64,000 bases of DNA from Candidatus Acidiferrum typicum (GTDB lineage: Bacteria; Acidobacteriota; Terriglobia; Acidiferrales; UBA7541), in assembly GCA_025463055.1 (NCBI GenBank), contig JAOAPV010000064.1, positions 1 to 64,000 on the forward strand. Reading direction: 5' to 3'. The position numbers and the translations under genes were made by a program. Under the pieces are notes generated by a model that made no database searches, was not told the origin of the DNA, and was given only the letters and a program-made list of their open reading frames with translations. Below, in pieces: positions 1 through 64,000 of the stretch (position 1 is the first letter of the stretch; every line of letters starts with the position of its first letter).

Positions 1-960
1 CGAGCTAGCAGCACGCAGCGAATCGGACTAACCGATATCAGCATCAATTATTGCCGTCCGCTTGTGGGTGGACGCGCAATCTGGGGCAAGGCAGTTCCCT
101 ACGGGCAGCCTTGGCGCTCGGGAGCGAATGAGAATACGACCATTTCGTTCACCGACGATGTTTCCGTCGAAGGGCACGCGCTGCCCGCCGGCACGTACGG
201 CCTGCACACGATTCCCGCCGCGGATCAATGGACAATCATTTTCTCCAAGAATTCCACGTCGTGGGGCAGCTTTAGCTATGACCAAAAGGAAGATGCGCTG
301 CGGGTCACGGTTAAGCCTCATCCGGCTGAGTTCACTGAAGCGCTGGCCTATTCTTTCGACGATCCCAAGCCGGATTCTGTGACAGTAACTCTGCGCTGGG
401 AAAAGGTGGCAGTTCCCTTCCGCGTATCCGCGGACGAGAATGCCATCGTGCTGCGGAGTATCCAAAATCAGCTTCGCAATACCGGCGGATTCACTTGGGC
501 CGGCTATGACGAAGCGGCGAATTGGCTGCTGGACGCCAATTCCAATCTAGATCAGGCGATGAAGTGGGAAGATCAGTCAATTCTGATCGAGGAGCGTTTC
601 GAGAATCTGTTGGGTAAGTCGATGATTTTGGAGGCGCAGGGGAAGACGCAGGAAGCTGCGGCCCTGAAAACGAAAGCGCTGGAAATCGCCAGCGGTGTGC
701 AACTGCACGTATATGGGCGCGGACTGCAGGCGCAGAAAAAGCAGGACGAAGGCTTTGCGGTTTTCAAAGTCAACGTGAAGAAGCATCCGAACGAGTGGTA
801 TTCGCATGGCGAGCTGGCGCGCATGGCGTCGGCGAAGGGGGATTTTGAGACGGCGAGCAAGGAAATGAAGCTGGCGCTGACCTCGGCGCCGGACCAGGCG
901 AAACCGGGAATTGAGCGGATGATTGGTCGGCTCGACAAGAAGGAAGATATTAATCCTTAA
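1..960 (+). CDS. DUF2911 domain protein with C-terminal TPR-like helices (5' truncated by window edge)
   Basis: Frame 1 is open from base 1; translation RIGLTDISINYCRPLVGGRAIWGKAVPYGQPWRSGANENTTISF...LPAGTYGLHTIP is typical DUF2911. Confidence 0.85.
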   Translation, partial: RASSTQRIGLTDISINYCRPLVGGRAIWGKAVPYGQPWRSGANENTTISFTDDVSVEGHALPAGTYGLHTIPAADQWTIIFSKNSTSWGSFSYDQKEDALRVTVKPHPAEFTEALAYSFDDPKPDSVTVTLRWEKVAVPFRVSADENAIVLRSIQNQLRNTGGFTWAGYDEAANWLLDANSNLDQAMKWEDQSILIEERFENLLGKSMILEAQGKTQEAAALKTKALEIASGVQLHVYGRGLQAQKKQDEGFAVFKVNVKKHPNEWYSHGELARMASAKGDFETASKEMKLALTSAPDQAKPGIERMIGRLDKKEDINP

Positions 961-1166
961 CCGCGGGCCCTGACCTCTGACACTGACGCAACCCTCTGCG
1001 GCAAATTTGGGATTTGGTACTGAAGTCCGGACAGCTTGTTACCACGGGGCTTTGCTTGCCGCTGTCCGCGGCGGGTAAGGCCCCTTTCCAATGGCGTTGC
1101 AGCTTCGATTCCCTCCTTTTGGCTTATCATCTTGCAGCTTGCTGGTAGCCGCAGGAGGGTTGGCTC

Positions 1167-2132
1167 ATGCCATCCAGAATTCGCCGATCGTTCCGGGTAC
1201 TCGCGCCGGGCAGTTCTTTGCGGCGACGCGTTGCGTATAGCCTGGCGATTGTTCGTTTGATCCTTGTGCCGGTGATTGTACTGGCCGTCTATTACCTTTT
1301 CCAGGTTGGATTCATTGTCGACCGCATCGTCAGTTATGACGCGCCCGCAGCGACTCTTGCGCAGCAAGCCACCATTGAGATGCTCGATGCCCGCCGCTCC
1401 GAGCGCAATTACCTGCTGCTCAACGACCCGGGTTCACTGCAAGCCGTTCGCGATTCCATCGGCAAAGTCGAGCAAATTCTTAACGCCATTCGCGACTTGA
1501 ATCCTTCCGATCAGGAACTCACGCAGCAGGCCCTCGATGCACTACACCAGTACCGTCAACAGTTCGAGACGGCAGTTGCGCTCATGGGGAAGCCGGGCCA
1601 AGCTCAGGCCGATCGCATCAATGAGGTCGTAAGGGCCTACGAGCGCGATCTGGACAATCTTCTCAAAAGCGCCCCTCACAAGAGCCGCGCACAATTGATC
1701 GAGGAGCTTCGAGAACGTGTCGATTCCTTTGATACGCAGATCTCCAAGACCGTTCAGGAAGGAAATCCGGCGCTTCGTCAGATCACCAGTGCCTTGCAGA
1801 ACTCCGGCCGAGAGGTTCTCGATCTCGCTTCCCAGCTCGAAGCCAGGAACTGGGGACGCATTGAGAACGATCACCGCAAAGCGAAGCGTCTGATTTCTCG
1901 CGCCGAATGGTCGTTGGCCATCGTATCCACGATTACGTTTCTCGTCAGCGTGTGGATAAGCTTTGTTCTTCCGCGCCAAGTTGTGAAGCCGCTGATCAGT
2001 CTCAAGGAAGCGGTTGATCATGCCGCCGCCGGCAACTACGAGATTGACTTTGATATTCAGGGCGCAGGAGAAGTTGTGGAGTTAGCGAACAGTATCCGAA
2101 ACTTGATCGCGCACCTTCGCGAAGTCAAATAA
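1167..2132 (+). CDS. Membrane sensor with periplasmic helical domain and HAMP-like C terminus
   Basis: Two TM segments, long helical region, C-terminal VVKPLISLKEAVDHAAAGNYEIDFDIQGAGEVVELANSIRNL HAMP-like. Confidence 0.75.
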   Translation: MPSRIRRSFRVLAPGSSLRRRVAYSLAIVRLILVPVIVLAVYYLFQVGFIVDRIVSYDAPAATLAQQATIEMLDARRSERNYLLLNDPGSLQAVRDSIGKVEQILNAIRDLNPSDQELTQQALDALHQYRQQFETAVALMGKPGQAQADRINEVVRAYERDLDNLLKSAPHKSRAQLIEELRERVDSFDTQISKTVQEGNPALRQITSALQNSGREVLDLASQLEARNWGRIENDHRKAKRLISRAEWSLAIVSTITFLVSVWISFVLPRQVVKPLISLKEAVDHAAAGNYEIDFDIQGAGEVVELANSIRNLIAHLREVK

Positions 2133-2201
2133 GGAAGCTTAACGAGAAAGCTGCATGAGTCAAATGAGTCGGCGGAACGGTCACCGTCAGGTTTTCTAGT
2201 T

Positions 2202-2666
2202 CTATGTACTTCGCTTGCTGCGCACTTCCATTACCAGGTATACGACAATCGCTATGTTTGCTAACAGCACGATGATTTTTAGTGCGCTGACCTGCTTGAC
2301 GATCTCATAAATCTCCAGGGGCAGCAGGGACGCCGTCGATACGATTGTCAGGTATTCGGCCCAGCGTTTTCGCAGGGCAAGCCCGACACCCTCGGTCAGA
2401 AACAGAGCAGAATAGAAAAACGTCCCGACGCTCAACGCCTTTAGTTTTCGGTCGTCCACCATTCCCAATTTCGACAGCGCCTCTTGGATGTAATGGTTAT
2501 GCGGGTCGACGCGCAAGATATCAATCCATTGCGCCACCTCGGCGGCCACGTCTTTATGCAGCATCTTCAATGCCCCCACGGCAAGGGCCAGTAACGCCAA
2601 TCCCTTGATGAGCTTAAACGCGGCGATGAGCAAAAGGCCGCGCGAACCCTTCATTTTCTGCGTCAT
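2202..2666 (-). CDS. DUF2127-like integral membrane protein
   Basis: RGLLLIAAFKLIKGLALLALAVGAL...LRKRWAEYLTIVSTASLLPLEIYEIVK pattern. Confidence 0.75.
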   Translation of the reverse strand: MTQKMKGSRGLLLIAAFKLIKGLALLALAVGALKMLHKDVAAEVAQWIDILRVDPHNHYIQEALSKLGMVDDRKLKALSVGTFFYSALFLTEGVGLALRKRWAEYLTIVSTASLLPLEIYEIVKQVSALKIIVLLANIAIVVYLVMEVRSKRST

Positions 2667-2728
2667 GTGGAAGGCGGGCTCCCCAAAGCCCCAGAGAAGT
2701 CACAGTCAAGTGACGCGAAGTGTTTGAT

Positions 2729-3070
2729 TCAGCGAATCGTCTCTTTGGTGCCTACATAGATGGGCATCAACAATTGCACCGCGACTCCCTGCTTGTTTCC
2801 CGGTAGTTTGTCGACGCGCGTCACGGCCCCCAAGAACTCCTGGTTGAGTGTGCCCGGCCCGCTCGAATATGGGTAGGTCACAAGGACGCGCATGTTTAGC
2901 TCGAAGATACCGTTCTGCGGAACAAAGTACACGCTGTTCCGCGAAGCATTTATCGTTGGCAAGATCTCATCGAACTCTTCGGGAGTAGGCTCGGACGGGC
3001 GCACCCGTATCATGCGCGGGACTTTCGACCGGATCTTCTTGCGGCGTTCCTGGCTGGAAGGTCGAATCAT
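2729..3070 (-). CDS. PilZ-like small domain protein
   Basis: RRKKIRSKVPRMIRVRPS...SRNSVYFVPQNGIFELNMRVLVTYPYSSGPGTLNQEFLGAVTRVDKL resembles PilZ-type proteins. Confidence 0.6.
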   Translation of the reverse strand: MIRPSSQERRKKIRSKVPRMIRVRPSEPTPEEFDEILPTINASRNSVYFVPQNGIFELNMRVLVTYPYSSGPGTLNQEFLGAVTRVDKLPGNKQGVAVQLLMPIYVGTKETIR

Positions 3071-3149
3071 CGGAGGTCAAGGATAGGACAAAAAGCTAGT
3101 CGTGCTTACCAATTTGATGACACGGATATACGAGCAAGTAAACCGTGCC

Positions 3150-3851
3150 TTATAGCGCGGAACCGACGGACGTGCCAGCGGCCGCAAATACGTCGGCCAT
3201 CTCGGTCCGCGCAAAGGAAAGAAAGCACTGTACTACGACAGGATCGAACTGCGTGCCACTGGCGAGGATGAGCCGGCGCACGGCCTCTTCAAATGGCAGT
3301 CCTTTGCGGTATGGACGCGAGGAGACCATGGCGTCAAACGCATCGATCACCGAAACGATTCGCGAAACAATAGGGACTTCCGTTTCCTTCAATCCGGCCG
3401 GATACCCATTTCCGTCGAACGACTCGTGGTGATGCAAGATGTCGAGCGCCGCGCGCTCAAATCCCGGCAGCATGCGCAGCACCGCCCAGCCATATTCCGG
3501 GTGCTTCTTCATCAAGGCGTACTCTTCCGTTTCCAGTTTCCCCGGTTTGCGCAGGATTGCGTCGGGTATCCCGACCTTGCCGATGTCGTGAAGCAGCGCG
3601 GCAATCTCCAGATTCTGAAGCACCGGCTCTTCCAGCCCGAGTTCCTGCCCAACGCGCATACCCCACTCCGCCAAGCGCGTGCTGTGTACGCCGGTGTTGA
3701 GGTCCTTTAGGTCCAGGAGCTGGTTAAAGGCGCAGATGACCGAAGTGCGCAGCGCGGAAACTTGCTCTTCCACCTGCTTGATCTTCAGGGAATCCGACGC
3801 CGCGCTGAAGGTGGTGCTTAGGGTGAGCACTGGGATGCCCGCGACCTGCAC
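3150..3851 (-). CDS. HD-GYP domain protein (predicted c-di-GMP phosphodiesterase)
   Basis: HDIGK, HHExxDGNGYP and DAFDAM...PYR motifs; GTG start 6 nt after the subtilase stop. Confidence 0.9.
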   Translation of the reverse strand: MQVAGIPVLTLSTTFSAASDSLKIKQVEEQVSALRTSVICAFNQLLDLKDLNTGVHSTRLAEWGMRVGQELGLEEPVLQNLEIAALLHDIGKVGIPDAILRKPGKLETEEYALMKKHPEYGWAVLRMLPGFERAALDILHHHESFDGNGYPAGLKETEVPIVSRIVSVIDAFDAMVSSRPYRKGLPFEEAVRRLILASGTQFDPVVVQCFLSFARTEMADVFAAAGTSVGSAL

Positions 3852-3857
3852 CGCCCT

Positions 3858-5180
3858 TTACCAGGACCAGCCGCTGCCGGATGACTTCCAAGCGGAAATC
3901 GCCTGGTACGCATCGAGACGTCCGTGATTGAGGTCTGGGGTCAGAAGACGGCCGTGCGATAGCGCGCTGGCCGCTTGCGATTGATTCAGCCCGGTTTTCG
4001 CATTCAGGAGCAGGGCCGTGGTGCCCGCCACAAGCGGCGCGCTGAAGGACGTTCCGGAGGCGGCTGCATACGACCCGCCAGGGAAGGTGCTGATCACGTA
4101 CTCACCGGGAGCGGCAATCCACACATCCGCCGATCCGTAGTTTGAGAACGATGACCGCGCATCCCAGTCAGTGGTCGAAGCGACGCCCATCACATAGCCG
4201 CTGATAGCCGCAGGGTAAACCCGTGCGCTGGTGCTTTCATTGCCTGCCGCCGCGACCAAGATCACGTTTGCCTTGTTCGCGTACGACACGGCTTGCGACA
4301 GAGCCTGCGAAGGCGTCGACAGATCAAAACTCATGTTCACAACGTTCGCCTTATGCTGCACGGCGTAGTAGAGCGCTGCGATGATGTTTGATAGATAGCC
4401 GGTTCCATTGGCTGTAAACGCCTTTAGCGGCAGGATCTTCGCGGTAGGCGCTGCCAGATGTACCAGGCCCGAGGTCATCGTTCCGTGGCCAAAAGCGGCG
4501 CAGGGCTGGCCGTCAAGAATTGCCGCAGACGACTGATCCAGAATCGCCGCGCTCGACTGCTGGACGACTCCGGTCTGCTGGCCTGGGACAGTTCCGTTTT
4601 GCAGCGGCCAATCCAGCCATTCTGAGGCGCCGGGCTGGTTCCGCGTAAAGTCATAGCCGGGCAGAAGCACGGGCACGAGAACCGGATGGTTGACGTCCAC
4701 CCCGGTGTCAATCACGGCCACGATACCGGAGCCGCTGACTCCAAAGCCGTTGTGCGCATCGATCAACCGAATGATCTGCCCCGCAGGCTGCGCCGCGTAC
4801 CCGTGGGTCACGACGGACCCGAAATAGTTCACTGCGGTCGTGTCAGTCAATCCATAGGGAGCGTTGTGAATCGGTGGCAGAGGTATAGGCAGGGCCCGGT
4901 CTGGCTCAATGCTCTGTATTCCCAGCAGCGCTTCGAGCAGGTTCACAACACCGCCCAGCAGCGCCTGCAAAATGTTGCCCGTAGACTTGACCAGGTAGGT
5001 CTGCCCGACAGGACCATCCAGCGAACCTTCCACCTGGCAATTTGCCGACAAGCACAGGTTCAGCACCGAATTGAGCCCACCAGTTGTGCGAACGATGTAC
5101 CGTTGCTGCGCTGCGGCAGGCTTCGACGCCGCCAGCATCATCATTGCAATAACCACCGCTGAGAGTAACTTGCGTTTCAT
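3858..5180 (-). CDS. Secreted S8 family subtilisin-like serine peptidase
   Basis: Signal peptide; catalytic AVIDTGVDVNHP (D), FGHGTMTSG (H), GTSFSAPLVAG (S); AAGNES oxyanion region. Confidence 0.93.
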   Translation of the reverse strand: MKRKLLSAVVIAMMMLAASKPAAAQQRYIVRTTGGLNSVLNLCLSANCQVEGSLDGPVGQTYLVKSTGNILQALLGGVVNLLEALLGIQSIEPDRALPIPLPPIHNAPYGLTDTTAVNYFGSVVTHGYAAQPAGQIIRLIDAHNGFGVSGSGIVAVIDTGVDVNHPVLVPVLLPGYDFTRNQPGASEWLDWPLQNGTVPGQQTGVVQQSSAAILDQSSAAILDGQPCAAFGHGTMTSGLVHLAAPTAKILPLKAFTANGTGYLSNIIAALYYAVQHKANVVNMSFDLSTPSQALSQAVSYANKANVILVAAAGNESTSARVYPAAISGYVMGVASTTDWDARSSFSNYGSADVWIAAPGEYVISTFPGGSYAAASGTSFSAPLVAGTTALLLNAKTGLNQSQAASALSHGRLLTPDLNHGRLDAYQAISAWKSSGSGWSW

Positions 5181-5377
5181 AGGTTATGACCCTTTCGGGG
5201 CTCCTCACCGTGAATAATCGTCAACTGGAAGCTTGGCGCGTACGTAGATTCTTTCTCGCCACGCCTAGCCCACCAATAGTACGAATGTCCCGTCCAACCC
5301 GAACGCCCACTGAAACGAGTACCAGTACAACTTATCTAACCAGAAAACCTAACCGTAACCCCCACATCCGACGATAC

Positions 5378-6031
5378 TTAGTTCACGGTATCCGGCAGCT
5401 CTCCCAGCACAGCCCTCAGCGGTATGATCACCGCCTTCTCATCTTCGCCGAGGAGTTTCAGCTCCAGGTCACTGCTAGACCGTATCTCTTCCCGAAACTC
5501 TCCAAACTCATTTGTGGTCGTCTGCACCACATGGCCGCGCAGGTTCGAGATGATCACCGGCACGTCTCTGCCGGGGAGATCCGGATTCCGCAAGTCCAGC
5601 AGTTGGCCGGTCACCACAATCTTGTTCGCCCCTGGTTTGGCCTCAATATGCAGGTCAACCTGATATGGCTCTGCGCGATAGAGCATTTGCCTGATTCCTG
5701 ACTCAGACGAGCGGGCCCCTGCCGCCAGCGGCTGCAAGAAGCTGTCGAAAAGAACCTCCACGAGCCCGGGCAGTTTCGCCCGCTTGCCAATTTCCCGTGT
5801 GCCCGTAAAGCCTGCTTTTGCAATGCGTACCGCGTTTTCTGGCGGCTGGCAGTCAGCCCCTGATTTGGCCGTCTGCCGCACCTTCTCCCAGAGCGAAACC
5901 GTTTTCTTGCATCGCGGACAGCCTTCCTCTAAGTGCCGGTCCATTTCCTGGCGCCTAGTCTTGGCGACCGCATCGGTCGCGAAATCGATCCATTCCTCTG
6001 TCGTAAAATGCTTCATTGCCGTTCCCCCCAA
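5378..6031 (-). CDS. zf-HC2-like (anti-sigma-like) zinc-finger protein with C-terminal beta-sandwich-like domain
   Basis: N-term HLEEGCPRCKK (HxxxxCxxC), C-term KIVVTGQLLDLRNPDLPGRDVPVIISNLRGHVVQTTTNEFGEF; operon position after a sigma factor. Confidence 0.7.
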   Translation of the reverse strand: MGGTAMKHFTTEEWIDFATDAVAKTRRQEMDRHLEEGCPRCKKTVSLWEKVRQTAKSGADCQPPENAVRIAKAGFTGTREIGKRAKLPGLVEVLFDSFLQPLAAGARSSESGIRQMLYRAEPYQVDLHIEAKPGANKIVVTGQLLDLRNPDLPGRDVPVIISNLRGHVVQTTTNEFGEFREEIRSSSDLELKLLGEDEKAVIIPLRAVLGELPDTVN

Positions 6032-6139
6032 CCTTTCGTCCCGCCTGCTCCCCAGCAGACGGTGGCGAGTGTTCTCGCCTCATCACATAAGGGATTGTTG
6101 GTATGGAAAAAATATAGGTACGGCGCCTGCGGGTCAGAA

Positions 6140-9025
6140 TTAGTTAAGTGCCGCTTTTTCTGTTACTTTGCCAATCAGGACAAAGGGAGCCCAGAAATAC
6201 GGGTGTGGGTTCTGTTCTCTTAGTTTGCGCATTGCCCCGCGCAGCGACTCGGCCATGGCGCCCGACGCAATATAGCTCTTGTAGAACTCTTGCATCAGTT
6301 CCGCCGTGGTACGGTCATGTACATCCCAGAGCGAGAGGAGCAGCGAGCTCGCGCCTGCGCAGAAGAGGCCCCGCTGAAGGCCGAGCAGCTCATCGCCGTC
6401 CGCGACAAAGTTCATCCCGGTGGCGCAGCCGCTCAGTGTGACCAGCTTCGCCCCTAGCCTCATTTGATAGAGGTCATAAAGGTTCAAGTACCCGTCACCC
6501 ATCTTGATTCCGGAAAACATGGGGTTGTCCTGGCGGTAGATTCCGTGGGTTGCCACGTGCACTACTCCTGTTTCTAATCCGCGCTCGCGGAGCACCTGCG
6601 CCGTAGCCGCAGCGCCCACAAACAGCTCCGTCTGCGGAAGCAGCGCGGCAACCGATTGCACTTCGCTCAATATCAGGGGGGCGCGTTCGTCGGGAATCCC
6701 CAGCACCAGCGAGTTGCGCCTGTCGCTCGCCTTTTTTTCCTGGCACAAACCGAAGACGGTTGCGCTTGGTGCATACGAGACAGTGTGCGCGTCGCACAAA
6801 TACTCCTCTCCGGTGCGCAGCGCGTGAAACGGCAAAAAGTGCAGCGGTCCGTGCGGGACGAAGACCACGTGCTTGCCGGTCAGCCGGTTGCGGATAGGCT
6901 CGATTAGTTCTCGGTATAGAGCTTCCAGGTGTCCCAGCGTGGCGCGCAAGAGCGGTTGAGCGAATCTCTCGGTGTACGCGGTTCCCATGCGGAACTTCGC
7001 AAACTGAAAGCGCAGGAGATGCAGCAAATTTGTAACGCGCGACACCACGCTGACCGGCACGATCTCAATGCTCTCGCGGCTGATTACCGCGGCTATCAGC
7101 CGCTCGCCCGCCGAGTAATACTCCACGAGCATCATGTTAAGGGGCAGGCTCGCCTGGAGCTTGGCTACGGAAAAATCGGCCGGCGCCTCCAGGGTCGCGT
7201 TTTCCCGCTCTTGAGCCGGCAGCTCCCGCAACGCACGTAGCAGCTCGTTCTCCTGCAATTGCGCTGCCTTCTGCAAAAGCTCGAGACGTTCCCGAGACCT
7301 CTCTTCCGGTCTCAGTTGCTCCAACTCAATCCGGTGGTAGTACCAGTTCAATTCCTCGCGCAAATCGCGAATCTTTCGCACGTACTCGCTCTGGCCCGCC
7401 TCTCCCATCGGCAAGCTTTGCCCGCTCTGAAAGATCATTTCGATCATGCTGCGCGATTTTGCCGCCTCGATGCACGAAAACGCCTCGTCGGCCGAAATTT
7501 CCTTGTTCGCGGGATCGAGGTAAAGCTCCACGACAGCTTCGTATACCTGCATACGATTTTTCACGAACGCAATTTTCAGCTCCTCGCTTTGCAACCGCGT
7601 CCGCAATGATTCCAGGGCCTTTCGCGCTTCCTGATAAGCGGTGTACGCCGCCGCGCGATCCCCGCGATTGGCCGCAATTTGCCCCAGCAGGAGGCGCGTC
7701 TGATACACCAGCACCGGCGACTGCGAATTAGAAAGCTTCGCAACCGCTGCATTCGTCTCCTTTTCCGCCGCCGGCAAATCGCCGACCTGCAGCGCAATCC
7801 GGGCTAGCAGCAGGCGGGACAGAAGCGCCTTGCCCGCCAACGGCGTATGGTCGAAAAACTCCGCGGCGCCCGCGCACAGCCGGCGCGCCTCGAAGTAGCG
7901 CCCCTCGTGAAACAAAAGCAGCCCCTGGTACAAATCCAGCAGCCATGGCCACAGGAGATTCTTTTCCCGTGAAAACATCTCCCGCGCCTTGGCAAACCGC
8001 TCCAGCGCTTGCACCGTTTTGCCCTGCTGGCCGAGCGCGATGGCTTCATTCGCCAGCGTTTTCGCCGCTTCGTAGCCCATCCCGAGCTTTTCAAAGCGCA
8101 GAAATCCCTCATGCGCCATCTCTCGCGCTTCTTCGCTTAGGTTCAGCTCCAGATAAATGTCCGAGAGATCCAGGTGGCACAGCGCAAAGTGATAGGCGTC
8201 TCCGCTCGCCTCACAAGCGCGGCGCGTCGCAAAGAGCATTTCGATGGCCCGGCTGTATTCGCCGCGGAAGTAATACAAATATGCGATGTTGTAGTCGGCT
8301 TGATCGCGAAGCCGCGGCAAGTCGTAGCGGACGCAAAGCTCGCGCGCCTTCTGATAGCACTCCAGCGATCTCGCAAATTCATTCAAGCTGATCAGGCACA
8401 TGGCCATGTTGTGCAGAGTTACCGCCACGTGCTCCCAATCTTCGAACTCGGAAAGCGCTTTATAGGCGCGCTCGTAGTACGCGATGGCTTCCTCGAAACG
8501 ATCCTGGCGGTGAAATATGTTGCCGACGTTGTTGTCGAGGCTCGCCAGCCGCCGCGTTTCGCCGATCTGCGTGAAAATCTTCCGGGCGCGCTCTGACGCG
8601 GCAAACGCGCGATCATATTCGCCAAGCAAAATCAGTGGCTGAATCGAGCTGCTCAGCGTGCGCGCCGCTTCCTTGGGAATTGCCAGCGCCTCGTAGAGCT
8701 TGAACGCGTCTTCATGGTGCTGCACGGCGCCGTGATTGTCCCCCGATGCGTACAGCGCGTTGGCCTTTGCGCGCATCGCCAGCGCGATCTCTTCTTTTCG
8801 GCGAAGTTTCCGCGCGATGAGCAGCGTGCCTTCGGCAAGAAACAGCGCTTCCTTTGTATCTACGCGGATTCTATCCACCACCATGGGCGCCAGGCGCTTC
8901 ACCACTTCCGGGCGGACGAGGGACGAATTGCGCGTGAGAAATTTCCGTTGGGCCACACCGTCTTGAAGCTTGCCAAGCTCCGTGGCCAATTCGGCTTCAG
9001 GGATTTTGCCGCGAGTCCGCGGCAT
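6140..9025 (-). CDS. TPR-CHAT protein (961 aa; caspase-like CHAT peptidase domain at C terminus)
   Basis: Many TPR units, then FVPHGPLHFLPFHAL...VVHVATHGIYRQDNPMFSG (His)...LVTLSGCATGMN (Cys)...GLQRGLFCAGASSLLLSLWDV. Confidence 0.93.
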   Translation of the reverse strand: MPRTRGKIPEAELATELGKLQDGVAQRKFLTRNSSLVRPEVVKRLAPMVVDRIRVDTKEALFLAEGTLLIARKLRRKEEIALAMRAKANALYASGDNHGAVQHHEDAFKLYEALAIPKEAARTLSSSIQPLILLGEYDRAFAASERARKIFTQIGETRRLASLDNNVGNIFHRQDRFEEAIAYYERAYKALSEFEDWEHVAVTLHNMAMCLISLNEFARSLECYQKARELCVRYDLPRLRDQADYNIAYLYYFRGEYSRAIEMLFATRRACEASGDAYHFALCHLDLSDIYLELNLSEEAREMAHEGFLRFEKLGMGYEAAKTLANEAIALGQQGKTVQALERFAKAREMFSREKNLLWPWLLDLYQGLLLFHEGRYFEARRLCAGAAEFFDHTPLAGKALLSRLLLARIALQVGDLPAAEKETNAAVAKLSNSQSPVLVYQTRLLLGQIAANRGDRAAAYTAYQEARKALESLRTRLQSEELKIAFVKNRMQVYEAVVELYLDPANKEISADEAFSCIEAAKSRSMIEMIFQSGQSLPMGEAGQSEYVRKIRDLREELNWYYHRIELEQLRPEERSRERLELLQKAAQLQENELLRALRELPAQERENATLEAPADFSVAKLQASLPLNMMLVEYYSAGERLIAAVISRESIEIVPVSVVSRVTNLLHLLRFQFAKFRMGTAYTERFAQPLLRATLGHLEALYRELIEPIRNRLTGKHVVFVPHGPLHFLPFHALRTGEEYLCDAHTVSYAPSATVFGLCQEKKASDRRNSLVLGIPDERAPLILSEVQSVAALLPQTELFVGAAATAQVLRERGLETGVVHVATHGIYRQDNPMFSGIKMGDGYLNLYDLYQMRLGAKLVTLSGCATGMNFVADGDELLGLQRGLFCAGASSLLLSLWDVHDRTTAELMQEFYKSYIASGAMAESLRGAMRKLREQNPHPYFWAPFVLIGKVTEKAALN

Positions 9026-9618
9026 CAGTGGAAACCTAGCTCGTCAAGCTGCCGGCGCAAGCGATCGATGCATTTTTGCCTGGTGAATCCGATGGAGCCC
9101 ACAGCGAGGCCCAGTTCCTTGGCTACTTGCGCATACGGGCGCGCCGGCGTCTCAAAAAAAAGCAACTCCACTAATCTGCGGCACTGCGGCGACAGCACGC
9201 CCATCGCTTCCCGCAGCATCTGCTCTTCCTGGGTCTGCTGCAGGACGGTCTCGGCAATCGGCGGCGTCTCCGGTTCGGGCAAATCCGGTTCGCCGTCGCG
9301 GCTGACTACGCGCTGTTGCTGCCGCTTCCATCGGTAGCATTCATGATGCGCCACTTGCATCAGCCACTTCGGCAGGGCCCGCGGCTCGCGTAAATCCGGC
9401 AAGCGCACCAGCAGTTCCGCGCAGGTCACCTGAAACACGTCCGCCGCTTCGTGCGGAGGCAGACCGTACTTTACGGGGATCGAATAGATCAGCGCTTTGT
9501 ACTTGTCGATCAGCAGCGACCAAGCCTGCTCATTCCCGCGCAGGCATTCCTTGACGAGTCGTGTGTCGTCCCATGCCGGGGCCGTTCGCTTCTCTGCTGC
9601 CGCGCGCACCGGGCTCAT
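9025..9618 (-). CDS. ECF-type RNA polymerase sigma-70 factor
   Basis: Region 2 (AWSLLIDKYKALIYSIPVKYGLPPHEAADVFQ) and region 4 HTH (YAQVAKELGLAVGSIGFTRQKCIDRLRRQL). Confidence 0.92.
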   Translation of the reverse strand: MSPVRAAAEKRTAPAWDDTRLVKECLRGNEQAWSLLIDKYKALIYSIPVKYGLPPHEAADVFQVTCAELLVRLPDLREPRALPKWLMQVAHHECYRWKRQQQRVVSRDGEPDLPEPETPPIAETVLQQTQEEQMLREAMGVLSPQCRRLVELLFFETPARPYAQVAKELGLAVGSIGFTRQKCIDRLRRQLDELGFH

Positions 9619-11429
9619 CGCCGCGCATTCTCCGCCCCGTTACGCTGATACAACTGCTCCACATTCCACAGAACGTACGGCTCTAGCACCGCCGGATGAA
9701 AATTTCCGATGCCTTTTTTCGCGCCTACCAAAATATCCGGGCTGGCCAGGAAAATCATCGGATGATGCTCGACGAGGATTTCCTGTACGCGGTCATAGAG
9801 CTTCTTCCGCTCGACAGTATTCGTTGCCGTTAACTGTTGCTCCATTAGGCGGTCGATCTCCGCTTCCCAATTCGTCGCAGCGTGCTTTTGCGAAGGATTC
9901 CACAAATGCATGCCGCCGCTTGAGAGCCACACGTTCAGATCCGAATTCGGGTCGGCGTCGAAGCTGGCAATTCCCAGCACACACGTATCATATTCCTTCG
10001 TCTGTGTGACGCGGTCGATCAGCGAGCGCAGCTCCAGCGGCACCACTTGCACCCGCATGCCCACTTGCTTCAAATCGTCTTGAATTAGCGCCGCCATTTT
10101 TGCGCGGTCGGCATTGGACGAACTCGTGATGATCGAAAACTCTACTGGCTTGCCTTCCGCATCGACAAGCTTCGGTCCGCCGATCTCGTCATTCGTCAAT
10201 CGGAAACCCGCCCCAGCCAGCAGTTGCCGCGATTTATCCAGCGAGCGCCCCGGATATCGAATCGCCGCGTTCGCCCACCTTGGATTTCCAGGCGTGACCG
10301 GTCCCCATAGAGCAGCCCCGCGACCTTGATATACGAGCCGCACAATCGCTTCACGATCGATCGCCAGCGACACCGCCTGCCGAAAGTTCTCAGAGCGAAA
10401 CCAGCCCTGCTTGCGCACCATTTCCGCCGGCGCCTTTTCTCCCAGCTCATTCAAATTGAAAAACAAAAAGTTGTACTCCAGGCCCGGCCCGGCATCCGCC
10501 ATCGTGTAATCGCGCGCCTGCCGCGACAATACCGAAAAATTTTCCGCGCCTAACCGGCTGATCATGTCCGTCTCGCCGGACTGGAATCGCAAAACCTGCG
10601 CATCCGCGCTCGGCACGAACAAAAACACGATCTCATCTAAATACGGGAGCCGATTCCCTTGCTCGTCCGTTTTCCAGTAATACGGATTCCTCTCCAATAC
10701 GAGCCGTTGCCCCGCAACGTATTCCTTCAAGCGAAAGGGCCCGAGTCCCGCCCACTGATTCGCCGCCGTCCCCAATGCCCCGCTTTGTGCCAGCTTTCCT
10801 TCTTTGTACGTCGTTTCCAACAAATGCCGAGGTAGAATTGACCAACTGTCGAACATTCTCTCGCCCACTCCGTACGGCTTCGCTAATTGAAACACGACTG
10901 TCTGCGCATCTACTTTGCGGACCGTAATCGGCTTTCCGTCTATGATCAGCAAATCGCGCTGCGTCGCGTGCACCGCTTCATCCAGGTAAACGCGAAACGT
11001 AAACAACACATCTTCCATATCTACCGGGCGCCCGTCCGAAAACTTCAGTCCCTGCCGAAGCGTCAGCGTATATTGCAAGCCATCCGGGGAAATCTTCCAA
11101 GACTTCGCCAAGGCAGGCTCCGTCAGTTGCGTTGCGCGATTGATGTGCACCAGGTCGCCTTGCATCGTGCTGATAACCTCGCGCGAAGGCGTATCCGCCG
11201 CGGTCAGCGGATTTAGCGTCTTCGGCTCAGCTTTCAGCGCGATCACAATGCGCCCGCCGCGTCGACCACCCTCTCCCGCGACGCGCACTATTTCCTCTTT
11301 TTCACCCGCTGGGACGGAATGCTGCGGTGGAAACGATTTCGCGCGACCGACGAAAAGACTGCAACCCAAAATCGCAACGAGGGCGACAACCGCGCCCATC
11401 TGCGCCGATTTGGCTCTTAGCTCGCTCAC
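9615..11429 (-). CDS. Oligopeptide/dipeptide ABC transporter substrate-binding protein (SBP_bac_5)
   Basis: ALKAEPKTLNPL...LTEPALAKSWKISPDGLQYTLTLRQGLKFSDGRPVDMEDVLFTF; N-terminal hydrophobic/lipobox-like LGC. Confidence 0.92.
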   Translation of the reverse strand: MSELRAKSAQMGAVVALVAILGCSLFVGRAKSFPPQHSVPAGEKEEIVRVAGEGGRRGGRIVIALKAEPKTLNPLTAADTPSREVISTMQGDLVHINRATQLTEPALAKSWKISPDGLQYTLTLRQGLKFSDGRPVDMEDVLFTFRVYLDEAVHATQRDLLIIDGKPITVRKVDAQTVVFQLAKPYGVGERMFDSWSILPRHLLETTYKEGKLAQSGALGTAANQWAGLGPFRLKEYVAGQRLVLERNPYYWKTDEQGNRLPYLDEIVFLFVPSADAQVLRFQSGETDMISRLGAENFSVLSRQARDYTMADAGPGLEYNFLFFNLNELGEKAPAEMVRKQGWFRSENFRQAVSLAIDREAIVRLVYQGRGAALWGPVTPGNPRWANAAIRYPGRSLDKSRQLLAGAGFRLTNDEIGGPKLVDAEGKPVEFSIITSSSNADRAKMAALIQDDLKQVGMRVQVVPLELRSLIDRVTQTKEYDTCVLGIASFDADPNSDLNVWLSSGGMHLWNPSQKHAATNWEAEIDRLMEQQLTATNTVERKKLYDRVQEILVEHHPMIFLASPDILVGAKKGIGNFHPAVLEPYVLWNVEQLYQRNGAENARR

Positions 11430-11430
11430 G

Positions 11431-12477
11431 TCAGACTCCGGCAGATGCTACCTCTATCTTCGTCGCCCTGCTGCTCCCCTGCAATAAACTCGCGAGCACC
11501 AGGTATCCGAGAAAGAACGGCACCATTGCCAGTGCCGGCAAATACATCCACCAATACGAGACCAGCACGTTGTAATGCTGCAAGCTGGCCAACAGATTCC
11601 CCCAACTCGGCAACGGCTCGGGCACGCCCAGCCCCAAAAACGACAACGTCATCTCCGCGAGCACAAACTGCGGAACCAGAACCGCCGCTTGCGTCAGCAC
11701 TACGTTCGCCGTCTCCGGCAAAATATGGCGCCGCAACAAATAGCCACCCGTCGCGCCGAATCCCCGCGCTGCCCGCACAAAGTTGCGTTCCTTCGCGCTG
11801 AGCACAATCCCGCGTACCATTCGCGCCGGACGCGCCCATCCCACCGCTCCGATCACTACGACCACCAACAAAAATGCCTTCACCGGAGGAACCGCCAGCG
11901 GCAGAAACGCGCGCATCGCAAACAGCAAGTAGATCCATGGCAAAGCAAGAAACAGCTCCGCCACTCTCATCAATACTTCGTCTTTCCATCCGCCCCAAAA
12001 CCCCGCGGCCGCCCCGATGCACAATCCGATCGACAACGTCAGTCCCGCGCCAATCAACCCTGCAAGCAACGAGACCTGTCCGCCAAATAAAATGCGCGAC
12101 AGCAAGTCGCGGCCATATCCATCCGTGCCTAGCAAATACACCGGCACATCTGCGCCGAAGAGATGCAAGCGCAGCGGCAGTACTCCAAGCACGCGATACG
12201 GCGCGCCGCTCACAAAGAATCTCACGGGAATTACCCGAGCTCTGTTCTCTTCGTATTCATCAAAGCTGCCCGTTTGCGACTCCTGCGCGTAAGCAAACGG
12301 CCGCAAATGTATTCCGCGGTGCGCATCCAAAAAGTGTAGCCACATCGGTGGCGCGTAGGGATGCTCGCGATCCTGCGTAGCAGGGTCATACGGCGCAAAA
12401 AATCCCGCGCACGCCACGCCCAGATGAAGCGCCCCAAGTACGAGCACGCAAATGATCAATCTCGAGCGCGTGCTCAT
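11431..12477 (-). CDS. Peptide ABC transporter permease (OppC/DppC-like)
   Basis: LGTDGYGRDLLSRILFGGQVSL...ERNFVRAARGFGATGGYLLRRHILPE. Confidence 0.92.
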   Translation of the reverse strand: MSTRSRLIICVLVLGALHLGVACAGFFAPYDPATQDREHPYAPPMWLHFLDAHRGIHLRPFAYAQESQTGSFDEYEENRARVIPVRFFVSGAPYRVLGVLPLRLHLFGADVPVYLLGTDGYGRDLLSRILFGGQVSLLAGLIGAGLTLSIGLCIGAAAGFWGGWKDEVLMRVAELFLALPWIYLLFAMRAFLPLAVPPVKAFLLVVVVIGAVGWARPARMVRGIVLSAKERNFVRAARGFGATGGYLLRRHILPETANVVLTQAAVLVPQFVLAEMTLSFLGLGVPEPLPSWGNLLASLQHYNVLVSYWWMYLPALAMVPFFLGYLVLASLLQGSSRATKIEVASAGV

Positions 12478-13451
12478 CGCTCCGCCGCCTCTGCCCGAAT
12501 GCGCGGGTCCGCCCAGTACAAGAGCAAGTCTGCCGCGAAATTTCCCGCCACCAGAAATAGCGTGGACAGCAGAACGCCCCCAATCACCACATACAAGTCC
12601 CGCGCCAGAATCCCCTCGAGCAGAAACGGACCGAGCCCCGGCCAGCTCATCACGACTTCCGCCAGCAGCGACCCGCTCAGTAGCGCGCCGAGACTAAATC
12701 CGAATAGAGCAATCAGCGGATGCGCCGCCGCTGGCAGCGCGTATCGATACAGCAATCGCCGCCGCGAAATTCCATGCCCCTCCGCCGCTCGCAAAAACGA
12801 TGCTTCCAGCGCCTCCGCCACCGCCGCGCGCACGTGCCGCAGCAAAACCGGCAAGGCCGACGCGACGAGAACGGTCACCGGCAACACCAAGTGCAAAACA
12901 AGATCTCGAATTTTTTGCCCCGCGGAAAATCCGTCGAATCCCACCGACACCATTCCGCCCGTCGGCAGCCACCCGCTTCGCACCGCCAGTACCAATAGCC
13001 CCAGTGCCAGCGCCAAGTCCGGCACAATCAACAACACCGCCGTCGCCCAGCTCAAAGCCACGTCCGCTGGCCGTCCACGCTTCTCCGCGCTCCACACGCC
13101 CAGCGGCAGCGCCAGCATCCACACCAGCACGGTCGCCGTCCCGGTAAGTAGCAGCGTGTTTCGCGCGCGCGTCCAAAGCATAGGCGCTACCGGCGTGTTA
13201 TACGCGAACGAAAATCCCAAATCTCCATGCAGCAGCGCGACGGCCCAGCGTGCGTAACGCACCGCCATCGGCCGGTCCACCTGATAATCCGCGCGCAACG
13301 CGCTCAACCGTTCCGCCGAAATCTGCGGATTCAAGCGCATCTCGTCGAAATAATTGCCCGGAGCCAGCGTGCTGAACGCAAACGCCAACACGGAAACGCC
13401 AAGCAGCAGAAACGCCGCATGCCCCAGCCTTCGCAGTAGAAAACGCATCAT
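12474..13451 (-). CDS. Peptide ABC transporter permease (OppB/DppB-like)
   Basis: MMRFLLRRLGHAAFLLLGVSVLAFAFSTLAPGNYF; ATGA overlaps with both neighbours. Confidence 0.92.
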   Translation of the reverse strand: MMRFLLRRLGHAAFLLLGVSVLAFAFSTLAPGNYFDEMRLNPQISAERLSALRADYQVDRPMAVRYARWAVALLHGDLGFSFAYNTPVAPMLWTRARNTLLLTGTATVLVWMLALPLGVWSAEKRGRPADVALSWATAVLLIVPDLALALGLLVLAVRSGWLPTGGMVSVGFDGFSAGQKIRDLVLHLVLPVTVLVASALPVLLRHVRAAVAEALEASFLRAAEGHGISRRRLLYRYALPAAAHPLIALFGFSLGALLSGSLLAEVVMSWPGLGPFLLEGILARDLYVVIGGVLLSTLFLVAGNFAADLLLYWADPRIRAEAAER

Positions 13452-14254
13452 CGCTCGCGCACCGCTTCTGTTTCGCGATCAACGAGACTCGCACCCAGCA
13501 AGTTCTGCGTTTCAGCGCATCGCGCGCCGCGCAAAATCGTCTCCACCGCGCCTTGCTCAACGATTTTTCCGCGACTCATCACCGCAATCTCATCCGCCAA
13601 GTGCGCCGCCATTCTCAAATCGTGCGTGATGAAAAGGTACGCCAGCCCAAGTGCCCGCTGCAGTTCCACAAGCAAATTCGCGATTTGCCCCTGAATCGAA
13701 CAATCCAGGGCCGACAACACCTCATCCAGAATGAGCAGCTTCGGTTCCAGAATCAGCGCCCGCGCGATAGCCACGCGTTGCCGCTGCCCACCGCTTAACT
13801 CCGCTGGTCTTCGCTCCAAGTACTCCGCGCCAAGCCCCACGCGTTCCAACCCCTGCGCAGCGCGCTCCCTGCGCTCGCGATTCGCAACTCGCCCCTTCAC
13901 TAGCAACGGCTCCGCGACAATCTCTCCCACGGTCCATCGAGGGTTCAGCGAAGTCGCCGGATCCTGAAAGACGATCTGCAGTTTTGGCCGCACTGCGCGT
14001 GATTCCCTCTCCGAAAGTGCAGCCACATCGCGCCCATCAAACCAAATCTGCCCCGATGTCACCGGCTCCAAACAAGCCAGGCACAGCGCAACGCTGCTCT
14101 TCCCCGAGCCCGACTCGCCCACCAGCGCCAGCGTGCTCCCCGGCAAAATCGAAAACGAAACCGAGTCGACGGCCGTAAACGCGGCCGCGCGCCTGCCAAG
14201 TTCGCGGCTGGCATACCTCTTAACCAGGTTTTCGACTCGAATCACCGGCTCCAT
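13448..14254 (-). CDS. Peptide ABC transporter ATP-binding protein (OppF/DppF-like)
   Basis: Walker A GESGSGKS, signature LSGGQRQRVAIARAL, Walker B LLILDE. Confidence 0.93.
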   Translation of the reverse strand: MEPVIRVENLVKRYASRELGRRAAAFTAVDSVSFSILPGSTLALVGESGSGKSSVALCLACLEPVTSGQIWFDGRDVAALSERESRAVRPKLQIVFQDPATSLNPRWTVGEIVAEPLLVKGRVANRERRERAAQGLERVGLGAEYLERRPAELSGGQRQRVAIARALILEPKLLILDEVLSALDCSIQGQIANLLVELQRALGLAYLFITHDLRMAAHLADEIAVMSRGKIVEQGAVETILRGARCAETQNLLGASLVDRETEAVRER

Positions 14255-14269
14255 ATCGGTATCCGCGCC

Positions 14270-15253
14270 TCACGCGGAGAACTTCAAGCACGAAACCTCA
14301 TGGTCGGCGCCCACCATCGCCGCCGCCGGCTCGCGAGCTGGGCACATCTCCATCCGCTCTTCGCAGCGCGGCTCAAACACACACCCCTGCGAAAGTACTG
14401 CGAGGCTCGGCGGTGCTCCCGCAACCACCGGCAGAGGCAACTTTCGTCTTCCAGCGCTCGCGTACTCGACCTGCGGAACACATTTCAGCAGCGCCTGCGT
14501 GTACGGATGCCGCGGTGAGAACAGCACCTCACGCGTCGGACCCACCTCCGCAACCTTTCCCGCATACAGCACCAGCACTCGATCAGCGAATCCAGCAAGA
14601 AGCGCCGGATTATGCGTGATGAAAATGAACGCAATTCCCAGCGCGTCTCGCAGCGATCGAAACAGCGCCAGAATCTCGCGCTGCGTCGTCGAATCCAGCG
14701 AAGCAGTCGGCTCGTCCGCAACCACCAGCGCCGGTTCGCAAGCAATCGCCTGCGCAATCAGTACGCGCTGCTGCTGCCCTCCGCTCAGCTCATGCGGATA
14801 CGAAGAAAAAATCCGCTCGACATCGCCGGTGAAAACCTTCGCCAGGATCTCCCGCACACGCTCGCCGCGCTCTCGTTTGCTGCGCATCCCATGCGCCCGC
14901 AACACTTCTCCAATCTGTTCCCCCACCCGAATCGTCGGATGCAGCGCCAACGACGGCTCCTGAAAAACAATCGATACCCCGCTCCCCCGCACGCGCCGCA
15001 GCCCCACTGCATCCATTCGAACGACATCGGCCCCTTCCAGCAAAATCTCTCCCCCGGTAATCCGCCCATTCGCAGGCAGAAGCCGCAAGAGCGCCGCCGC
15101 CAGCGTGCTCTTCCCCGACCCCGACTCCCCCAGCACCGCCAAAATCTCTCCCGCGTCCACGCCCAAACTCACGCCACTCAGCGCGCGCCACACCCCGCCA
15201 CCCCGCCGCCCATACGCGACGCAAAGATCCCGCACCTCAAGAACGCGCCTCAA
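14270..15253 (-). CDS. Peptide ABC transporter ATP-binding protein (OppD/DppD-like)
   Basis: Walker A GESGSGKST, LSGGQQQRVLIAQAI, C-terminal oligo_HPY region (GCVFEPRCEERMEMC). Confidence 0.93.
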   Translation of the reverse strand: MRRVLEVRDLCVAYGRRGGGVWRALSGVSLGVDAGEILAVLGESGSGKSTLAAALLRLLPANGRITGGEILLEGADVVRMDAVGLRRVRGSGVSIVFQEPSLALHPTIRVGEQIGEVLRAHGMRSKRERGERVREILAKVFTGDVERIFSSYPHELSGGQQQRVLIAQAIACEPALVVADEPTASLDSTTQREILALFRSLRDALGIAFIFITHNPALLAGFADRVLVLYAGKVAEVGPTREVLFSPRHPYTQALLKCVPQVEYASAGRRKLPLPVVAGAPPSLAVLSQGCVFEPRCEERMEMCPAREPAAAMVGADHEVSCLKFSA

Positions 15254-15458
15254 ATCAATGTTTTCCTTTGTACCTGTTCATGTTGAGCCACCCTACCCAA
15301 GCCCACAAGCCAATCGTGTCTACACCGCACACGAACAGTAAGCACACCCTACGCCACCCGGCCGCATGCACGCGACATTCCGTTCGCATGCACGCGACAC
15401 TCCGTTACTGTTCAGGATTTTCTACCCAGGATTTCTGGAGCCAACGATGGTAACTGGC

Positions 15459-15680
15459 CTACGCTCCGATGCGGAACCGATAGTGTTTTTTCCAGCGATA
15501 CACGTCGCCAGCTTTTTGAAATTCGTCCTGCTCAGCCAAAGCCATTTCAGCGAGCGTGTTTTCCACCTCGCGCGCGGAGTAAGGAGTGGGTTCCATTGAG
15601 CCATGCACCTGCTGTGCTGTGCCCTCTCCCATCGCTCTCAATCGAGATTTGACGGTTTCATATCGCGTACGGTCGTCCAT
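15459..15680 (-). CDS. Small conserved-looking hypothetical protein (73 aa)
   Basis: Clean ORF MDDRTRYETVKSRLRAMGEGTAQQVHGSMEPTPYSAREVENTLAEMA... with a plausible winged-helix-like composition. Confidence 0.5.
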   Translation of the reverse strand: MDDRTRYETVKSRLRAMGEGTAQQVHGSMEPTPYSAREVENTLAEMALAEQDEFQKAGDVYRWKKHYRFRIGA

Positions 15681-16471
15681 CGTGTTCTCCCAGCCCGCCC
15701 CATGACTTTGCACCCTATCACAGTGCCATTAGAGCGCTGGATAAATAGGAGGGGACGTTGCGTAGGGCTCGAATCCTTTACCGCTCTCCTTCGGTAGCCA
15801 TTTTATTTCCGCGCTCAGATGCTTATCCACAGACAGACAACTTCCCACAGCCCTCACTAGGCGAACGCCTGTATTCCGGCAGGTAAGTTGTCTGTAGATC
15901 GTGAACAGGTTTTGTGAACGCGAGGCGTCGCGGCTCAGCGTGTCGTGACCATCGCGATTTTTGGACTAAAGGCTACAGGTGTCACGTTGACTGGTGGCGC
16001 AATAGAGCGGGCATTACCGAGGGTTCTCGACCTCGGCATTCGCTGCGTTCGCACCACGTATCAGGTAAGCTTCGGGTGGGCAGCACATCTATATTAGAGG
16101 GGCACAAGTGCATTAGAGGGGGACAGGTGCCGTGCATGGTCGTGAGGAGGCAGGGCACCCGCCCATCAGCGAGGGTCGGCCTCGCCGTGTGAGAACCATG
16201 CTAAATGGTCATTCCACAGATCTGAATACAACAAAACTCCTACGTTGGATTACCTGGTGACTGTCCCGCGTTCGTTCACCATCTCTCGTGCATCTTTATC
16301 CTCTCGCAATCCAGGAGTTTTAAGTGCCCCGGCCTGTCCGTTCCCTCCCTAGGCGGTCGTTCACTAATTCCGCACAAAAAGCCGTTGATAGAACTTTAGT
16401 TCTATTTGCCGGGCCTCTCCGCGGTGCAATTCTCGCCTCTCTACTTAACTGCAATTTCTAGGGGGCACCAC

Positions 16472-16783
16472 ATGAGACTGACACAGTGCATGGGCGCTGC
16501 GGTTCTCTTATGCGCGGCGGCTGCGAGCACGCTCGGGCAAGAATCGCGAAAGGCGATTGCAAAGCCAACGCCGCGATACCCGGAAATCGCAAAGCAACTG
16601 AAATTAGTCGGCACTGTTAAAATCGAAGTCGTTATTGGGCCGGACGGCAAAGTCAAAAATACAAACGTTGTCGGCGGTCATCCTGTCTTGATCGATGCAA
16701 CGCTAGTTGCCTTGAAAGAATGGAAATACGAACCAGCGAAAAGCGAGACGACTGCAACCTTGACCTTCGACTTCCGCCCGTGA
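16472..16783 (+). CDS. Energy transducer TonB C-terminal domain protein (short, secreted)
   Basis: PRYPEIAKQLKLVGTVKIEVVIGPDGKVKNTNVVGGHPVLIDATLVALKEWKYEPA. Confidence 0.85.
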   Translation: MRLTQCMGAAVLLCAAAASTLGQESRKAIAKPTPRYPEIAKQLKLVGTVKIEVVIGPDGKVKNTNVVGGHPVLIDATLVALKEWKYEPAKSETTATLTFDFRP

Positions 16784-17028
16784 ATCTGATGCGTTCCCGT
16801 TTCCAAACACGAACGAGTTCAACTGCTGCGGCCCCGCTGCGCAACAACACGCCTCAAACCAGTCCCCCATAACCATTCATGTTGCGGCACCGCCACCCTC
16901 ACAAGCGATCGTGCCCACACCGCACAACGAAAGATAGGCGGTAACGTTGACCCCCATGGTTCCCCGCCTTAAGATATCTCTTCCAGTTTGTTGTTATATC
17001 CGCGGATTCCGATCCCATTCGAGAGCAA

Positions 17029-18216
17029 ATGCTGGCGCGAATGAACAGTCGCATCCAACGATGGCTTGAGAGCAAACCTCAGCGCTATGCTCTGGCGTTA
17101 GCCGTAACCGCATTCTTTCTAGTTTTGCGTGGCGTTCTCGACCCCGTAATTGGGAGTTATGTCCCGTATCTTGCTGTTCTCCCAGCGATCGTCTTCTCTG
17201 CGTGGTTTTGCGGACTTGGGCCGTCCATTCTCTCCATGCTTCTCGCTTTCCTGGGCGAGCAGTATTGGTTCATTCCGCCGTTCCATACCTTGCGAATTTC
17301 AGGCACCCCGGACCGTGCCGGGGCGATCGTCTACTTCCTCGTCTCCCTGACCATCATCATTTTTGCCGAAACTACACGCCGCATCACAGCCAAGCTGGCC
17401 ACCACCACGGATAAGCTCCGGGAAACGGGCGAAGAGCTCGGCCGCTCTCATGCGGAATTGGAGCAGCGGGTGAGCGAGCGCACCAGCCAGCTCCAGCAAA
17501 CAAACGTCGAGCTGCGCACACAGACGGACGTTGTGCGTCAGCTTTCCAGCCGCCTTTTGCAAATGCAAGACGAGGAACGTCGCCGCATAGCGCGCGAATT
17601 GCATGACAGCGTTGGACAGATTGTGGCGGCCCTGGGGATGAATCTGTCCGCCGTCCAACGCGAAAGCGATCACCTTTCTCCGGACGCCGCAGCCGATGTC
17701 GCTGAAAGCGCGAATCTGGTATCTGAGCTCTCGCGCCAGATTCGCACCATTTCCCATCTGCTCCATCCACCGCTGCTCGATGAAGTCGGCCTCGTTTCCG
17801 CACTGCAGCACTATGTGGAAGGCTTTGCGGAGCGCAGCAAAATCCAGGTCAGCCTCGATTTGCCCACCGACTTGGGCCGCTTGCCTCCCGAAATGGAGAC
17901 GGCGATATTTCGCATTGTTCAGGAGTGCCTGACAAATGTGCACCGGCACTCCGGCAGCACCAGCGCCGCTGTTCGCATCGCAAAGACGGCAAATCAATTG
18001 CGTCTCGAAGTGCAAGACGCTGGCAAGGGTATCCCTTCGGAAAAGCAATCAGAAATAGCCTGCCATGGTAAAACCGGCGTGGGGATGAGTGGAATGCGCG
18101 AGCGCCTCCGGCAGTTCGGCGGCCAGCTCGAGGTCACGTCGGTACCCGGCCAAACCGTAGTGGCAGCAACGCTACCCGTCCGGCAGGCCCAGGGGAAATC
18201 CGCGATCTCCGCCTAG
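17029..18216 (+). CDS. Sensor histidine kinase (DUF4118-like membrane domain, HisKA_3, HATPase_c)
   Basis: ERRRIARELHDSVGQIVAALGMNL; HATPase motifs GKTGVGMSGMRERLRQFGG. Confidence 0.92.
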   Translation: MLARMNSRIQRWLESKPQRYALALAVTAFFLVLRGVLDPVIGSYVPYLAVLPAIVFSAWFCGLGPSILSMLLAFLGEQYWFIPPFHTLRISGTPDRAGAIVYFLVSLTIIIFAETTRRITAKLATTTDKLRETGEELGRSHAELEQRVSERTSQLQQTNVELRTQTDVVRQLSSRLLQMQDEERRRIARELHDSVGQIVAALGMNLSAVQRESDHLSPDAAADVAESANLVSELSRQIRTISHLLHPPLLDEVGLVSALQHYVEGFAERSKIQVSLDLPTDLGRLPPEMETAIFRIVQECLTNVHRHSGSTSAAVRIAKTANQLRLEVQDAGKGIPSEKQSEIACHGKTGVGMSGMRERLRQFGGQLEVTSVPGQTVVAATLPVRQAQGKSAISA

Positions 18217-18314
18217 CGCCCACGCAGCACATAAAGAAACGTCAGTGTCTGCCGTCGAGTACTTCGAAAAAAACCTCTTGGGCCGTCCTGTGAGATGATG
18301 ACGTTTGGGATTTC

Positions 18315-18388
18315 TGGAGCGGGCGATGGGAATCGAACCCACGTCCGAAGCTTGGGAAGCTTCTATACTGCCATTGTACGACGCCCGC
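18315..18388 (-). tRNA. tRNA-Gly(CCC)
   Basis: Minus strand GCGGGCGTCGTACAATGGCAGTATAGAAGCTTCCCAAGCTTCGGACGTGGGTTCGATTCCCATCGCCCGCTCCA; 7-bp acceptor stem, GAAGC/GCTTC anticodon stem, loop TTCCCAA, GGTTCGATTCC T-arm, encoded CCA. Confidence 0.96.
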
Positions 18389-18604
18389 TCAGCCTACCTT
18401 CTGGCTCGATTATACATAATCTCGCCAACGCCAGCTTTTGCAATATCGCCCCCCGCTTCATCCAACGATTTGCACCGCGGTTCACACATAAATCACTTGA
18501 CTTGATTCGGAGCCCAAGCTAGTTTTGTCGCGCCCCCCTTGTCCCGCTGGAGTTAACCACTCCAGATAGGGCCCCTTAGCGTTCAATCGCTTCATCACAT
18601 AAGA

Positions 18605-18964
18605 ATGCCTCACTACATCACCGCCCACGAGGCGGACGAAATCCTTGAGAAATGGGCCTGTGAATCGTTACCCGTTTGTTTTGCGGTTGGTAGGGGAAAT
18701 CTGGCCTGGCATGCGCACTGGGTTGGCAATATTCACTATGCGCCCGAGGGCCGCTGGGTTCTCACCGTGGATCACACTACAAATGTGGTGTGCACCCACG
18801 AATTCGACGAGATCATCCTGACCGAAGACGAAGACCTCCTCGGAATGCGCTTCCGCCATCCCAAGGGTGCAGCGGATTCCGACCTCGAAGTGAATTTGTT
18901 CATCGCCAAAGCCGGCGGCCTCGATGGCGAATCAATACCATTGCTGCAGAAATTGATTCAGTGA
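18605..18964 (+). CDS. Hypothetical protein
   Basis: Uninterrupted ORF with coding-like composition; no family recognised. Confidence 0.65.
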   Translation: MPHYITAHEADEILEKWACESLPVCFAVGRGNLAWHAHWVGNIHYAPEGRWVLTVDHTTNVVCTHEFDEIILTEDEDLLGMRFRHPKGAADSDLEVNLFIAKAGGLDGESIPLLQKLIQ

Positions 18965-19013
18965 GGGAGACCGAAACTTTGTTTTCAGTCCCTCTCGCAA
19001 ACTGATTTGGCCG

Positions 19014-19352
19014 CTACAGCAATTTCACGGAACTCACTTTTACCGTATCGCCGTGCACCTCTCCTGTGACATCCGCGCGGAGATGGTCCTTCTTATCGGA
19101 AGCCTTCAATGCTGCGACGACTTGCGCGTTGCCGTTTGCATCCAGCTTCAGGAACTGCTTGTCTTTGGTCACGATGCCGAAGCCGCTCTCTTGACACTTC
19201 AGCGCGCAAGCCCGCGTGTGCGAGTCCGGATCGGCAGCCACTTTTTTCGAGCAATTCACATCGACGACCGAAACATCCGTGAACGTCTCATTGGCCGCGA
19301 ACACCGGTACGGCCAACAACCCGAAAACTACCAACGAAACAACTTTCCGCAT
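19014..19352 (-). CDS. Secreted hypothetical protein
   Basis: Signal peptide MRKVVSLVVFGLLAVPVFAAN; compact beta-rich remainder with Cys residues. Confidence 0.7.
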   Translation of the reverse strand: MRKVVSLVVFGLLAVPVFAANETFTDVSVVDVNCSKKVAADPDSHTRACALKCQESGFGIVTKDKQFLKLDANGNAQVVAALKASDKKDHLRADVTGEVHGDTVKVSSVKLL

Positions 19353-19379
19353 ATTTCCTCCATCGATCGGTTTTAACTG

Positions 19380-19820
19380 CTACCTCGTAAAAGCGGCTTG
19401 TGAACCGGCGTGAGCGGCCGCGACGTTTCGGGAACCGCACTGCTCCCGGACGATAGTGAGTTGCGCCAGCGCGAACGCACCGATCGCAATCTCTACGTCA
19501 CGCACAGCAAGGTCGTAGAACATTCGCATCGTCAGCAAATTGACCGCAATCGCGAGCAGCCATGCCATCACCACGTAGCTGCCAATCCTCGTCCACTTGC
19601 TGAGCACGATAATCCCGGCAATGATTTCCACCACGCCTACGATGTGCATGACAGTGCTCGCACTCACTGGCACAACTTTGGTTGCTAGCGGACTAAGGTA
19701 CATGCTCCAGTCCGCTAGTATGTTGAAGTACTTGTCTATCCCCGCCAGAATTGGCCCCAAGCCGAGGCCGATCCGCAGCGCCCACCACGCCGTGTTCAGT
19801 CGATTATCAAATTCCTTCAT
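19380..19820 (-). CDS. DoxX-like membrane protein
   Basis: WWALRIGLGLGPILAGIDKYFNILADWSMYLSPLA...GVVEIIAGIIVL. Confidence 0.8.
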   Translation of the reverse strand: MKEFDNRLNTAWWALRIGLGLGPILAGIDKYFNILADWSMYLSPLATKVVPVSASTVMHIVGVVEIIAGIIVLSKWTRIGSYVVMAWLLAIAVNLLTMRMFYDLAVRDVEIAIGAFALAQLTIVREQCGSRNVAAAHAGSQAAFTR

Positions 19821-19940
19821 TGCGCCCCCTGTTGGTAAGGAGTGTTAAGCCAACGATTGGTTACAGTCGTTTTTCGCTCGACGGATGGGAAAATAAGTTG
19901 TAACCGTTTCCGTCTTGCTCGCTCTATAGTTGCGAGGACC

Positions 19941-20615
19941 ATGGAAAGCATCGAAATTCTGGAGAAAGCCCGCTCAGAGGGCTGGACTGACGAAGAGATC
20001 GTCGACAGGGTGCGCGCTGGAGAAACCGCGCTGTACGAAATTATTATGCGCCGCTATAACCAGCGGCTCTACCGCGTAGCGCGCGCCATTCTTCGCGACG
20101 ATAGCGAAGCCGAAGACGTAATGCAGGACGCGTACGTGCGCGCCTACCAGCATCTCGATCAATTTGCCCGTCGCGCACCTTTTTCAGCTTGGCTGACGCG
20201 CATCGCCGTACACGAGGCACTAGCTCGCGTTCGGCACCGCAATCGCGTACAGCAAATCAACGACGGCGAGCATGAGGGAGAATTTGTCATGAATTTGGCC
20301 GAGCCTTCTTTCAATCCCGAGCAAACCGCTTCCGCCGTCGAACTCGGCCACCTGTTGGAAGAAGCTTTATTGGCGCTTCCGGATCAGTCTCGTGCCGTAG
20401 TGATGTTGCGCGATGTGGAAGAGCTAAGCACAGAGGAAACAGCCGGCGCTCTTGAGATTTCGGAAGACAATGTCAAAGTCCGCCTGCATCGTGGCCGAGC
20501 AATGCTGCGAAGTTGGCTCCTTCAGCGCGTCGGAGCCAAAGCCAAGGACGCATTTCCCTTCATGGGCGCTCGCTGTGACCGCGTTGTGCAGAATGTTTTC
20601 GCTCAGCTCTCATAG
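19941..20615 (+). CDS. ECF RNA polymerase sigma factor (RpoE-like)
   Basis: ETALYEIIMRRYNQRLYRVARAILRDDSEAEDVMQDAYVRAYQHL; region 4 LSTEETAGALEISEDNVKVRLHRGRAML. Confidence 0.93.
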   Translation: MESIEILEKARSEGWTDEEIVDRVRAGETALYEIIMRRYNQRLYRVARAILRDDSEAEDVMQDAYVRAYQHLDQFARRAPFSAWLTRIAVHEALARVRHRNRVQQINDGEHEGEFVMNLAEPSFNPEQTASAVELGHLLEEALLALPDQSRAVVMLRDVEELSTEETAGALEISEDNVKVRLHRGRAMLRSWLLQRVGAKAKDAFPFMGARCDRVVQNVFAQLS

Positions 20616-20649
20616 ACAGGGCGTTGACGCAGGGCACTCTCGTGTCAGA

Positions 20650-22524
20650 TCATCGCGCCATAGGTTTTTCCTCGCTGGACAGTTTCCCTCCGGGCAAGAG
20701 AAATCGAAGCTTCAGCGGCCGCTCGCGTCTGCGTTCTTCTTCCAGGTGCCGTCCTCTAGCCTTTAGCAAGTCATCGAGCGAAACGAGCCCGAGGAACTTT
20801 TTCGTCCCGCGATCAACCACAGGCATCCGCGTAAATCCTCTTTCGGCCATCCGATATACCACCACACGCAAAGATTCGTCCGGATGCGCTGAGACCGTAT
20901 CCGTTCGAACGAACTCGCGAAGCGGTCGCTTCAGCAGCGCATCGCCGTGTTCCGCCATGGCACCGCGGAGATCTCCGCGCGTGAGAACTCCCACAAGCAG
21001 CCCCGCCTCATCCACCACCGGCAGTAATCGCTGGCTGTGCCGATGGTCCGTTCGAAGTGAATGCTGCATCTCGTGAATAGTAAAGCTTGCGGGCAGCACC
21101 ACAACCTTGGTGCGCATCACTTCCCGCACGAACAGAATTTCCAGTGGGTCCACCGCATACTCGCGGCTCAAGTGATAGCCACGCCGTGCCACTTTTTCAG
21201 TCAAGATCGATCGTTTCAGCGTCAACACCGTAAACGCGTGCGCCACCACACTGCCCACCAGCAGCGGCAGAAACACATTGCCGTCATGCGTCAATTCAAA
21301 CGCAAACACAATGCTCGTGAACGGAGACCGCATCGTCCCGCCGAGCACCGCACCCATGCTGACCAGCGGCCAAAATCCCGCACCCTCATTCGGGAGGAAC
21401 ATCGCCTCCAGTCCGCCCAATGCCCCGCCCATCATCAGTAGCGGCGCCAAAACTCCGCCCGAGGTCCCGGAACCAAGCGACACCGCCCAGATGAACCATT
21501 TCACCAGCAGCACGCCAAGAATCACGTGACTCGTCACGCTGCCCTGCAATAGTTGACCAATCGTGTCATAGCCCACCCCGAGCGCCTGCGGAAAAACCAA
21601 GCCGCCCAGACCAATGGCCAAGCCTCCGATGGCAGGCCACCACATCCAATGAATCGGCAGATGCTGAAATGCATCTTCCGCCGCGTACACCGAAAGCGTG
21701 AGTAGCGCCGACAACGCGCCGGCAAGTAGCCCGACCAGCACGCAAGCTAAGAGCGCTTTCGGACCAATGAACAGAGGATGCGCCGGTACCGGGAACAGCG
21801 GGCCTAATCCGATAAGGTAACGTCGCAACACCGCGGCCGTGGCGCTGGCCAGCGCCACCGGAACCAAGCTCCGCGGCTTCCATTCAAATAACAACAACTC
21901 CACCGCTAGCAGCACGGAAGCCAGCGGAGCCGCGAATGTCGCCGACATGCCGGCTGCTGCGCCCGCTACCAGCAGTGTTTTGCGCTCCGCACTCGTCAGG
22001 TGAAATAACTGCGCGATGATCGACCCAAAAGCACCGCCGGTCATGATGATTGGGCCTTCCGCGCCAAATGGTCCGCCCGAGCCAATCGAAATCGCCGACG
22101 AAATCGGCTTCAGGACCGCCACCTTGGGCTCGACGCGGCTTCCATTAATAAGAATCGCCTCAATCGCCTCCGGAATCCCATGGCCGCGGATCCGCTCCGA
22201 TCCGTAACGTGCCATGACGCCAATCAGCAGCGCTCCGCCAATCGGCACCAGCACGCTGTAGATTCCGAGGTGGTTACCCGCCGGCGAAACCAGGGCCGTG
22301 CTCCACCTGCCGAAATAAAATAAATTTGTGAAAACCCCGATCAGTCGAAGCAGCGCTAACGCCACGAACGCCGCCACCACCCCTATGCCGATTGCCAGTG
22401 CCGAAATCGGCAGGAGCCTCGTGGTTGTAGTGAAGTCTCCGAGTACATCCCACGCCTTAGTGGTCGCGTCGGTCGCCACTGTGTCACTGCGGTCCTGCAA
22501 AGGCACTGTCGTTTCGTTAGCCAC
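20650..22524 (-). CDS. ClC-type voltage-gated chloride channel with C-terminal CBS pair
   Basis: GSGGPFGAEGPI, GSGTSGGVLAPLLMMGGALG selectivity motifs; CBS-like tail. Confidence 0.93.
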   Translation of the reverse strand: MANETTVPLQDRSDTVATDATTKAWDVLGDFTTTTRLLPISALAIGIGVVAAFVALALLRLIGVFTNLFYFGRWSTALVSPAGNHLGIYSVLVPIGGALLIGVMARYGSERIRGHGIPEAIEAILINGSRVEPKVAVLKPISSAISIGSGGPFGAEGPIIMTGGAFGSIIAQLFHLTSAERKTLLVAGAAAGMSATFAAPLASVLLAVELLLFEWKPRSLVPVALASATAAVLRRYLIGLGPLFPVPAHPLFIGPKALLACVLVGLLAGALSALLTLSVYAAEDAFQHLPIHWMWWPAIGGLAIGLGGLVFPQALGVGYDTIGQLLQGSVTSHVILGVLLVKWFIWAVSLGSGTSGGVLAPLLMMGGALGGLEAMFLPNEGAGFWPLVSMGAVLGGTMRSPFTSIVFAFELTHDGNVFLPLLVGSVVAHAFTVLTLKRSILTEKVARRGYHLSREYAVDPLEILFVREVMRTKVVVLPASFTIHEMQHSLRTDHRHSQRLLPVVDEAGLLVGVLTRGDLRGAMAEHGDALLKRPLREFVRTDTVSAHPDESLRVVVYRMAERGFTRMPVVDRGTKKFLGLVSLDDLLKARGRHLEEERRRERPLKLRFLLPGGKLSSEEKPMAR

Positions 22525-22679
22525 GCCACCCTCTCCGCGTTCTCTTTCCCAGTATATCGTATTGCGATATATACTTGGGCCCTACGCTGAGGAAAATTTC
22601 GTGGCCACATCTTCAATGCGGTATAACAGGTTAAAGTTTGTGGAAACGGGATCGTGACGGGGATGAAACCCAGACAGGG

Positions 22680-23843
22680 TCAATTGGGTTTAGCGGCAGG
22701 TTCCGGCATTTGACGCGGTGCATAGTAAGGCTTGCCATTCAACTTCTCCACTTCCTTCGTAAAGTTCGTCCCGTAGTCGCGGTCGGCATCCGAAAGCAGC
22801 CATGCTTGACGCTTGTAGTTCCAATTGTCTGGGGCTAGCCGCTGCGCCTGCTTGAAGTGTGGAATCGCTTCTGTACCGTGACCTGCATGGAAGAGATATT
22901 CAGCCAAGCTGAACTCTGCATCGGCCATCAGACGATCTGGACTCACGGGCGTCAACCGCTTTCTTAGCTCCTCTTCACTCAGGACGAAAGAACTGCGTGC
23001 CCCCTTTGCCACCCAGTCACGGATCGCCTCCAGGTACGGGCTTGAATCCATGTGCGAATAAGACTTGAACCGATCGTCGACGAACGCCACTTCATTCGGG
23101 CGCACGATTTTTCCCTGTTCATTTATCCACACCGCAGTGGGAACGTTGACCATGCTGTAGAGCTTTGTAACCAGGTGCTGTTGGTCAATGAGGGCGATAT
23201 ATTCCGGATTTGCTTTCTCGATCCAGGGGCTTGCGTCCTTCACGCCACCTGTATCCTGGGCTACAGAAACGATCTCGAAATTCTCATCTTTCAGCTCGTG
23301 ATAGAAGATTTGCCACCCGGGCAAATCGAATCGGCACCCTCACCAGGAAGCCCAGGTGATCAGTAGCACTTTCTTGCCGCGAAAGTCCGAAAGCGAATGA
23401 AGCTTGCCACTTCTATCGGGAAGAGTGAAATTGGGCGCCTCAAGCGTCGCAAGGTAATCGTTCTGCCCTTCCGGCCGGGGACCAAAGTACCAAGTCGCCA
23501 GCTCCTCGTCGTAAGCAACGGGCTGTTTCACGAGCCGGGCAAATTCACTCAAATTGAACCATGTGACTTTGCCTAGCTGTTCAAGAAAATCGGCCTTCCT
23601 TTGTTTGGGTAACGGAAAGCAAAGTTCACGTCGGCAAACGCCTTGCGGTTTCACAACAAAACCCGTCGAGCGCGTCAGTTCCGCCAGCGTCACCCAAAGG
23701 TCTTTCGATTGTGTGAACGGAGAAGGAGTGCGCAGCTCGGTCGCCACGTCGTCGTAAATCACCACGCGCCGCACCTGGCTGGTTGCTTCGGTAGCCATCG
23801 AGAACAGGAAAATCAGTCCGAGGCAACGGATGAGTGTCCTCAC
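22680..23843 (-). CDS. Thioredoxin/TlpA-like redoxin with in-frame UGA: candidate selenoprotein (387 aa incl. Sec168)
   Basis: ORFs 23340..23843 and 22680..23339 share one frame, separated only by TGA at 23342-23340. Readthrough gives FTLPDRSGKLHSLSDFRGKKVLLITWASW-U-GCRFDLPGWQIFYHEL. Perfect 8-bp hairpin just downstream. GTG start. Confidence 0.85.
23307..23327 (-). promoter_or_regulatory. Candidate bacterial SECIS hairpin
   Basis: Minus strand GATTTGCC-CGGGT-GGCAAATC: 8/8 bp stem, 5-nt loop with G at loop position 2, loop begins 20 nt after the UGA. Confidence 0.75.
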
Positions 23844-23918
23844 GCGCGGTAGTCTACAATCGGATTGAGTTCCAAGTATAGAATTTACGCATCGCTTTTT
23901 AGGGGCTCATTACAAAGT

Positions 23919-24719
23919 TCAAACGGACTTTGCGGCCGCCACCAAACTATCTCGATAAATGAGCGCGCCAAGCGGGGCCCCGGTCGCGCCGCCGTCAACA
24001 ACGATCTCCGCGCCCGTCACATAGGAAGCTTCGTCGGATGCCAGGTACAGTGCCGCTCTCGCGATCTCCTCCGCTTCACCCATGCGACCGAGCGCCGTTA
24101 TCCCGCCCAGCCGTTGTTCCAGCTCCGACATCGCTTGCTCCGTTGGCGCTTGCGGCGACCAAATCGGCGTCTTGGTTCCTCCTGGCGTAACCTGATTGAC
24201 GCGAATACCTCGCGCCGCGAGTTCTGACGCCAAGTTACGCGTCATGGCGCGCACGCCTGCCTTAGTGGCGGCATAGGCGGAGTATCCCGGCACGCCCAGC
24301 ACTGCATGAACCGAGCCATTCAGAATAATCGATGCCCCCGGATTGAGGTGTGCGGCGCTAGCCTGCACCGTGAAGAACACCGCCGTCAGGTTGGTTCGGA
24401 TGATTTCTTCAAAGGAAGCCAGGGACGTATTGCCGACAGGTGTCGCGCCTGGTATCCCAGCATTGGCGAACACGATATCGAGTTTGCCGAACTTCTGGAC
24501 CGTCGCGGCAACCGCGCGGTCGATCTCTTCCACTCTGGTGACGTCCGCTTGCACCGCCACTACGTCTTTCCCCAGTTCTTTGCTCGCCGCATCCAGTGTC
24601 TTCCGGTTCCTTCCGGTGATGGCCACGTGCGCGCCCTCGGCCAGGAAAAGCCGTGCCGTGGCTAAACCAATGCCGCTATTGCCACCGGTAATCAGTGCCG
24701 TTTTGCCTGCCAGTCTCAT
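23919..24719 (-). CDS. SDR family oxidoreductase
   Basis: TALITGGNSGIGLATA, NAG motif, YSAYAATKAG. Confidence 0.93.
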   Translation of the reverse strand: MRLAGKTALITGGNSGIGLATARLFLAEGAHVAITGRNRKTLDAASKELGKDVVAVQADVTRVEEIDRAVAATVQKFGKLDIVFANAGIPGATPVGNTSLASFEEIIRTNLTAVFFTVQASAAHLNPGASIILNGSVHAVLGVPGYSAYAATKAGVRAMTRNLASELAARGIRVNQVTPGGTKTPIWSPQAPTEQAMSELEQRLGGITALGRMGEAEEIARAALYLASDEASYVTGAEIVVDGGATGAPLGALIYRDSLVAAAKSV

Positions 24720-24742
24720 GTTCGTCTCCTTGCGTTATTTGT

Positions 24743-24760
24743 GGATTATGCTTATAATCC
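24743..24760. promoter_or_regulatory. Candidate TetR operator
   Basis: Perfect inverted repeat GGATTAT-GCTT-ATAATCC in the divergent SDR/TetR intergenic region. Confidence 0.6.
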
Positions 24761-24828
24761 TTCTCGTGGTTGGATGCACGATCTTTCCCAGGAAATACAT
24801 CGATAATTCAACTTTATTCCGAGGCGCC

Positions 24829-25410
24829 ATGGGCCATTCAAAGACAGAGAAGGCCAAGACTCACAAACGCATCGTCAATATCGCCTCCAAGCGGTTTCGC
24901 GAAGAGGGCCTGGCAGGTATTGGAATCGCAGACCTTATGAAGGAAGCTGGTCTTACGGTGGGCGGATTCTACAAGCACTTCAATTCGCGTGACGATTTAG
25001 TAGGCGAAGCGCTCAACACCGCATTCGGCACCTGGAAGCGTCAAATGAACGCGGCCGCATCCGGCGGGCCACCGCTATCGTACGCAAACCTGATCGACGA
25101 TTACCTCAGTGAAGCGCACCGCGACACTCCAGGTACGGGCTGTGCTTTCAGCGCGCTGGCCGGGGAGATCGCGCGCAGCGGCAAGCGAACCCGCGCTCTA
25201 GCGACGGAACAGGTTCGGAACGACATTCACCTGATCGCGGGCCTGCTTCGCGGCAGCAACGGCAAGGCCAAGGGCGCGACAAGATTGCAAGCCATCTTGG
25301 TCTTTAGCGCGCTTCTCGGCGCCATGGTGTTAGCTCGCGCCGTATCGGACGCGGCGCTTTCGCGCGAGATACTGAAGAGCGTCGCGGTACTTCTGAAAGA
25401 GCAGCACTGA
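24829..25410 (+). CDS. TetR/AcrR family transcriptional regulator
   Basis: HKRIVNIASKRFREEGLAGIGIADLMKEAGLTVGGFYKHFNSRDDL HTH. Confidence 0.93.
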   Translation: MGHSKTEKAKTHKRIVNIASKRFREEGLAGIGIADLMKEAGLTVGGFYKHFNSRDDLVGEALNTAFGTWKRQMNAAASGGPPLSYANLIDDYLSEAHRDTPGTGCAFSALAGEIARSGKRTRALATEQVRNDIHLIAGLLRGSNGKAKGATRLQAILVFSALLGAMVLARAVSDAALSREILKSVAVLLKEQH

Positions 25411-25512
25411 CTACGCGTAGGATGCCCCGTGCTTGCGGTTTTGCCTCATGCCAGGGTGGGTCTTGGGTTTAACTTCGAACAACTCGTTCTGAGGCAGACG
25501 TTTGGATTCCAC

Positions 25513-26235
25513 CTATGCGGGAGGAACGTATTGGCCCGCCAAAAGAATCTTTGCCATCCATTCCGCATGGGGTAGTCCCGAACACAGCAGATCCTTCGCT
25601 TCGCTCTCCACGTCATACTCCACTCGGTGAATGCTGACCCGCTCCCCCTCGATCACCAAATACGAAGCTCGTCGATCTCCGTCATACGACTGGCTTACGC
25701 CGCCCGTGTTCGCCACGGTCATCCCGCCAACTCGGCGTACATACGGACGGTGAATATGGCCATAAACCACGATCGTCGAACCAAGGTGCGCATATGCCGT
25801 CTGCAAATCCTCATTACTTGCATTGGGCATGGGAGCACGCCACAGGTCACCCGGGCTGGCATGAACCAGCGTGATTCCCTCCCCCACGTACCGCTCAGGA
25901 GATCCTTCCAGCCATCGCAAGCGTTCTTCACCGATGCTCGCAAGTGTCGGCGGAATCAAATCTTGTATGCGCCCCAGAAGTGCCCCGAGCTGGGGCGTTT
26001 TCGCTGCAAATTCACTCAGGCTCTTCGGCGACCAAAGCATCTCATCCGTATTTCCGCGAACTCCCGGCCAGCCCAGCGCGCGAATTTCGTCGATGACCTC
26101 CGCCGGATGTGTCCCGCCGTAAGCTAAATCGCCGCCGTGGACAACCAAATCCGGCGCGACTTGCCGCAAGTCGGCCAGCACGGCCTCCAACGCCCGAAGG
26201 TTCCCGTGAACATCCGATACGATTGCAACTCTCAT
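25513..26235 (-). CDS. Metallophosphoesterase (YfcE-like)
   Basis: MRVAIVSDVHGNLRALEAVL...VHGGDLAYGGTHP...GNTDE...YGHIHRPYVR. Confidence 0.92.
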   Translation of the reverse strand: MRVAIVSDVHGNLRALEAVLADLRQVAPDLVVHGGDLAYGGTHPAEVIDEIRALGWPGVRGNTDEMLWSPKSLSEFAAKTPQLGALLGRIQDLIPPTLASIGEERLRWLEGSPERYVGEGITLVHASPGDLWRAPMPNASNEDLQTAYAHLGSTIVVYGHIHRPYVRRVGGMTVANTGGVSQSYDGDRRASYLVIEGERVSIHRVEYDVESEAKDLLCSGLPHAEWMAKILLAGQYVPPA

Positions 26236-26296
26236 ATGCCGGGCGCGCTATTCGCGATGAAAACCCAAACTGCAAGTCGGGACTAACGGCAGCAGC

Positions 26297-26602
26297 TCAG
26301 CGCCTTCGCTTCCGGTCTTGGTCCTCTTCTAATAGCCGATTGATTTCCGTGACGAGCTTGATCAACTTGCTCACGTCTTGCTCGTTCTGCGCCTGCGCGC
26401 AAAGATCGAACCAGCCGGCCTCCGCACCCGGATTCGCATCACACGGAACATTGCCTCCGCGCACGTGTGTGTACAGCTGCCTGATCAGTCCTCGCATCGC
26501 AGCAAGATCATTGGCGCGGGCCGCGCGCAAATATTCTTTCCGCCAATCGCCCAGCTGCAATCCTTCCACTCTCGCCCTGCTAACCACCGAATTCCTCCTC
26601 AA
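26297..26602 (-). CDS. Hypothetical protein
   Basis: Start overlaps the end of the receiver-like ORF; coding-like helical composition. Confidence 0.55.
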   Translation of the reverse strand: MRRNSVVSRARVEGLQLGDWRKEYLRAARANDLAAMRGLIRQLYTHVRGGNVPCDANPGAEAGWFDLCAQAQNEQDVSKLIKLVTEINRLLEEDQDRKRRR

Positions 26603-26936
26603 GCATCTTCAGCAGCCCCGCAGGATCGTCGCTGAAAATCTCCTTGAATCCGCACTTCGGATTTTCCTGCGCACGATCCCGGTGCCTCAACCCGACGATT
26701 TTGCATTTCGAATTTTGTTTTTGCACTTCACGCGTAAACTGCTCGCAGGTGAGATCTTCTAGCGCGGTATCAAACACAATCGCATCCACGTCCGGGAACC
26801 GTTGCAGCATCTCCAGCCCCTCTCGGCTAGAGTACGCCGTCAGGACATTATGTTTCGCCGTTTCAATCAGGAGCTTATCAGTCGAAAGTCCTTCCGCCGG
26901 CTCAGACTCCACAATCATAAATGTTAATCGACGCAT
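26580..26936 (-). CDS. Degenerate response-regulator receiver-like protein
   Basis: MRRLTFMIVESEPAEGLSTDKLLIETAKHNVLTAYSSREGLEMLQRFPDVDAIVFDTALED. Confidence 0.6.
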   Translation of the reverse strand: MRRLTFMIVESEPAEGLSTDKLLIETAKHNVLTAYSSREGLEMLQRFPDVDAIVFDTALEDLTCEQFTREVQKQNSKCKIVGLRHRDRAQENPKCGFKEIFSDDPAGLLKMLEEEFGG

Positions 26937-27086
26937 CCCCCACCCGCAACTCGCCCAGTTACGATGCCCCGCTTCCCCTGACGGTTGCGAAATGGATTGT
27001 GGACATTCAAAGCAGCCACTGTGCCGCAAGAGCGGCGCTCCTAACAAGTCGCATTTACTTGCAGAAGCTGCGTTTGCCGGTCCCGC

Positions 27087-27395
27087 CTACCTCTCCGCTC
27101 CCATCCCCAAGATCGACCGGATCCGCTGCCGCTGTATCACCTCCCGCGGCGAACGTCCTTTCATGTCCAGCCACTTCGTAAAATCCCCCAGTTTCACCTC
27201 GTGCTCCACGCGCACATCCGTCACCGACACCTTCACCACGCCACGCCCCTCCGCGAACCCCGCCACCCATTCGTTCCCCCGAATCGCCGCCAACCCCTGC
27301 GCAACGGCCTCATACAAAGTAGCCGCCGTAACCTCCACCGTGTGCGCCACTCCATCCAAATCCTGAATCGTCACCCGGCAAGATCGCGTCGCCAT
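27087..27395 (-). CDS. Small conserved-looking hypothetical protein
   Basis: ATRSCRVTIQDLDGVAHTVEVTAATLYEAVAQGLAAIRGNEWV; coherent folded composition. Confidence 0.65.
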   Translation of the reverse strand: MATRSCRVTIQDLDGVAHTVEVTAATLYEAVAQGLAAIRGNEWVAGFAEGRGVVKVSVTDVRVEHEVKLGDFTKWLDMKGRSPREVIQRQRIRSILGMGAER

Positions 27396-27533
27396 AACCG
27401 CAAAATATCATATTCGCCTTTTGTTCGCTATAGCCCATTGGCGTCGTCTAGCATTTTTATCAGCGGCCCAAGCTGTTCGCGTCATATTAAAATCAAGAAT
27501 CCTCATTTTCCCGTTCCTGTCACGGAGAGCCAA

Positions 27534-28148
27534 ATGGACCCAATTGAGATTCCTGTCGCTAGTCCTCTTGGCGAGGTAGTTGTAATTGGCTGCTGCGTTT
27601 TGCTTGCGGGAGCTGCGCTTTGGTGGGCCGGGCCCAAGTTCAGAGCTTTCTTAAACACGCTGTCTCGACGCAGGCTGCAAAAGCCGGAAACCACCAATGT
27701 TCATATTATTTTCGGTTTCGTCGTCTATCTCATCATCCTTGCGCCTGTCGTAATCGCTACTTATGTCGGTGTGGGCGTTGCTACCACGGCGCCCACTCTC
27801 ATCTCGTCGACAGGAGTTACGGGAACGACCTTCGTCTGCGAGGGCTCGCCAATTCTTATTATTTTTTCGTGCAGCACACCATTCAGTTTAGGAAATCGGC
27901 GCAAGACGATCGCCTGGAATGAGATCGACCGTGTGGAATGCACTTCCCGCCACGACGGCACGATCAGCGCGCTGTATATCTCTTCAAAAACACGGCGAAT
28001 AGAAATTGGTAGTTTTGCCATACACGACCTGAGTGGACCGCACGATGTAATCTTGGCGCACACCCCGCGCAGTGCGGCCCAGCCGTGTCAGACAGCATTT
28101 GGAGCAAACGGCCGGACCGGGTCCACCAACGCAAGCCGCATAATCTAG
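27534..28148 (+). CDS. Hypothetical membrane protein
   Basis: Two to three hydrophobic segments, ATG preceded by a purine-rich stretch. Confidence 0.55.
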   Translation: MDPIEIPVASPLGEVVVIGCCVLLAGAALWWAGPKFRAFLNTLSRRRLQKPETTNVHIIFGFVVYLIILAPVVIATYVGVGVATTAPTLISSTGVTGTTFVCEGSPILIIFSCSTPFSLGNRRKTIAWNEIDRVECTSRHDGTISALYISSKTRRIEIGSFAIHDLSGPHDVILAHTPRSAAQPCQTAFGANGRTGSTNASRII

Positions 28149-28184
28149 GCAGGAATCTGTCTTCTTCGCACCATGTTCGAACGG

Positions 28185-28445
28185 CTACGCGGCTTGCGTC
28201 GGTCTTGCGCGCTCCGCCTTATCTTTCACCGCAACCGAGATCGCTTCCCAGGATTGCACCCAATGGCGCACGGCCATAAAACCGCTCAACTCGCCAGTCC
28301 AACCGCAATCGCATGTGGGCCGGAAAACCTCTTCGTCAGCCATTTCCAGGTTGTTTTCGGAATTGAAGCACAAGGAAGGAATGGCACCATGACAGTCAGG
28401 GCACCGGAAGAGGAACACGTGCGCGAATTCAGCGGTTCGCACCAC
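28185..28445 (-). CDS. Small zinc-ribbon-like protein
   Basis: FRCPDCHG...FRPTCDCGWTGELSG Cys pairs. Confidence 0.5.
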   Translation of the reverse strand: MVRTAEFAHVFLFRCPDCHGAIPSLCFNSENNLEMADEEVFRPTCDCGWTGELSGFMAVRHWVQSWEAISVAVKDKAERARPTQAA

Positions 28446-28812
28446 AATGCCTCGGAACGGCAGGGAATGGGAGAACAGAACCTATCACACTTTTTTTATA
28501 TCATCATCGTGAAAATGTAAATTCTTCTATAACCTGTCTGCACCCCACGGAAGGCGTCCCCTGTTGGACGTATGTAGCGCCGGCTTTCTGAAGGGGCTCC
28601 TGCGGGCGTCATCCCGAAGTGTCCGCCCGATGGATATCCGAACTGGTGTCTACGTTCCTTCAAACGCAAAATAAATGAAACCGCTCGGTCTCATACGACA
28701 TCGAAGCAGGCTGAAGTAATCCGTTGTGCCAAAGCAAACGACAAAGCCTAGGGCGCATGATATAGCGGTCTCCAACACCGCGACAAATTCTGGGAGAGAA
28801 GGCAGGACGCAA

Positions 28813-29856
28813 ATGAATAGCACATACAAAGCAGTCGAAGTCTCCGCACCAGGCAATCTTCGCGTAGTGGAACGGCCAATCCGTGAACCCGGACCCGGTC
28901 AGGTTCGCATTCGCGTGGAGGCCTGCGGAATCTGTCACACCGATGCCGCCACAGTTATGGGCGTCTACCCGGGTCTGACTCTGCCGCGCGTTCCCGGGCA
29001 TGAAGTCGTTGGCCGCATCGAAGCCTTGGGCAGCGGAGTCTCCAAATGGAAAATCGGTCAACGCGTCGGCGTCGGCTTGATCGCCGGCGAAGACGGCGTG
29101 TGCGAATCGTGCAGGCGCGGCGACTCCGTGAATTGTCAGAACCCCGTCGTACTCGGAGTGACCGTGGACGGAGGATACGCGGAAGTGATGATCGCGGAAG
29201 CACGCGGCCTCGCCTCCATTCCTGACGAGCTCAGTTCCGCAGATGCCGCGCCTCTGCTCTGCGCGGGCATCACCACGTACAACGCTCTTCGCAACGCCGG
29301 CCTGCGCGGTGGAGATGTCGTCGCGGTGCAAGGGGTTGGCGGCCTTGGGCATCTTGGCATCCAGTTTGCCCGGCACATGGGATTCCGCACTGTCGCCATC
29401 GGGCGTGGAGCCGACAAGGAAAAGCTTGCGAAAGATTTGGGCGCGCACGTCTACATCGATGCCGCGGTCGACGATGCCGCAGCGGCTCTGCAGCGGATGG
29501 GAGGCGCCAGAGCCATTCTCGCAACAGCCACCAGCGGTGATGCCATGGGGCCGCTTGTGTCCGGCCTTGCCGCCCGCGGAAAATTCATCCTCGTCGGTGT
29601 ACCCAACGACCCGATCCAATTGAATGCGTTCCCGCTAGTCTTTGGAGGGCGCTCGATCTACGGCAGCCTGACCGGCACGCCGATTGAGAGCGAAGACGCC
29701 CTCGCGTTCAGCGTCCTCGAAAATATCCGCCCGATGATCGAGACCGCTCCTCTCGAGCAGGCCGTGGATGCCTACGCTCGCATGATGCAAGGCAAAGCGC
29801 GCTTCCGCATGGTGCTAGTCACAAAGTACGGAGCCGCGCAACAAGCAAGAAAGTGA
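28813..29856 (+). CDS. Zinc-dependent alcohol dehydrogenase (MDR family)
   Basis: VEACGICHTDAATV, PGHEVVG, VAVQGVGGLGHLGIQFA. Confidence 0.93.
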   Translation: MNSTYKAVEVSAPGNLRVVERPIREPGPGQVRIRVEACGICHTDAATVMGVYPGLTLPRVPGHEVVGRIEALGSGVSKWKIGQRVGVGLIAGEDGVCESCRRGDSVNCQNPVVLGVTVDGGYAEVMIAEARGLASIPDELSSADAAPLLCAGITTYNALRNAGLRGGDVVAVQGVGGLGHLGIQFARHMGFRTVAIGRGADKEKLAKDLGAHVYIDAAVDDAAAALQRMGGARAILATATSGDAMGPLVSGLAARGKFILVGVPNDPIQLNAFPLVFGGRSIYGSLTGTPIESEDALAFSVLENIRPMIETAPLEQAVDAYARMMQGKARFRMVLVTKYGAAQQARK

Positions 29857-29881
29857 AGGCGCATTCCAAGCGCGAGTGAGC

Positions 29882-30778
29882 CTAGACCGCGCCGACCGCT
29901 TTCCCTTTGCGGAATTTGGTGTCGTCCGCGAGGCCGAAGGCTTCCAGCGCCGTGGTTTGCACTTGCTGGCAGAGGGCGTTGATCTCGTTGATACCGTAGT
30001 TCCGGGGGCTGATGAAATACCTCAACTGCTTCTCACCCGCGGGAGTCTCTACAATGCGCAGAACCTCGTCCGCGACGTCCTGAGCATTGCCGGCGTTTGC
30101 GGAAAGTCCCGCGTTGAGCTTCGCCGGGAACTCCTTGGCCGCGCCATACGTGTCGGTGCGAGCCTCATCGGCACCCTTCACGGTGTTGCCGAAAACAGGA
30201 GTCTCATAAGCGCCGGGTTCGAGAATCACGGATTCAATTCCCTGCCCCGCAAGTTCGTAGCTGTACGCCTCGGCCAGCGCCTCCAGTGCAAATTTGCTGG
30301 CGCAATAGAAGCCCGCGGAAGGAAGAACCATGCGGCCCGCTCCGCTGCTGACGTGCATGATCACGCCGCTGCGTTGGCGCCGCATGTGCGGAAGCACAGC
30401 GCGATTTACGCGCACCGGGCCCATGAAATTCGTGTCCATCAGACGCTGCGCCTGTTCGGTGGTGACCGCTTCCTCCAGCCCCGAGAGGTAGTAGCCGGCG
30501 TTGTTGATGGCGACGTCGATGCGCCCGGCTTTGGCCACGGCGGCATCCACAGCCCGCTCGACGGAAGCGTCGTTGGTCACATCCATCTCCAGGACGTGAA
30601 TGGGCAGCGAATCCTTTTCCGCAAGCGCGCGAATTTCCGCGGTATTCTTGGCATTGCGGCCTCCGGGATCGCGCATCGTCGCGAAAACGGTGTGCCCCTT
30701 GCGAGCCAGGGTTTCGGTGAACAGTCTGCCAAAGCCGGTGCTGGAACCAGTAATGAGAACCACTTGCTTGGAATTCAT
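29882..30778 (-). CDS. SDR family oxidoreductase
   Basis: VVLITGSSTGFGRLFTETLA, NNAG, YCASKFALEALAEA. Confidence 0.93.
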   Translation of the reverse strand: MNSKQVVLITGSSTGFGRLFTETLARKGHTVFATMRDPGGRNAKNTAEIRALAEKDSLPIHVLEMDVTNDASVERAVDAAVAKAGRIDVAINNAGYYLSGLEEAVTTEQAQRLMDTNFMGPVRVNRAVLPHMRRQRSGVIMHVSSGAGRMVLPSAGFYCASKFALEALAEAYSYELAGQGIESVILEPGAYETPVFGNTVKGADEARTDTYGAAKEFPAKLNAGLSANAGNAQDVADEVLRIVETPAGEKQLRYFISPRNYGINEINALCQQVQTTALEAFGLADDTKFRKGKAVGAV

Positions 30779-30924
30779 AATTGTTTCTCCTTTATGGCGC
30801 TACCGTAACCGAGTTTGATGCCGCGCAAGGCAGCCGGATACGACCGAAGGATCAGATAATTGTAAGAATTTGTGATGGTAGCGCTACGCCAGTTGATCGG
30901 CAAGGTCGAAGGCATTCCTTGTAG

Positions 30925-30946
30925 GGGCACGGCTTTAGCCGTGCCC
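30925..30946. repeat. REP-like perfect palindrome
   Basis: GGGCACGGCT-TT-AGCCGTGCCC, 10/10 arms, flanked by GTAGG. Confidence 0.8.
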
Positions 30947-31040
30947 GCGCCACGTTTCACCGGCTTCTTCGCTAGTTATTTGCATCCTAATTCTTGGGCA
31001 CGATACTTCCAGCAGCTATATAATCCTTGCGAGCACTGAA

Positions 31041-31523
31041 ATGTCCCATAAGCACACGCTCGATCCGATCGTCGCGGCCGCACTTTCGTTCTGGATGGCC
31101 GCCGCCGCATGCGTCATTGGCTGCATGCAGCCCGTGCTCGCCCCCGCGCTCGCCAACGCCACACCACAAAGGGAAGTCGCACCACAAAACGAAGTATCGA
31201 TTGGCCGGGGTCATTCACGGAATCAGACGCACGCGGGTCCAATGCCGGATATGGACTGCTGCAATCACGAAAAAAGTCCTTCCGATCCCGCAAGCGACAA
31301 GAAACCTCATCACGAAGCAGTCTCCTGCTGCCCACTCGACGCCAGGGTAACTCCGGCTCAAAAATTTGCACCACCATCAGCAATAGCGTTCAAAATCGAC
31401 GTCGTCTCCTCCACGGAATTCAATCTCCCATTCGCTCTGTTTCGACGCTCTCTACTGATCGACGATGCGCTCTGGCATAGCGGAAGAGATACCCTCCTCA
31501 AGACCCACGTCCTGCGCATTTAG
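31041..31523 (+). CDS. Secreted Cys/His-rich hypothetical protein (possible metal-related)
   Basis: N-terminal hydrophobic segment, MPDMDCCNHEK...HHEAVSCCP motifs. Confidence 0.6.
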   Translation: MSHKHTLDPIVAAALSFWMAAAACVIGCMQPVLAPALANATPQREVAPQNEVSIGRGHSRNQTHAGPMPDMDCCNHEKSPSDPASDKKPHHEAVSCCPLDARVTPAQKFAPPSAIAFKIDVVSSTEFNLPFALFRRSLLIDDALWHSGRDTLLKTHVLRI

Positions 31524-31621
31524 AACCATCCAACGCAGTTCGCTCTTTCCTTACGGATGCCCTCACGGACAAACAGGCTATCCGTGTGACAACAACCCTT
31601 CATTCCAAAAAGGAGAAAGTC

Positions 31622-31753
31622 ATGAAGAGCATCAGAGCAATTCTGTTGATAGCCGTAGTCGCATTCGGCCTCACAGGAGTGGTAAACGCAGCCAACGCTT
31701 CGTGCTGCGCTTCCGCCGATTGTTGCGCGTCCTGTTCCGGATGTGGAAAGTAA
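31622..31753 (+). CDS. 43-aa secreted Cys-rich peptide (not in ORF track)
   Basis: ATG...TAA translates MKSIRAILLIAVVAFGLTGVVNAANASCCASADCCASCSGCGK; purine-rich aaaggagaaagtc directly upstream as SD. Confidence 0.75.
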   Translation: MKSIRAILLIAVVAFGLTGVVNAANASCCASADCCASCSGCGK

Positions 31754-31954
31754 GCACCTAGCATGAAAATGAGGCGCGAGCGCAATCCCAGCTCGCGCCT
31801 CTTCCTTTTCGTCTCGCACGTTGCCCTTTTGCATTCGTTCGCAGGGCAACGATCTTATTTCCTGATTCCCACATCGTCTTCGCTCGAATCGCCGCCAACA
31901 GTTGCCGCCGCCTCATAAAAGGTAGCCGCCGCAGCTTGTGATACACTCACCTCG

Positions 31955-32272
31955 ATGCGACCCAAATTCGTGCGCGCCATCGCAACGATTCTCTTGGTGA
32001 CCTGTCTTGTTTGCCCACTAGTTGAGATGTTCGACCACTGGGATCACACCTTTCAAACCGGGAACGACACCGAGTACGCTTTGGTCGTTCTCGCGCTATG
32101 CCTGGGATTGGCGTATTCGTTCGCACGCTTCATCGTCAAATGTCTTGTGGCTCGCTGCACTGCAACATTTGCCTCCACGCCTTCCCTGCGGATCTCTTTT
32201 CTATTACCGCAATTCACTTTCAGCTCGCTTGTTAATGCGATAGGTCCCCCTCCTCTCGAACTCCGTATTTAG
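31955..32272 (+). CDS. Small hypothetical membrane protein
   Basis: Two hydrophobic helices; FDHWDHTFQTGNDTEYALVVLALCLGLAYSF. Confidence 0.6.
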   Translation: MRPKFVRAIATILLVTCLVCPLVEMFDHWDHTFQTGNDTEYALVVLALCLGLAYSFARFIVKCLVARCTATFASTPSLRISFLLPQFTFSSLVNAIGPPPLELRI

Positions 32273-32399
32273 AAGCCCTCAATAGCTCGTCCACAAAGCT
32301 TGCTTTCATCACGAATTTCCTCGCTCCACTGTGCGCGGCGGACCGTCCGCGAAATTCGACCTGAAGATTCTTTTCAGCATCGCTGGAGTGGTGACCCGA

Positions 32400-35321
32400 A
32401 TGATTCTCAATCGCCCCTTGCGCTCTTCACGCCATTTTGCAATCGACCTTGCATTGTCACTTCTCTGCCTGGTGGGTGTAGCCAGCGCAGGCGCTCAAAC
32501 CTCGCGAATTGGAACGACCCTTCAGGGCACTGTGACCGACAGCAGTGGCGCTGTCATTCCCAACTCAAAGGTTATCCTGCGCAATGTTCTGACTAATCAA
32601 ACTCGGAATGTAGAAGCTAACCAGCAGGGCTTTTTTCGAGCGGAGCAGCTTACCGTGGGCACCTATGAAGTGCGCGTCGAACAGCCTGGTTTCGCACTGT
32701 ATCAGCACGCGCCGATTCAACTCAGTCTTGGGCAGACCGTCCATCTCGACATCGTACTTGCGCCAGCGTCTGAATCCGCCAGCGTCACAGTAAGCGCGCA
32801 GCCCTCGGTAATGGATACATCCCAGACGTCAGTCGTATCGTCGATCGACCAGGAGAGAATCGAGGAGTTGCCTGTGCGCAATCGCAACTACCTTGATTTC
32901 GTGCTCCTTGCGCCAGGCGTATCCAGCGCTCCCACCGCATCTTCTGCGTCTGGTGCCGCATCCTTGAGCGGCAGCGGTTTCACCTTCGGCGGTCTGCGCA
33001 CGCGCAGCAACAACATTTCCATCGATGGCGTGGATAACAACGATGAATACTCGGGATCAAGCCGTACCGAACTGTCGCCGGAAATCGTGCAGGAATTCCA
33101 AGTTGTGAACAATGGACTTTCGGCGGAGTCCGGCGGCGCTTCGGGCGGCTCGATCAACGTCATCACTCGTTCCGGCACAAACATCATGCACGGCGATGCT
33201 TTTCTATTCGCGCAGGATGGTGCATTGAATGCGCGCGAGCCTTTCGAGGCCGACCCAGGGAAGCCATCCTTTCGACGCTTTCGCGGCGGTGCGTCTCTGG
33301 GCGGTCCCCTAGTGAGAGACCGTACGTTTTACTATACGGCGGCGGAGCAGGAGCACAATCGCGGACAGGCTAGCTCAGATATCGACCCCTCGGTCGTATC
33401 CAGCATAAACACGTTTCTCGCATCCGGGGCTTTTCCCGGTTTGACCACGCGCCATCTCGCGGCAGATTTCTTTCCGATTGCGCGCGCAGAGACCGAAGCT
33501 GCCGGCAAGCTCGATCACCAACTCACGAAAAATACGACGCTGATGGTTCGCTACGTATTCACGAACAGTAAGGAATCTGGCGATGCCTTCAACAACAGTG
33601 GCTTGATGGATGCCAGCGCACGCGGCAGTAGCTTCACCAGCGACAATGCTCTATCGGCGGCACTTACATCCGTCCTTGGGTCACAAGCAGTTAGCGATTT
33701 CCGGTTTCAAGCCGCCACCCGCCATGCGGTGCTCCGCACGAACGAGGCCTTCGGCCCCGGAATCGATATAGCAGGAGTGGCTGAGTTCGGGCGGCCCTAC
33801 AGTGGGAACAGCGCCCGCCGCGAAAACCATTATCAGGCGAACTACGCGTACTCGCGGACCCTGGGGAAACATCTCTGGAAAATCGGCGGCACGGTGAATC
33901 GCGTTCGGCTGCGTGCCGATGTTCCTGACGGCTTCGGTGGAGATTATCTCTTCAACTCCCTAGCGGATTTTCTTGCCGGAGCACCCGATCAGTTTCGGCA
34001 GGCTTTCGGCAACCCGAATGTGGATTTCCCGGTGACGAGTTTCGGCGGTTTCGTCCAGGATCACTGGTCGTTCACACGGCAACTCACGATCGACCTCGGC
34101 GTGCGATACGACTTCGAGCGTCTGCCCGCAGGGTTCAATCAAGACACCAACAACCTCAGCCCGCGAATTGGCTTAGCCTGGAGCCCTTCCGCCAAGTGGG
34201 TGTTCCGCGCAGGGTACGGTATATTCTTCGACCGCTACGTTCTCGCCAACCTCGCGCGCGCCATCCAGAAAAATGGTTCACAGGCGTTTGAGCAAGTAGC
34301 GGATGGTAACGCCTCAGCAAATCTCTTTGCGGCCAACGCAGGCGGCCCGCTGTCCGCGCCAGCGCCCGCGATCGCAACATCCATTTTTCGCCCGGACCCA
34401 CGCATGGCCACTCCCTATAGTCAGCAGGCCAACGCAGGCGCTGAATACCTGCTCGCGAAAAATCTCACGCTGCGCGCTGACTACTTGTTTGTTCACGGGC
34501 TCAAATTGCCTAGAACCATCAACATAAATCTGTTGCCGCCCGTTGCCCTCACGCCTGCAAACGCACCTAATCTAGCCATTCCAAATCCGACGCCCCAACA
34601 GATCGGCAGGGAAGTGTTTACGCCGGCTCGAGCAACGCCGCAGTTCGACGACATCTATCAGCTACAGAATTCCGCTGCATCCACCTACAACGGCGGTTCA
34701 CTAACGCTCAGCCGCCGAATGAACGCAGAACTGGAATTCTCCGCGAGTTACACACTCTCAAAAACATTCGACACCGCTTCCGACTACGACGAGCAACCGC
34801 AGAATCCTTTTAATCTGCGGGCAGAGAATGCAATCTCACGCCAGCACCAACAGCAACGTTTCGTATTCAACGCTCTATGGGACCTGCCCATCGGCGACGA
34901 AGACGAGAAAGGCGGGAAGGCAGAAGAAAACAGCGGATGGCTAACCCAAACGTTCAGTCATATTGAAGTGGCCCCGATTCTGACCCTCGAGAGTGGCCGG
35001 CCCGTGAGCCCGCTGACGGGTCTTGACTCGAATCGAAGCCACGCTTTTCCTCTTTCAGCAAGGCCGCTTGACCTCGGAAGGAACTCCCTCAAGACTCCCG
35101 CAATATTCACGATGGATTTGCGCGTTCTTAAGTACTTCCCGTTCGGCGGGGCGAAACGCCTCGACGTAGTAGCGGAATTCTTCAACCTGTTCAACCGCAC
35201 GAACGTCTCGGAGATCAATCCGGTCTTCGGCTCAGGTGTGTCGCCAATAGCCGGGTTTAGGCAGCCGCTTGCAGGAACCGGCGCTCGCCAAATTCAGTTC
35301 TCTTTGGACTTCGAGTTTTGA
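32400..35321 (+). CDS. TonB-dependent receptor with N-terminal carboxypeptidase-regulatory-like domain (Oar-like)
   Basis: LQGTVTDSSGAVIPNSKVILRN; plug region ELPVRNRNYLDFVLLAPGV; C-terminal QFSLDFEF barrel end. Confidence 0.92.
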   Translation: MILNRPLRSSRHFAIDLALSLLCLVGVASAGAQTSRIGTTLQGTVTDSSGAVIPNSKVILRNVLTNQTRNVEANQQGFFRAEQLTVGTYEVRVEQPGFALYQHAPIQLSLGQTVHLDIVLAPASESASVTVSAQPSVMDTSQTSVVSSIDQERIEELPVRNRNYLDFVLLAPGVSSAPTASSASGAASLSGSGFTFGGLRTRSNNISIDGVDNNDEYSGSSRTELSPEIVQEFQVVNNGLSAESGGASGGSINVITRSGTNIMHGDAFLFAQDGALNAREPFEADPGKPSFRRFRGGASLGGPLVRDRTFYYTAAEQEHNRGQASSDIDPSVVSSINTFLASGAFPGLTTRHLAADFFPIARAETEAAGKLDHQLTKNTTLMVRYVFTNSKESGDAFNNSGLMDASARGSSFTSDNALSAALTSVLGSQAVSDFRFQAATRHAVLRTNEAFGPGIDIAGVAEFGRPYSGNSARRENHYQANYAYSRTLGKHLWKIGGTVNRVRLRADVPDGFGGDYLFNSLADFLAGAPDQFRQAFGNPNVDFPVTSFGGFVQDHWSFTRQLTIDLGVRYDFERLPAGFNQDTNNLSPRIGLAWSPSAKWVFRAGYGIFFDRYVLANLARAIQKNGSQAFEQVADGNASANLFAANAGGPLSAPAPAIATSIFRPDPRMATPYSQQANAGAEYLLAKNLTLRADYLFVHGLKLPRTININLLPPVALTPANAPNLAIPNPTPQQIGREVFTPARATPQFDDIYQLQNSAASTYNGGSLTLSRRMNAELEFSASYTLSKTFDTASDYDEQPQNPFNLRAENAISRQHQQQRFVFNALWDLPIGDEDEKGGKAEENSGWLTQTFSHIEVAPILTLESGRPVSPLTGLDSNRSHAFPLSARPLDLGRNSLKTPAIFTMDLRVLKYFPFGGAKRLDVVAEFFNLFNRTNVSEINPVFGSGVSPIAGFRQPLAGTGARQIQFSLDFEF

Positions 35322-35357
35322 GAAACACCCAGAAGACTGCGGTTTCTTAGACTTTCG

Positions 35358-35416
35358 CGCAAGCCATTCAATCCACACCTCTTAATTTCTCACTTGACAA
35401 ATAGTAACGGATGCGG
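35358..35416. repeat. Direct repeat copy 1 (59 bp)
   Basis: cgcaagccattcaatccacacctcttaatttctcacttgacaaatagtaacggatgcgg. Confidence 0.85.
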
Positions 35417-35562
35417 CGGGTGGCCCATCCTTGCGCCGTTGGTTCTTGCAAGGGTGGGGCTTTTGACGTTCGTCTTTGGGTGGGTTGCCTGCCCTCTCGG
35501 TTCCTGAAGAGCGGGAATTGGTTCCTTTTGTTCCTTTCTTCTGATTTGTTCATACACTCGTC

Positions 35563-35621
35563 CGCAAGCGATTCAATGCACAGCCCTTAATTTCTCACTT
35601 GCCAAACAGTAACGGATGCGG
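35563..35621. repeat. Direct repeat copy 2 (59 bp)
   Basis: cgcaagcgattcaatgcacagcccttaatttctcacttgccaaacagtaacggatgcgg, about 90% identical to copy 1. Confidence 0.85.
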
Positions 35622-36073
35622 TAATCTCTGGCTCAAGGTCCTGCTGACAGTGTCCCCGTTTCGTCCCTTCCTTTTTCCCCAACCCAGGGTGTTTCCCGCA
35701 AACGATCGATTTTTTACTCCTTTGTTTTCAACATCTCCTGAACTGCTTTTCCCGCAACCCCTTTGTTTTCACAACCATCTGCGTTGCCCGGGGGTGTGGG
35801 CGACCCGCTCGCCTTTCAACACCAACTTTGACGCCAAAAGACCTAACTCCTTTACCGCTTATTACATACATGTAAGCCTTCTGTTTTCAAACGATTGCGC
35901 ACTCTTTTGCCCAACGGGAATTGCGTATATCCCGTACTTTCAATCGCTTCCGCACTCTTTCGTTGTCAACGGGGGTGGTACCCCCTCCCTCGTCGCATCC
36001 GACGTTCTTGCTTCTTTTTTCGACGTCTCTGCGGCTAATCTCTCCGCAATCTGCGCCTTGGCTATCGCGTATC

Positions 36074-37585
36074 ATGAGTGCACGTCCAACGTTTCAGAGG
36101 AGTTCCCTGCTCATGGCCTCGACTGCAAGCGCGGCAGCATCCACGGCAGCGCCGATCCGGCCGCCTGGGCCGCGGGGGCTTCCCTGGATCGGCACCTCTT
36201 TCATGGCGAGCCGCGATTCCACGCGCACGCTCTCGCGCTGGGCACGCGAGTATGGCGACATCGTCTTCTACCGCTTCCTGGATTTTCCGATTTACGTTCT
36301 CTTTCACCCCCAGCACGTCGAACAAGTTTTGCTCGGCAAGACCGGCAACTTCGTCAAGGGCATGACCGCGCGCGCCAATCCAGAGCTGTTTGGCAACGGC
36401 CTGCTCACCAGCGACGGCGATTTTTGGCGCCGGCAAAGGCGCTTGAGCAATCCTGCGTTTCACCGCGAAAGCATTGCGCGTTATGCGGAGATCACCGTGG
36501 AGGAGGCCGCGAACCTTTCGGAACGGTGGACGACCGGCGAAACGCGCAACATTCACAACGACATGATGAATGTCACGCTGCGCATCGTCTTGCGCTCGCT
36601 CTTCGGCACGCACCTGGCCGAACACATGAAAATAATCGAACCCGCGCTCGAAGCCATCATGGCCAGCTCCACCGGCTTCAATTCCATCGCGTTTTTCCTG
36701 CGCATTCCTACGCCCGCGCGCAAGCGGCACTTTCTGGGCGTCGAGCAGTTGAACAAAGTCGTCTACGACTTGATTGCCCGCGGACGAGAGAAACTCAAGA
36801 ACGCCGAGCACTCCACGCAAGGTACAAACACGCAAACTGGCGGCGCGCCAACTGGTGGGCCAAAGGACCTACTCACGCTGCTGCTGACCGCGCGCGACGA
36901 CGACGGCAATTCCATGAGCGACCAGCAACTTCGCGACGAGGTGATCACGCTGCTGCTCGCTGGACACGAGACCACCGCGCTGAATCTGTCCTGGAGTTGG
37001 TATCTGCTGGCCGAGCATCCGGAAGTAGAACAGAAGCTGCACGCGGAACTCGACGCCGTGCTCGGCGGCCGCACGCCATGCGCGAGCGACATTCCGAAGC
37101 TCCAGTACACGGACAAAGTAATTCGCGAGACGCTGCGGCTCTACCCGCCCGCCTGGCGGATTTTCCGCCAGACCGAGGAGGCGTTTCAAGTAGGCGAGTA
37201 CACCTTGCCCGCCGGCTCCAACATTGTGCTGAGCCAATGGGTGACGCAGCGCGACCCGCGCTGGTTCCCCGAACCCGACCGCTTCCTTCCGGAGCGCTGG
37301 AACGAAGAAGCCGCTGCGAAGGTGCCGCGCTTCGCCTACTTTCCGTTCGGCGGCGGACCCCGCGTTTGCATCGGCGCCGGCTTCGCGATGATGGAAGCAA
37401 CGCTGCTGCTCGCGACGATCGCGCAGCGCTTTCGCATGCACTTGGCGCCGAATCAGCGGATCAGTCCGATGCCCAGCATCACGCTGCGGCCGAGGAATGG
37501 GATTCGCGTCACGCTAGAGCAGCGAGCGAACACAGATGTGGCCCGGGAACGCCAAGCTCCCGATTGGCGCTCTGCGCGCGCTTGA
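36074..37585 (+). CDS. Cytochrome P450
   Basis: I-helix LLAGHETTALNL, ExxR ETLR, heme loop FPFGGGPRVCIGAGFA. Confidence 0.95.
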   Translation: MSARPTFQRSSLLMASTASAAASTAAPIRPPGPRGLPWIGTSFMASRDSTRTLSRWAREYGDIVFYRFLDFPIYVLFHPQHVEQVLLGKTGNFVKGMTARANPELFGNGLLTSDGDFWRRQRRLSNPAFHRESIARYAEITVEEAANLSERWTTGETRNIHNDMMNVTLRIVLRSLFGTHLAEHMKIIEPALEAIMASSTGFNSIAFFLRIPTPARKRHFLGVEQLNKVVYDLIARGREKLKNAEHSTQGTNTQTGGAPTGGPKDLLTLLLTARDDDGNSMSDQQLRDEVITLLLAGHETTALNLSWSWYLLAEHPEVEQKLHAELDAVLGGRTPCASDIPKLQYTDKVIRETLRLYPPAWRIFRQTEEAFQVGEYTLPAGSNIVLSQWVTQRDPRWFPEPDRFLPERWNEEAAAKVPRFAYFPFGGGPRVCIGAGFAMMEATLLLATIAQRFRMHLAPNQRISPMPSITLRPRNGIRVTLEQRANTDVARERQAPDWRSARA

Positions 37586-38073
37586 CCGTGGAAACGAGGC
37601 GAAAGCCAGCATCCTTTAAAGATCAGAAGGAAAAAAAACTACAAGGGCCACAAATCAAAAAGGATTTTCTTCAGGTAAACGAGGAGCATCAAGCTGGACG
37701 TCAGCATGATGAAAAGCAGGTTCCAGAAAATGAATCGCGACTCCAGCACATAGGAGCGCCGGAGCCTGGAAGGAAGCGATAAAAGAGCGGTTCTCATAAA
37801 TTCATTCACCGAACTGTTTTGCGGGCGCCGGCGGTCCATTTCCAGTTCGGCTTCGCAAGCGAAGGAATGAAGTCCGGTCCGGCGCCCTACTGGAACGACT
37901 CTAAACCAGCGCCGAAATCGCACAATCAGGTAAACACCTTCATTTCGCAGCAAGTAAGTACTAGCAAGCGTCGGAAAAGGCAAGCGAAAAAAAACGTAGA
38001 AACAAAAGCAGAGGCTGAATATAGGTTGTCGTACTAGGAAGAACTAAGGATGTTGTTGTAGGTGGACGACGAA

Positions 38074-38565
38074 TCAGTTTCGCGCCGAACGCGCGGGGTG
38101 CAGAACTTGGCGCGCGGTTTCCAGGCGGCGCTCTTCCACGATGCTGCGCTGGGCTTCGGCGCGCGCGGCAAGGTGCTCGTAATCCAGGCCGCGCAGCCGG
38201 GTGTCGGTCTCAGCAACCGTGCCCAAAGCGCGCCATAGCGCCCATTTCCCGTGGATTCCGAGCTCCAGGAATTCGAGCGCTTCAAAAGTACCAACACCGT
38301 TCTGCGCGCCGCGCCTCAGCTTCAAGCGGCTAAACTTCTCGGTTATCCACGCGGTAAGCTCCTTCACTTCGCTGGAACCCACGCCCACGCGATCAGCCAG
38401 GTCCTGCAAGGTCTCGCGATCAGCCTGAATTTCGCGGAGCAGGCTCGATGCAAAGCGGCCAAGCCGCTCGCCATCGTGCTCATCGCGTATGAATTCGAGC
38501 AAACTGATAGCATGCACCGAGCCAGCCAAATGGTCGTGTAAGTAAGTGGCTAATGGATCGCTCAT
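38074..38565 (-). CDS. Hypothetical helical protein (ferritin-like-style composition)
   Basis: SDPLATYLHDHLAGSVHAISLLEFIRDEHDGERLGRFASSLLREIQADRETL. Confidence 0.7.
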   Translation of the reverse strand: MSDPLATYLHDHLAGSVHAISLLEFIRDEHDGERLGRFASSLLREIQADRETLQDLADRVGVGSSEVKELTAWITEKFSRLKLRRGAQNGVGTFEALEFLELGIHGKWALWRALGTVAETDTRLRGLDYEHLAARAEAQRSIVEERRLETARQVLHPARSARN

Positions 38566-38763
38566 GGTCTGTTCCTTATTGACGCGCCTTATCAAGGATT
38601 GACGCGCCTTATCAAGGCGCTTTGTCGCGGGCGGGATCTACTGGTTTAACTTTGGATGCGCGAGACTACTGCGCAGACGCGCGGGAACAGGCGCATAGCC
38701 AATCGCAGGCAAAGCTGATTCCGGGGAGATTCTCGCGAAGGGCGCAAAAACCGGCGCAAAAAA

Positions 38764-39225
38764 CTAATTGGGAAAGAAGGTTTTGTGTTGGGCGATGGCG
38801 TCCACGGCCTTTAGTATGCGGGCGATGCCTTCGCTTTTCGCTACGTAGCCGAGCGCGCCGGAGGATTTGGCGACATTCACCATACTCGCGCTCTCGTGCA
38901 TGGACAGCAGGAGGATGCCGACTCCAGGGAGGCGCTTATGGATTTCTCGCGCGGCGCTGAAACCGTCGAGCACCGGCATGGTGATATCCAAAATCACCAG
39001 GTCAGGCCGAAGTTGCAGAGCCTTGGCGAGAGCTTCTTGGCCGTCGGCGGCTTCCCCACAAACCTCAATGCCGCGTGACTCCAGCACCGAGCGCACACCC
39101 GCCCGGAGTGCTTCATGATCGTCAACAATTAAAACTCGCAATATTGCACGTTCTCTTTCAGCGGCCTGAGGGGGAGCCTGCACACTTGGCGAAATTAGAC
39201 TATACCGTGCGTTCCCATTTCGCAA
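38764..39225 (-). CDS. Single-domain response regulator (receiver)
   Basis: ILRVLIVDDHEALRAGVRSVLESRGIEV...LVILDITMPVLDGFSAAREI; no output domain. Confidence 0.88.
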   Translation of the reverse strand: MRNGNARYSLISPSVQAPPQAAERERAILRVLIVDDHEALRAGVRSVLESRGIEVCGEAADGQEALAKALQLRPDLVILDITMPVLDGFSAAREIHKRLPGVGILLLSMHESASMVNVAKSSGALGYVAKSEGIARILKAVDAIAQHKTFFPN

Positions 39226-39364
39226 TCCGGTCGATACCCTACAAGATTATACGGGTCTAACGCAATGTGATTTCTGGAAGCCGGACGCAAGTGCTTTGTT
39301 ATTAGCCTCATTGGTACTGCGTCAGTCCGTTGACACGAAAAACGCGGTGAGTTGAAGCTGCGGC

Positions 39365-40081
39365 GTGTGGCACGTGGCGAAAAGGCCGAGTACACTCTGC
39401 GCTGCGAACGCGGCGGAGGCTTTTTTGCTCGAGACAATCAAGACTACGATTCTGGTGATTAGCGCACTGTTCCCTATTGTGAATCCGTTGGGGGGCAGCC
39501 CGATATTTCTGGCGATGACGCGGGAGTATACGGCCCCGGCACGCAGGATGCTGGCGCAGCGGATTGCGATCAATAGTTTTCTTTTGCTCGTCGCGTCGTT
39601 TCTGGTTGGGACGCACGTGCTGGCGTTCTTCGGGATATCGCTGCCGGTGGTGCAGGTGGGCGGCGGGCTTATCGTGATTTCTACCGGATGGTCGCTGCTA
39701 GAGGAGAAAGACGAGGATGATCGGGAAACAGCGGGCCGGGATAATATGGATGCGCAGGATATTTTTCGGCACGCGTTTTATCCGATGACACTTCCACTGA
39801 CGGTGGGGCCAGGATCGATTTCTGTGGCGATCACGCTGGGAGCGAATGCGCCGCGGCACTTGCCGCAGAATTTGCTGGCCATTGTGGGAGCGGTTATAGG
39901 GGCATTGCTCATCGCGGTGAGCGTGTTTTTGTGCTACGGATTTGCCGACCGGTTGGCCAGATTGGTTGGGACTACCGGGATGAGCGTGATTATGCGGCTG
40001 TCGTCGTTTTTACTGGTTTGCATTGGGGTGCAGATTTTTTGGAATGGAGCGAAGGTGTTGCTGGAGTCGTTGGGCAAATGA
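39365..40081 (+). CDS. MarC family integral membrane protein (real start probably about 39425)
   Basis: ETIKTTILVISALFPIVNPLGGSPIFLAMT...FYPMTLPLTVGPGSISVAITLG. Confidence 0.9.
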   Translation: MWHVAKRPSTLCAANAAEAFLLETIKTTILVISALFPIVNPLGGSPIFLAMTREYTAPARRMLAQRIAINSFLLLVASFLVGTHVLAFFGISLPVVQVGGGLIVISTGWSLLEEKDEDDRETAGRDNMDAQDIFRHAFYPMTLPLTVGPGSISVAITLGANAPRHLPQNLLAIVGAVIGALLIAVSVFLCYGFADRLARLVGTTGMSVIMRLSSFLLVCIGVQIFWNGAKVLLESLGK

Positions 40082-40187
40082 AAACTCAAGCTATTTCAAT
40101 GCACAGTCCGACTAGGGTATTTTGAGCGGAGGGCGAGCTCAACCGTAGTAGCACACGCAGGAGTGCCTGTGCTACCTGGAGGTCGAC

Positions 40188-41276
40188 ATGAGTAAACGGA
40201 CGACCACGATTTTTGTGGCGTTGATTTTGGCAGGCGGGATCTTTTTGGCGGGCGGAGTTTCTTTGCCGCGCGGAGTCGCGAGAGTTTTTGCTGCTCGCGC
40301 GGCGAGCAGGGATGGGCTAAAGCCCACCCCTACAACTTCTGACGCGGTTGGTGAGTTGAAGGTGACGATTCGGGAGTGGGATGTGCCGACTAAGGGGGCG
40401 CATCCGCATGATCCGGCGCTGGCTCCGGATGGATCGATGTGGTTCACGGAACAGTTGCAGAACAAGCTCGGGCGGTTGGATCCGGCGAACGGCGCTTTCA
40501 AGGAGTATGTGCTGAAGATTGAGGATTCGGGTCCGCATGGGCTGGTGGCGGATTCGAACGGGAATATCTGGTTCACCGGGAATGGGAAGGGCTACATCGG
40601 AAAGCTCGACCCGAAGAGCGGTGATGTGACGGCGTACAAAATGCCAGATGAGAAGGCGGAAGATCCGCACACGGCCGTGTTCGATTCGCACGGAATTATG
40701 TGGTTTACCGTACAGGTAGGAAACATGGTGGGCCGGCTCGATCCGCGTACCGGGAAGGTTGATTTGAAGGCGGTGCAAGGACAGCGCGCGCTTCCTTACG
40801 GAATCGCGGTCAACAGTAAAGGCGTGCCGTTTTTCTGCGAATTCGGTACGAACAAGATGGCGAAGATCGATCCGCAAACGATGGCAATTACGGAGTTCAA
40901 GCTGCCGGAAGGGGCGCGGCCGCGGCGCATGGCCATCGATGCTCAGGATCAGATTTATTTTACCGATTACGAGGGCGGGAATTTGGGACGGCTTGATCCA
41001 GCGAGCGGTGCCGTGAAGATGTGGCCGTCGCCTGGCGGAACCGGCGCGGCGCCGTATGGAATTGCGATCACACCGGACGGGGCGGTATGGTACAGCGAAT
41101 CCGGCGTGAAGCCGAACACGATGGTGCGCTTTGATCCGAAGACGCAGCAATTCGCGCGTGCGCCGATTCCGTCAGGCGGTGGAACGGTGCGGAACATGGT
41201 GGCGACTCCGGATGGGCGCGTGTACATCGCATGCAGCGGAGTGAATAAGGTTGGCGTGGTTCAACCCTCGCGTTAG
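40188..41276 (+). CDS. Virginiamycin B lyase-like / NHL beta-propeller secreted protein
   Basis: Repeated GSMWFTEQLQNKLGRLDPANG / GNIWFTGNGKGYIGKLDPKSG blades. Confidence 0.88.
   Translation: MSKRTTTIFVALILAGGIFLAGGVSLPRGVARVFAARAASRDGLKPTPTTSDAVGELKVTIREWDVPTKGAHPHDPALAPDGSMWFTEQLQNKLGRLDPANGAFKEYVLKIEDSGPHGLVADSNGNIWFTGNGKGYIGKLDPKSGDVTAYKMPDEKAEDPHTAVFDSHGIMWFTVQVGNMVGRLDPRTGKVDLKAVQGQRALPYGIAVNSKGVPFFCEFGTNKMAKIDPQTMAITEFKLPEGARPRRMAIDAQDQIYFTDYEGGNLGRLDPASGAVKMWPSPGGTGAAPYGIAITPDGAVWYSESGVKPNTMVRFDPKTQQFARAPIPSGGGTVRNMVATPDGRVYIACSGVNKVGVVQPSR
40309..40330. repeat. REP-like palindrome inside CDS
   Basis: GGGATGGGCT-AA-AGCCCACCCC (one mismatch), encodes DGLKPTPT between signal segment and propeller. 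Confidence 0.8.
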
Positions 41277-41374
41277 GCGAGGGCCTGATTCGCAAAAACA
41301 AGAACAGGAAATACGAAGTAGTCCGGATCGATTGTGCCGAGATGGGGCGCAGCCGTGCCGCGCCCCTACTGAGA

Positions 41375-41836
41375 TTAATCGGCGAGCTTTAGTTTTTCGA
41401 GATATTGGGTGTAGGCCGCTTTCAGTTTGGCGGCGTCCGGTGCGGACGTTTGATGTTCCAGAAAGAGCGTGATGAATTGGTCCATGGCTTTGTCGACCTG
41501 CTCGTACACGGCGTGATTGGTTTTCGATAGAGCGGTGTCGCCGCCATAGTCTTCGGCTTTGTCCCAGGTGCGCTCCAGGATTTTGGCGAGAGTTGCGGCG
41601 CCAGCATGGTCTCCCTTTTGCGAGGCGGCGACCGCAAGTTGGGCGAGAGCGCGGTAGGGGCCCATTTTCGTGTTGTCGACCCCAGCGGTTTGCGGTGCGC
41701 GCTTTTCCTGGGCAACTAGTGGCTTGGCCAAGGTAAAAGCGAGCAAAGCAGCGGTGAAGGCGATTGCACTCAGTCTGCGCAATTGAATCGAGTGTTGGGA
41801 CACAGTTTTCCTCCCGTCGTTCCTCTGAATGGACAT
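41375..41836 (-). CDS. Secreted hypothetical protein
   Basis: Signal-like LSAIAFTAALLAFTLAKPLVAQEK, helical remainder. Confidence 0.7.
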   Translation of the reverse strand: MSIQRNDGRKTVSQHSIQLRRLSAIAFTAALLAFTLAKPLVAQEKRAPQTAGVDNTKMGPYRALAQLAVAASQKGDHAGAATLAKILERTWDKAEDYGGDTALSKTNHAVYEQVDKAMDQFITLFLEHQTSAPDAAKLKAAYTQYLEKLKLAD

Positions 41837-42034
41837 AAGGGATGGGCCGGTGCTTACGAACTGATAGACAAAGCGTACAACGATTCGTCGTCGTTGAAAG
41901 GTTGTGGCGGCGAAGAGTTAATAGCTTATAAAGGGCATTCAGCCACTCTGATGAAGGGCGTTGTGTTGGCCGCCAATCGGGAGATTCATCCCGCTAAAAT
42001 CGCGGGATGGTGCAGAGATGGCGTTCCCGTTGGC

Positions 42035-42814
42035 CTAACTACGGACTGTGCCGGCTAGGGGGCTGGAGGCGGCGGCGTATAGGCGCTTGGGCATGCGGCC
42101 GGCTAGGTAGGCTTTGCGGCCGGCTATGGTGGCGTCGCGCATGGCTTCGGCCATCAGGACGGCATCTTGCGCTTCGGCGATGGCGGTGTTCATGAGGATG
42201 GCGTCGGCGCCAAGTTCCATAGCTTCGGCGGCGTCGGAGGCGGTGCCAACTCCGGCGTCGACGATTAGCGGGACTTCGGTGATGCGTTCGCGGAGGATGC
42301 GGAGGTTCGAGGCGTTTTGGATGCCGAGGCCGGAGCCGATAGGCGCGGCTAGCGGCATTACCGCGGCGGCGCCAGCGTCGATCAGTTTGCGGGCGGCGAT
42401 CAGGTCGTCGTTGGTGTAGGGGAGGACTACGAAACCTTCCTTGACTAGGACGCGAGTGGCTTCAATGAGCTGCTCGGTGTCGGGGAAAAGAGTTTGCTGA
42501 TCGCCGATGACTTCGAGCTTGACCCAGTTGGACAGGCCGACTTCGCGGGCGAGGCGTGCGGTGCGGATGGCTTCGTCGGCGGTGTAGCAGCCGGCGGTGT
42601 TGGGCAGGATGAAGATTTTTTCGCGGTCGATGTAGTCGAGCAGGGATTCCTTCGAGCGATCAGTGAGATTGACGCGGCGCACGGCCACAGTGACCATGTC
42701 GGCGCCCGAAGCCGCGTGGGCCCGGCCCATTTCTTGGAAGCTGCGGTATTTACCGGTCCCTACGATCAGGCGGGATTGAAAGGCGCGGCCAGCGATTACA
42801 AGTAAGTCAGCCAT
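42035..42814 (-). CDS. thiG: Thiazole synthase
   Basis: [59 protein letters not shown]. Confidence 0.95.
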
Positions 42815-42984
42815 TGTGAACCTCCCCATGATTTTAGAACGGACAGAGGGATCTCAGGTAGTGGGTTAGTTTCCGATTTTCGCGTGTGGGAAAAACCAGA
42901 GTATTGGTGCCGTCCAAGCCTCGATTGCGACCTTTCAGCGCTGGCTGTGCATCCGCGAAACCATTCTGTTTGCAGCGAACTATC

Positions 42985-44490
42985 TTATTGGCTCGGCACG
43001 TCACTTTGGCAAACGCTAACCTTTTCGTATTTGTAGCCCCCTTCAAGAAAGTCCACGCCACCGGTGCACGTTAGGCCTCCCGAGAGTAGCAGCTCGAAAT
43101 AGAACAGCTTGTGCCTTTCAAACTCTTCAGCACCGATGACACGCCCCTCCCTAGGAAGCTCAGCCAACTGAAAGGAGATATCCGTCGGCCATAACCACGC
43201 ACCGACGAAGCCGTTATAGAATGCGACTCCCGCTGGGTTTTCAAAATCCTCCTTACGGCTGTTCAGAGCAGCGTCGGGCGATGCGACGTCACCCGCACGC
43301 AAGCTATCAAATCCGCTACAGTTCGGGTTTTCGTTGGTGCAAGCTGAGTTGTATTCAACACGGAATACCTTCCCGCCGTCACTAAAGTACACGTCCCGAT
43401 TCGGATCGATGGGCTTTTTCAACGCGAAAGTGCCAGGCAACCGTTCAATAAATTCTTGCGGGAGCTTCTGGTACACGGCACTATAATCCCCGTCACGGCC
43501 AGAAGCTTTCCCAAAACTTCTCTGCAGGCCCGCGAGGTGTTTATATTCCTCCAATTGTGCCAAAGGAATTTGGTGGTAGGGCCAAGGTATTAGGTGTATT
43601 TCCCGTTTGTCTTTGTAGGTCAGCAGGTAGTACGTCTGTGACAAAGCTTTCGTTTTTAGCTGCTCCAAGCGCTCGATTAGTGGCGCCAGCGCAACTTCAT
43701 GGCCAGCCAACGGCACGTCCTGAAAGCGCGAACAGATCAGGGTGACCGACGGCCCTTCCGATTTTTCCATAGCCGGAACGCTACTCGGAAGCGCGTCAAA
43801 GCCTGTTCTTGCAAAGAGTTTCAGCAAATCTCCGAGTTCTTCGCCACTCAGCTTCTGACGGTGGAAGCTCTTGAACATCACGCCCCGGTAGTACAGCGAT
43901 CCATCGTTATGGACAATCACGAGCTGAGCTCCGCGGCCGCGGTAGACGATGAGAACGCCCGTTCGATTCGCACAGGTATCCTTTCCGGCCTCGGGATGAA
44001 AATAGACAGGACGTCCGGGAGTTACGGTAACATCGCTGAGAACGAGCTTCAGAGAACCGAAATCGCCGCCAAAAAACATTTTGGCCTCGATAAATTCGTT
44101 GTATTGCAGGTTAGCAATGGTCGTCTTGAGTTTCGCGTCTATTGAGCGAATGACCCGAATCCCACAGTTGTCGAATTCGTAGGATCCCCAGGGCTCCGTA
44201 TCGAGGACTTCAATGATCAGGGGCGACCGGCTCAGAACTCGGGCAATCACCCGCAATTCGACCTTGCGTTCATCGAGTGCGAAGGGCTTAGGATCAGTGA
44301 GGAATTCACTTTGACTTGGATCAAAACGCCCATTTGCGCTCTTTTGATTAGTCACCGAGCAATAGGGACAAACGATAGTAGGCGCCATTGGATTGGCAGA
44401 ATGCGATTGTGCGGAGCACGCGGGCACGCGAACTATCCAAGTGGCGAAAACGAGGAGGCCGATAAGTCGGGCAGTCGGAAACTGACGCAT
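42985..44490 (-). CDS. Secreted hypothetical protein
   Basis: Long ORF with signal sequence and CPYCS motif; coding-like. Confidence 0.7.
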   Translation of the reverse strand: MRQFPTARLIGLLVFATWIVRVPACSAQSHSANPMAPTIVCPYCSVTNQKSANGRFDPSQSEFLTDPKPFALDERKVELRVIARVLSRSPLIIEVLDTEPWGSYEFDNCGIRVIRSIDAKLKTTIANLQYNEFIEAKMFFGGDFGSLKLVLSDVTVTPGRPVYFHPEAGKDTCANRTGVLIVYRGRGAQLVIVHNDGSLYYRGVMFKSFHRQKLSGEELGDLLKLFARTGFDALPSSVPAMEKSEGPSVTLICSRFQDVPLAGHEVALAPLIERLEQLKTKALSQTYYLLTYKDKREIHLIPWPYHQIPLAQLEEYKHLAGLQRSFGKASGRDGDYSAVYQKLPQEFIERLPGTFALKKPIDPNRDVYFSDGGKVFRVEYNSACTNENPNCSGFDSLRAGDVASPDAALNSRKEDFENPAGVAFYNGFVGAWLWPTDISFQLAELPREGRVIGAEEFERHKLFYFELLLSGGLTCTGGVDFLEGGYKYEKVSVCQSDVPSQ

Positions 44491-44571
44491 TACTGGATTT
44501 CACCACGGAGTGCACCGAGGACACAGAGAAGAGTACACTTCTGTGCTTACTTTTGACATGGAGGGGTGGCG

Positions 44572-47304
44572 ATGACGATTCGGGTCGCGGCTTGCTTGGT
44601 GGCGATGCTTACTGCTGGTGCGGGGGCTTTCGCGCAGACTAAAGACGTGGAGATTCCGTACCAGAAATTTGTGCTGGATAACGGCTTGACCTTGATTGTG
44701 CATGAGGACCATAAGGCGCCGATTGTGGCCATCAACACGTGGTATCACGTGGGGTCGAAGAACGAGAAGCTGGGGAAGACGGGCTTCGCGCATTTGTTCG
44801 AGCACTTGATGTTTGGCGGGAGCGACCACGCGAAGGGCAGCTACATCGAGGCCATGCAGCGCATTGGCGCTACGGATTTGAATGGCACTACGAACAACGA
44901 TCGCACGAATTATTTTGAGAATGTGCCGACGTCGGCCGTGGACTACACGCTGTGGATGGAATCGGACCGCATGGGATTTCTGACGCTGGACCAGAAGACG
45001 CTGGATTTGCAGCGCGGCGTGGTGCAGAACGAAAAGCGGCAAGGCGAGAACCAGCCGTACGCGGTTTCGCGGCAACTGATTACACAGAATACGTATCCGG
45101 CGGGACATCCGTATTCGTGGACCGTGATCGGCGACATGGGCGACTTGAACGCTGCGGCTATGGACGACGTGAAGGAATGGTTCAAGACGTATTACGGGCC
45201 GTCGAACGTGGTGATCGTGATGGCAGGAGACATTGACGCGAAGACGGCGAAGGAGAAGGTGGAAAAATATTTTGGGAATATTCCCGCGGGTCCGCCGGTG
45301 GGCCACCAGCAGGTTTGGGTGGCGAAGATGACGGGAACGCACCGGCAGGTAGTGCAGGATCGCGTGCCGCAGGCGCGGATTTATAAAGTGTGGAACATTC
45401 CGGAGTACGGCACCGCAGACAGCGTCTATCTGGATATGGTCAGCGATGTATTGTCGACCGGGAAGAGTTCGCGATTTTACAAGCGACTGATTTACTACGA
45501 TCAAATCGCGACGAGCGCGGAAGCCGGCGTCGATTTGCGTGAGATTGCTGGACAGTTTCGCGTGCAGGCTACCGCGCGGCCCGGGCAAGGGCTTGCGCAG
45601 GTGGAAAAGGAGTTGGACGAAGAGCTGGCGCGTTTTCTGAAAGATGGACCGACGGCGGAAGAGCTGCAGCGCGTGAAGACTCAAAACGAGGCGGAGTTCG
45701 TGCGTGGCGTTGAGCGCATTGGCGGCTTCGGCGGGAAGTCTGACCGGCTGGCACAGAGCGAAGTGTTTCGAGGGAGTCCGGACGCTTACAAGAATTCAGA
45801 GAAGCTGGTGCGTGAGGCTACGGCGGAAGACTTGAAGGCGGCGGCGAATCGCTGGCTGGCGGACGGCGTATACATTTTGGAAGTGCTTCCCTTCCCTTCG
45901 TACAAGACGGCGGCGGCGGGCGCGGATCGGTCTAAAGCGCCGGAGATTGGCACGCCGCCGGCGCTGAAGCTGCCGAAGTTGGAGCGCGCGAAACTTTCCA
46001 ATGGTTTGCGCGTCGTGCTGGCGGAACGGCATGAAGTGCCGCTGGTAAGTTTGTGGATGACGAGCGATGCCGGCTTTGCGGCGGATGAATTTGCCGCACC
46101 GGGAACGGCGAGCATGACCATGGCGCTGCTCACAGGAGGGACGAAGACGCGCAGCGCGCTGGAGATCAGCGATCAACTGCAGTCGCTGGGCGCAAATTTG
46201 CAGGCGACTTCGAATTTGGATTTGTCGACCGTGGAGCTATCCACTTTGAAGGCGAAGCTCGATCCATCGCTGGAGCTTTTTGCCGATGTGATTCTGAATC
46301 CGTCGTTTCCGGAGGAGGATTTCAAGCGGCAGCAGAGATTGCAGCTTGCGGCGATTGATCGCGAGAAGAATACCCCGGTGCAGATGGCGCTCCGTGTGTT
46401 TCCGGAATTGTTGTACGGGCCGAAGCATGCGTATGGGAATCCGCTGACGGGATCGGGGACGTCGGCGAGCGTGACGAAGATGACGCGGGAGGATCTGGCG
46501 AAGTTTCACGATGTGTGGATTCGGCCGAATGATTCGACGCTGGTCGTGGTCGGCGATACTACGCTGGCCGAGCTGACGCCGAAGCTGGAGAAATATTTTG
46601 CGGGATGGAAGGCCGGGAAAACACCGGCGAAGAATGTCGGAACCGTGCAGCAAGCGCCAAAGTCTGTGGTGTATCTGGTGGACAAGCCGGGTGCGCTGCA
46701 ATCGGTGATTATTGCGGGGCACGTGGCGCCGCCGACGAATAATCCGAAAGAGATCGCGATTGAGGCGATGAACGACGGGCTGGGCGGAAATTTCTCGGCG
46801 CGACTGAACATGAATTTGCGCGAGGACAAGCACTGGTCGTATGGGGCGCGGAGCTTGCTGTGGGCGGCGCGGGGGCAGCGGCCGTTCATCGCGTTTGCGC
46901 CGGTGCAAACGGATAAGACGAAAGAGTCGATGGCGGAAATGAATAAGGAATTTCGCGGGCTGCTGGGGGATAAGCCGCTAACAGCCGAGGAACTTGCGAA
47001 CATTCAGGCGAATGAAACGCTGAGTCTGCCGGGTTCGCGGGAGACGATAGAGGAAGTGGGGCAATCGATCGTGGACCTGGTTCATTTTGGCTTGCCGGAC
47101 GATTACTACGAGACGTTCGCGGGGAAGGTGCGGGCGCTGAAGACGAGCGATCTGAATGATGCGGCGAAGGCGGTGGTTCATCCGGACAATATGATTTGGG
47201 TGGTCGTTGGGGACCGCGCGAAGATTGAAGCCGGCGTGAAGGAGTTGAATCTGGGCGAAGTGCGGATGATGGACGCGGACGGCAAGGTGCTGGGCGGCGA
47301 CTAG
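44572..47304 (+). CDS. M16 family (insulinase-like) zinc metallopeptidase, two-domain
   Basis: HLFEHLMFGGS (HxxEH), second inactive-type M16 half, signal peptide. Confidence 0.94.
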   Translation: MTIRVAACLVAMLTAGAGAFAQTKDVEIPYQKFVLDNGLTLIVHEDHKAPIVAINTWYHVGSKNEKLGKTGFAHLFEHLMFGGSDHAKGSYIEAMQRIGATDLNGTTNNDRTNYFENVPTSAVDYTLWMESDRMGFLTLDQKTLDLQRGVVQNEKRQGENQPYAVSRQLITQNTYPAGHPYSWTVIGDMGDLNAAAMDDVKEWFKTYYGPSNVVIVMAGDIDAKTAKEKVEKYFGNIPAGPPVGHQQVWVAKMTGTHRQVVQDRVPQARIYKVWNIPEYGTADSVYLDMVSDVLSTGKSSRFYKRLIYYDQIATSAEAGVDLREIAGQFRVQATARPGQGLAQVEKELDEELARFLKDGPTAEELQRVKTQNEAEFVRGVERIGGFGGKSDRLAQSEVFRGSPDAYKNSEKLVREATAEDLKAAANRWLADGVYILEVLPFPSYKTAAAGADRSKAPEIGTPPALKLPKLERAKLSNGLRVVLAERHEVPLVSLWMTSDAGFAADEFAAPGTASMTMALLTGGTKTRSALEISDQLQSLGANLQATSNLDLSTVELSTLKAKLDPSLELFADVILNPSFPEEDFKRQQRLQLAAIDREKNTPVQMALRVFPELLYGPKHAYGNPLTGSGTSASVTKMTREDLAKFHDVWIRPNDSTLVVVGDTTLAELTPKLEKYFAGWKAGKTPAKNVGTVQQAPKSVVYLVDKPGALQSVIIAGHVAPPTNNPKEIAIEAMNDGLGGNFSARLNMNLREDKHWSYGARSLLWAARGQRPFIAFAPVQTDKTKESMAEMNKEFRGLLGDKPLTAEELANIQANETLSLPGSRETIEEVGQSIVDLVHFGLPDDYYETFAGKVRALKTSDLNDAAKAVVHPDNMIWVVVGDRAKIEAGVKELNLGEVRMMDADGKVLGGD

Positions 47305-47333
47305 CACTTCGCAAGCTTGCCGTCGCACGCAAA

Positions 47334-48500
47334 ATGTTTGCTGAGCGAACGAACTGGAATCTGTCTGCCAATCGGTTGAGTGAGGCGCTGGCGCGGCATC
47401 GTGCCAGCGGGAAGCGGCTGCTTGATCTGACCGCTTCCAATCCTACTGAATGCGGCTTCGAGTACGATGGCGAAGTCATTCTTGCGGCGCTGCGAAATCC
47501 GGCTGCGCTGCGTTATGAGCCAAATCCGAAAGGATTGGAGAGTGCGCGGCTGGCGGTTACGGAATATTATTCCGGCCTTGACGCGCGCGTTTCGGCTGAC
47601 GATATTTTTTTGACCACGAGCACGAGCGAAGCTTATTCGTATGTGTTCCGGCTGCTGTGCAATCCTGGCGATGAACTGCTGATTCCCGCGCCTGGCTATC
47701 CCCTCTTCAGTTTTCTTGCTGAGATTTTGGATGTGAAGCTGGTGCGCTATCCGCTGGTCTACGACCATGGATGGCAGATCGACTCTCACAGTTTGCAACA
47801 GGCCGTAACGCCGCGGACGCGCGGAGTCATCGTCGTGCATCCCAATAATCCGACTGGGCACTTCGTCAAAGCAAACGAATTGCAAGCGCTGAACGATATT
47901 TGCGAGAAGCGCAGCCTAGCCATCGTTGCCGATGAAGTGTTTCTCGATTTTGGATTTAATGGCGCAGCGCCGCTCACATTTGCAAGCAACGACCGAGCTC
48001 TGACTTTTGTAATGAGCGGGCTCTCGAAGGTTGCTGGTCTTCCGCAGATGAAGATGGCTTGGTTGGTTGCGAACGGGCCCGAGGCACTGAAAAGGCAAGC
48101 TGTCGAGAAACTTGAGATTATTGCGGATACGTATTTGTCGCCGAATGCGCCGGTGCAGTTGGCCACTCCAACTTTTCTGGAGCTGCGCACCGGATTTCAG
48201 AAGCAGTTATTGGGCCGCGTCCGCCACAATTTGGAAGAACTCGACCGGCAGTTGGAGGCGCAGAAAAACTGCTCGCGGTTGCAAGTGGAAGGCGGCTGGT
48301 ATGTTGTGCTCCGTGTTCCGGCAACACGTAGCGACGAGGAGCTGGCGCTTACGCTGATTGAAAGTAGGGACGTGTACGTTCATCCCGGACATTTCTTTGA
48401 TTTCCCGACCGACGGATATCTGGTGCTCAGCCTGATCGCGGCAGAAGAGCAGTTTGCTGAAGGCGTGCGGCGGATTCTTGAACTGACTTCCAGCAGTTGA
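47334..48500 (+). CDS. PLP-dependent aminotransferase class I/II
   Basis: VVHPNNPTGHF, SGLSKVAGLPQMKMAW. Confidence 0.92.
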   Translation: MFAERTNWNLSANRLSEALARHRASGKRLLDLTASNPTECGFEYDGEVILAALRNPAALRYEPNPKGLESARLAVTEYYSGLDARVSADDIFLTTSTSEAYSYVFRLLCNPGDELLIPAPGYPLFSFLAEILDVKLVRYPLVYDHGWQIDSHSLQQAVTPRTRGVIVVHPNNPTGHFVKANELQALNDICEKRSLAIVADEVFLDFGFNGAAPLTFASNDRALTFVMSGLSKVAGLPQMKMAWLVANGPEALKRQAVEKLEIIADTYLSPNAPVQLATPTFLELRTGFQKQLLGRVRHNLEELDRQLEAQKNCSRLQVEGGWYVVLRVPATRSDEELALTLIESRDVYVHPGHFFDFPTDGYLVLSLIAAEEQFAEGVRRILELTSSS

Positions 48501-48521
48501 CGATAAAGCGAGCTAGGGATC

Positions 48522-48549
48522 GGCGGACAGCCAGAAATTGCTGTCCGCC
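48522..48549. terminator. Inverted repeat between convergent genes (possible bidirectional terminator/REP)
   Basis: GGCGGACAGC-cagaaatt-GCTGTCCGCC, 10/10 arms. Confidence 0.5.
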
Positions 48550-48564
48550 CACAGGCTGTCCCTC

Positions 48565-50382
48565 TTAGGAACGGGACTTGGAGGGGACGGGCTCGGACGT
48601 GTCGGCGTAGAGCTTGTCTATTATTTCGCGATACTTTTGTTCGACTACGCGGCGCTTTAGTTTTAGGGTGAAGGTGAGGCTGCCGTTGTCGAAAGTGAAA
48701 TCTTCGGGAAGCATGGCGAAGCGTTTGATGGTTTCCCATTGCGCGAAGTGCGCTGTGAGGCGCTTCACTTCTGCTTCAATGAGCGAGCGGACGGCGGGGT
48801 GGGCGGCCATTTCCTGATTTGAGGCGAAGCGAACGCCCTGATCCTGCACTTTGGCGGAAACTGTTTGCGCGTTCGGCACGATTAGAGCGACTACGAACCG
48901 GCGCTGATCGCCGACGATCATGGCGTTGGTTATGTACGGGCTGGTCTTCAGCGCGTTCTCGATGGGTTGCGGTGCGACGAATTTTCCTCCGGCGGTCTTG
49001 ATCAGATCTTTTTTGCGGTCGGTGATGAAGAGGTAGTTGTCGGCATCGAGATAGCCGACGTCACCGGTGTGCAGCCAACCGTCTTCGGTCATGACTTCGC
49101 GCGTGGCGTCCGGACTATTGTAGTAACCCTGCATGACGCACGGGCCCTTGGCGAGAACCTCGCCGTCTTCCGCGATGCCGATTAGAACATTAGGAATGGG
49201 ACGTCCAGAGCTGCCGCTGCGATTTTGCGGATAGTTGGAGGTGAGGATGGGTGAAGTCTCGGTTAGGCCGTAGCCCTGGTAGATCGGAATGCCGATGGAC
49301 CAGAAGAATTCGGCGAGGTCTTTGGAGAGCGGCGCGCCGCCCGAGAAAACCATGCGCAATTTTCCACCCGTGCCGGCGCGGATTTTTTTGTAAACGAGTT
49401 TGTCCGCGAGAGCCCATTGTGCTTTCAGGATTGGGTTGGCGCCCTTCGCGCCAGTCCGCCAGGGTGCCGCGCGCCTTGCGACGTCGACCGCCCAATCGAA
49501 AATCTTGCGCTTCGTTCCAGTGGCTTTGCTTCCCTGCTCCATCAGCTTCGAGTAAATTTTTTCGAAGAAACGCGGGACGGCGGCGATGACGGTGGGCTGA
49601 ACTTCAAGGAGCGCCTGAGCTACGAGGTCGACGGATTCGACGTAGGCGACCGTAATGCCGTTGAAGATGTAGATGTAGTCGAGCATGCGGCCGTAGACGT
49701 GCGCGAGCGGCAGGAACGACAGAGCTGTGTCGTTTGCGGAATCGAAATCGAAAGTGGCGCAGGAGTCCGTTACGTTGGACGACATATTGTTGTGCGTGAG
49801 CATCACGCCTTTGGGCTCGCCAGTGGTGCCGGATGTGTAGATGATGGTGCACAACTGGCCGGGGAGCACTTGCGACGCGCGCATACGGTACGCGGCGACT
49901 TCGGCGCCACCGGCGGATTTGATCAGGGTTTCATAGCGCAGGCATTCGGTTGGGAGGTCGGAGCCGCCATCGGCGACGATGACGTGCTCCAGTTCCGGTA
50001 ATTGCGCACGGCATGGTAAGAGCGTTTGCAATTGCTCCGCGCCAGCCACGATTATTACGCGCGCGCCGGAATGCTTGAGGATGTAGGTCATACGGTCCGG
50101 CGATTCGTGGAAATAAATGGGGACAGTGACGCCGCCGGAGCCGTTGATGGCGAAATCGGCGGTGTGCCACTCCGGGCGATTGGCAGCAAAAAGGCCGACG
50201 CGGTCGCCAGGTTTTACGCCCAATTCGACCAGGGCCATGGAAAGACCGGCTACTCGGCGGAGCAGTTCCGCGGAGGCAATGAATTCCCAGCTACTGTCGG
50301 CATGGCGGAACATCTGCGCGCGGGCGTTCGAGCGCGAATCGACGGCATTGACGAACCGGGAAGGAAGGGTGCCGTAAGTCAT
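48565..50382 (-). CDS. Long-chain fatty acid--CoA ligase (AMP-binding)
   Basis: IIYTSGTTGEPKGVMLTHNN, YGLTETSPI, GWLHTGDVGYLD. Confidence 0.94.
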   Translation of the reverse strand: MTYGTLPSRFVNAVDSRSNARAQMFRHADSSWEFIASAELLRRVAGLSMALVELGVKPGDRVGLFAANRPEWHTADFAINGSGGVTVPIYFHESPDRMTYILKHSGARVIIVAGAEQLQTLLPCRAQLPELEHVIVADGGSDLPTECLRYETLIKSAGGAEVAAYRMRASQVLPGQLCTIIYTSGTTGEPKGVMLTHNNMSSNVTDSCATFDFDSANDTALSFLPLAHVYGRMLDYIYIFNGITVAYVESVDLVAQALLEVQPTVIAAVPRFFEKIYSKLMEQGSKATGTKRKIFDWAVDVARRAAPWRTGAKGANPILKAQWALADKLVYKKIRAGTGGKLRMVFSGGAPLSKDLAEFFWSIGIPIYQGYGLTETSPILTSNYPQNRSGSSGRPIPNVLIGIAEDGEVLAKGPCVMQGYYNSPDATREVMTEDGWLHTGDVGYLDADNYLFITDRKKDLIKTAGGKFVAPQPIENALKTSPYITNAMIVGDQRRFVVALIVPNAQTVSAKVQDQGVRFASNQEMAAHPAVRSLIEAEVKRLTAHFAQWETIKRFAMLPEDFTFDNGSLTFTLKLKRRVVEQKYREIIDKLYADTSEPVPSKSRS

Positions 50383-50939
50383 GGCGTGACGTCACTTTAC
50401 CTTAGGGAATTTGGGGGCGCAATGTGCATGCGCCGTGAAAACGGAGCGCGCCCGCGGCAAACAGAGAGACTCATGCAGTCGATACAGTGCCAGAGTGTGA
50501 CTCGTATTGGTCGCACCCCCTCCCCCGGTTTTTGCATAAGTGTTCATTGTAAAGGTCCTTAAAGTGGTGTGTTTTGATACACTTTTGCAAGTGTTCATTC
50601 TAAAGGTACTTAGCGAGGCGCCATATTGTGGTTGAGCTGCGAGCCTTGATGGCGGGGAATGTGCTGCGGCGCGGTGGGAGCTCCGGGGGAGTAGCGCGAC
50701 GTTCACAGCTCACCATAGCAGGGGGAGTACGCGGGGACAACTGGTCGGAGTGCCGGTTGAGGGTCAGGTGGTCAACGTCTCTGAAAGTAGAACAAAATTC
50801 AAAATCCGCGCGCTTAGACTTCTGAGGGGGCACACCCGCCCGCCGACGAACTACGGAAAACGTCCCGTCTGTCCCCAACTTCCCGGGCTATTGAGTTACA
50901 ATCCGCGGCTGTGTTTTAGGTATTGAGGGATTCTCCGAC

Positions 50940-51797
50940 ATGAATAACAACCTGCTGGTTAGGTGCGTTCTGGCGAGCCTAGCAATGATAATTGTGGCGA
51001 CAGCCGGGCTGCCGATGTCCGGCGACGCGCAAAGCAATGGACTAGACCTTGATGCTGCGGTCGCTAATCTTGCTTTCCAAATAGCGGGGCCGCTTGAAAA
51101 AGAAAAAGTGAAACGCGTCATTGTTGCGGAGCTGTTGGATCCAGACGGGCAATCCCACCCGGTTGGCAGATTCCTGGCAGATAAACTCTCTGCTGTACTG
51201 ATAAAAGAATATCCCGCACTGCAGACCATAACCTTTTCGCATTCGCAATCACCGGTAAAACGTGTGATTCAGGATGATGAGGCTCAGGCGCTTCAGGGAA
51301 CCCGGCGATGGGCAAAGAACCTGGGCGCAAAAGTTGTGATCACAGGCAGTTTCGGGAGGGTTGCGCAAGGAATCGGAATCACGCTTATGGCGATGAAGAC
51401 AGGTTCGGATCATATGTATGTGCAAACGAGCGGAGTAGTGCCGATATCCGACGAGATTGCCGCAATCTCCACCGAACCGATCCCTGCGATGAAAAGTCAC
51501 AAAGCAAAGGCGGGTGTTGGAGGCGTAACTGTTCCCACCTGCGTTCATTGTCCAATACCTAATTATTCGGAAGAGGCGCGGGCGGCGAAGTATCAGGGGA
51601 CCGTCGTTCTGCGGGTGGTGATAACGACAGAGGGCGTGGCCACAAACATTGTCGTGATGAAGGGGCCGGGCAACGGTTTAGAAGAAAAGGCAATTGAAGC
51701 GGTCAGAAGCTGGCGGTTTCGACCAGCGGTTGGACCTAATGGACATCCGGTGGCCACGATGGTTCCGATTGAAGTTACGTTCCGGCTAACTAAATGA
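50940..51797 (+). CDS. TonB C-terminal domain energy transducer-like protein
   Basis: PIPNYSEEARAAKYQGTVVLRVVITTEGVATNIVVMKGPGNGLEEKAIEAVRSWRFRPA. Confidence 0.85.
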   Translation: MNNNLLVRCVLASLAMIIVATAGLPMSGDAQSNGLDLDAAVANLAFQIAGPLEKEKVKRVIVAELLDPDGQSHPVGRFLADKLSAVLIKEYPALQTITFSHSQSPVKRVIQDDEAQALQGTRRWAKNLGAKVVITGSFGRVAQGIGITLMAMKTGSDHMYVQTSGVVPISDEIAAISTEPIPAMKSHKAKAGVGGVTVPTCVHCPIPNYSEEARAAKYQGTVVLRVVITTEGVATNIVVMKGPGNGLEEKAIEAVRSWRFRPAVGPNGHPVATMVPIEVTFRLTK

Positions 51798-51978
51798 AAA
51801 TGAAAAACGATTTGGCGTAGAAAAGGGTGGAGGGCCCCCACGTCCTAATGAAAAAGCCGCAGGGCTGCGCGGACTCCGCCGCTGCGCTACAGGGAGGCGA
51901 TATAAATCGACGAGGCGATCGAGAATCTGAATACGGCACTCGCCTAGCGGACTGGGGAGATAAGAAGTAAGCGGTCGA

Positions 51979-52293
51979 CTATTGAACGGGAGTAGATGAG
52001 TAGTCCTGCCAGATGTACTGAAGGGCCCCGGAGCGTTTGTTGTTTCACTGCGCGGTCAACGTGCTCGGCGTTGCGGGCAAATACGAACTGATAGTGATAG
52101 CGCTTGGCAGCGAGTACGCTGGCAATACGCTCGTTGGCGAGAACCCAATCGTGCATGTTGTCGCGCATCACGTTCGGATTCACACTCTGTCGGTGGTGGT
52201 GACGGTCGCGCCGGTGAATTCGCCGGAGCCGGAGGAGTTGCCACCGGCAACTGTGATTCGCTCCAAGCCGCTGAGGTCCGGGCCACGGAATTC
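51979..52293 (-). pseudogene. C-terminal remnant of an esterase-like alpha/beta hydrolase
   Basis: EFRGPDLSGLERITVAGGNSSGSGEFTGATVTTTDRV* then NVMRDNMHDWVLANERIASVLAAKRYHYQFVFARNAEHVDRAVKQQTL then frameshift to ALQYIWQDYSSTPVQ*. Confidence 0.65.
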
Positions 52294-52367
52294 CTACCAG
52301 GACCAACAGCAGCAATAGCGAGCATGACGCGCGCAAGGACTAGTCTCGCCTGCGGATGATTCGTCGG

Positions 52368-53411
52368 TCATTCTCCCATGGACGATTGCAGAAGGGCGCA
52401 CTGGCGTCGATATTCCCTTGGAGCTACGCCCATCTCTCGCCTAAAGACACGGCTGAACGAACTTTCCGATCCGTATCCAACGGCTAACGCCGCCTCGGAG
52501 AATGACGCATTGTTCAAGCGAATCATGGCACCTGCTTTGTATATCCGCCACTGGGTAAGGTATTCGAGAGGCGTCTGGCCCAAAACGGTCCTAAATTTTA
52601 ATGCAAAGGCCGACCTCGACATACGCGCTTCGCGAGCTAGCGACTCAACAGACCAGTTCCTATCCAGGCTCGAATGCATTGCCTCGATGGCTCTGCTGAG
52701 ATGCTTGTCCGACATGGCAGCCAACCACCCGTTTGGCGGAGCCGCGGAGCTACTTGCGTAAGCACGAATTGCGTAGACAAACAGTGATTCATAAAGACAA
52801 CCGATCAAACACGATGAAGCTATACCGGGCTGGGCGGTTTCTGCCGCCAAAAGATCCAGTACGGATTGAAAGGCGTGATTTCGATTTTCTTCAAGCCGCA
52901 GGTGCAGGTAACGAGGCAGAATCTTAGAAATTAGTGGCGCCCTGAATGTACTCATGCCAAACGACCCGGCCACCAAAGTTGTGAGCGGGCCGCCTCCTCC
53001 GTAATGAATCACGCCATCCACTTCCAATTTTAATACTTCGCTGGAAGCGACGACGGCGGAACGCGGATGATCCATCAATGTAAAGGGCTCATCACAAAGA
53101 ATGAAAATGAAAAGATCGCCTTCGGAGAGGGAGAAGATTCGGCGCGAATTCTTGAATCTTAGTAGCGCCGATCCGCGAACCACTAACCCGAAGCGTATCC
53201 GCGGACCTGGATCCCCAGCGTAGTGGATGCCCCAGGGGGCTGTTGCCTCCAAACGCTTATAAACCGCCTCCTGAATACTCATCGATCCAAAGAGATCAGA
53301 CAACGGGTCCATACGCGTTCGAGTATTGGACGGTTGATCCCGGTCCATACGGCGTTCGCGTATTGGACGATTGGTCATATTTTTTGGACTAACGTCAGCC
53401 ACGCGTCCCAT
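52368..53411 (-). CDS. AraC family regulator with N-terminal cupin-type domain
   Basis: SKHLSRAIEAMHSSLDRNWSVESLAREARMSRSAFALKFRTVLGQTPLEYLTQWRIYKA-type HTH (MSRSAFALKF); real start probably near MDPLSDLFGS. Confidence 0.92.
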   Translation of the reverse strand: MGRVADVSPKNMTNRPIRERRMDRDQPSNTRTRMDPLSDLFGSMSIQEAVYKRLEATAPWGIHYAGDPGPRIRFGLVVRGSALLRFKNSRRIFSLSEGDLFIFILCDEPFTLMDHPRSAVVASSEVLKLEVDGVIHYGGGGPLTTLVAGSFGMSTFRAPLISKILPRYLHLRLEENRNHAFQSVLDLLAAETAQPGIASSCLIGCLYESLFVYAIRAYASSSAAPPNGWLAAMSDKHLSRAIEAMHSSLDRNWSVESLAREARMSRSAFALKFRTVLGQTPLEYLTQWRIYKAGAMIRLNNASFSEAALAVGYGSESSFSRVFRREMGVAPREYRRQCALLQSSMGE

Positions 53412-53491
53412 TTTCTAGCATCTACCCCTCGTCCGCCAAATCGCAGTCGAGTGAATACGGCGATTCGCTTTTACGCGAGCAAGGAGAACTA

Positions 53492-54973
53492 ATGAAAATA
53501 CGTCGTTTGTTACCAGTTTTGTGTCTACTACCCGGCGCGTTCGCACCCCAGGCGTTCGCGCAAGTACAGGCGCCGTTTGGGCGTCCAGACATTCCAGTCT
53601 CGAACGCTGACCGTGTGTATGCGGCCGACCAGACTTCCAACACGGTTTCTGTCATTGATCCATTCAATAACCAATTACTTGGCGTGATCAGACTGGGCAA
53701 TCCGGTGCCGGGCGCTCTGAGTCCGCTCTACAGAGGCCAACTCCTGGTGCATGGCCTCGGTTTCTCGCCCGATTCAAAGACAGTTGCGGTCGTATCCGTG
53801 GCCTCGAATTCGGTAACGCTGATCGACACGGAGACCAACGCAGTGAAGGGGACAATTTATGTGGGACGGTCGCCTCACGAAGCATTCTTCACGCCTGACG
53901 GGCGCGAATTATGGGTGACAGTGCGGGGCGAAGACTACGTCTCGGTCATTGACCCGGTAGCGATGAAGGAAACTCGGCGGATTCAATTGGCCAATGGCCC
54001 AGGCATGACCATGTTTGGTCCAGACGGCCATTATGCGTTTGTCTGTTCCAGTTTCACACCGGAGCTTGCGGTCATTGATGTGGCGTCCGAGCAAATTTTG
54101 AAGCGCTTGCCGCAGGCCAGTCCGTTCTGTCCCAACATCGCTGTGAGTCCGGAAAACGATGAAGTGTGGTTCACCTTGAAGGACGTGGGCGAAGTTCAGG
54201 TGTTCAGTGCGCAGCCACCGTTTGACCTGAAGGCGACGCTGCACACGGGACCGATCACGAACCACGTGAATTTTGCTAACAACAATAATGGCAAGTTTGC
54301 TTACGTCACCATCGGCGGAGCGAACGAAGTGAAGGTGTTTCGGAGAGGCGCCACGCCGCAACTAATCGCCACAATACCGGTGGGCAATCTTCCGCACGGA
54401 ATTTGGCCGTCGGGCGATGGTTCCCGGGTCTATGTCGCACTGGAGAACGGTGAAATGGCCGTTGCCATCGATACGTTGAGCAACAAAGTGATCACTGAGA
54501 TTCCGATTGGTCAGACGACGCAAGCGCTGGTGTACGTGCCGAATGCAGTGACCGGCGGGAATGGTACGGCTAACCTGATGCCACTCGGACTAGCAGGGAA
54601 CACTGCGCGCCTGCATCTAGAGGCAGCGGGAAGTTCATTGCCCAACGCACAAGCATCGGTGGCCGTAAACTCGCTGGGCCTGTTGGACCTTGTTCAGGTT
54701 GCGGTGGAGAATCTGATGCCCATGTCACAATACCAGGTGAACCTCGCAGGACCCGGCGATGCGCCTGGAAAAATCGAACCTCTGGCAGTCTTCACGACGA
54801 ATCCCGACGGATCAGGAACTGTTCAAGCTATCGGTCCGTTAAAGACCCTTGCCGCTGAGGCCGGAACCTCTGCAGGTGAGTCTTCGCGCAGATTCCTCAT
54901 CGTTACCCCAGCCAATAACCCGTCTCAGATCGTGCTGCGGCAAGCCGCCGATTCGAGCAAAGGTCAGGACTGA
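53492..54973 (+). CDS. YVTN/YncE-like beta-propeller secreted protein
   Basis: DRVYAADQTSNTVSVIDPFNNQLLGVIRLGN and repeated blades. Confidence 0.9.
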   Translation: MKIRRLLPVLCLLPGAFAPQAFAQVQAPFGRPDIPVSNADRVYAADQTSNTVSVIDPFNNQLLGVIRLGNPVPGALSPLYRGQLLVHGLGFSPDSKTVAVVSVASNSVTLIDTETNAVKGTIYVGRSPHEAFFTPDGRELWVTVRGEDYVSVIDPVAMKETRRIQLANGPGMTMFGPDGHYAFVCSSFTPELAVIDVASEQILKRLPQASPFCPNIAVSPENDEVWFTLKDVGEVQVFSAQPPFDLKATLHTGPITNHVNFANNNNGKFAYVTIGGANEVKVFRRGATPQLIATIPVGNLPHGIWPSGDGSRVYVALENGEMAVAIDTLSNKVITEIPIGQTTQALVYVPNAVTGGNGTANLMPLGLAGNTARLHLEAAGSSLPNAQASVAVNSLGLLDLVQVAVENLMPMSQYQVNLAGPGDAPGKIEPLAVFTTNPDGSGTVQAIGPLKTLAAEAGTSAGESSRRFLIVTPANNPSQIVLRQAADSSKGQD

Positions 54974-55052
54974 CGCAGGAACCCTAAGAGATAGGTACTT
55001 CCGGAAGAGAGAGGATGTTGCCTCTCTCTTTCGCTTTTCGAGGAGGTGGAGC

Positions 55053-55469
55053 ATGAAGAAGAGGATATTGCTATGTGCGATTCTTTCGATTTTGGTTCTA
55101 ACCCTTACGCCTGTTGAATGGGGACAGGACTCTCATTCGCACACTAGTGTGTCGACACCGGAGTCTAGGTGGTCCGAGTTGGTGGGAAGTATGCACGTGA
55201 TGCACGCTGCTATGACTTCGGTGCAGCCGACCGGAGACAATGACGCTGATTTCGTCAGACTGATGCTTCCGCACCACCAGGCCGCTATCGACATGGCGAA
55301 GACCCAATTGGCGTACGGCCAAGACCCACAGATGCGCAGGCTGGCGCAAGAGATCATCACCGACCAGCAATCAGAAATCGAGTTGATGCAGCTTTGGTTG
55401 AGGCAGCGGGAGGCTAAGGCGTCGACCGTGAAGCATTCGCCCGGCGTTCACGCGGGCAAAGAACAATAA
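55053..55469 (+). CDS. DUF305 family secreted protein
   Basis: DADFVRLMLPHHQAAIDMAKTQLAYGQDPQMRRLAQEIITDQQSEIELMQLWL; SD aggagg upstream. Confidence 0.93.
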   Translation: MKKRILLCAILSILVLTLTPVEWGQDSHSHTSVSTPESRWSELVGSMHVMHAAMTSVQPTGDNDADFVRLMLPHHQAAIDMAKTQLAYGQDPQMRRLAQEIITDQQSEIELMQLWLRQREAKASTVKHSPGVHAGKEQ

Positions 55470-55560
55470 AACGAAGGCAGTCGAGATGCGGGGGGGGGGG
55501 AATGGGGCGGATGCAAATGGGGGTGGCGTGAGTTAGTATGGGCGCGGAGAGCAAAAATTG

Positions 55561-57255
55561 ATGAGTGTGATTGCGCCGGGGGAAAAGGCGGGACTTGGAT
55601 TGGCAACGGGGCCGTTTCGGGCGGCGCGGGGGATGGCGATTTCCTGCAAGGGTTGGCAGCAGGAAGCGGCTTTGCGGATGTTGATGAACAATCTCGATCC
55701 GGAAGTGGCCGAGAAGCCGCAGGAACTAATTGTTTATGGGGGCACGGGGCGGGCGGCGCGAAATTGGGAATGCTTTCACGCGATTGTGCGCTCCCTGCGC
55801 GAGCTTGCAGGCGATGAAACGCTGCTTGTGCAATCGGGAAAGCCGGTGGCCGTTTTTCGAACGCACGAGTATGCGCCACGGGTACTGCTGTGCAACTCGA
55901 ATCTCGTGGGCCAGTGGGACAACTGGGACAAGTTTAACGAGCTAGACCGCGCGGGCCTGACGATGTACGGGCAAATGACGGCGGGGAGCTGGATCTATAT
56001 CGGCACGCAGGGAATTTTGCAGGGGACGTACGAGACTTTTGCTGCGGCGGCGAAGAAACATTGTGGCGGCGATTTGGCCGGCAAGCTGGTGGTAACCGGG
56101 GGCATGGGCGGAATGGGCGGCGCGCAGCCGCTGGCCGCGACGATGAATGGGGCGGCGTTCCTGGGAATCGACGTAGACCCGGAGCGGATCAAGCGGCGGG
56201 TAAAATCAGGCTACTGCGATGTGATGGTGACGAGCCTGGACGAGGCGCTGCGCATTCTGAAGAACGCGGTGCGCAAGCGCGAGGCGACGTCGGTGGGCTT
56301 GGTCGGCAACTGTGCGGATTTAATTCCGGAGCTTGCCAAGCGCGGCGTGCTGCCCGATCTTCTGACCGATCAAACCAGCGCGCACGACCCGCTCAATGGA
56401 TACGTGCCGAACGGCATGACGTTGGAAGCGGCGCTGGAGCTGCGCAAGAAAAATCCGGACGAGTACAAGAAGCGATCGCTGGCAGCCATTGCGCAGCATG
56501 TTCAAGGCATGCTCGATTTGCAGAAGCTGGGCGCGGTGACCTTCGATTACGGGAACAACATTCGGACCTTTGCGTTTCAGCAGGGCGTGAAGAACGCTTA
56601 CGATTTTCCCGGCTTCGTTCCCGCTTACATTCGACCGCTTTTCTGCGAGGGCAAAGGGCCGTTCCGGTGGGCGGCGCTTTCCGGCGAAGCTTCGGACATT
56701 GCGCGCACGGATCAACTCGTGCTCGAAATGTTTCCGCATGACGAACATTTGCAACGGTGGATCAAGCTCGCGCAAAAGCGCGTGAAGTTTCAGGGGCTGC
56801 CCGCGCGCATTTGCTGGCTTGGGTATGGTGAGCGCGATAAATTCGGGCTCGCGCTGAATGACTTGGTGGCGCGCGGCGAAATCAAAGCGCCGGTGGTGAT
56901 GGGGCGCGATCATCTGGACTGCGGCTCGGTAGCTTCGCCGTTTCGCGAGACGGAATCGATGCTGGACGGCTCGGACGCTATTGCGGACTGGCCGCTACTG
57001 AATGCGCTGGTAAATACGGCGAGCGGTGCGTCTTGGGTGTCGATACACAATGGCGGCGGGGTGGGGATTGGTTATTCGCAGCACGCCGGACAAGTTACCG
57101 TTGCGGATGGTACCAAAGAGATGGCGGCGCGCATCGAACGCGTGCTGACGAATGATCCAGGAATGGGAATTGCGCGCCACGTGGATGCGGGCTATCCGGA
57201 GGCGAAGGCGTTTGCGGACCGGGCGGGAGTAAAAATCCCGATGAGCAAAGGTTAG
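55561..57255 (+). CDS. hutU: Urocanate hydratase
   Basis: [60 protein letters not shown]. Confidence 0.96.
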
Positions 57256-57351
57256 GCCGATCTCAAATACAAACGTAGATGATTTAGCTCCTGTGCTAGA
57301 GTGTCGCGCGATTTGTTCTGCGCTGGACGGGCGGTTAGTCGAGGAGATTTC

Positions 57352-58254
57352 ATGTATGTAGTTCTAGGAGGGACCGGCAAGACCGGCTCGGTCATCGCGA
57401 GTTCCCTGCTGCTGAAGGGCGAACGAGTGCGCGTCGTTGGTCGGGATGCGTCTCGGCTTGAGCGCGTTGTTCGCAAGGGCGCCGAAGCATTTACGGCGAA
57501 TGTTAGCGATGCCGCAGCGCTTACGAAGGCTTTCACCGGTGCACGGGCCGCATACTTGATGCTGCCGCCAAACCTGACCTCACAGGACTATCGTGCGGAC
57601 CAAGAACGCGAGAGCGATGCGATTGCGAAGGCCGCGAAGGATTCCAGCCTGCGTTATGCCGTGCACTTGAGCAGCTTCGGCGCGCAAGCTCCCGAAGGCA
57701 CTGGGCCGATTGCTGGGCTCCACTCGTCGGAGCAGAAACTGAATGCTATTGCCGGCTTGAATGTATTGCACGTGCGCGCCGGATATTTTATGGAGAACAA
57801 TCTATCGGCGATCGGAATGATTCAGGGGATGGGAATTTTCGGGCACGCGCTATTGCCAGATTTGAAGCATCCGATGATTGCCACGCGGGACATCGGGGAT
57901 TATGTTGCGCAGCGAATCCTAAAACTCGATTTTTCCGGCAAACAAATGCGCGAATTGCTTGGGGAGCGCGACATTTCTATGAATGAGGCGACGGGAGTGA
58001 TTGCGCGCGGTATTGGCAAACCAGATCTGCGCTACGTGCAGTTTCCTTACGAGCAGGTGCAGCAGGTGCTGGCGCAAATGGGCATTCCTCCGAAGACAGC
58101 AAGCCAGTTCATTGAGATGTACAAGGCCATCAATGAAGGAGTTGTTGCGGCGAGGGAACCGCGGTCGCCGGAGAACACCACGCCGATTTCGTTTGAGAAG
58201 TTTGTGCAGGATGTTTTTGCTCCCGCTTATCACGGGAAGGCTGCTACAGCTTAA
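57352..58254 (+). CDS. NAD(P)-binding NmrA-like protein
   Basis: MYVVLGGTGKTGSVIASSLLLKGERVRVVGRD. Confidence 0.9.
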   Translation: MYVVLGGTGKTGSVIASSLLLKGERVRVVGRDASRLERVVRKGAEAFTANVSDAAALTKAFTGARAAYLMLPPNLTSQDYRADQERESDAIAKAAKDSSLRYAVHLSSFGAQAPEGTGPIAGLHSSEQKLNAIAGLNVLHVRAGYFMENNLSAIGMIQGMGIFGHALLPDLKHPMIATRDIGDYVAQRILKLDFSGKQMRELLGERDISMNEATGVIARGIGKPDLRYVQFPYEQVQQVLAQMGIPPKTASQFIEMYKAINEGVVAAREPRSPENTTPISFEKFVQDVFAPAYHGKAATA

Positions 58255-58423
58255 GCTGAACGCGTTGTAGGGCGCACTTTGCTCCGCATCGGCGCCGGCG
58301 CATCTTGTAACAATTATCTTGTAACAATTCGGTCGGTCTTCCTAAGGCCAACGCTGTAAAAGCGGTGGCAAGACTACCCCACTCCAAATCGCGCTGCGCC
58401 ACTTAGGGCATAATACTGGCGGT

Positions 58424-59695
58424 TTGCCTTCCAACCTGCTCATCACTGGTGCCTCGCAGTTGCTGACGCTTCGCGGACGGGCTCCGCGTCGGGGCAAAGC
58501 CCTTTCCGACCTCGGCATCCTTAAGAACGGCGCAGTGCTGATCCGCGATGGCGTGATTGCCGCTGTGGGCACTCGCGCGGAGCTTGAATCACTGCCCGAA
58601 ACGCGCGCTGCAGAGAAACTCGACATGGGCGGGCGCGTGGTGCTGCCGGGATTTGTCGATTCGCATACCCACCTGATTCATGCTGCCAGCCGCGCGGAAG
58701 AATACGAACTGAAGATTGCCGGGGCGAGCTATGAAGAGATTGCGCGCAAGGGCGGCGGGATTCTGAATTCCGTGAAGAAGTTGCGTGCGGCTACGTCAGA
58801 GGCCTTGAAGAAGCGCGCGCATGCGGCATTGCGGGAATTTGCAGCGCATGGAACTACTACGCTGGAGGCCAAGAGTGGGTACGGCTTGGACGTTGCGAGC
58901 GAGTTAAAGATACTTCGTTTGCATAAAGAGTTGAGCGGTGAACAGCCGCTTGAAATCGTATCGACATTTCTTGGCGCGCATGTTGTGCCAGCGGAGTATC
59001 GCAATAGGCTGGGAGGCGCCGAACGATACGTTGCGCTCCTGACCGAGACGCTGATCCCGGAAGTGGCTGGGGAAAAGCTGGCTGAATTCTGCGACGTTTT
59101 CTGCGAGCGGGGAGCGTTTTCCCTCAAACAGTCAAAAGAGATTTTGCAAGCGGGCAAGGAAAGCGGCATGCTTCCGCGCATTCACGCGGAACAGCTTACA
59201 CGCACGGGTGCTACGCGATTGGCCGTGAAACTGGGAGCGGTGAGCGCTGACCACCTAGAGCAAGTCAGTAAAGCCGATATAGCTGCACTGGCCAAATCGA
59301 ATACCGTGGCCACGTTGCTGCCTGGGTGCGATTTCCACCTGGGACTAAGCAAATACGCGCCTGCGCGTGAGCTGATCGAAGCCGGAGCCATCGCCGCGCT
59401 CGCGACGGACTATAATCCGGGCACGAGCCCAACCATGAGCATGCCTATGATTTTGTCGCTGGCGTGCACGCAATTGCGCATGAGTCCGGCGGAAGCGATC
59501 GCGGCGGCGACGATTAATGCTGCGTGTTCCTTGCGGCGGGATAACAGAATTGGCTGTCTCGAGGTGGGCAAGCAAGCGGACATTGCGGTGTTTGACCTCG
59601 ACGACTATCGAGAAATTCCCTACTACTTTGGCGTGAACAAATGCTGGATGACGCTGAAGAAGGGCCGGCCTGTTTTTCAAACTGCGCACACGTGA
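58424..59695 (+). CDS. hutI: Imidazolonepropionase (TTG start likely, uncertain)
   Basis: VVLPGFVDSHTHLIHAASRAEEYELKIAGASYEEIA, KSGYGLD, ATDYNPGTSP. Confidence 0.94.
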   Translation: MPSNLLITGASQLLTLRGRAPRRGKALSDLGILKNGAVLIRDGVIAAVGTRAELESLPETRAAEKLDMGGRVVLPGFVDSHTHLIHAASRAEEYELKIAGASYEEIARKGGGILNSVKKLRAATSEALKKRAHAALREFAAHGTTTLEAKSGYGLDVASELKILRLHKELSGEQPLEIVSTFLGAHVVPAEYRNRLGGAERYVALLTETLIPEVAGEKLAEFCDVFCERGAFSLKQSKEILQAGKESGMLPRIHAEQLTRTGATRLAVKLGAVSADHLEQVSKADIAALAKSNTVATLLPGCDFHLGLSKYAPARELIEAGAIAALATDYNPGTSPTMSMPMILSLACTQLRMSPAEAIAAATINAACSLRRDNRIGCLEVGKQADIAVFDLDDYREIPYYFGVNKCWMTLKKGRPVFQTAHT

Positions 59696-59754
59696 GTGGC
59701 TGGCCTGCGCAAAATCTCCTATGATGAATGTGGCGAAAATGAGGACCCAGCTTG

Positions 59755-61296
59755 ATGAAACGATTGATTGAGTGCGTGCCGAATTTTTCCGAAGGACGCG
59801 ACGCGGCTAAGGTGGATGCGATTGTCGCGTCCATGAGCAAGGTGCCGGGAGTTTACGTGCTCGATCGCGAGATGGACGCCGACCACAACCGCAGCGTGGT
59901 TACGCTGGCCGGCGATCCCGATGCGGTTGCCGAAGCGGCGCTGCTCGGCGTCGGAAAAGCGCTGCAGTTGATCGATTTGACCAAGCACAGCGGAGCGCAT
60001 CCACGCATCGGGGCGACGGACGTGGTGCCATTCATTCCCATCGAGGGGATCGCGCTGGAAGATTGCGTGGCTTTGGCGCGACGGGTAGGAGAGGAAATCT
60101 GGAAGCGCTACCGCATACCGGTCTATTTTTACGAGGCTGCCGCCAAACTGCCCGAGCGTACGAACCTCGAGAATATTCGGCGAGGACAATTCGAAAAGCT
60201 TCGCGAAGAGATGAAGCGCGATCACAGTCGCTTGCCGGACGTCGGCGAGCCAAAGTTGCATCCGACCGCGGGGGCTACCGTGGTTGGGGCGCGCAAGTTC
60301 TTGATCGCTTACAACGTGAACCTCAACACCCCCGACGTGGGCATCGCGAATAAAATTGCCAAGGCTATTCGCTTCTCCTCTGGCGGGTTGCGTTATGTGA
60401 AATCGATGGGCGTCGAGCTAAAAGCTCGCAATCTGGCGCAAGTTTCCATCAATCTCACCGATTTTGAGCAGACGCCGATGCACCGCGTCTACGAAATGGT
60501 GAAACGGGAAGCCGCACGGTACGGCGCGATTCCGGTGGGCAGCGAAATCGTCGGACTGATCCCGAAGAAAGCCATCGAAATGGCCACCGACTATTTTTTG
60601 CAGGTCGAGAATTTTTCGCCGGCGCAGGTTTTCGAAAACAGACTGCAAGCCGCACTCACGGGCGAGTCACTGACGCCGGTTTCGAAACAGGGCAAGCTGG
60701 CCAGCCTAGCGGAACCATTTTTGGAAGCTGTTGCCGCGCCAACAGCGACACCCGGCGGTGGGAGCGTTTCCGCGTTGGCGGGAGCGCTTGCGGCGTCGCT
60801 CGGCCAGATGGTCGCGGGACTCTCGCGCAAAAAGAAATCGCAAGCGGCATTTGTGAATCAGCTTTCGGAAGCGCTCGATCAAATGCGCCGCAATGTTGTG
60901 GAGCTTGCGGAAGCGATCGACCGCGACGCGGCGTCGTATGACGCCGTTATGGCAGCTTACAAATTACCGCAAGAGAGCGCCGAGGAAAAGCGCCTGCGCG
61001 ATGACACTATACAGGGGGCCACGCGCGGAGCTGCTGAAGTTCCGCTGCAAGTGGCGGAGCGCAGCGTTGCGCTTTTCGAACGCCTGGGACAACTTGCACC
61101 TATCGCTGCGGCATCCATGAAGTCAGACTTAGAGGTGGCGCGACTGATGGCCGCCGCCAGTGCGCGAGGCGCTTTGGCCAACGTGGAGATCAATCTGGAC
61201 AGCATCACCGATGCGAATTACGTGGCATCAATGCGAGCCAAAAGCGCGGCACTGCGCGAGCGTTTGGCGGAGACCTCTCGCTCCATTAGCGCATGA
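59755..61296 (+). CDS. ftcD: Glutamate formimidoyltransferase fused to formimidoyl-THF cyclodeaminase
   Basis: LIECVPNFSEGRD...SGAHPRIGATDVVPFIP formiminotransferase; C-term TATPGGGSVSALAGALAASLGQMVAGLSRKKK cyclodeaminase. Confidence 0.94.
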   Translation: MKRLIECVPNFSEGRDAAKVDAIVASMSKVPGVYVLDREMDADHNRSVVTLAGDPDAVAEAALLGVGKALQLIDLTKHSGAHPRIGATDVVPFIPIEGIALEDCVALARRVGEEIWKRYRIPVYFYEAAAKLPERTNLENIRRGQFEKLREEMKRDHSRLPDVGEPKLHPTAGATVVGARKFLIAYNVNLNTPDVGIANKIAKAIRFSSGGLRYVKSMGVELKARNLAQVSINLTDFEQTPMHRVYEMVKREAARYGAIPVGSEIVGLIPKKAIEMATDYFLQVENFSPAQVFENRLQAALTGESLTPVSKQGKLASLAEPFLEAVAAPTATPGGGSVSALAGALAASLGQMVAGLSRKKKSQAAFVNQLSEALDQMRRNVVELAEAIDRDAASYDAVMAAYKLPQESAEEKRLRDDTIQGATRGAAEVPLQVAERSVALFERLGQLAPIAAASMKSDLEVARLMAAASARGALANVEINLDSITDANYVASMRAKSAALRERLAETSRSISA

Positions 61297-61348
61297 TCCC
61301 TGCGCAGTTCCGATATTTTGCTAGGCCAATGTTTGCAAGGAGAGATAC

Positions 61349-62404
61349 ATGAAATCGCCCATTCGAGCGGCCGCTACATCCACTGCGGCAACAGCCATTA
61401 TGAAACTGGCAGCCGTGCTTGCATTTGCGACTGCGACCTTGGTTGCGCCGCAATCTGCGCGCGCTAACCGGCTGGGCACGGACATCATCGCGCTATTCCC
61501 CAAGGAAGTCGGCGAGTTCGCCTACGCCGATTTGAAAAAAGCGCGCACGATGCCGTGGTTTCCGCAACTCCAGCAGCAGATGCTGCCCGACCGCTTCAAG
61601 CAGTTTGAAAAATTTCTCGCCACGGCAGGCGTCGATCCTAATTCGCAAGTGGAAGAACTTGCCTGGGGGCTTGTCGCGGAAGGCGTGAGCAGCAAGACCG
61701 AGGGTGCGGCATCCTCTGCGACTCCGACTGGCGAACAGATTGTGGGTGTCGCGCTGGGAAATTACAATCCAGACTCCACAGAGGCGTATTTCAAACGGCA
61801 GAAGTTACCCACGTTTAAGGCGCGCAACTACACGCTTTATGCTTTTGGGACGGGGGCAGGACCGAGCGATCTTTTTTTCCTCTTCATCGACTCGAGCACG
61901 GCGGCGTTCGGCCACCGGTCTGTACTCGAGAAAATGGTCGAGGTGCGGTTTGGCGCGGAGGAAGGGCTGCTGCGCAACGACAAAATTTTTCCGCTCATCA
62001 ACGAGGCTAACGGCAATGGGATAGTGTGGGCGGTGCTGAATCCGGCCTATACGCGCCTGGCTATGCAGCAGCTCGCGCCGGAAGTCGAGCAGTTTCCGGA
62101 AGCTGCGAAGCTCGTCTCGCGCATGCAAAACATGATCATCAACGTGAACGCCAGCAGCGGCATCGACGGAAAGTTTCAGGCCATCTGCGGTTCACCTGAA
62201 GATGCCAACACGATGGCGCAGTTGCTGCAGGCGGGCCTGCTCTATAAGCGATATCAGGCGGCTAAGGACAATCCGGAGATGGCGGATATGCTGGACAAAG
62301 CGCGCGTCGCGCCGTCGGGCGATCGCTTTATCCTCAACTTGACGCTCACCGACGATCAGATGGCTTCGCTGATCAAACACAACACATTCGCGTTGAAGAT
62401 GTAA
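61349..62404 (+). CDS. Secreted hypothetical protein
   Basis: Signal peptide, long coherent ORF, NRLGTDIIALFPKEVGEFAYADLKKARTMPWFPQ. Confidence 0.75.
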   Translation: MKSPIRAAATSTAATAIMKLAAVLAFATATLVAPQSARANRLGTDIIALFPKEVGEFAYADLKKARTMPWFPQLQQQMLPDRFKQFEKFLATAGVDPNSQVEELAWGLVAEGVSSKTEGAASSATPTGEQIVGVALGNYNPDSTEAYFKRQKLPTFKARNYTLYAFGTGAGPSDLFFLFIDSSTAAFGHRSVLEKMVEVRFGAEEGLLRNDKIFPLINEANGNGIVWAVLNPAYTRLAMQQLAPEVEQFPEAAKLVSRMQNMIINVNASSGIDGKFQAICGSPEDANTMAQLLQAGLLYKRYQAAKDNPEMADMLDKARVAPSGDRFILNLTLTDDQMASLIKHNTFALKM

Positions 62405-62431
62405 GAGAGAAAGCGCTCACGCTGCGAGGCG

Positions 62432-62845
62432 CTAACAGCGAGGCGTGGTCGGCGCGATATATTTCGTCAGCCGGGTGACCGCGATGCCATCTCTCGTTTC
62501 ATACTGTACCCGATCGACTCCTCCCAATACTGGTGAGCGACCCTGAGGTTTTCCTTGCGGGTTCCCGCTTTGTGGTGCAAGACCCGCGAGCGAGTCGAGA
62601 CCCACAGCCGGTGACGTGTCCCCTTCGCGAGACAGCGCTACTTCCAATCGGTCCGCCAAGCGCGTGAAGCTCACATCCAGGTGGGGATGCTCCTGCGTTA
62701 AATGCGCGAATGCTTCTTTGCAGGCGGCGACGACGGCAGTCTGCCAATCCGTAATGGCGGGACCTTCCAGTCCGGCTGCATCGGCAAAATAACGTGCTGC
62801 TCCGCCCGCGGCGGCCGCCAACCGCGCGTCCGCTTCAATCTGCAT
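62432..62845 (-). CDS. Hypothetical protein, possibly RsbW/anti-sigma HATPase-like
   Basis: MQIEADARLAAAAGGAARYFADAAGLEGPAITDWQTAVVAACKEAFAHL; N-terminal extension in track considered spurious. Confidence 0.55.
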   Translation of the reverse strand: MQIEADARLAAAAGGAARYFADAAGLEGPAITDWQTAVVAACKEAFAHLTQEHPHLDVSFTRLADRLEVALSREGDTSPAVGLDSLAGLAPQSGNPQGKPQGRSPVLGGVDRVQYETRDGIAVTRLTKYIAPTTPRC

Positions 62846-62855
62846 GTGAATACTC

Positions 62856-63041
62856 CTAGCTTCGGTAGCCACGGGTGTTCGCCAGGGGAACATCGCAGGC
62901 TTCCCGGCAATCAGGACAGTAGTGGAGCCCATCTGCGCAGAGGCGCACGTTGTGCTGGCCTTTGCAGATGGTGCAATACTTCTCGCAGGAGCAATGTTCT
63001 TCCGTCTTGTCGCACATGGCGCAGACGACGGGACCGGGCAT
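62856..63041 (-). CDS. Small Cys-rich zinc-ribbon-like protein
   Basis: MPGPVVCAMCDKTEEHCSCEKYCTICKGQHNVRLCADGLHYCPDCREACD. Confidence 0.75.
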   Translation of the reverse strand: MPGPVVCAMCDKTEEHCSCEKYCTICKGQHNVRLCADGLHYCPDCREACDVPLANTRGYRS

Positions 63042-63329
63042 GGGAGCCTCCAAGCAAAACTGTACCTGACGATGGCGACGCGCGGCAAGGCGCACGTCTT
63101 CTTAACGGGGCGAGTCCGCCTACGCAGCAGGTCAGCGTTCCCGCCCCGGTTGTCGATACCGCAATTGTAAGATTGCATTTTGTGACCGCGACATCGGCCC
63201 TTTGTGAGTTAGGTTACTCATAAGATTGGTGGGCCAAACTCTGGGGTAACGTTCAACTCGCCGTTTTCTATACTGACGTAATCGACGTTGAACAGGAGCA
63301 GAGCAGTCCATCCATTGGTAGTGGGCTCA

Positions 63330-64000
63330 ATGTCTATGTCATTGCAAGCATGGAACAATGCAAGGTCCGCTCGTAAGCTTCTTCTCGTAACGGGCAGCTT
63401 ACTTCTTGCAGGAACCTTTTTGATTGGCGCGCGCGCTTTGGATTTCACAGTGCCGTATCTGCCTCTCGCGATCGCCGGTGGTTTTGTTTTTTACTTACGC
63501 GCTTCTGCGAGGAGGGCAGAGATACTGCTTTGGCTTCTGCTTTCCGTTCTGTTCGGTTTAGCCGTAAGCCTACCGCTAAACGGCGATTGGATTCTTTTGG
63601 GCTCCGCCGTTCTTGCTTTGCCCGGACTGGCGGGGCTATTGCTACTCGCCTTGAGGTGTCTATGGTCAGAAGGACCAGAGCGGAGAACCGCGTATGGGTT
63701 CCTTGCCCCTGCGGCGTCCATGGTTTTCTTTGTGTTTTCCGCGCAGCGCGTTCTTAGCCTAGCCAATCTGCTCTATCCCAAGACGTTTGATCTCTACCTT
63801 TTTGCGGCGGACGGCTCATTTAGATGGCAGCCAAACTATGCCCTTTCCCGGGCAATGGTCCACTTTCCAATCTTCGCAATCATAGTAAAGCTAGCTTATG
63901 TTTCACTGCCCTTTGTGATGGCCGTGATCTATGCAATGCGTATCCCGAAGAACACAAAGCGTCCGTCATGGGACATGATCACAGTCTTTCTGCTTGCCGG
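63330..64000 (+). CDS. Multi-pass membrane protein, partial at window end (possibly PAP2/phosphatase-like)
   Basis: Open reading frame with no stop to base 64000 (absent from track): MSMSLQAWNNARSARKLLLVTGSLLLAGTFLIGARALDFTVPYLPLAIAGG... Confidence 0.7.
   Translation, partial: MSMSLQAWNNARSARKLLLVTGSLLLAGTFLIGARALDFTVPYLPLAIAGGFVFYLRASARRAEILLWLLLSVLFGLAVSLPLNGDWILLGSAVLALPGLAGLLLLALRCLWSEGPERRTAYGFLAPAASMVFFVFSAQRVLSLANLLYPKTFDLYLFAADGSFRWQPNYALSRAMVHFPIFAIIVKLAYVSLPFVMAVIYAMRIPKNTKRPSWDMITVFLLA

Follow-up and report, generated by a model that had tools for sequence, protein, structure and literature searches.

Does the 43-codon open reading frame near the middle of a 64,000-nt stretch of Candidatus Acidiferrum typicum DNA (contig JAOAPV010000064.1; hereafter, the window) encode a genuine secreted peptide, and what might such a peptide do? 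We addressed this by comparing the locus with related genomes, and found the peptide gene to be the second half of a compact two-gene unit with the following features (window positions, strand).

30995..31024, +, promoter-like sequence TGGGCA-N18-TATAAT (10/12 in a consensus scan), with its end 16 nt 5′ of the leader ATG
31041..31523, +, partner gene for a 160-aa exported, leader-like Cys/His protein (adjoins the peptide gene in 5/5 intact loci)
31254..31268, +, DCCNH, first metal-site-like cluster of the partner (C(C/H)xH conserved)
31323..31334, +, SCCP, second cluster of the partner (invariant in 5/5)
31476..31523, +, conserved partner C-terminus HSGRDTLLKTHVLRI-stop, a candidate ribosome-sensing tail (H, GRD, LL, T and LRI invariant in 5/5)
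31553..31585, +, intergenic hairpin (folding energy against shuffles; compensatory changes)
31610..31615, +, Shine–Dalgarno sequence (SD) AAGGAG (kept in all loci)
31622..31753, +, gene for the 43-aa secreted Cys-rich peptide (homologues, dN/dS and simulations)
31622..31699, +, signal peptide MKSIRAILLIAVVAFGLTGVVNAANA of the peptide (by inspection; kept in homologues)
31700..31750, +, mature peptide SCCASADCCASCSGCGK with six conserved Cys (homologue alignment)
31771..31809, +, terminator-like hairpin (11-bp stem, 9-nt loop) with a T-rich tail

A selected, exported cysteine-rich peptide

The peptide gene runs from an ATG at 31622 to a TAA at 31751–31753, with 6 nt between the end of the SD and the start codon; the reading frame, its translation and the upstream SD are exactly as the original prediction gave them. 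Its first 26 residues were read by eye as a signal peptide with an AxA-type signal peptidase I site (cleavage between ANA and S), leaving a mature part that is 35% Cys in the layout CC-x4-CC-xx-C-xx-C. The six-Cys tail proposed earlier therefore holds, with its length corrected from 16 to 17 residues by this reading. Within the window no other reading frame pairs a hydrophobic start with six or more Cys in a 16-residue span, none arose when the window was simulated 60 times with a first-order Markov model, and the genome (5.33 Mb, 146 contigs) carries the gene once.

A search of 89 genomes from the same GTDB family gave clear homologues of the peptide in four other species, all of the same genus (G025, G021, G032 and G005; E values 2.5e-14 to 5.1e-10), with pairwise identities of 54–78%. 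All four intact homologues keep the six Cys and a signal-peptide-like start, in the frame CC-x-S-x-x-CC-A-x-C-[ST]-G-(S)-C (general form, CC-x4-CC-A-x-C-[ST]-G-(x)C). Pairwise dN/dS, where calculable, was 0.12–0.39, and the six Cys and their frame are preserved at dS of at least 0.7. The reading frame is a real gene and the peptide is under purifying selection: the claim of a genuine, Sec-exported Cys-rich peptide, which had been staked in part on finding homologues with conserved Cys spacing, is supported by these four species.

Named copies of the homologous loci are found in Acidobacteria MAGs (JABCZD010000002, JABCZR010000002, JAUTXJ010000066 and PMOV01000184). With the window there are five intact members, all from draft genomes of one genus of soil Acidobacteria. 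Profile searches of approximately 400 genomes of the class recovered no convincing relatives beyond the genus; the class-wide weak matches to leader and peptide that were inspected proved to be signal-peptide-only or wrong-frame noise. The peptide matched no Pfam family at E ≤1 and had no relevant NCBIfam or PDB match, and Rfam, PDB and plasmid searches returned no match. The two-gene family is real, small, taxonomically narrow and without a match in the libraries searched.

A two-gene unit with conserved RNA elements

Although it had the gene right, the original prediction overlooked what defines the unit: a conserved partner gene upstream, a hairpin between the two genes and a terminator. 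Partner and peptide genes are co-directional and 84–98 nt apart in the five intact loci, and the unit spans less than 800 bp. Across these loci the surroundings share no conserved neighbour except STAS-domain-like genes near the pair in three (L032, L033 and L034) and no conserved metal gene beside the pair; because the flanking genes differ, the pair itself is the unit. By inspection, the pair in L034 (G005) adjoins a tRNA-like sequence and arsC-like and aquaporin-like genes, with hypABF-like genes nearby. The TonB receptor gene that follows in the window was rejected as a member because its linkage to the pair is not conserved across loci, and it has a leader-like reading frame of its own. 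Upstream of the leader, no 8–10-mer that could serve as a shared operator is common to three or more loci, and promoter-like sites scoring at least 9/12 number two in the region against 0.8 expected, which is weak evidence for a promoter.

The partner protein (132–165 aa in the family) had no family match above cut-off, and its homologues are 34–41% identical to the window copy. A hydrophobic N-terminal segment with two Cys (ACxxGC) is conserved, and C(C/H)xH precedes SCCP by 19–24 residues; both the export signal and the Cys/His clusters were called by inspection. SCCP is followed after 51–57 residues by the GRD of the C-terminal motif H-x-GRD-x-LL-x-T-x-x-LRI, which abuts the stop codon and, in a protein that otherwise changes fast, is conserved more strongly than any other part. 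Searched as a DNA pattern in 399 genomes, this motif gave one true match per family locus, chance-level matches elsewhere and no further convincing case. An AF2 model of the leader was mostly of low confidence, too low for a fold search.

Between the two genes lies a hairpin of 6–9 pairs, mid-gap and followed in most loci by TGACAAnAAC. Its local fold beats dinucleotide shuffles (Fisher p 6e-4, six loci). In a hand alignment of the arms that omits a bulged T in the window copy, 43 of 46 cells are paired with compensatory types at three positions, and swapping arms between species lowers pairing from 93% to 78%; the hairpin covaries. Another, strong hairpin lies 3′ of the peptide stop in all five intact loci, mostly before a T-rich stretch (Fisher p 1.3e-7), so that the unit very likely ends there; the 9-nt loop of the window copy exceeds what the terminator pattern scan accepts. 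In single folds of three gaps (window, G025 and G032), a pyrimidine stretch further upstream pairs with the SD, an arrangement reported for cutF–cutO (PMC9973294). When 30 nt of the peptide gene were added and the upstream part was shuffled, none of the five intact loci showed more of this pairing than expected by chance (combined p 0.90); it exceeded shuffles only in G014, which has a local hairpin. Masking of the SD is therefore not claimed.

That genome, from a fifth other species, carries a degraded copy of the pair (L035, 2840–3105) with a gap of 101 nt. Only the last residues of its upstream gene are recognizable (THLLRI-stop), the hairpin and SD persist, and the peptide has lost Cys and its ATG, leaving a TTG start. 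Leader and peptide appear to have decayed jointly.

LRI-stop endings were also seen in other leader-like reading frames. The leader-like frame ahead of the OAR-type TonB receptor gene (32331–35321) is the next frame after the pair in the window, lies at 31955–32272 (+) and encodes a 105-aa exported or membrane protein (FDHWDHTFQTGND ... PPPLELRI-stop). Its homologues in the genus and class share an FDxWDH motif, terminate in LRI-stop and likewise precede a receptor gene of this kind; together they may form an acidobacterial family of CutF-like leaders. The class relatives end mostly in PPxLxLRI and precede TonB receptor or OEP efflux genes; in L120, L121 and L135 (G048, G050 and G105), frames ending in PPALPLRI or PPPLTLRI-stop lie directly 5′ of OEP (TolC-type) efflux genes. 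In L125 (G123), a 109-aa Cys-rich exported frame ending in PPPHPPRLTLRI-stop precedes a gene at 57–1421 (−) for a Met/His-rich 455-aa protein (MPDMPGMDMG...; no Pfam match), and the two look like a copper leader and its target. Given the PPxLxLRI-stop frames before TonB and OEP genes, the LRI-stop ending recurs in unrelated leader-like frames, although the pattern itself is only mildly enriched (22 occurrences against 12 in a reversed control).

Probable metal handling and its alternatives

The pair most probably serves periplasmic metal handling. For how it would do so, we favour, at somewhat under an even chance and largely by analogy, a metal-sensing exported leader that drives a periplasmic metallothionein-like peptide from the two-gene unit, for the handling of thiophilic metal. 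Both products would enter the periplasm through Sec, as their sequences imply. The partner would act as the sensor while a nascent exported chain: metal bound at C(C/H)xH and SCCP would alter how the ribosome completes the tail GRD-x-LL-x-T-x-x-LRI-stop, and the altered translation of the tail would, via the hairpin approximately 30 nt downstream, change how the peptide mRNA is translated or what becomes of it. The mature peptide would then bind metal, most likely Cu(I), through its six Cys in a small thiolate cluster and act as a periplasmic scavenger or buffer in the manner of a metallothionein. Metallothionein-like binding is the most economical reading of the peptide. On chemical grounds, a 17-residue chain with six Cys, among them two CC pairs and a CxxC, would suit a small thiolate cluster of Cu(I), Zn or Cd. 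We favour copper, since leaders of this exported, Cys-containing type are mostly found ahead of copper genes (PMC9973294, PMC9426467); with no metal gene conserved beside the pair, the identity of the metal is a guess. In favour of the sensing leader are the constant adjacency of the two genes, the CutF- and CruR-like build of the partner, the covarying hairpin and terminator, the apparent joint decay in G014 and the LRI-stop parallel in unrelated frames. Against it count the chance-level SD pairing, the leader's lack of Pro-Pro and RAPP, the mild enrichment of the LRI-stop pattern and the small size of the family.

A bolder proposal, which we consider unlikely, is that GRD-x-LL-x-T-x-x-LRI-stop is a proline-free, arrest-type leader motif that governs an unrecognized class of exported mini-metallothioneins, the pair being a self-contained periplasmic metal-trapping cassette that occurs in varied genomic contexts. 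None of the five leader tails contains a Pro-Pro or RAPP motif, so that arrest remains putative. If the proposal were true, nascent exported leaders could sense metals without proline-based arrest motifs and for targets other than transporters and oxidases, and in some bacteria the periplasm would be protected by very small thiol peptides, whose genes as a class are too short for annotation size cut-offs.

Other readings were weighed against the sensing leader. Both products may be working periplasmic metal-binding proteins that are simply co-transcribed—a signal-anchored Cys/His-rich chaperone and a small Cys-rich acceptor—with no regulatory leader and a hairpin that merely balances or stabilizes the mRNA. 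This is somewhat unlikely as a whole; the operon structure, the Cys clusters in both proteins and the absence of SD masking fit it, yet it leaves unexplained why a fast-changing partner should be most conserved in the tail that abuts its stop codon. The peptide could instead be an exported disulfide-bonded factor (a signal, an antimicrobial or an envelope component) that binds no metal, given its export to an oxidizing compartment, its even number of Cys, enough for three disulfides, and its patchy distribution. We regard this as decidedly unlikely, because CC pairs and a CxxC suit thiolate clusters and are ill-suited to a compact three-disulfide fold, and because the conserved partner carries metal-site-like Cys/His clusters.

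The small, Cys-rich nature of the peptide had also suggested a metallophore precursor or a ribosomally made and modified peptide, and here the original prediction fared less well. Neither a modification enzyme nor a dedicated exporter was recognized within approximately 6 kb in the window flanks or seen, by inspection, in the four other loci, a plain, typical signal peptide runs right up to the core, and there was no NCBIfam precursor match above cut-off, making either kind of precursor very improbable. A chance reading frame, which shortness and the lack of an annotated family might suggest, is already refuted by the homologues; with conserved Cys and SD, dN/dS below 0.4 and none in 60 simulations, its probability is negligible.

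Comparison with known systems

The closest parallels to the proposed sensing leader are CutF and CruR, to which the leader-like partner appears analogous. In cutF–cutO of Rhodobacter capsulatus, a stem-loop shields the SD of the next gene, and the mechanism involves a metal-dependent ribosome delay at the CutF C-terminus (PMC9973294). Here too, a small exported Cys protein with a conserved C-terminus lies just 5′ of a co-directional gene for an exported, putatively metal-handling product, with a stem-loop in the gap. The partner differs in lacking a proline-rich tail, SD masking by the hairpin is not above chance, and the downstream product is a 43-aa peptide rather than an oxidase, receptor or pump. 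Published filters for CutF-like leaders ask for PP within the last 15 residues, fewer than 150 aa, an N-terminal signal peptide and a same-strand gene within 1000 nt (PMC9973294). Every member has such a gene well within that distance, with lengths on both sides of the limit (160 aa in the window) and a signal peptide called by inspection only; PP is found near the end in 0/5 members, and the partner was rejected as a CutF-like leader by these filters. CruR of Bordetella pertussis (DUF2946, PF11162) combines an N-terminal export segment, CXXC and a C-terminal RAPP (PMC9426467). It shares with the partner the export segment, a Cys site and a near-constant spacing to the C-terminal motif (45 residues in CruR, 51–57 in the partner), whereas the partner has CC/SCCP and GRD-x-LL in place of CXXC and RAPP; membership in DUF2946 was rejected (best 16.0 bits against a cut-off of 23.7; hhalign probability 0.2%).

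The peptide resembles SmtA and MymT, which have been discussed as cytosolic metallothioneins (PMC7558416), in being small and Cys-dense with a conserved Cys frame. It differs from them in its signal peptide and 17-residue mature part, and searches of Pfam, NCBIfam and PDB detected no sequence relation to described metallothioneins. With the copper storage protein Csp1, a Tat-exported, folded four-helix bundle that binds Cu(I) through Cys (PMC7558416), the peptide would share exported Cys-based Cu(I) binding, differing in being short and of the Sec type. We file the pair under none of these systems; it may work like a combination of CruR, CutF and a metallothionein.
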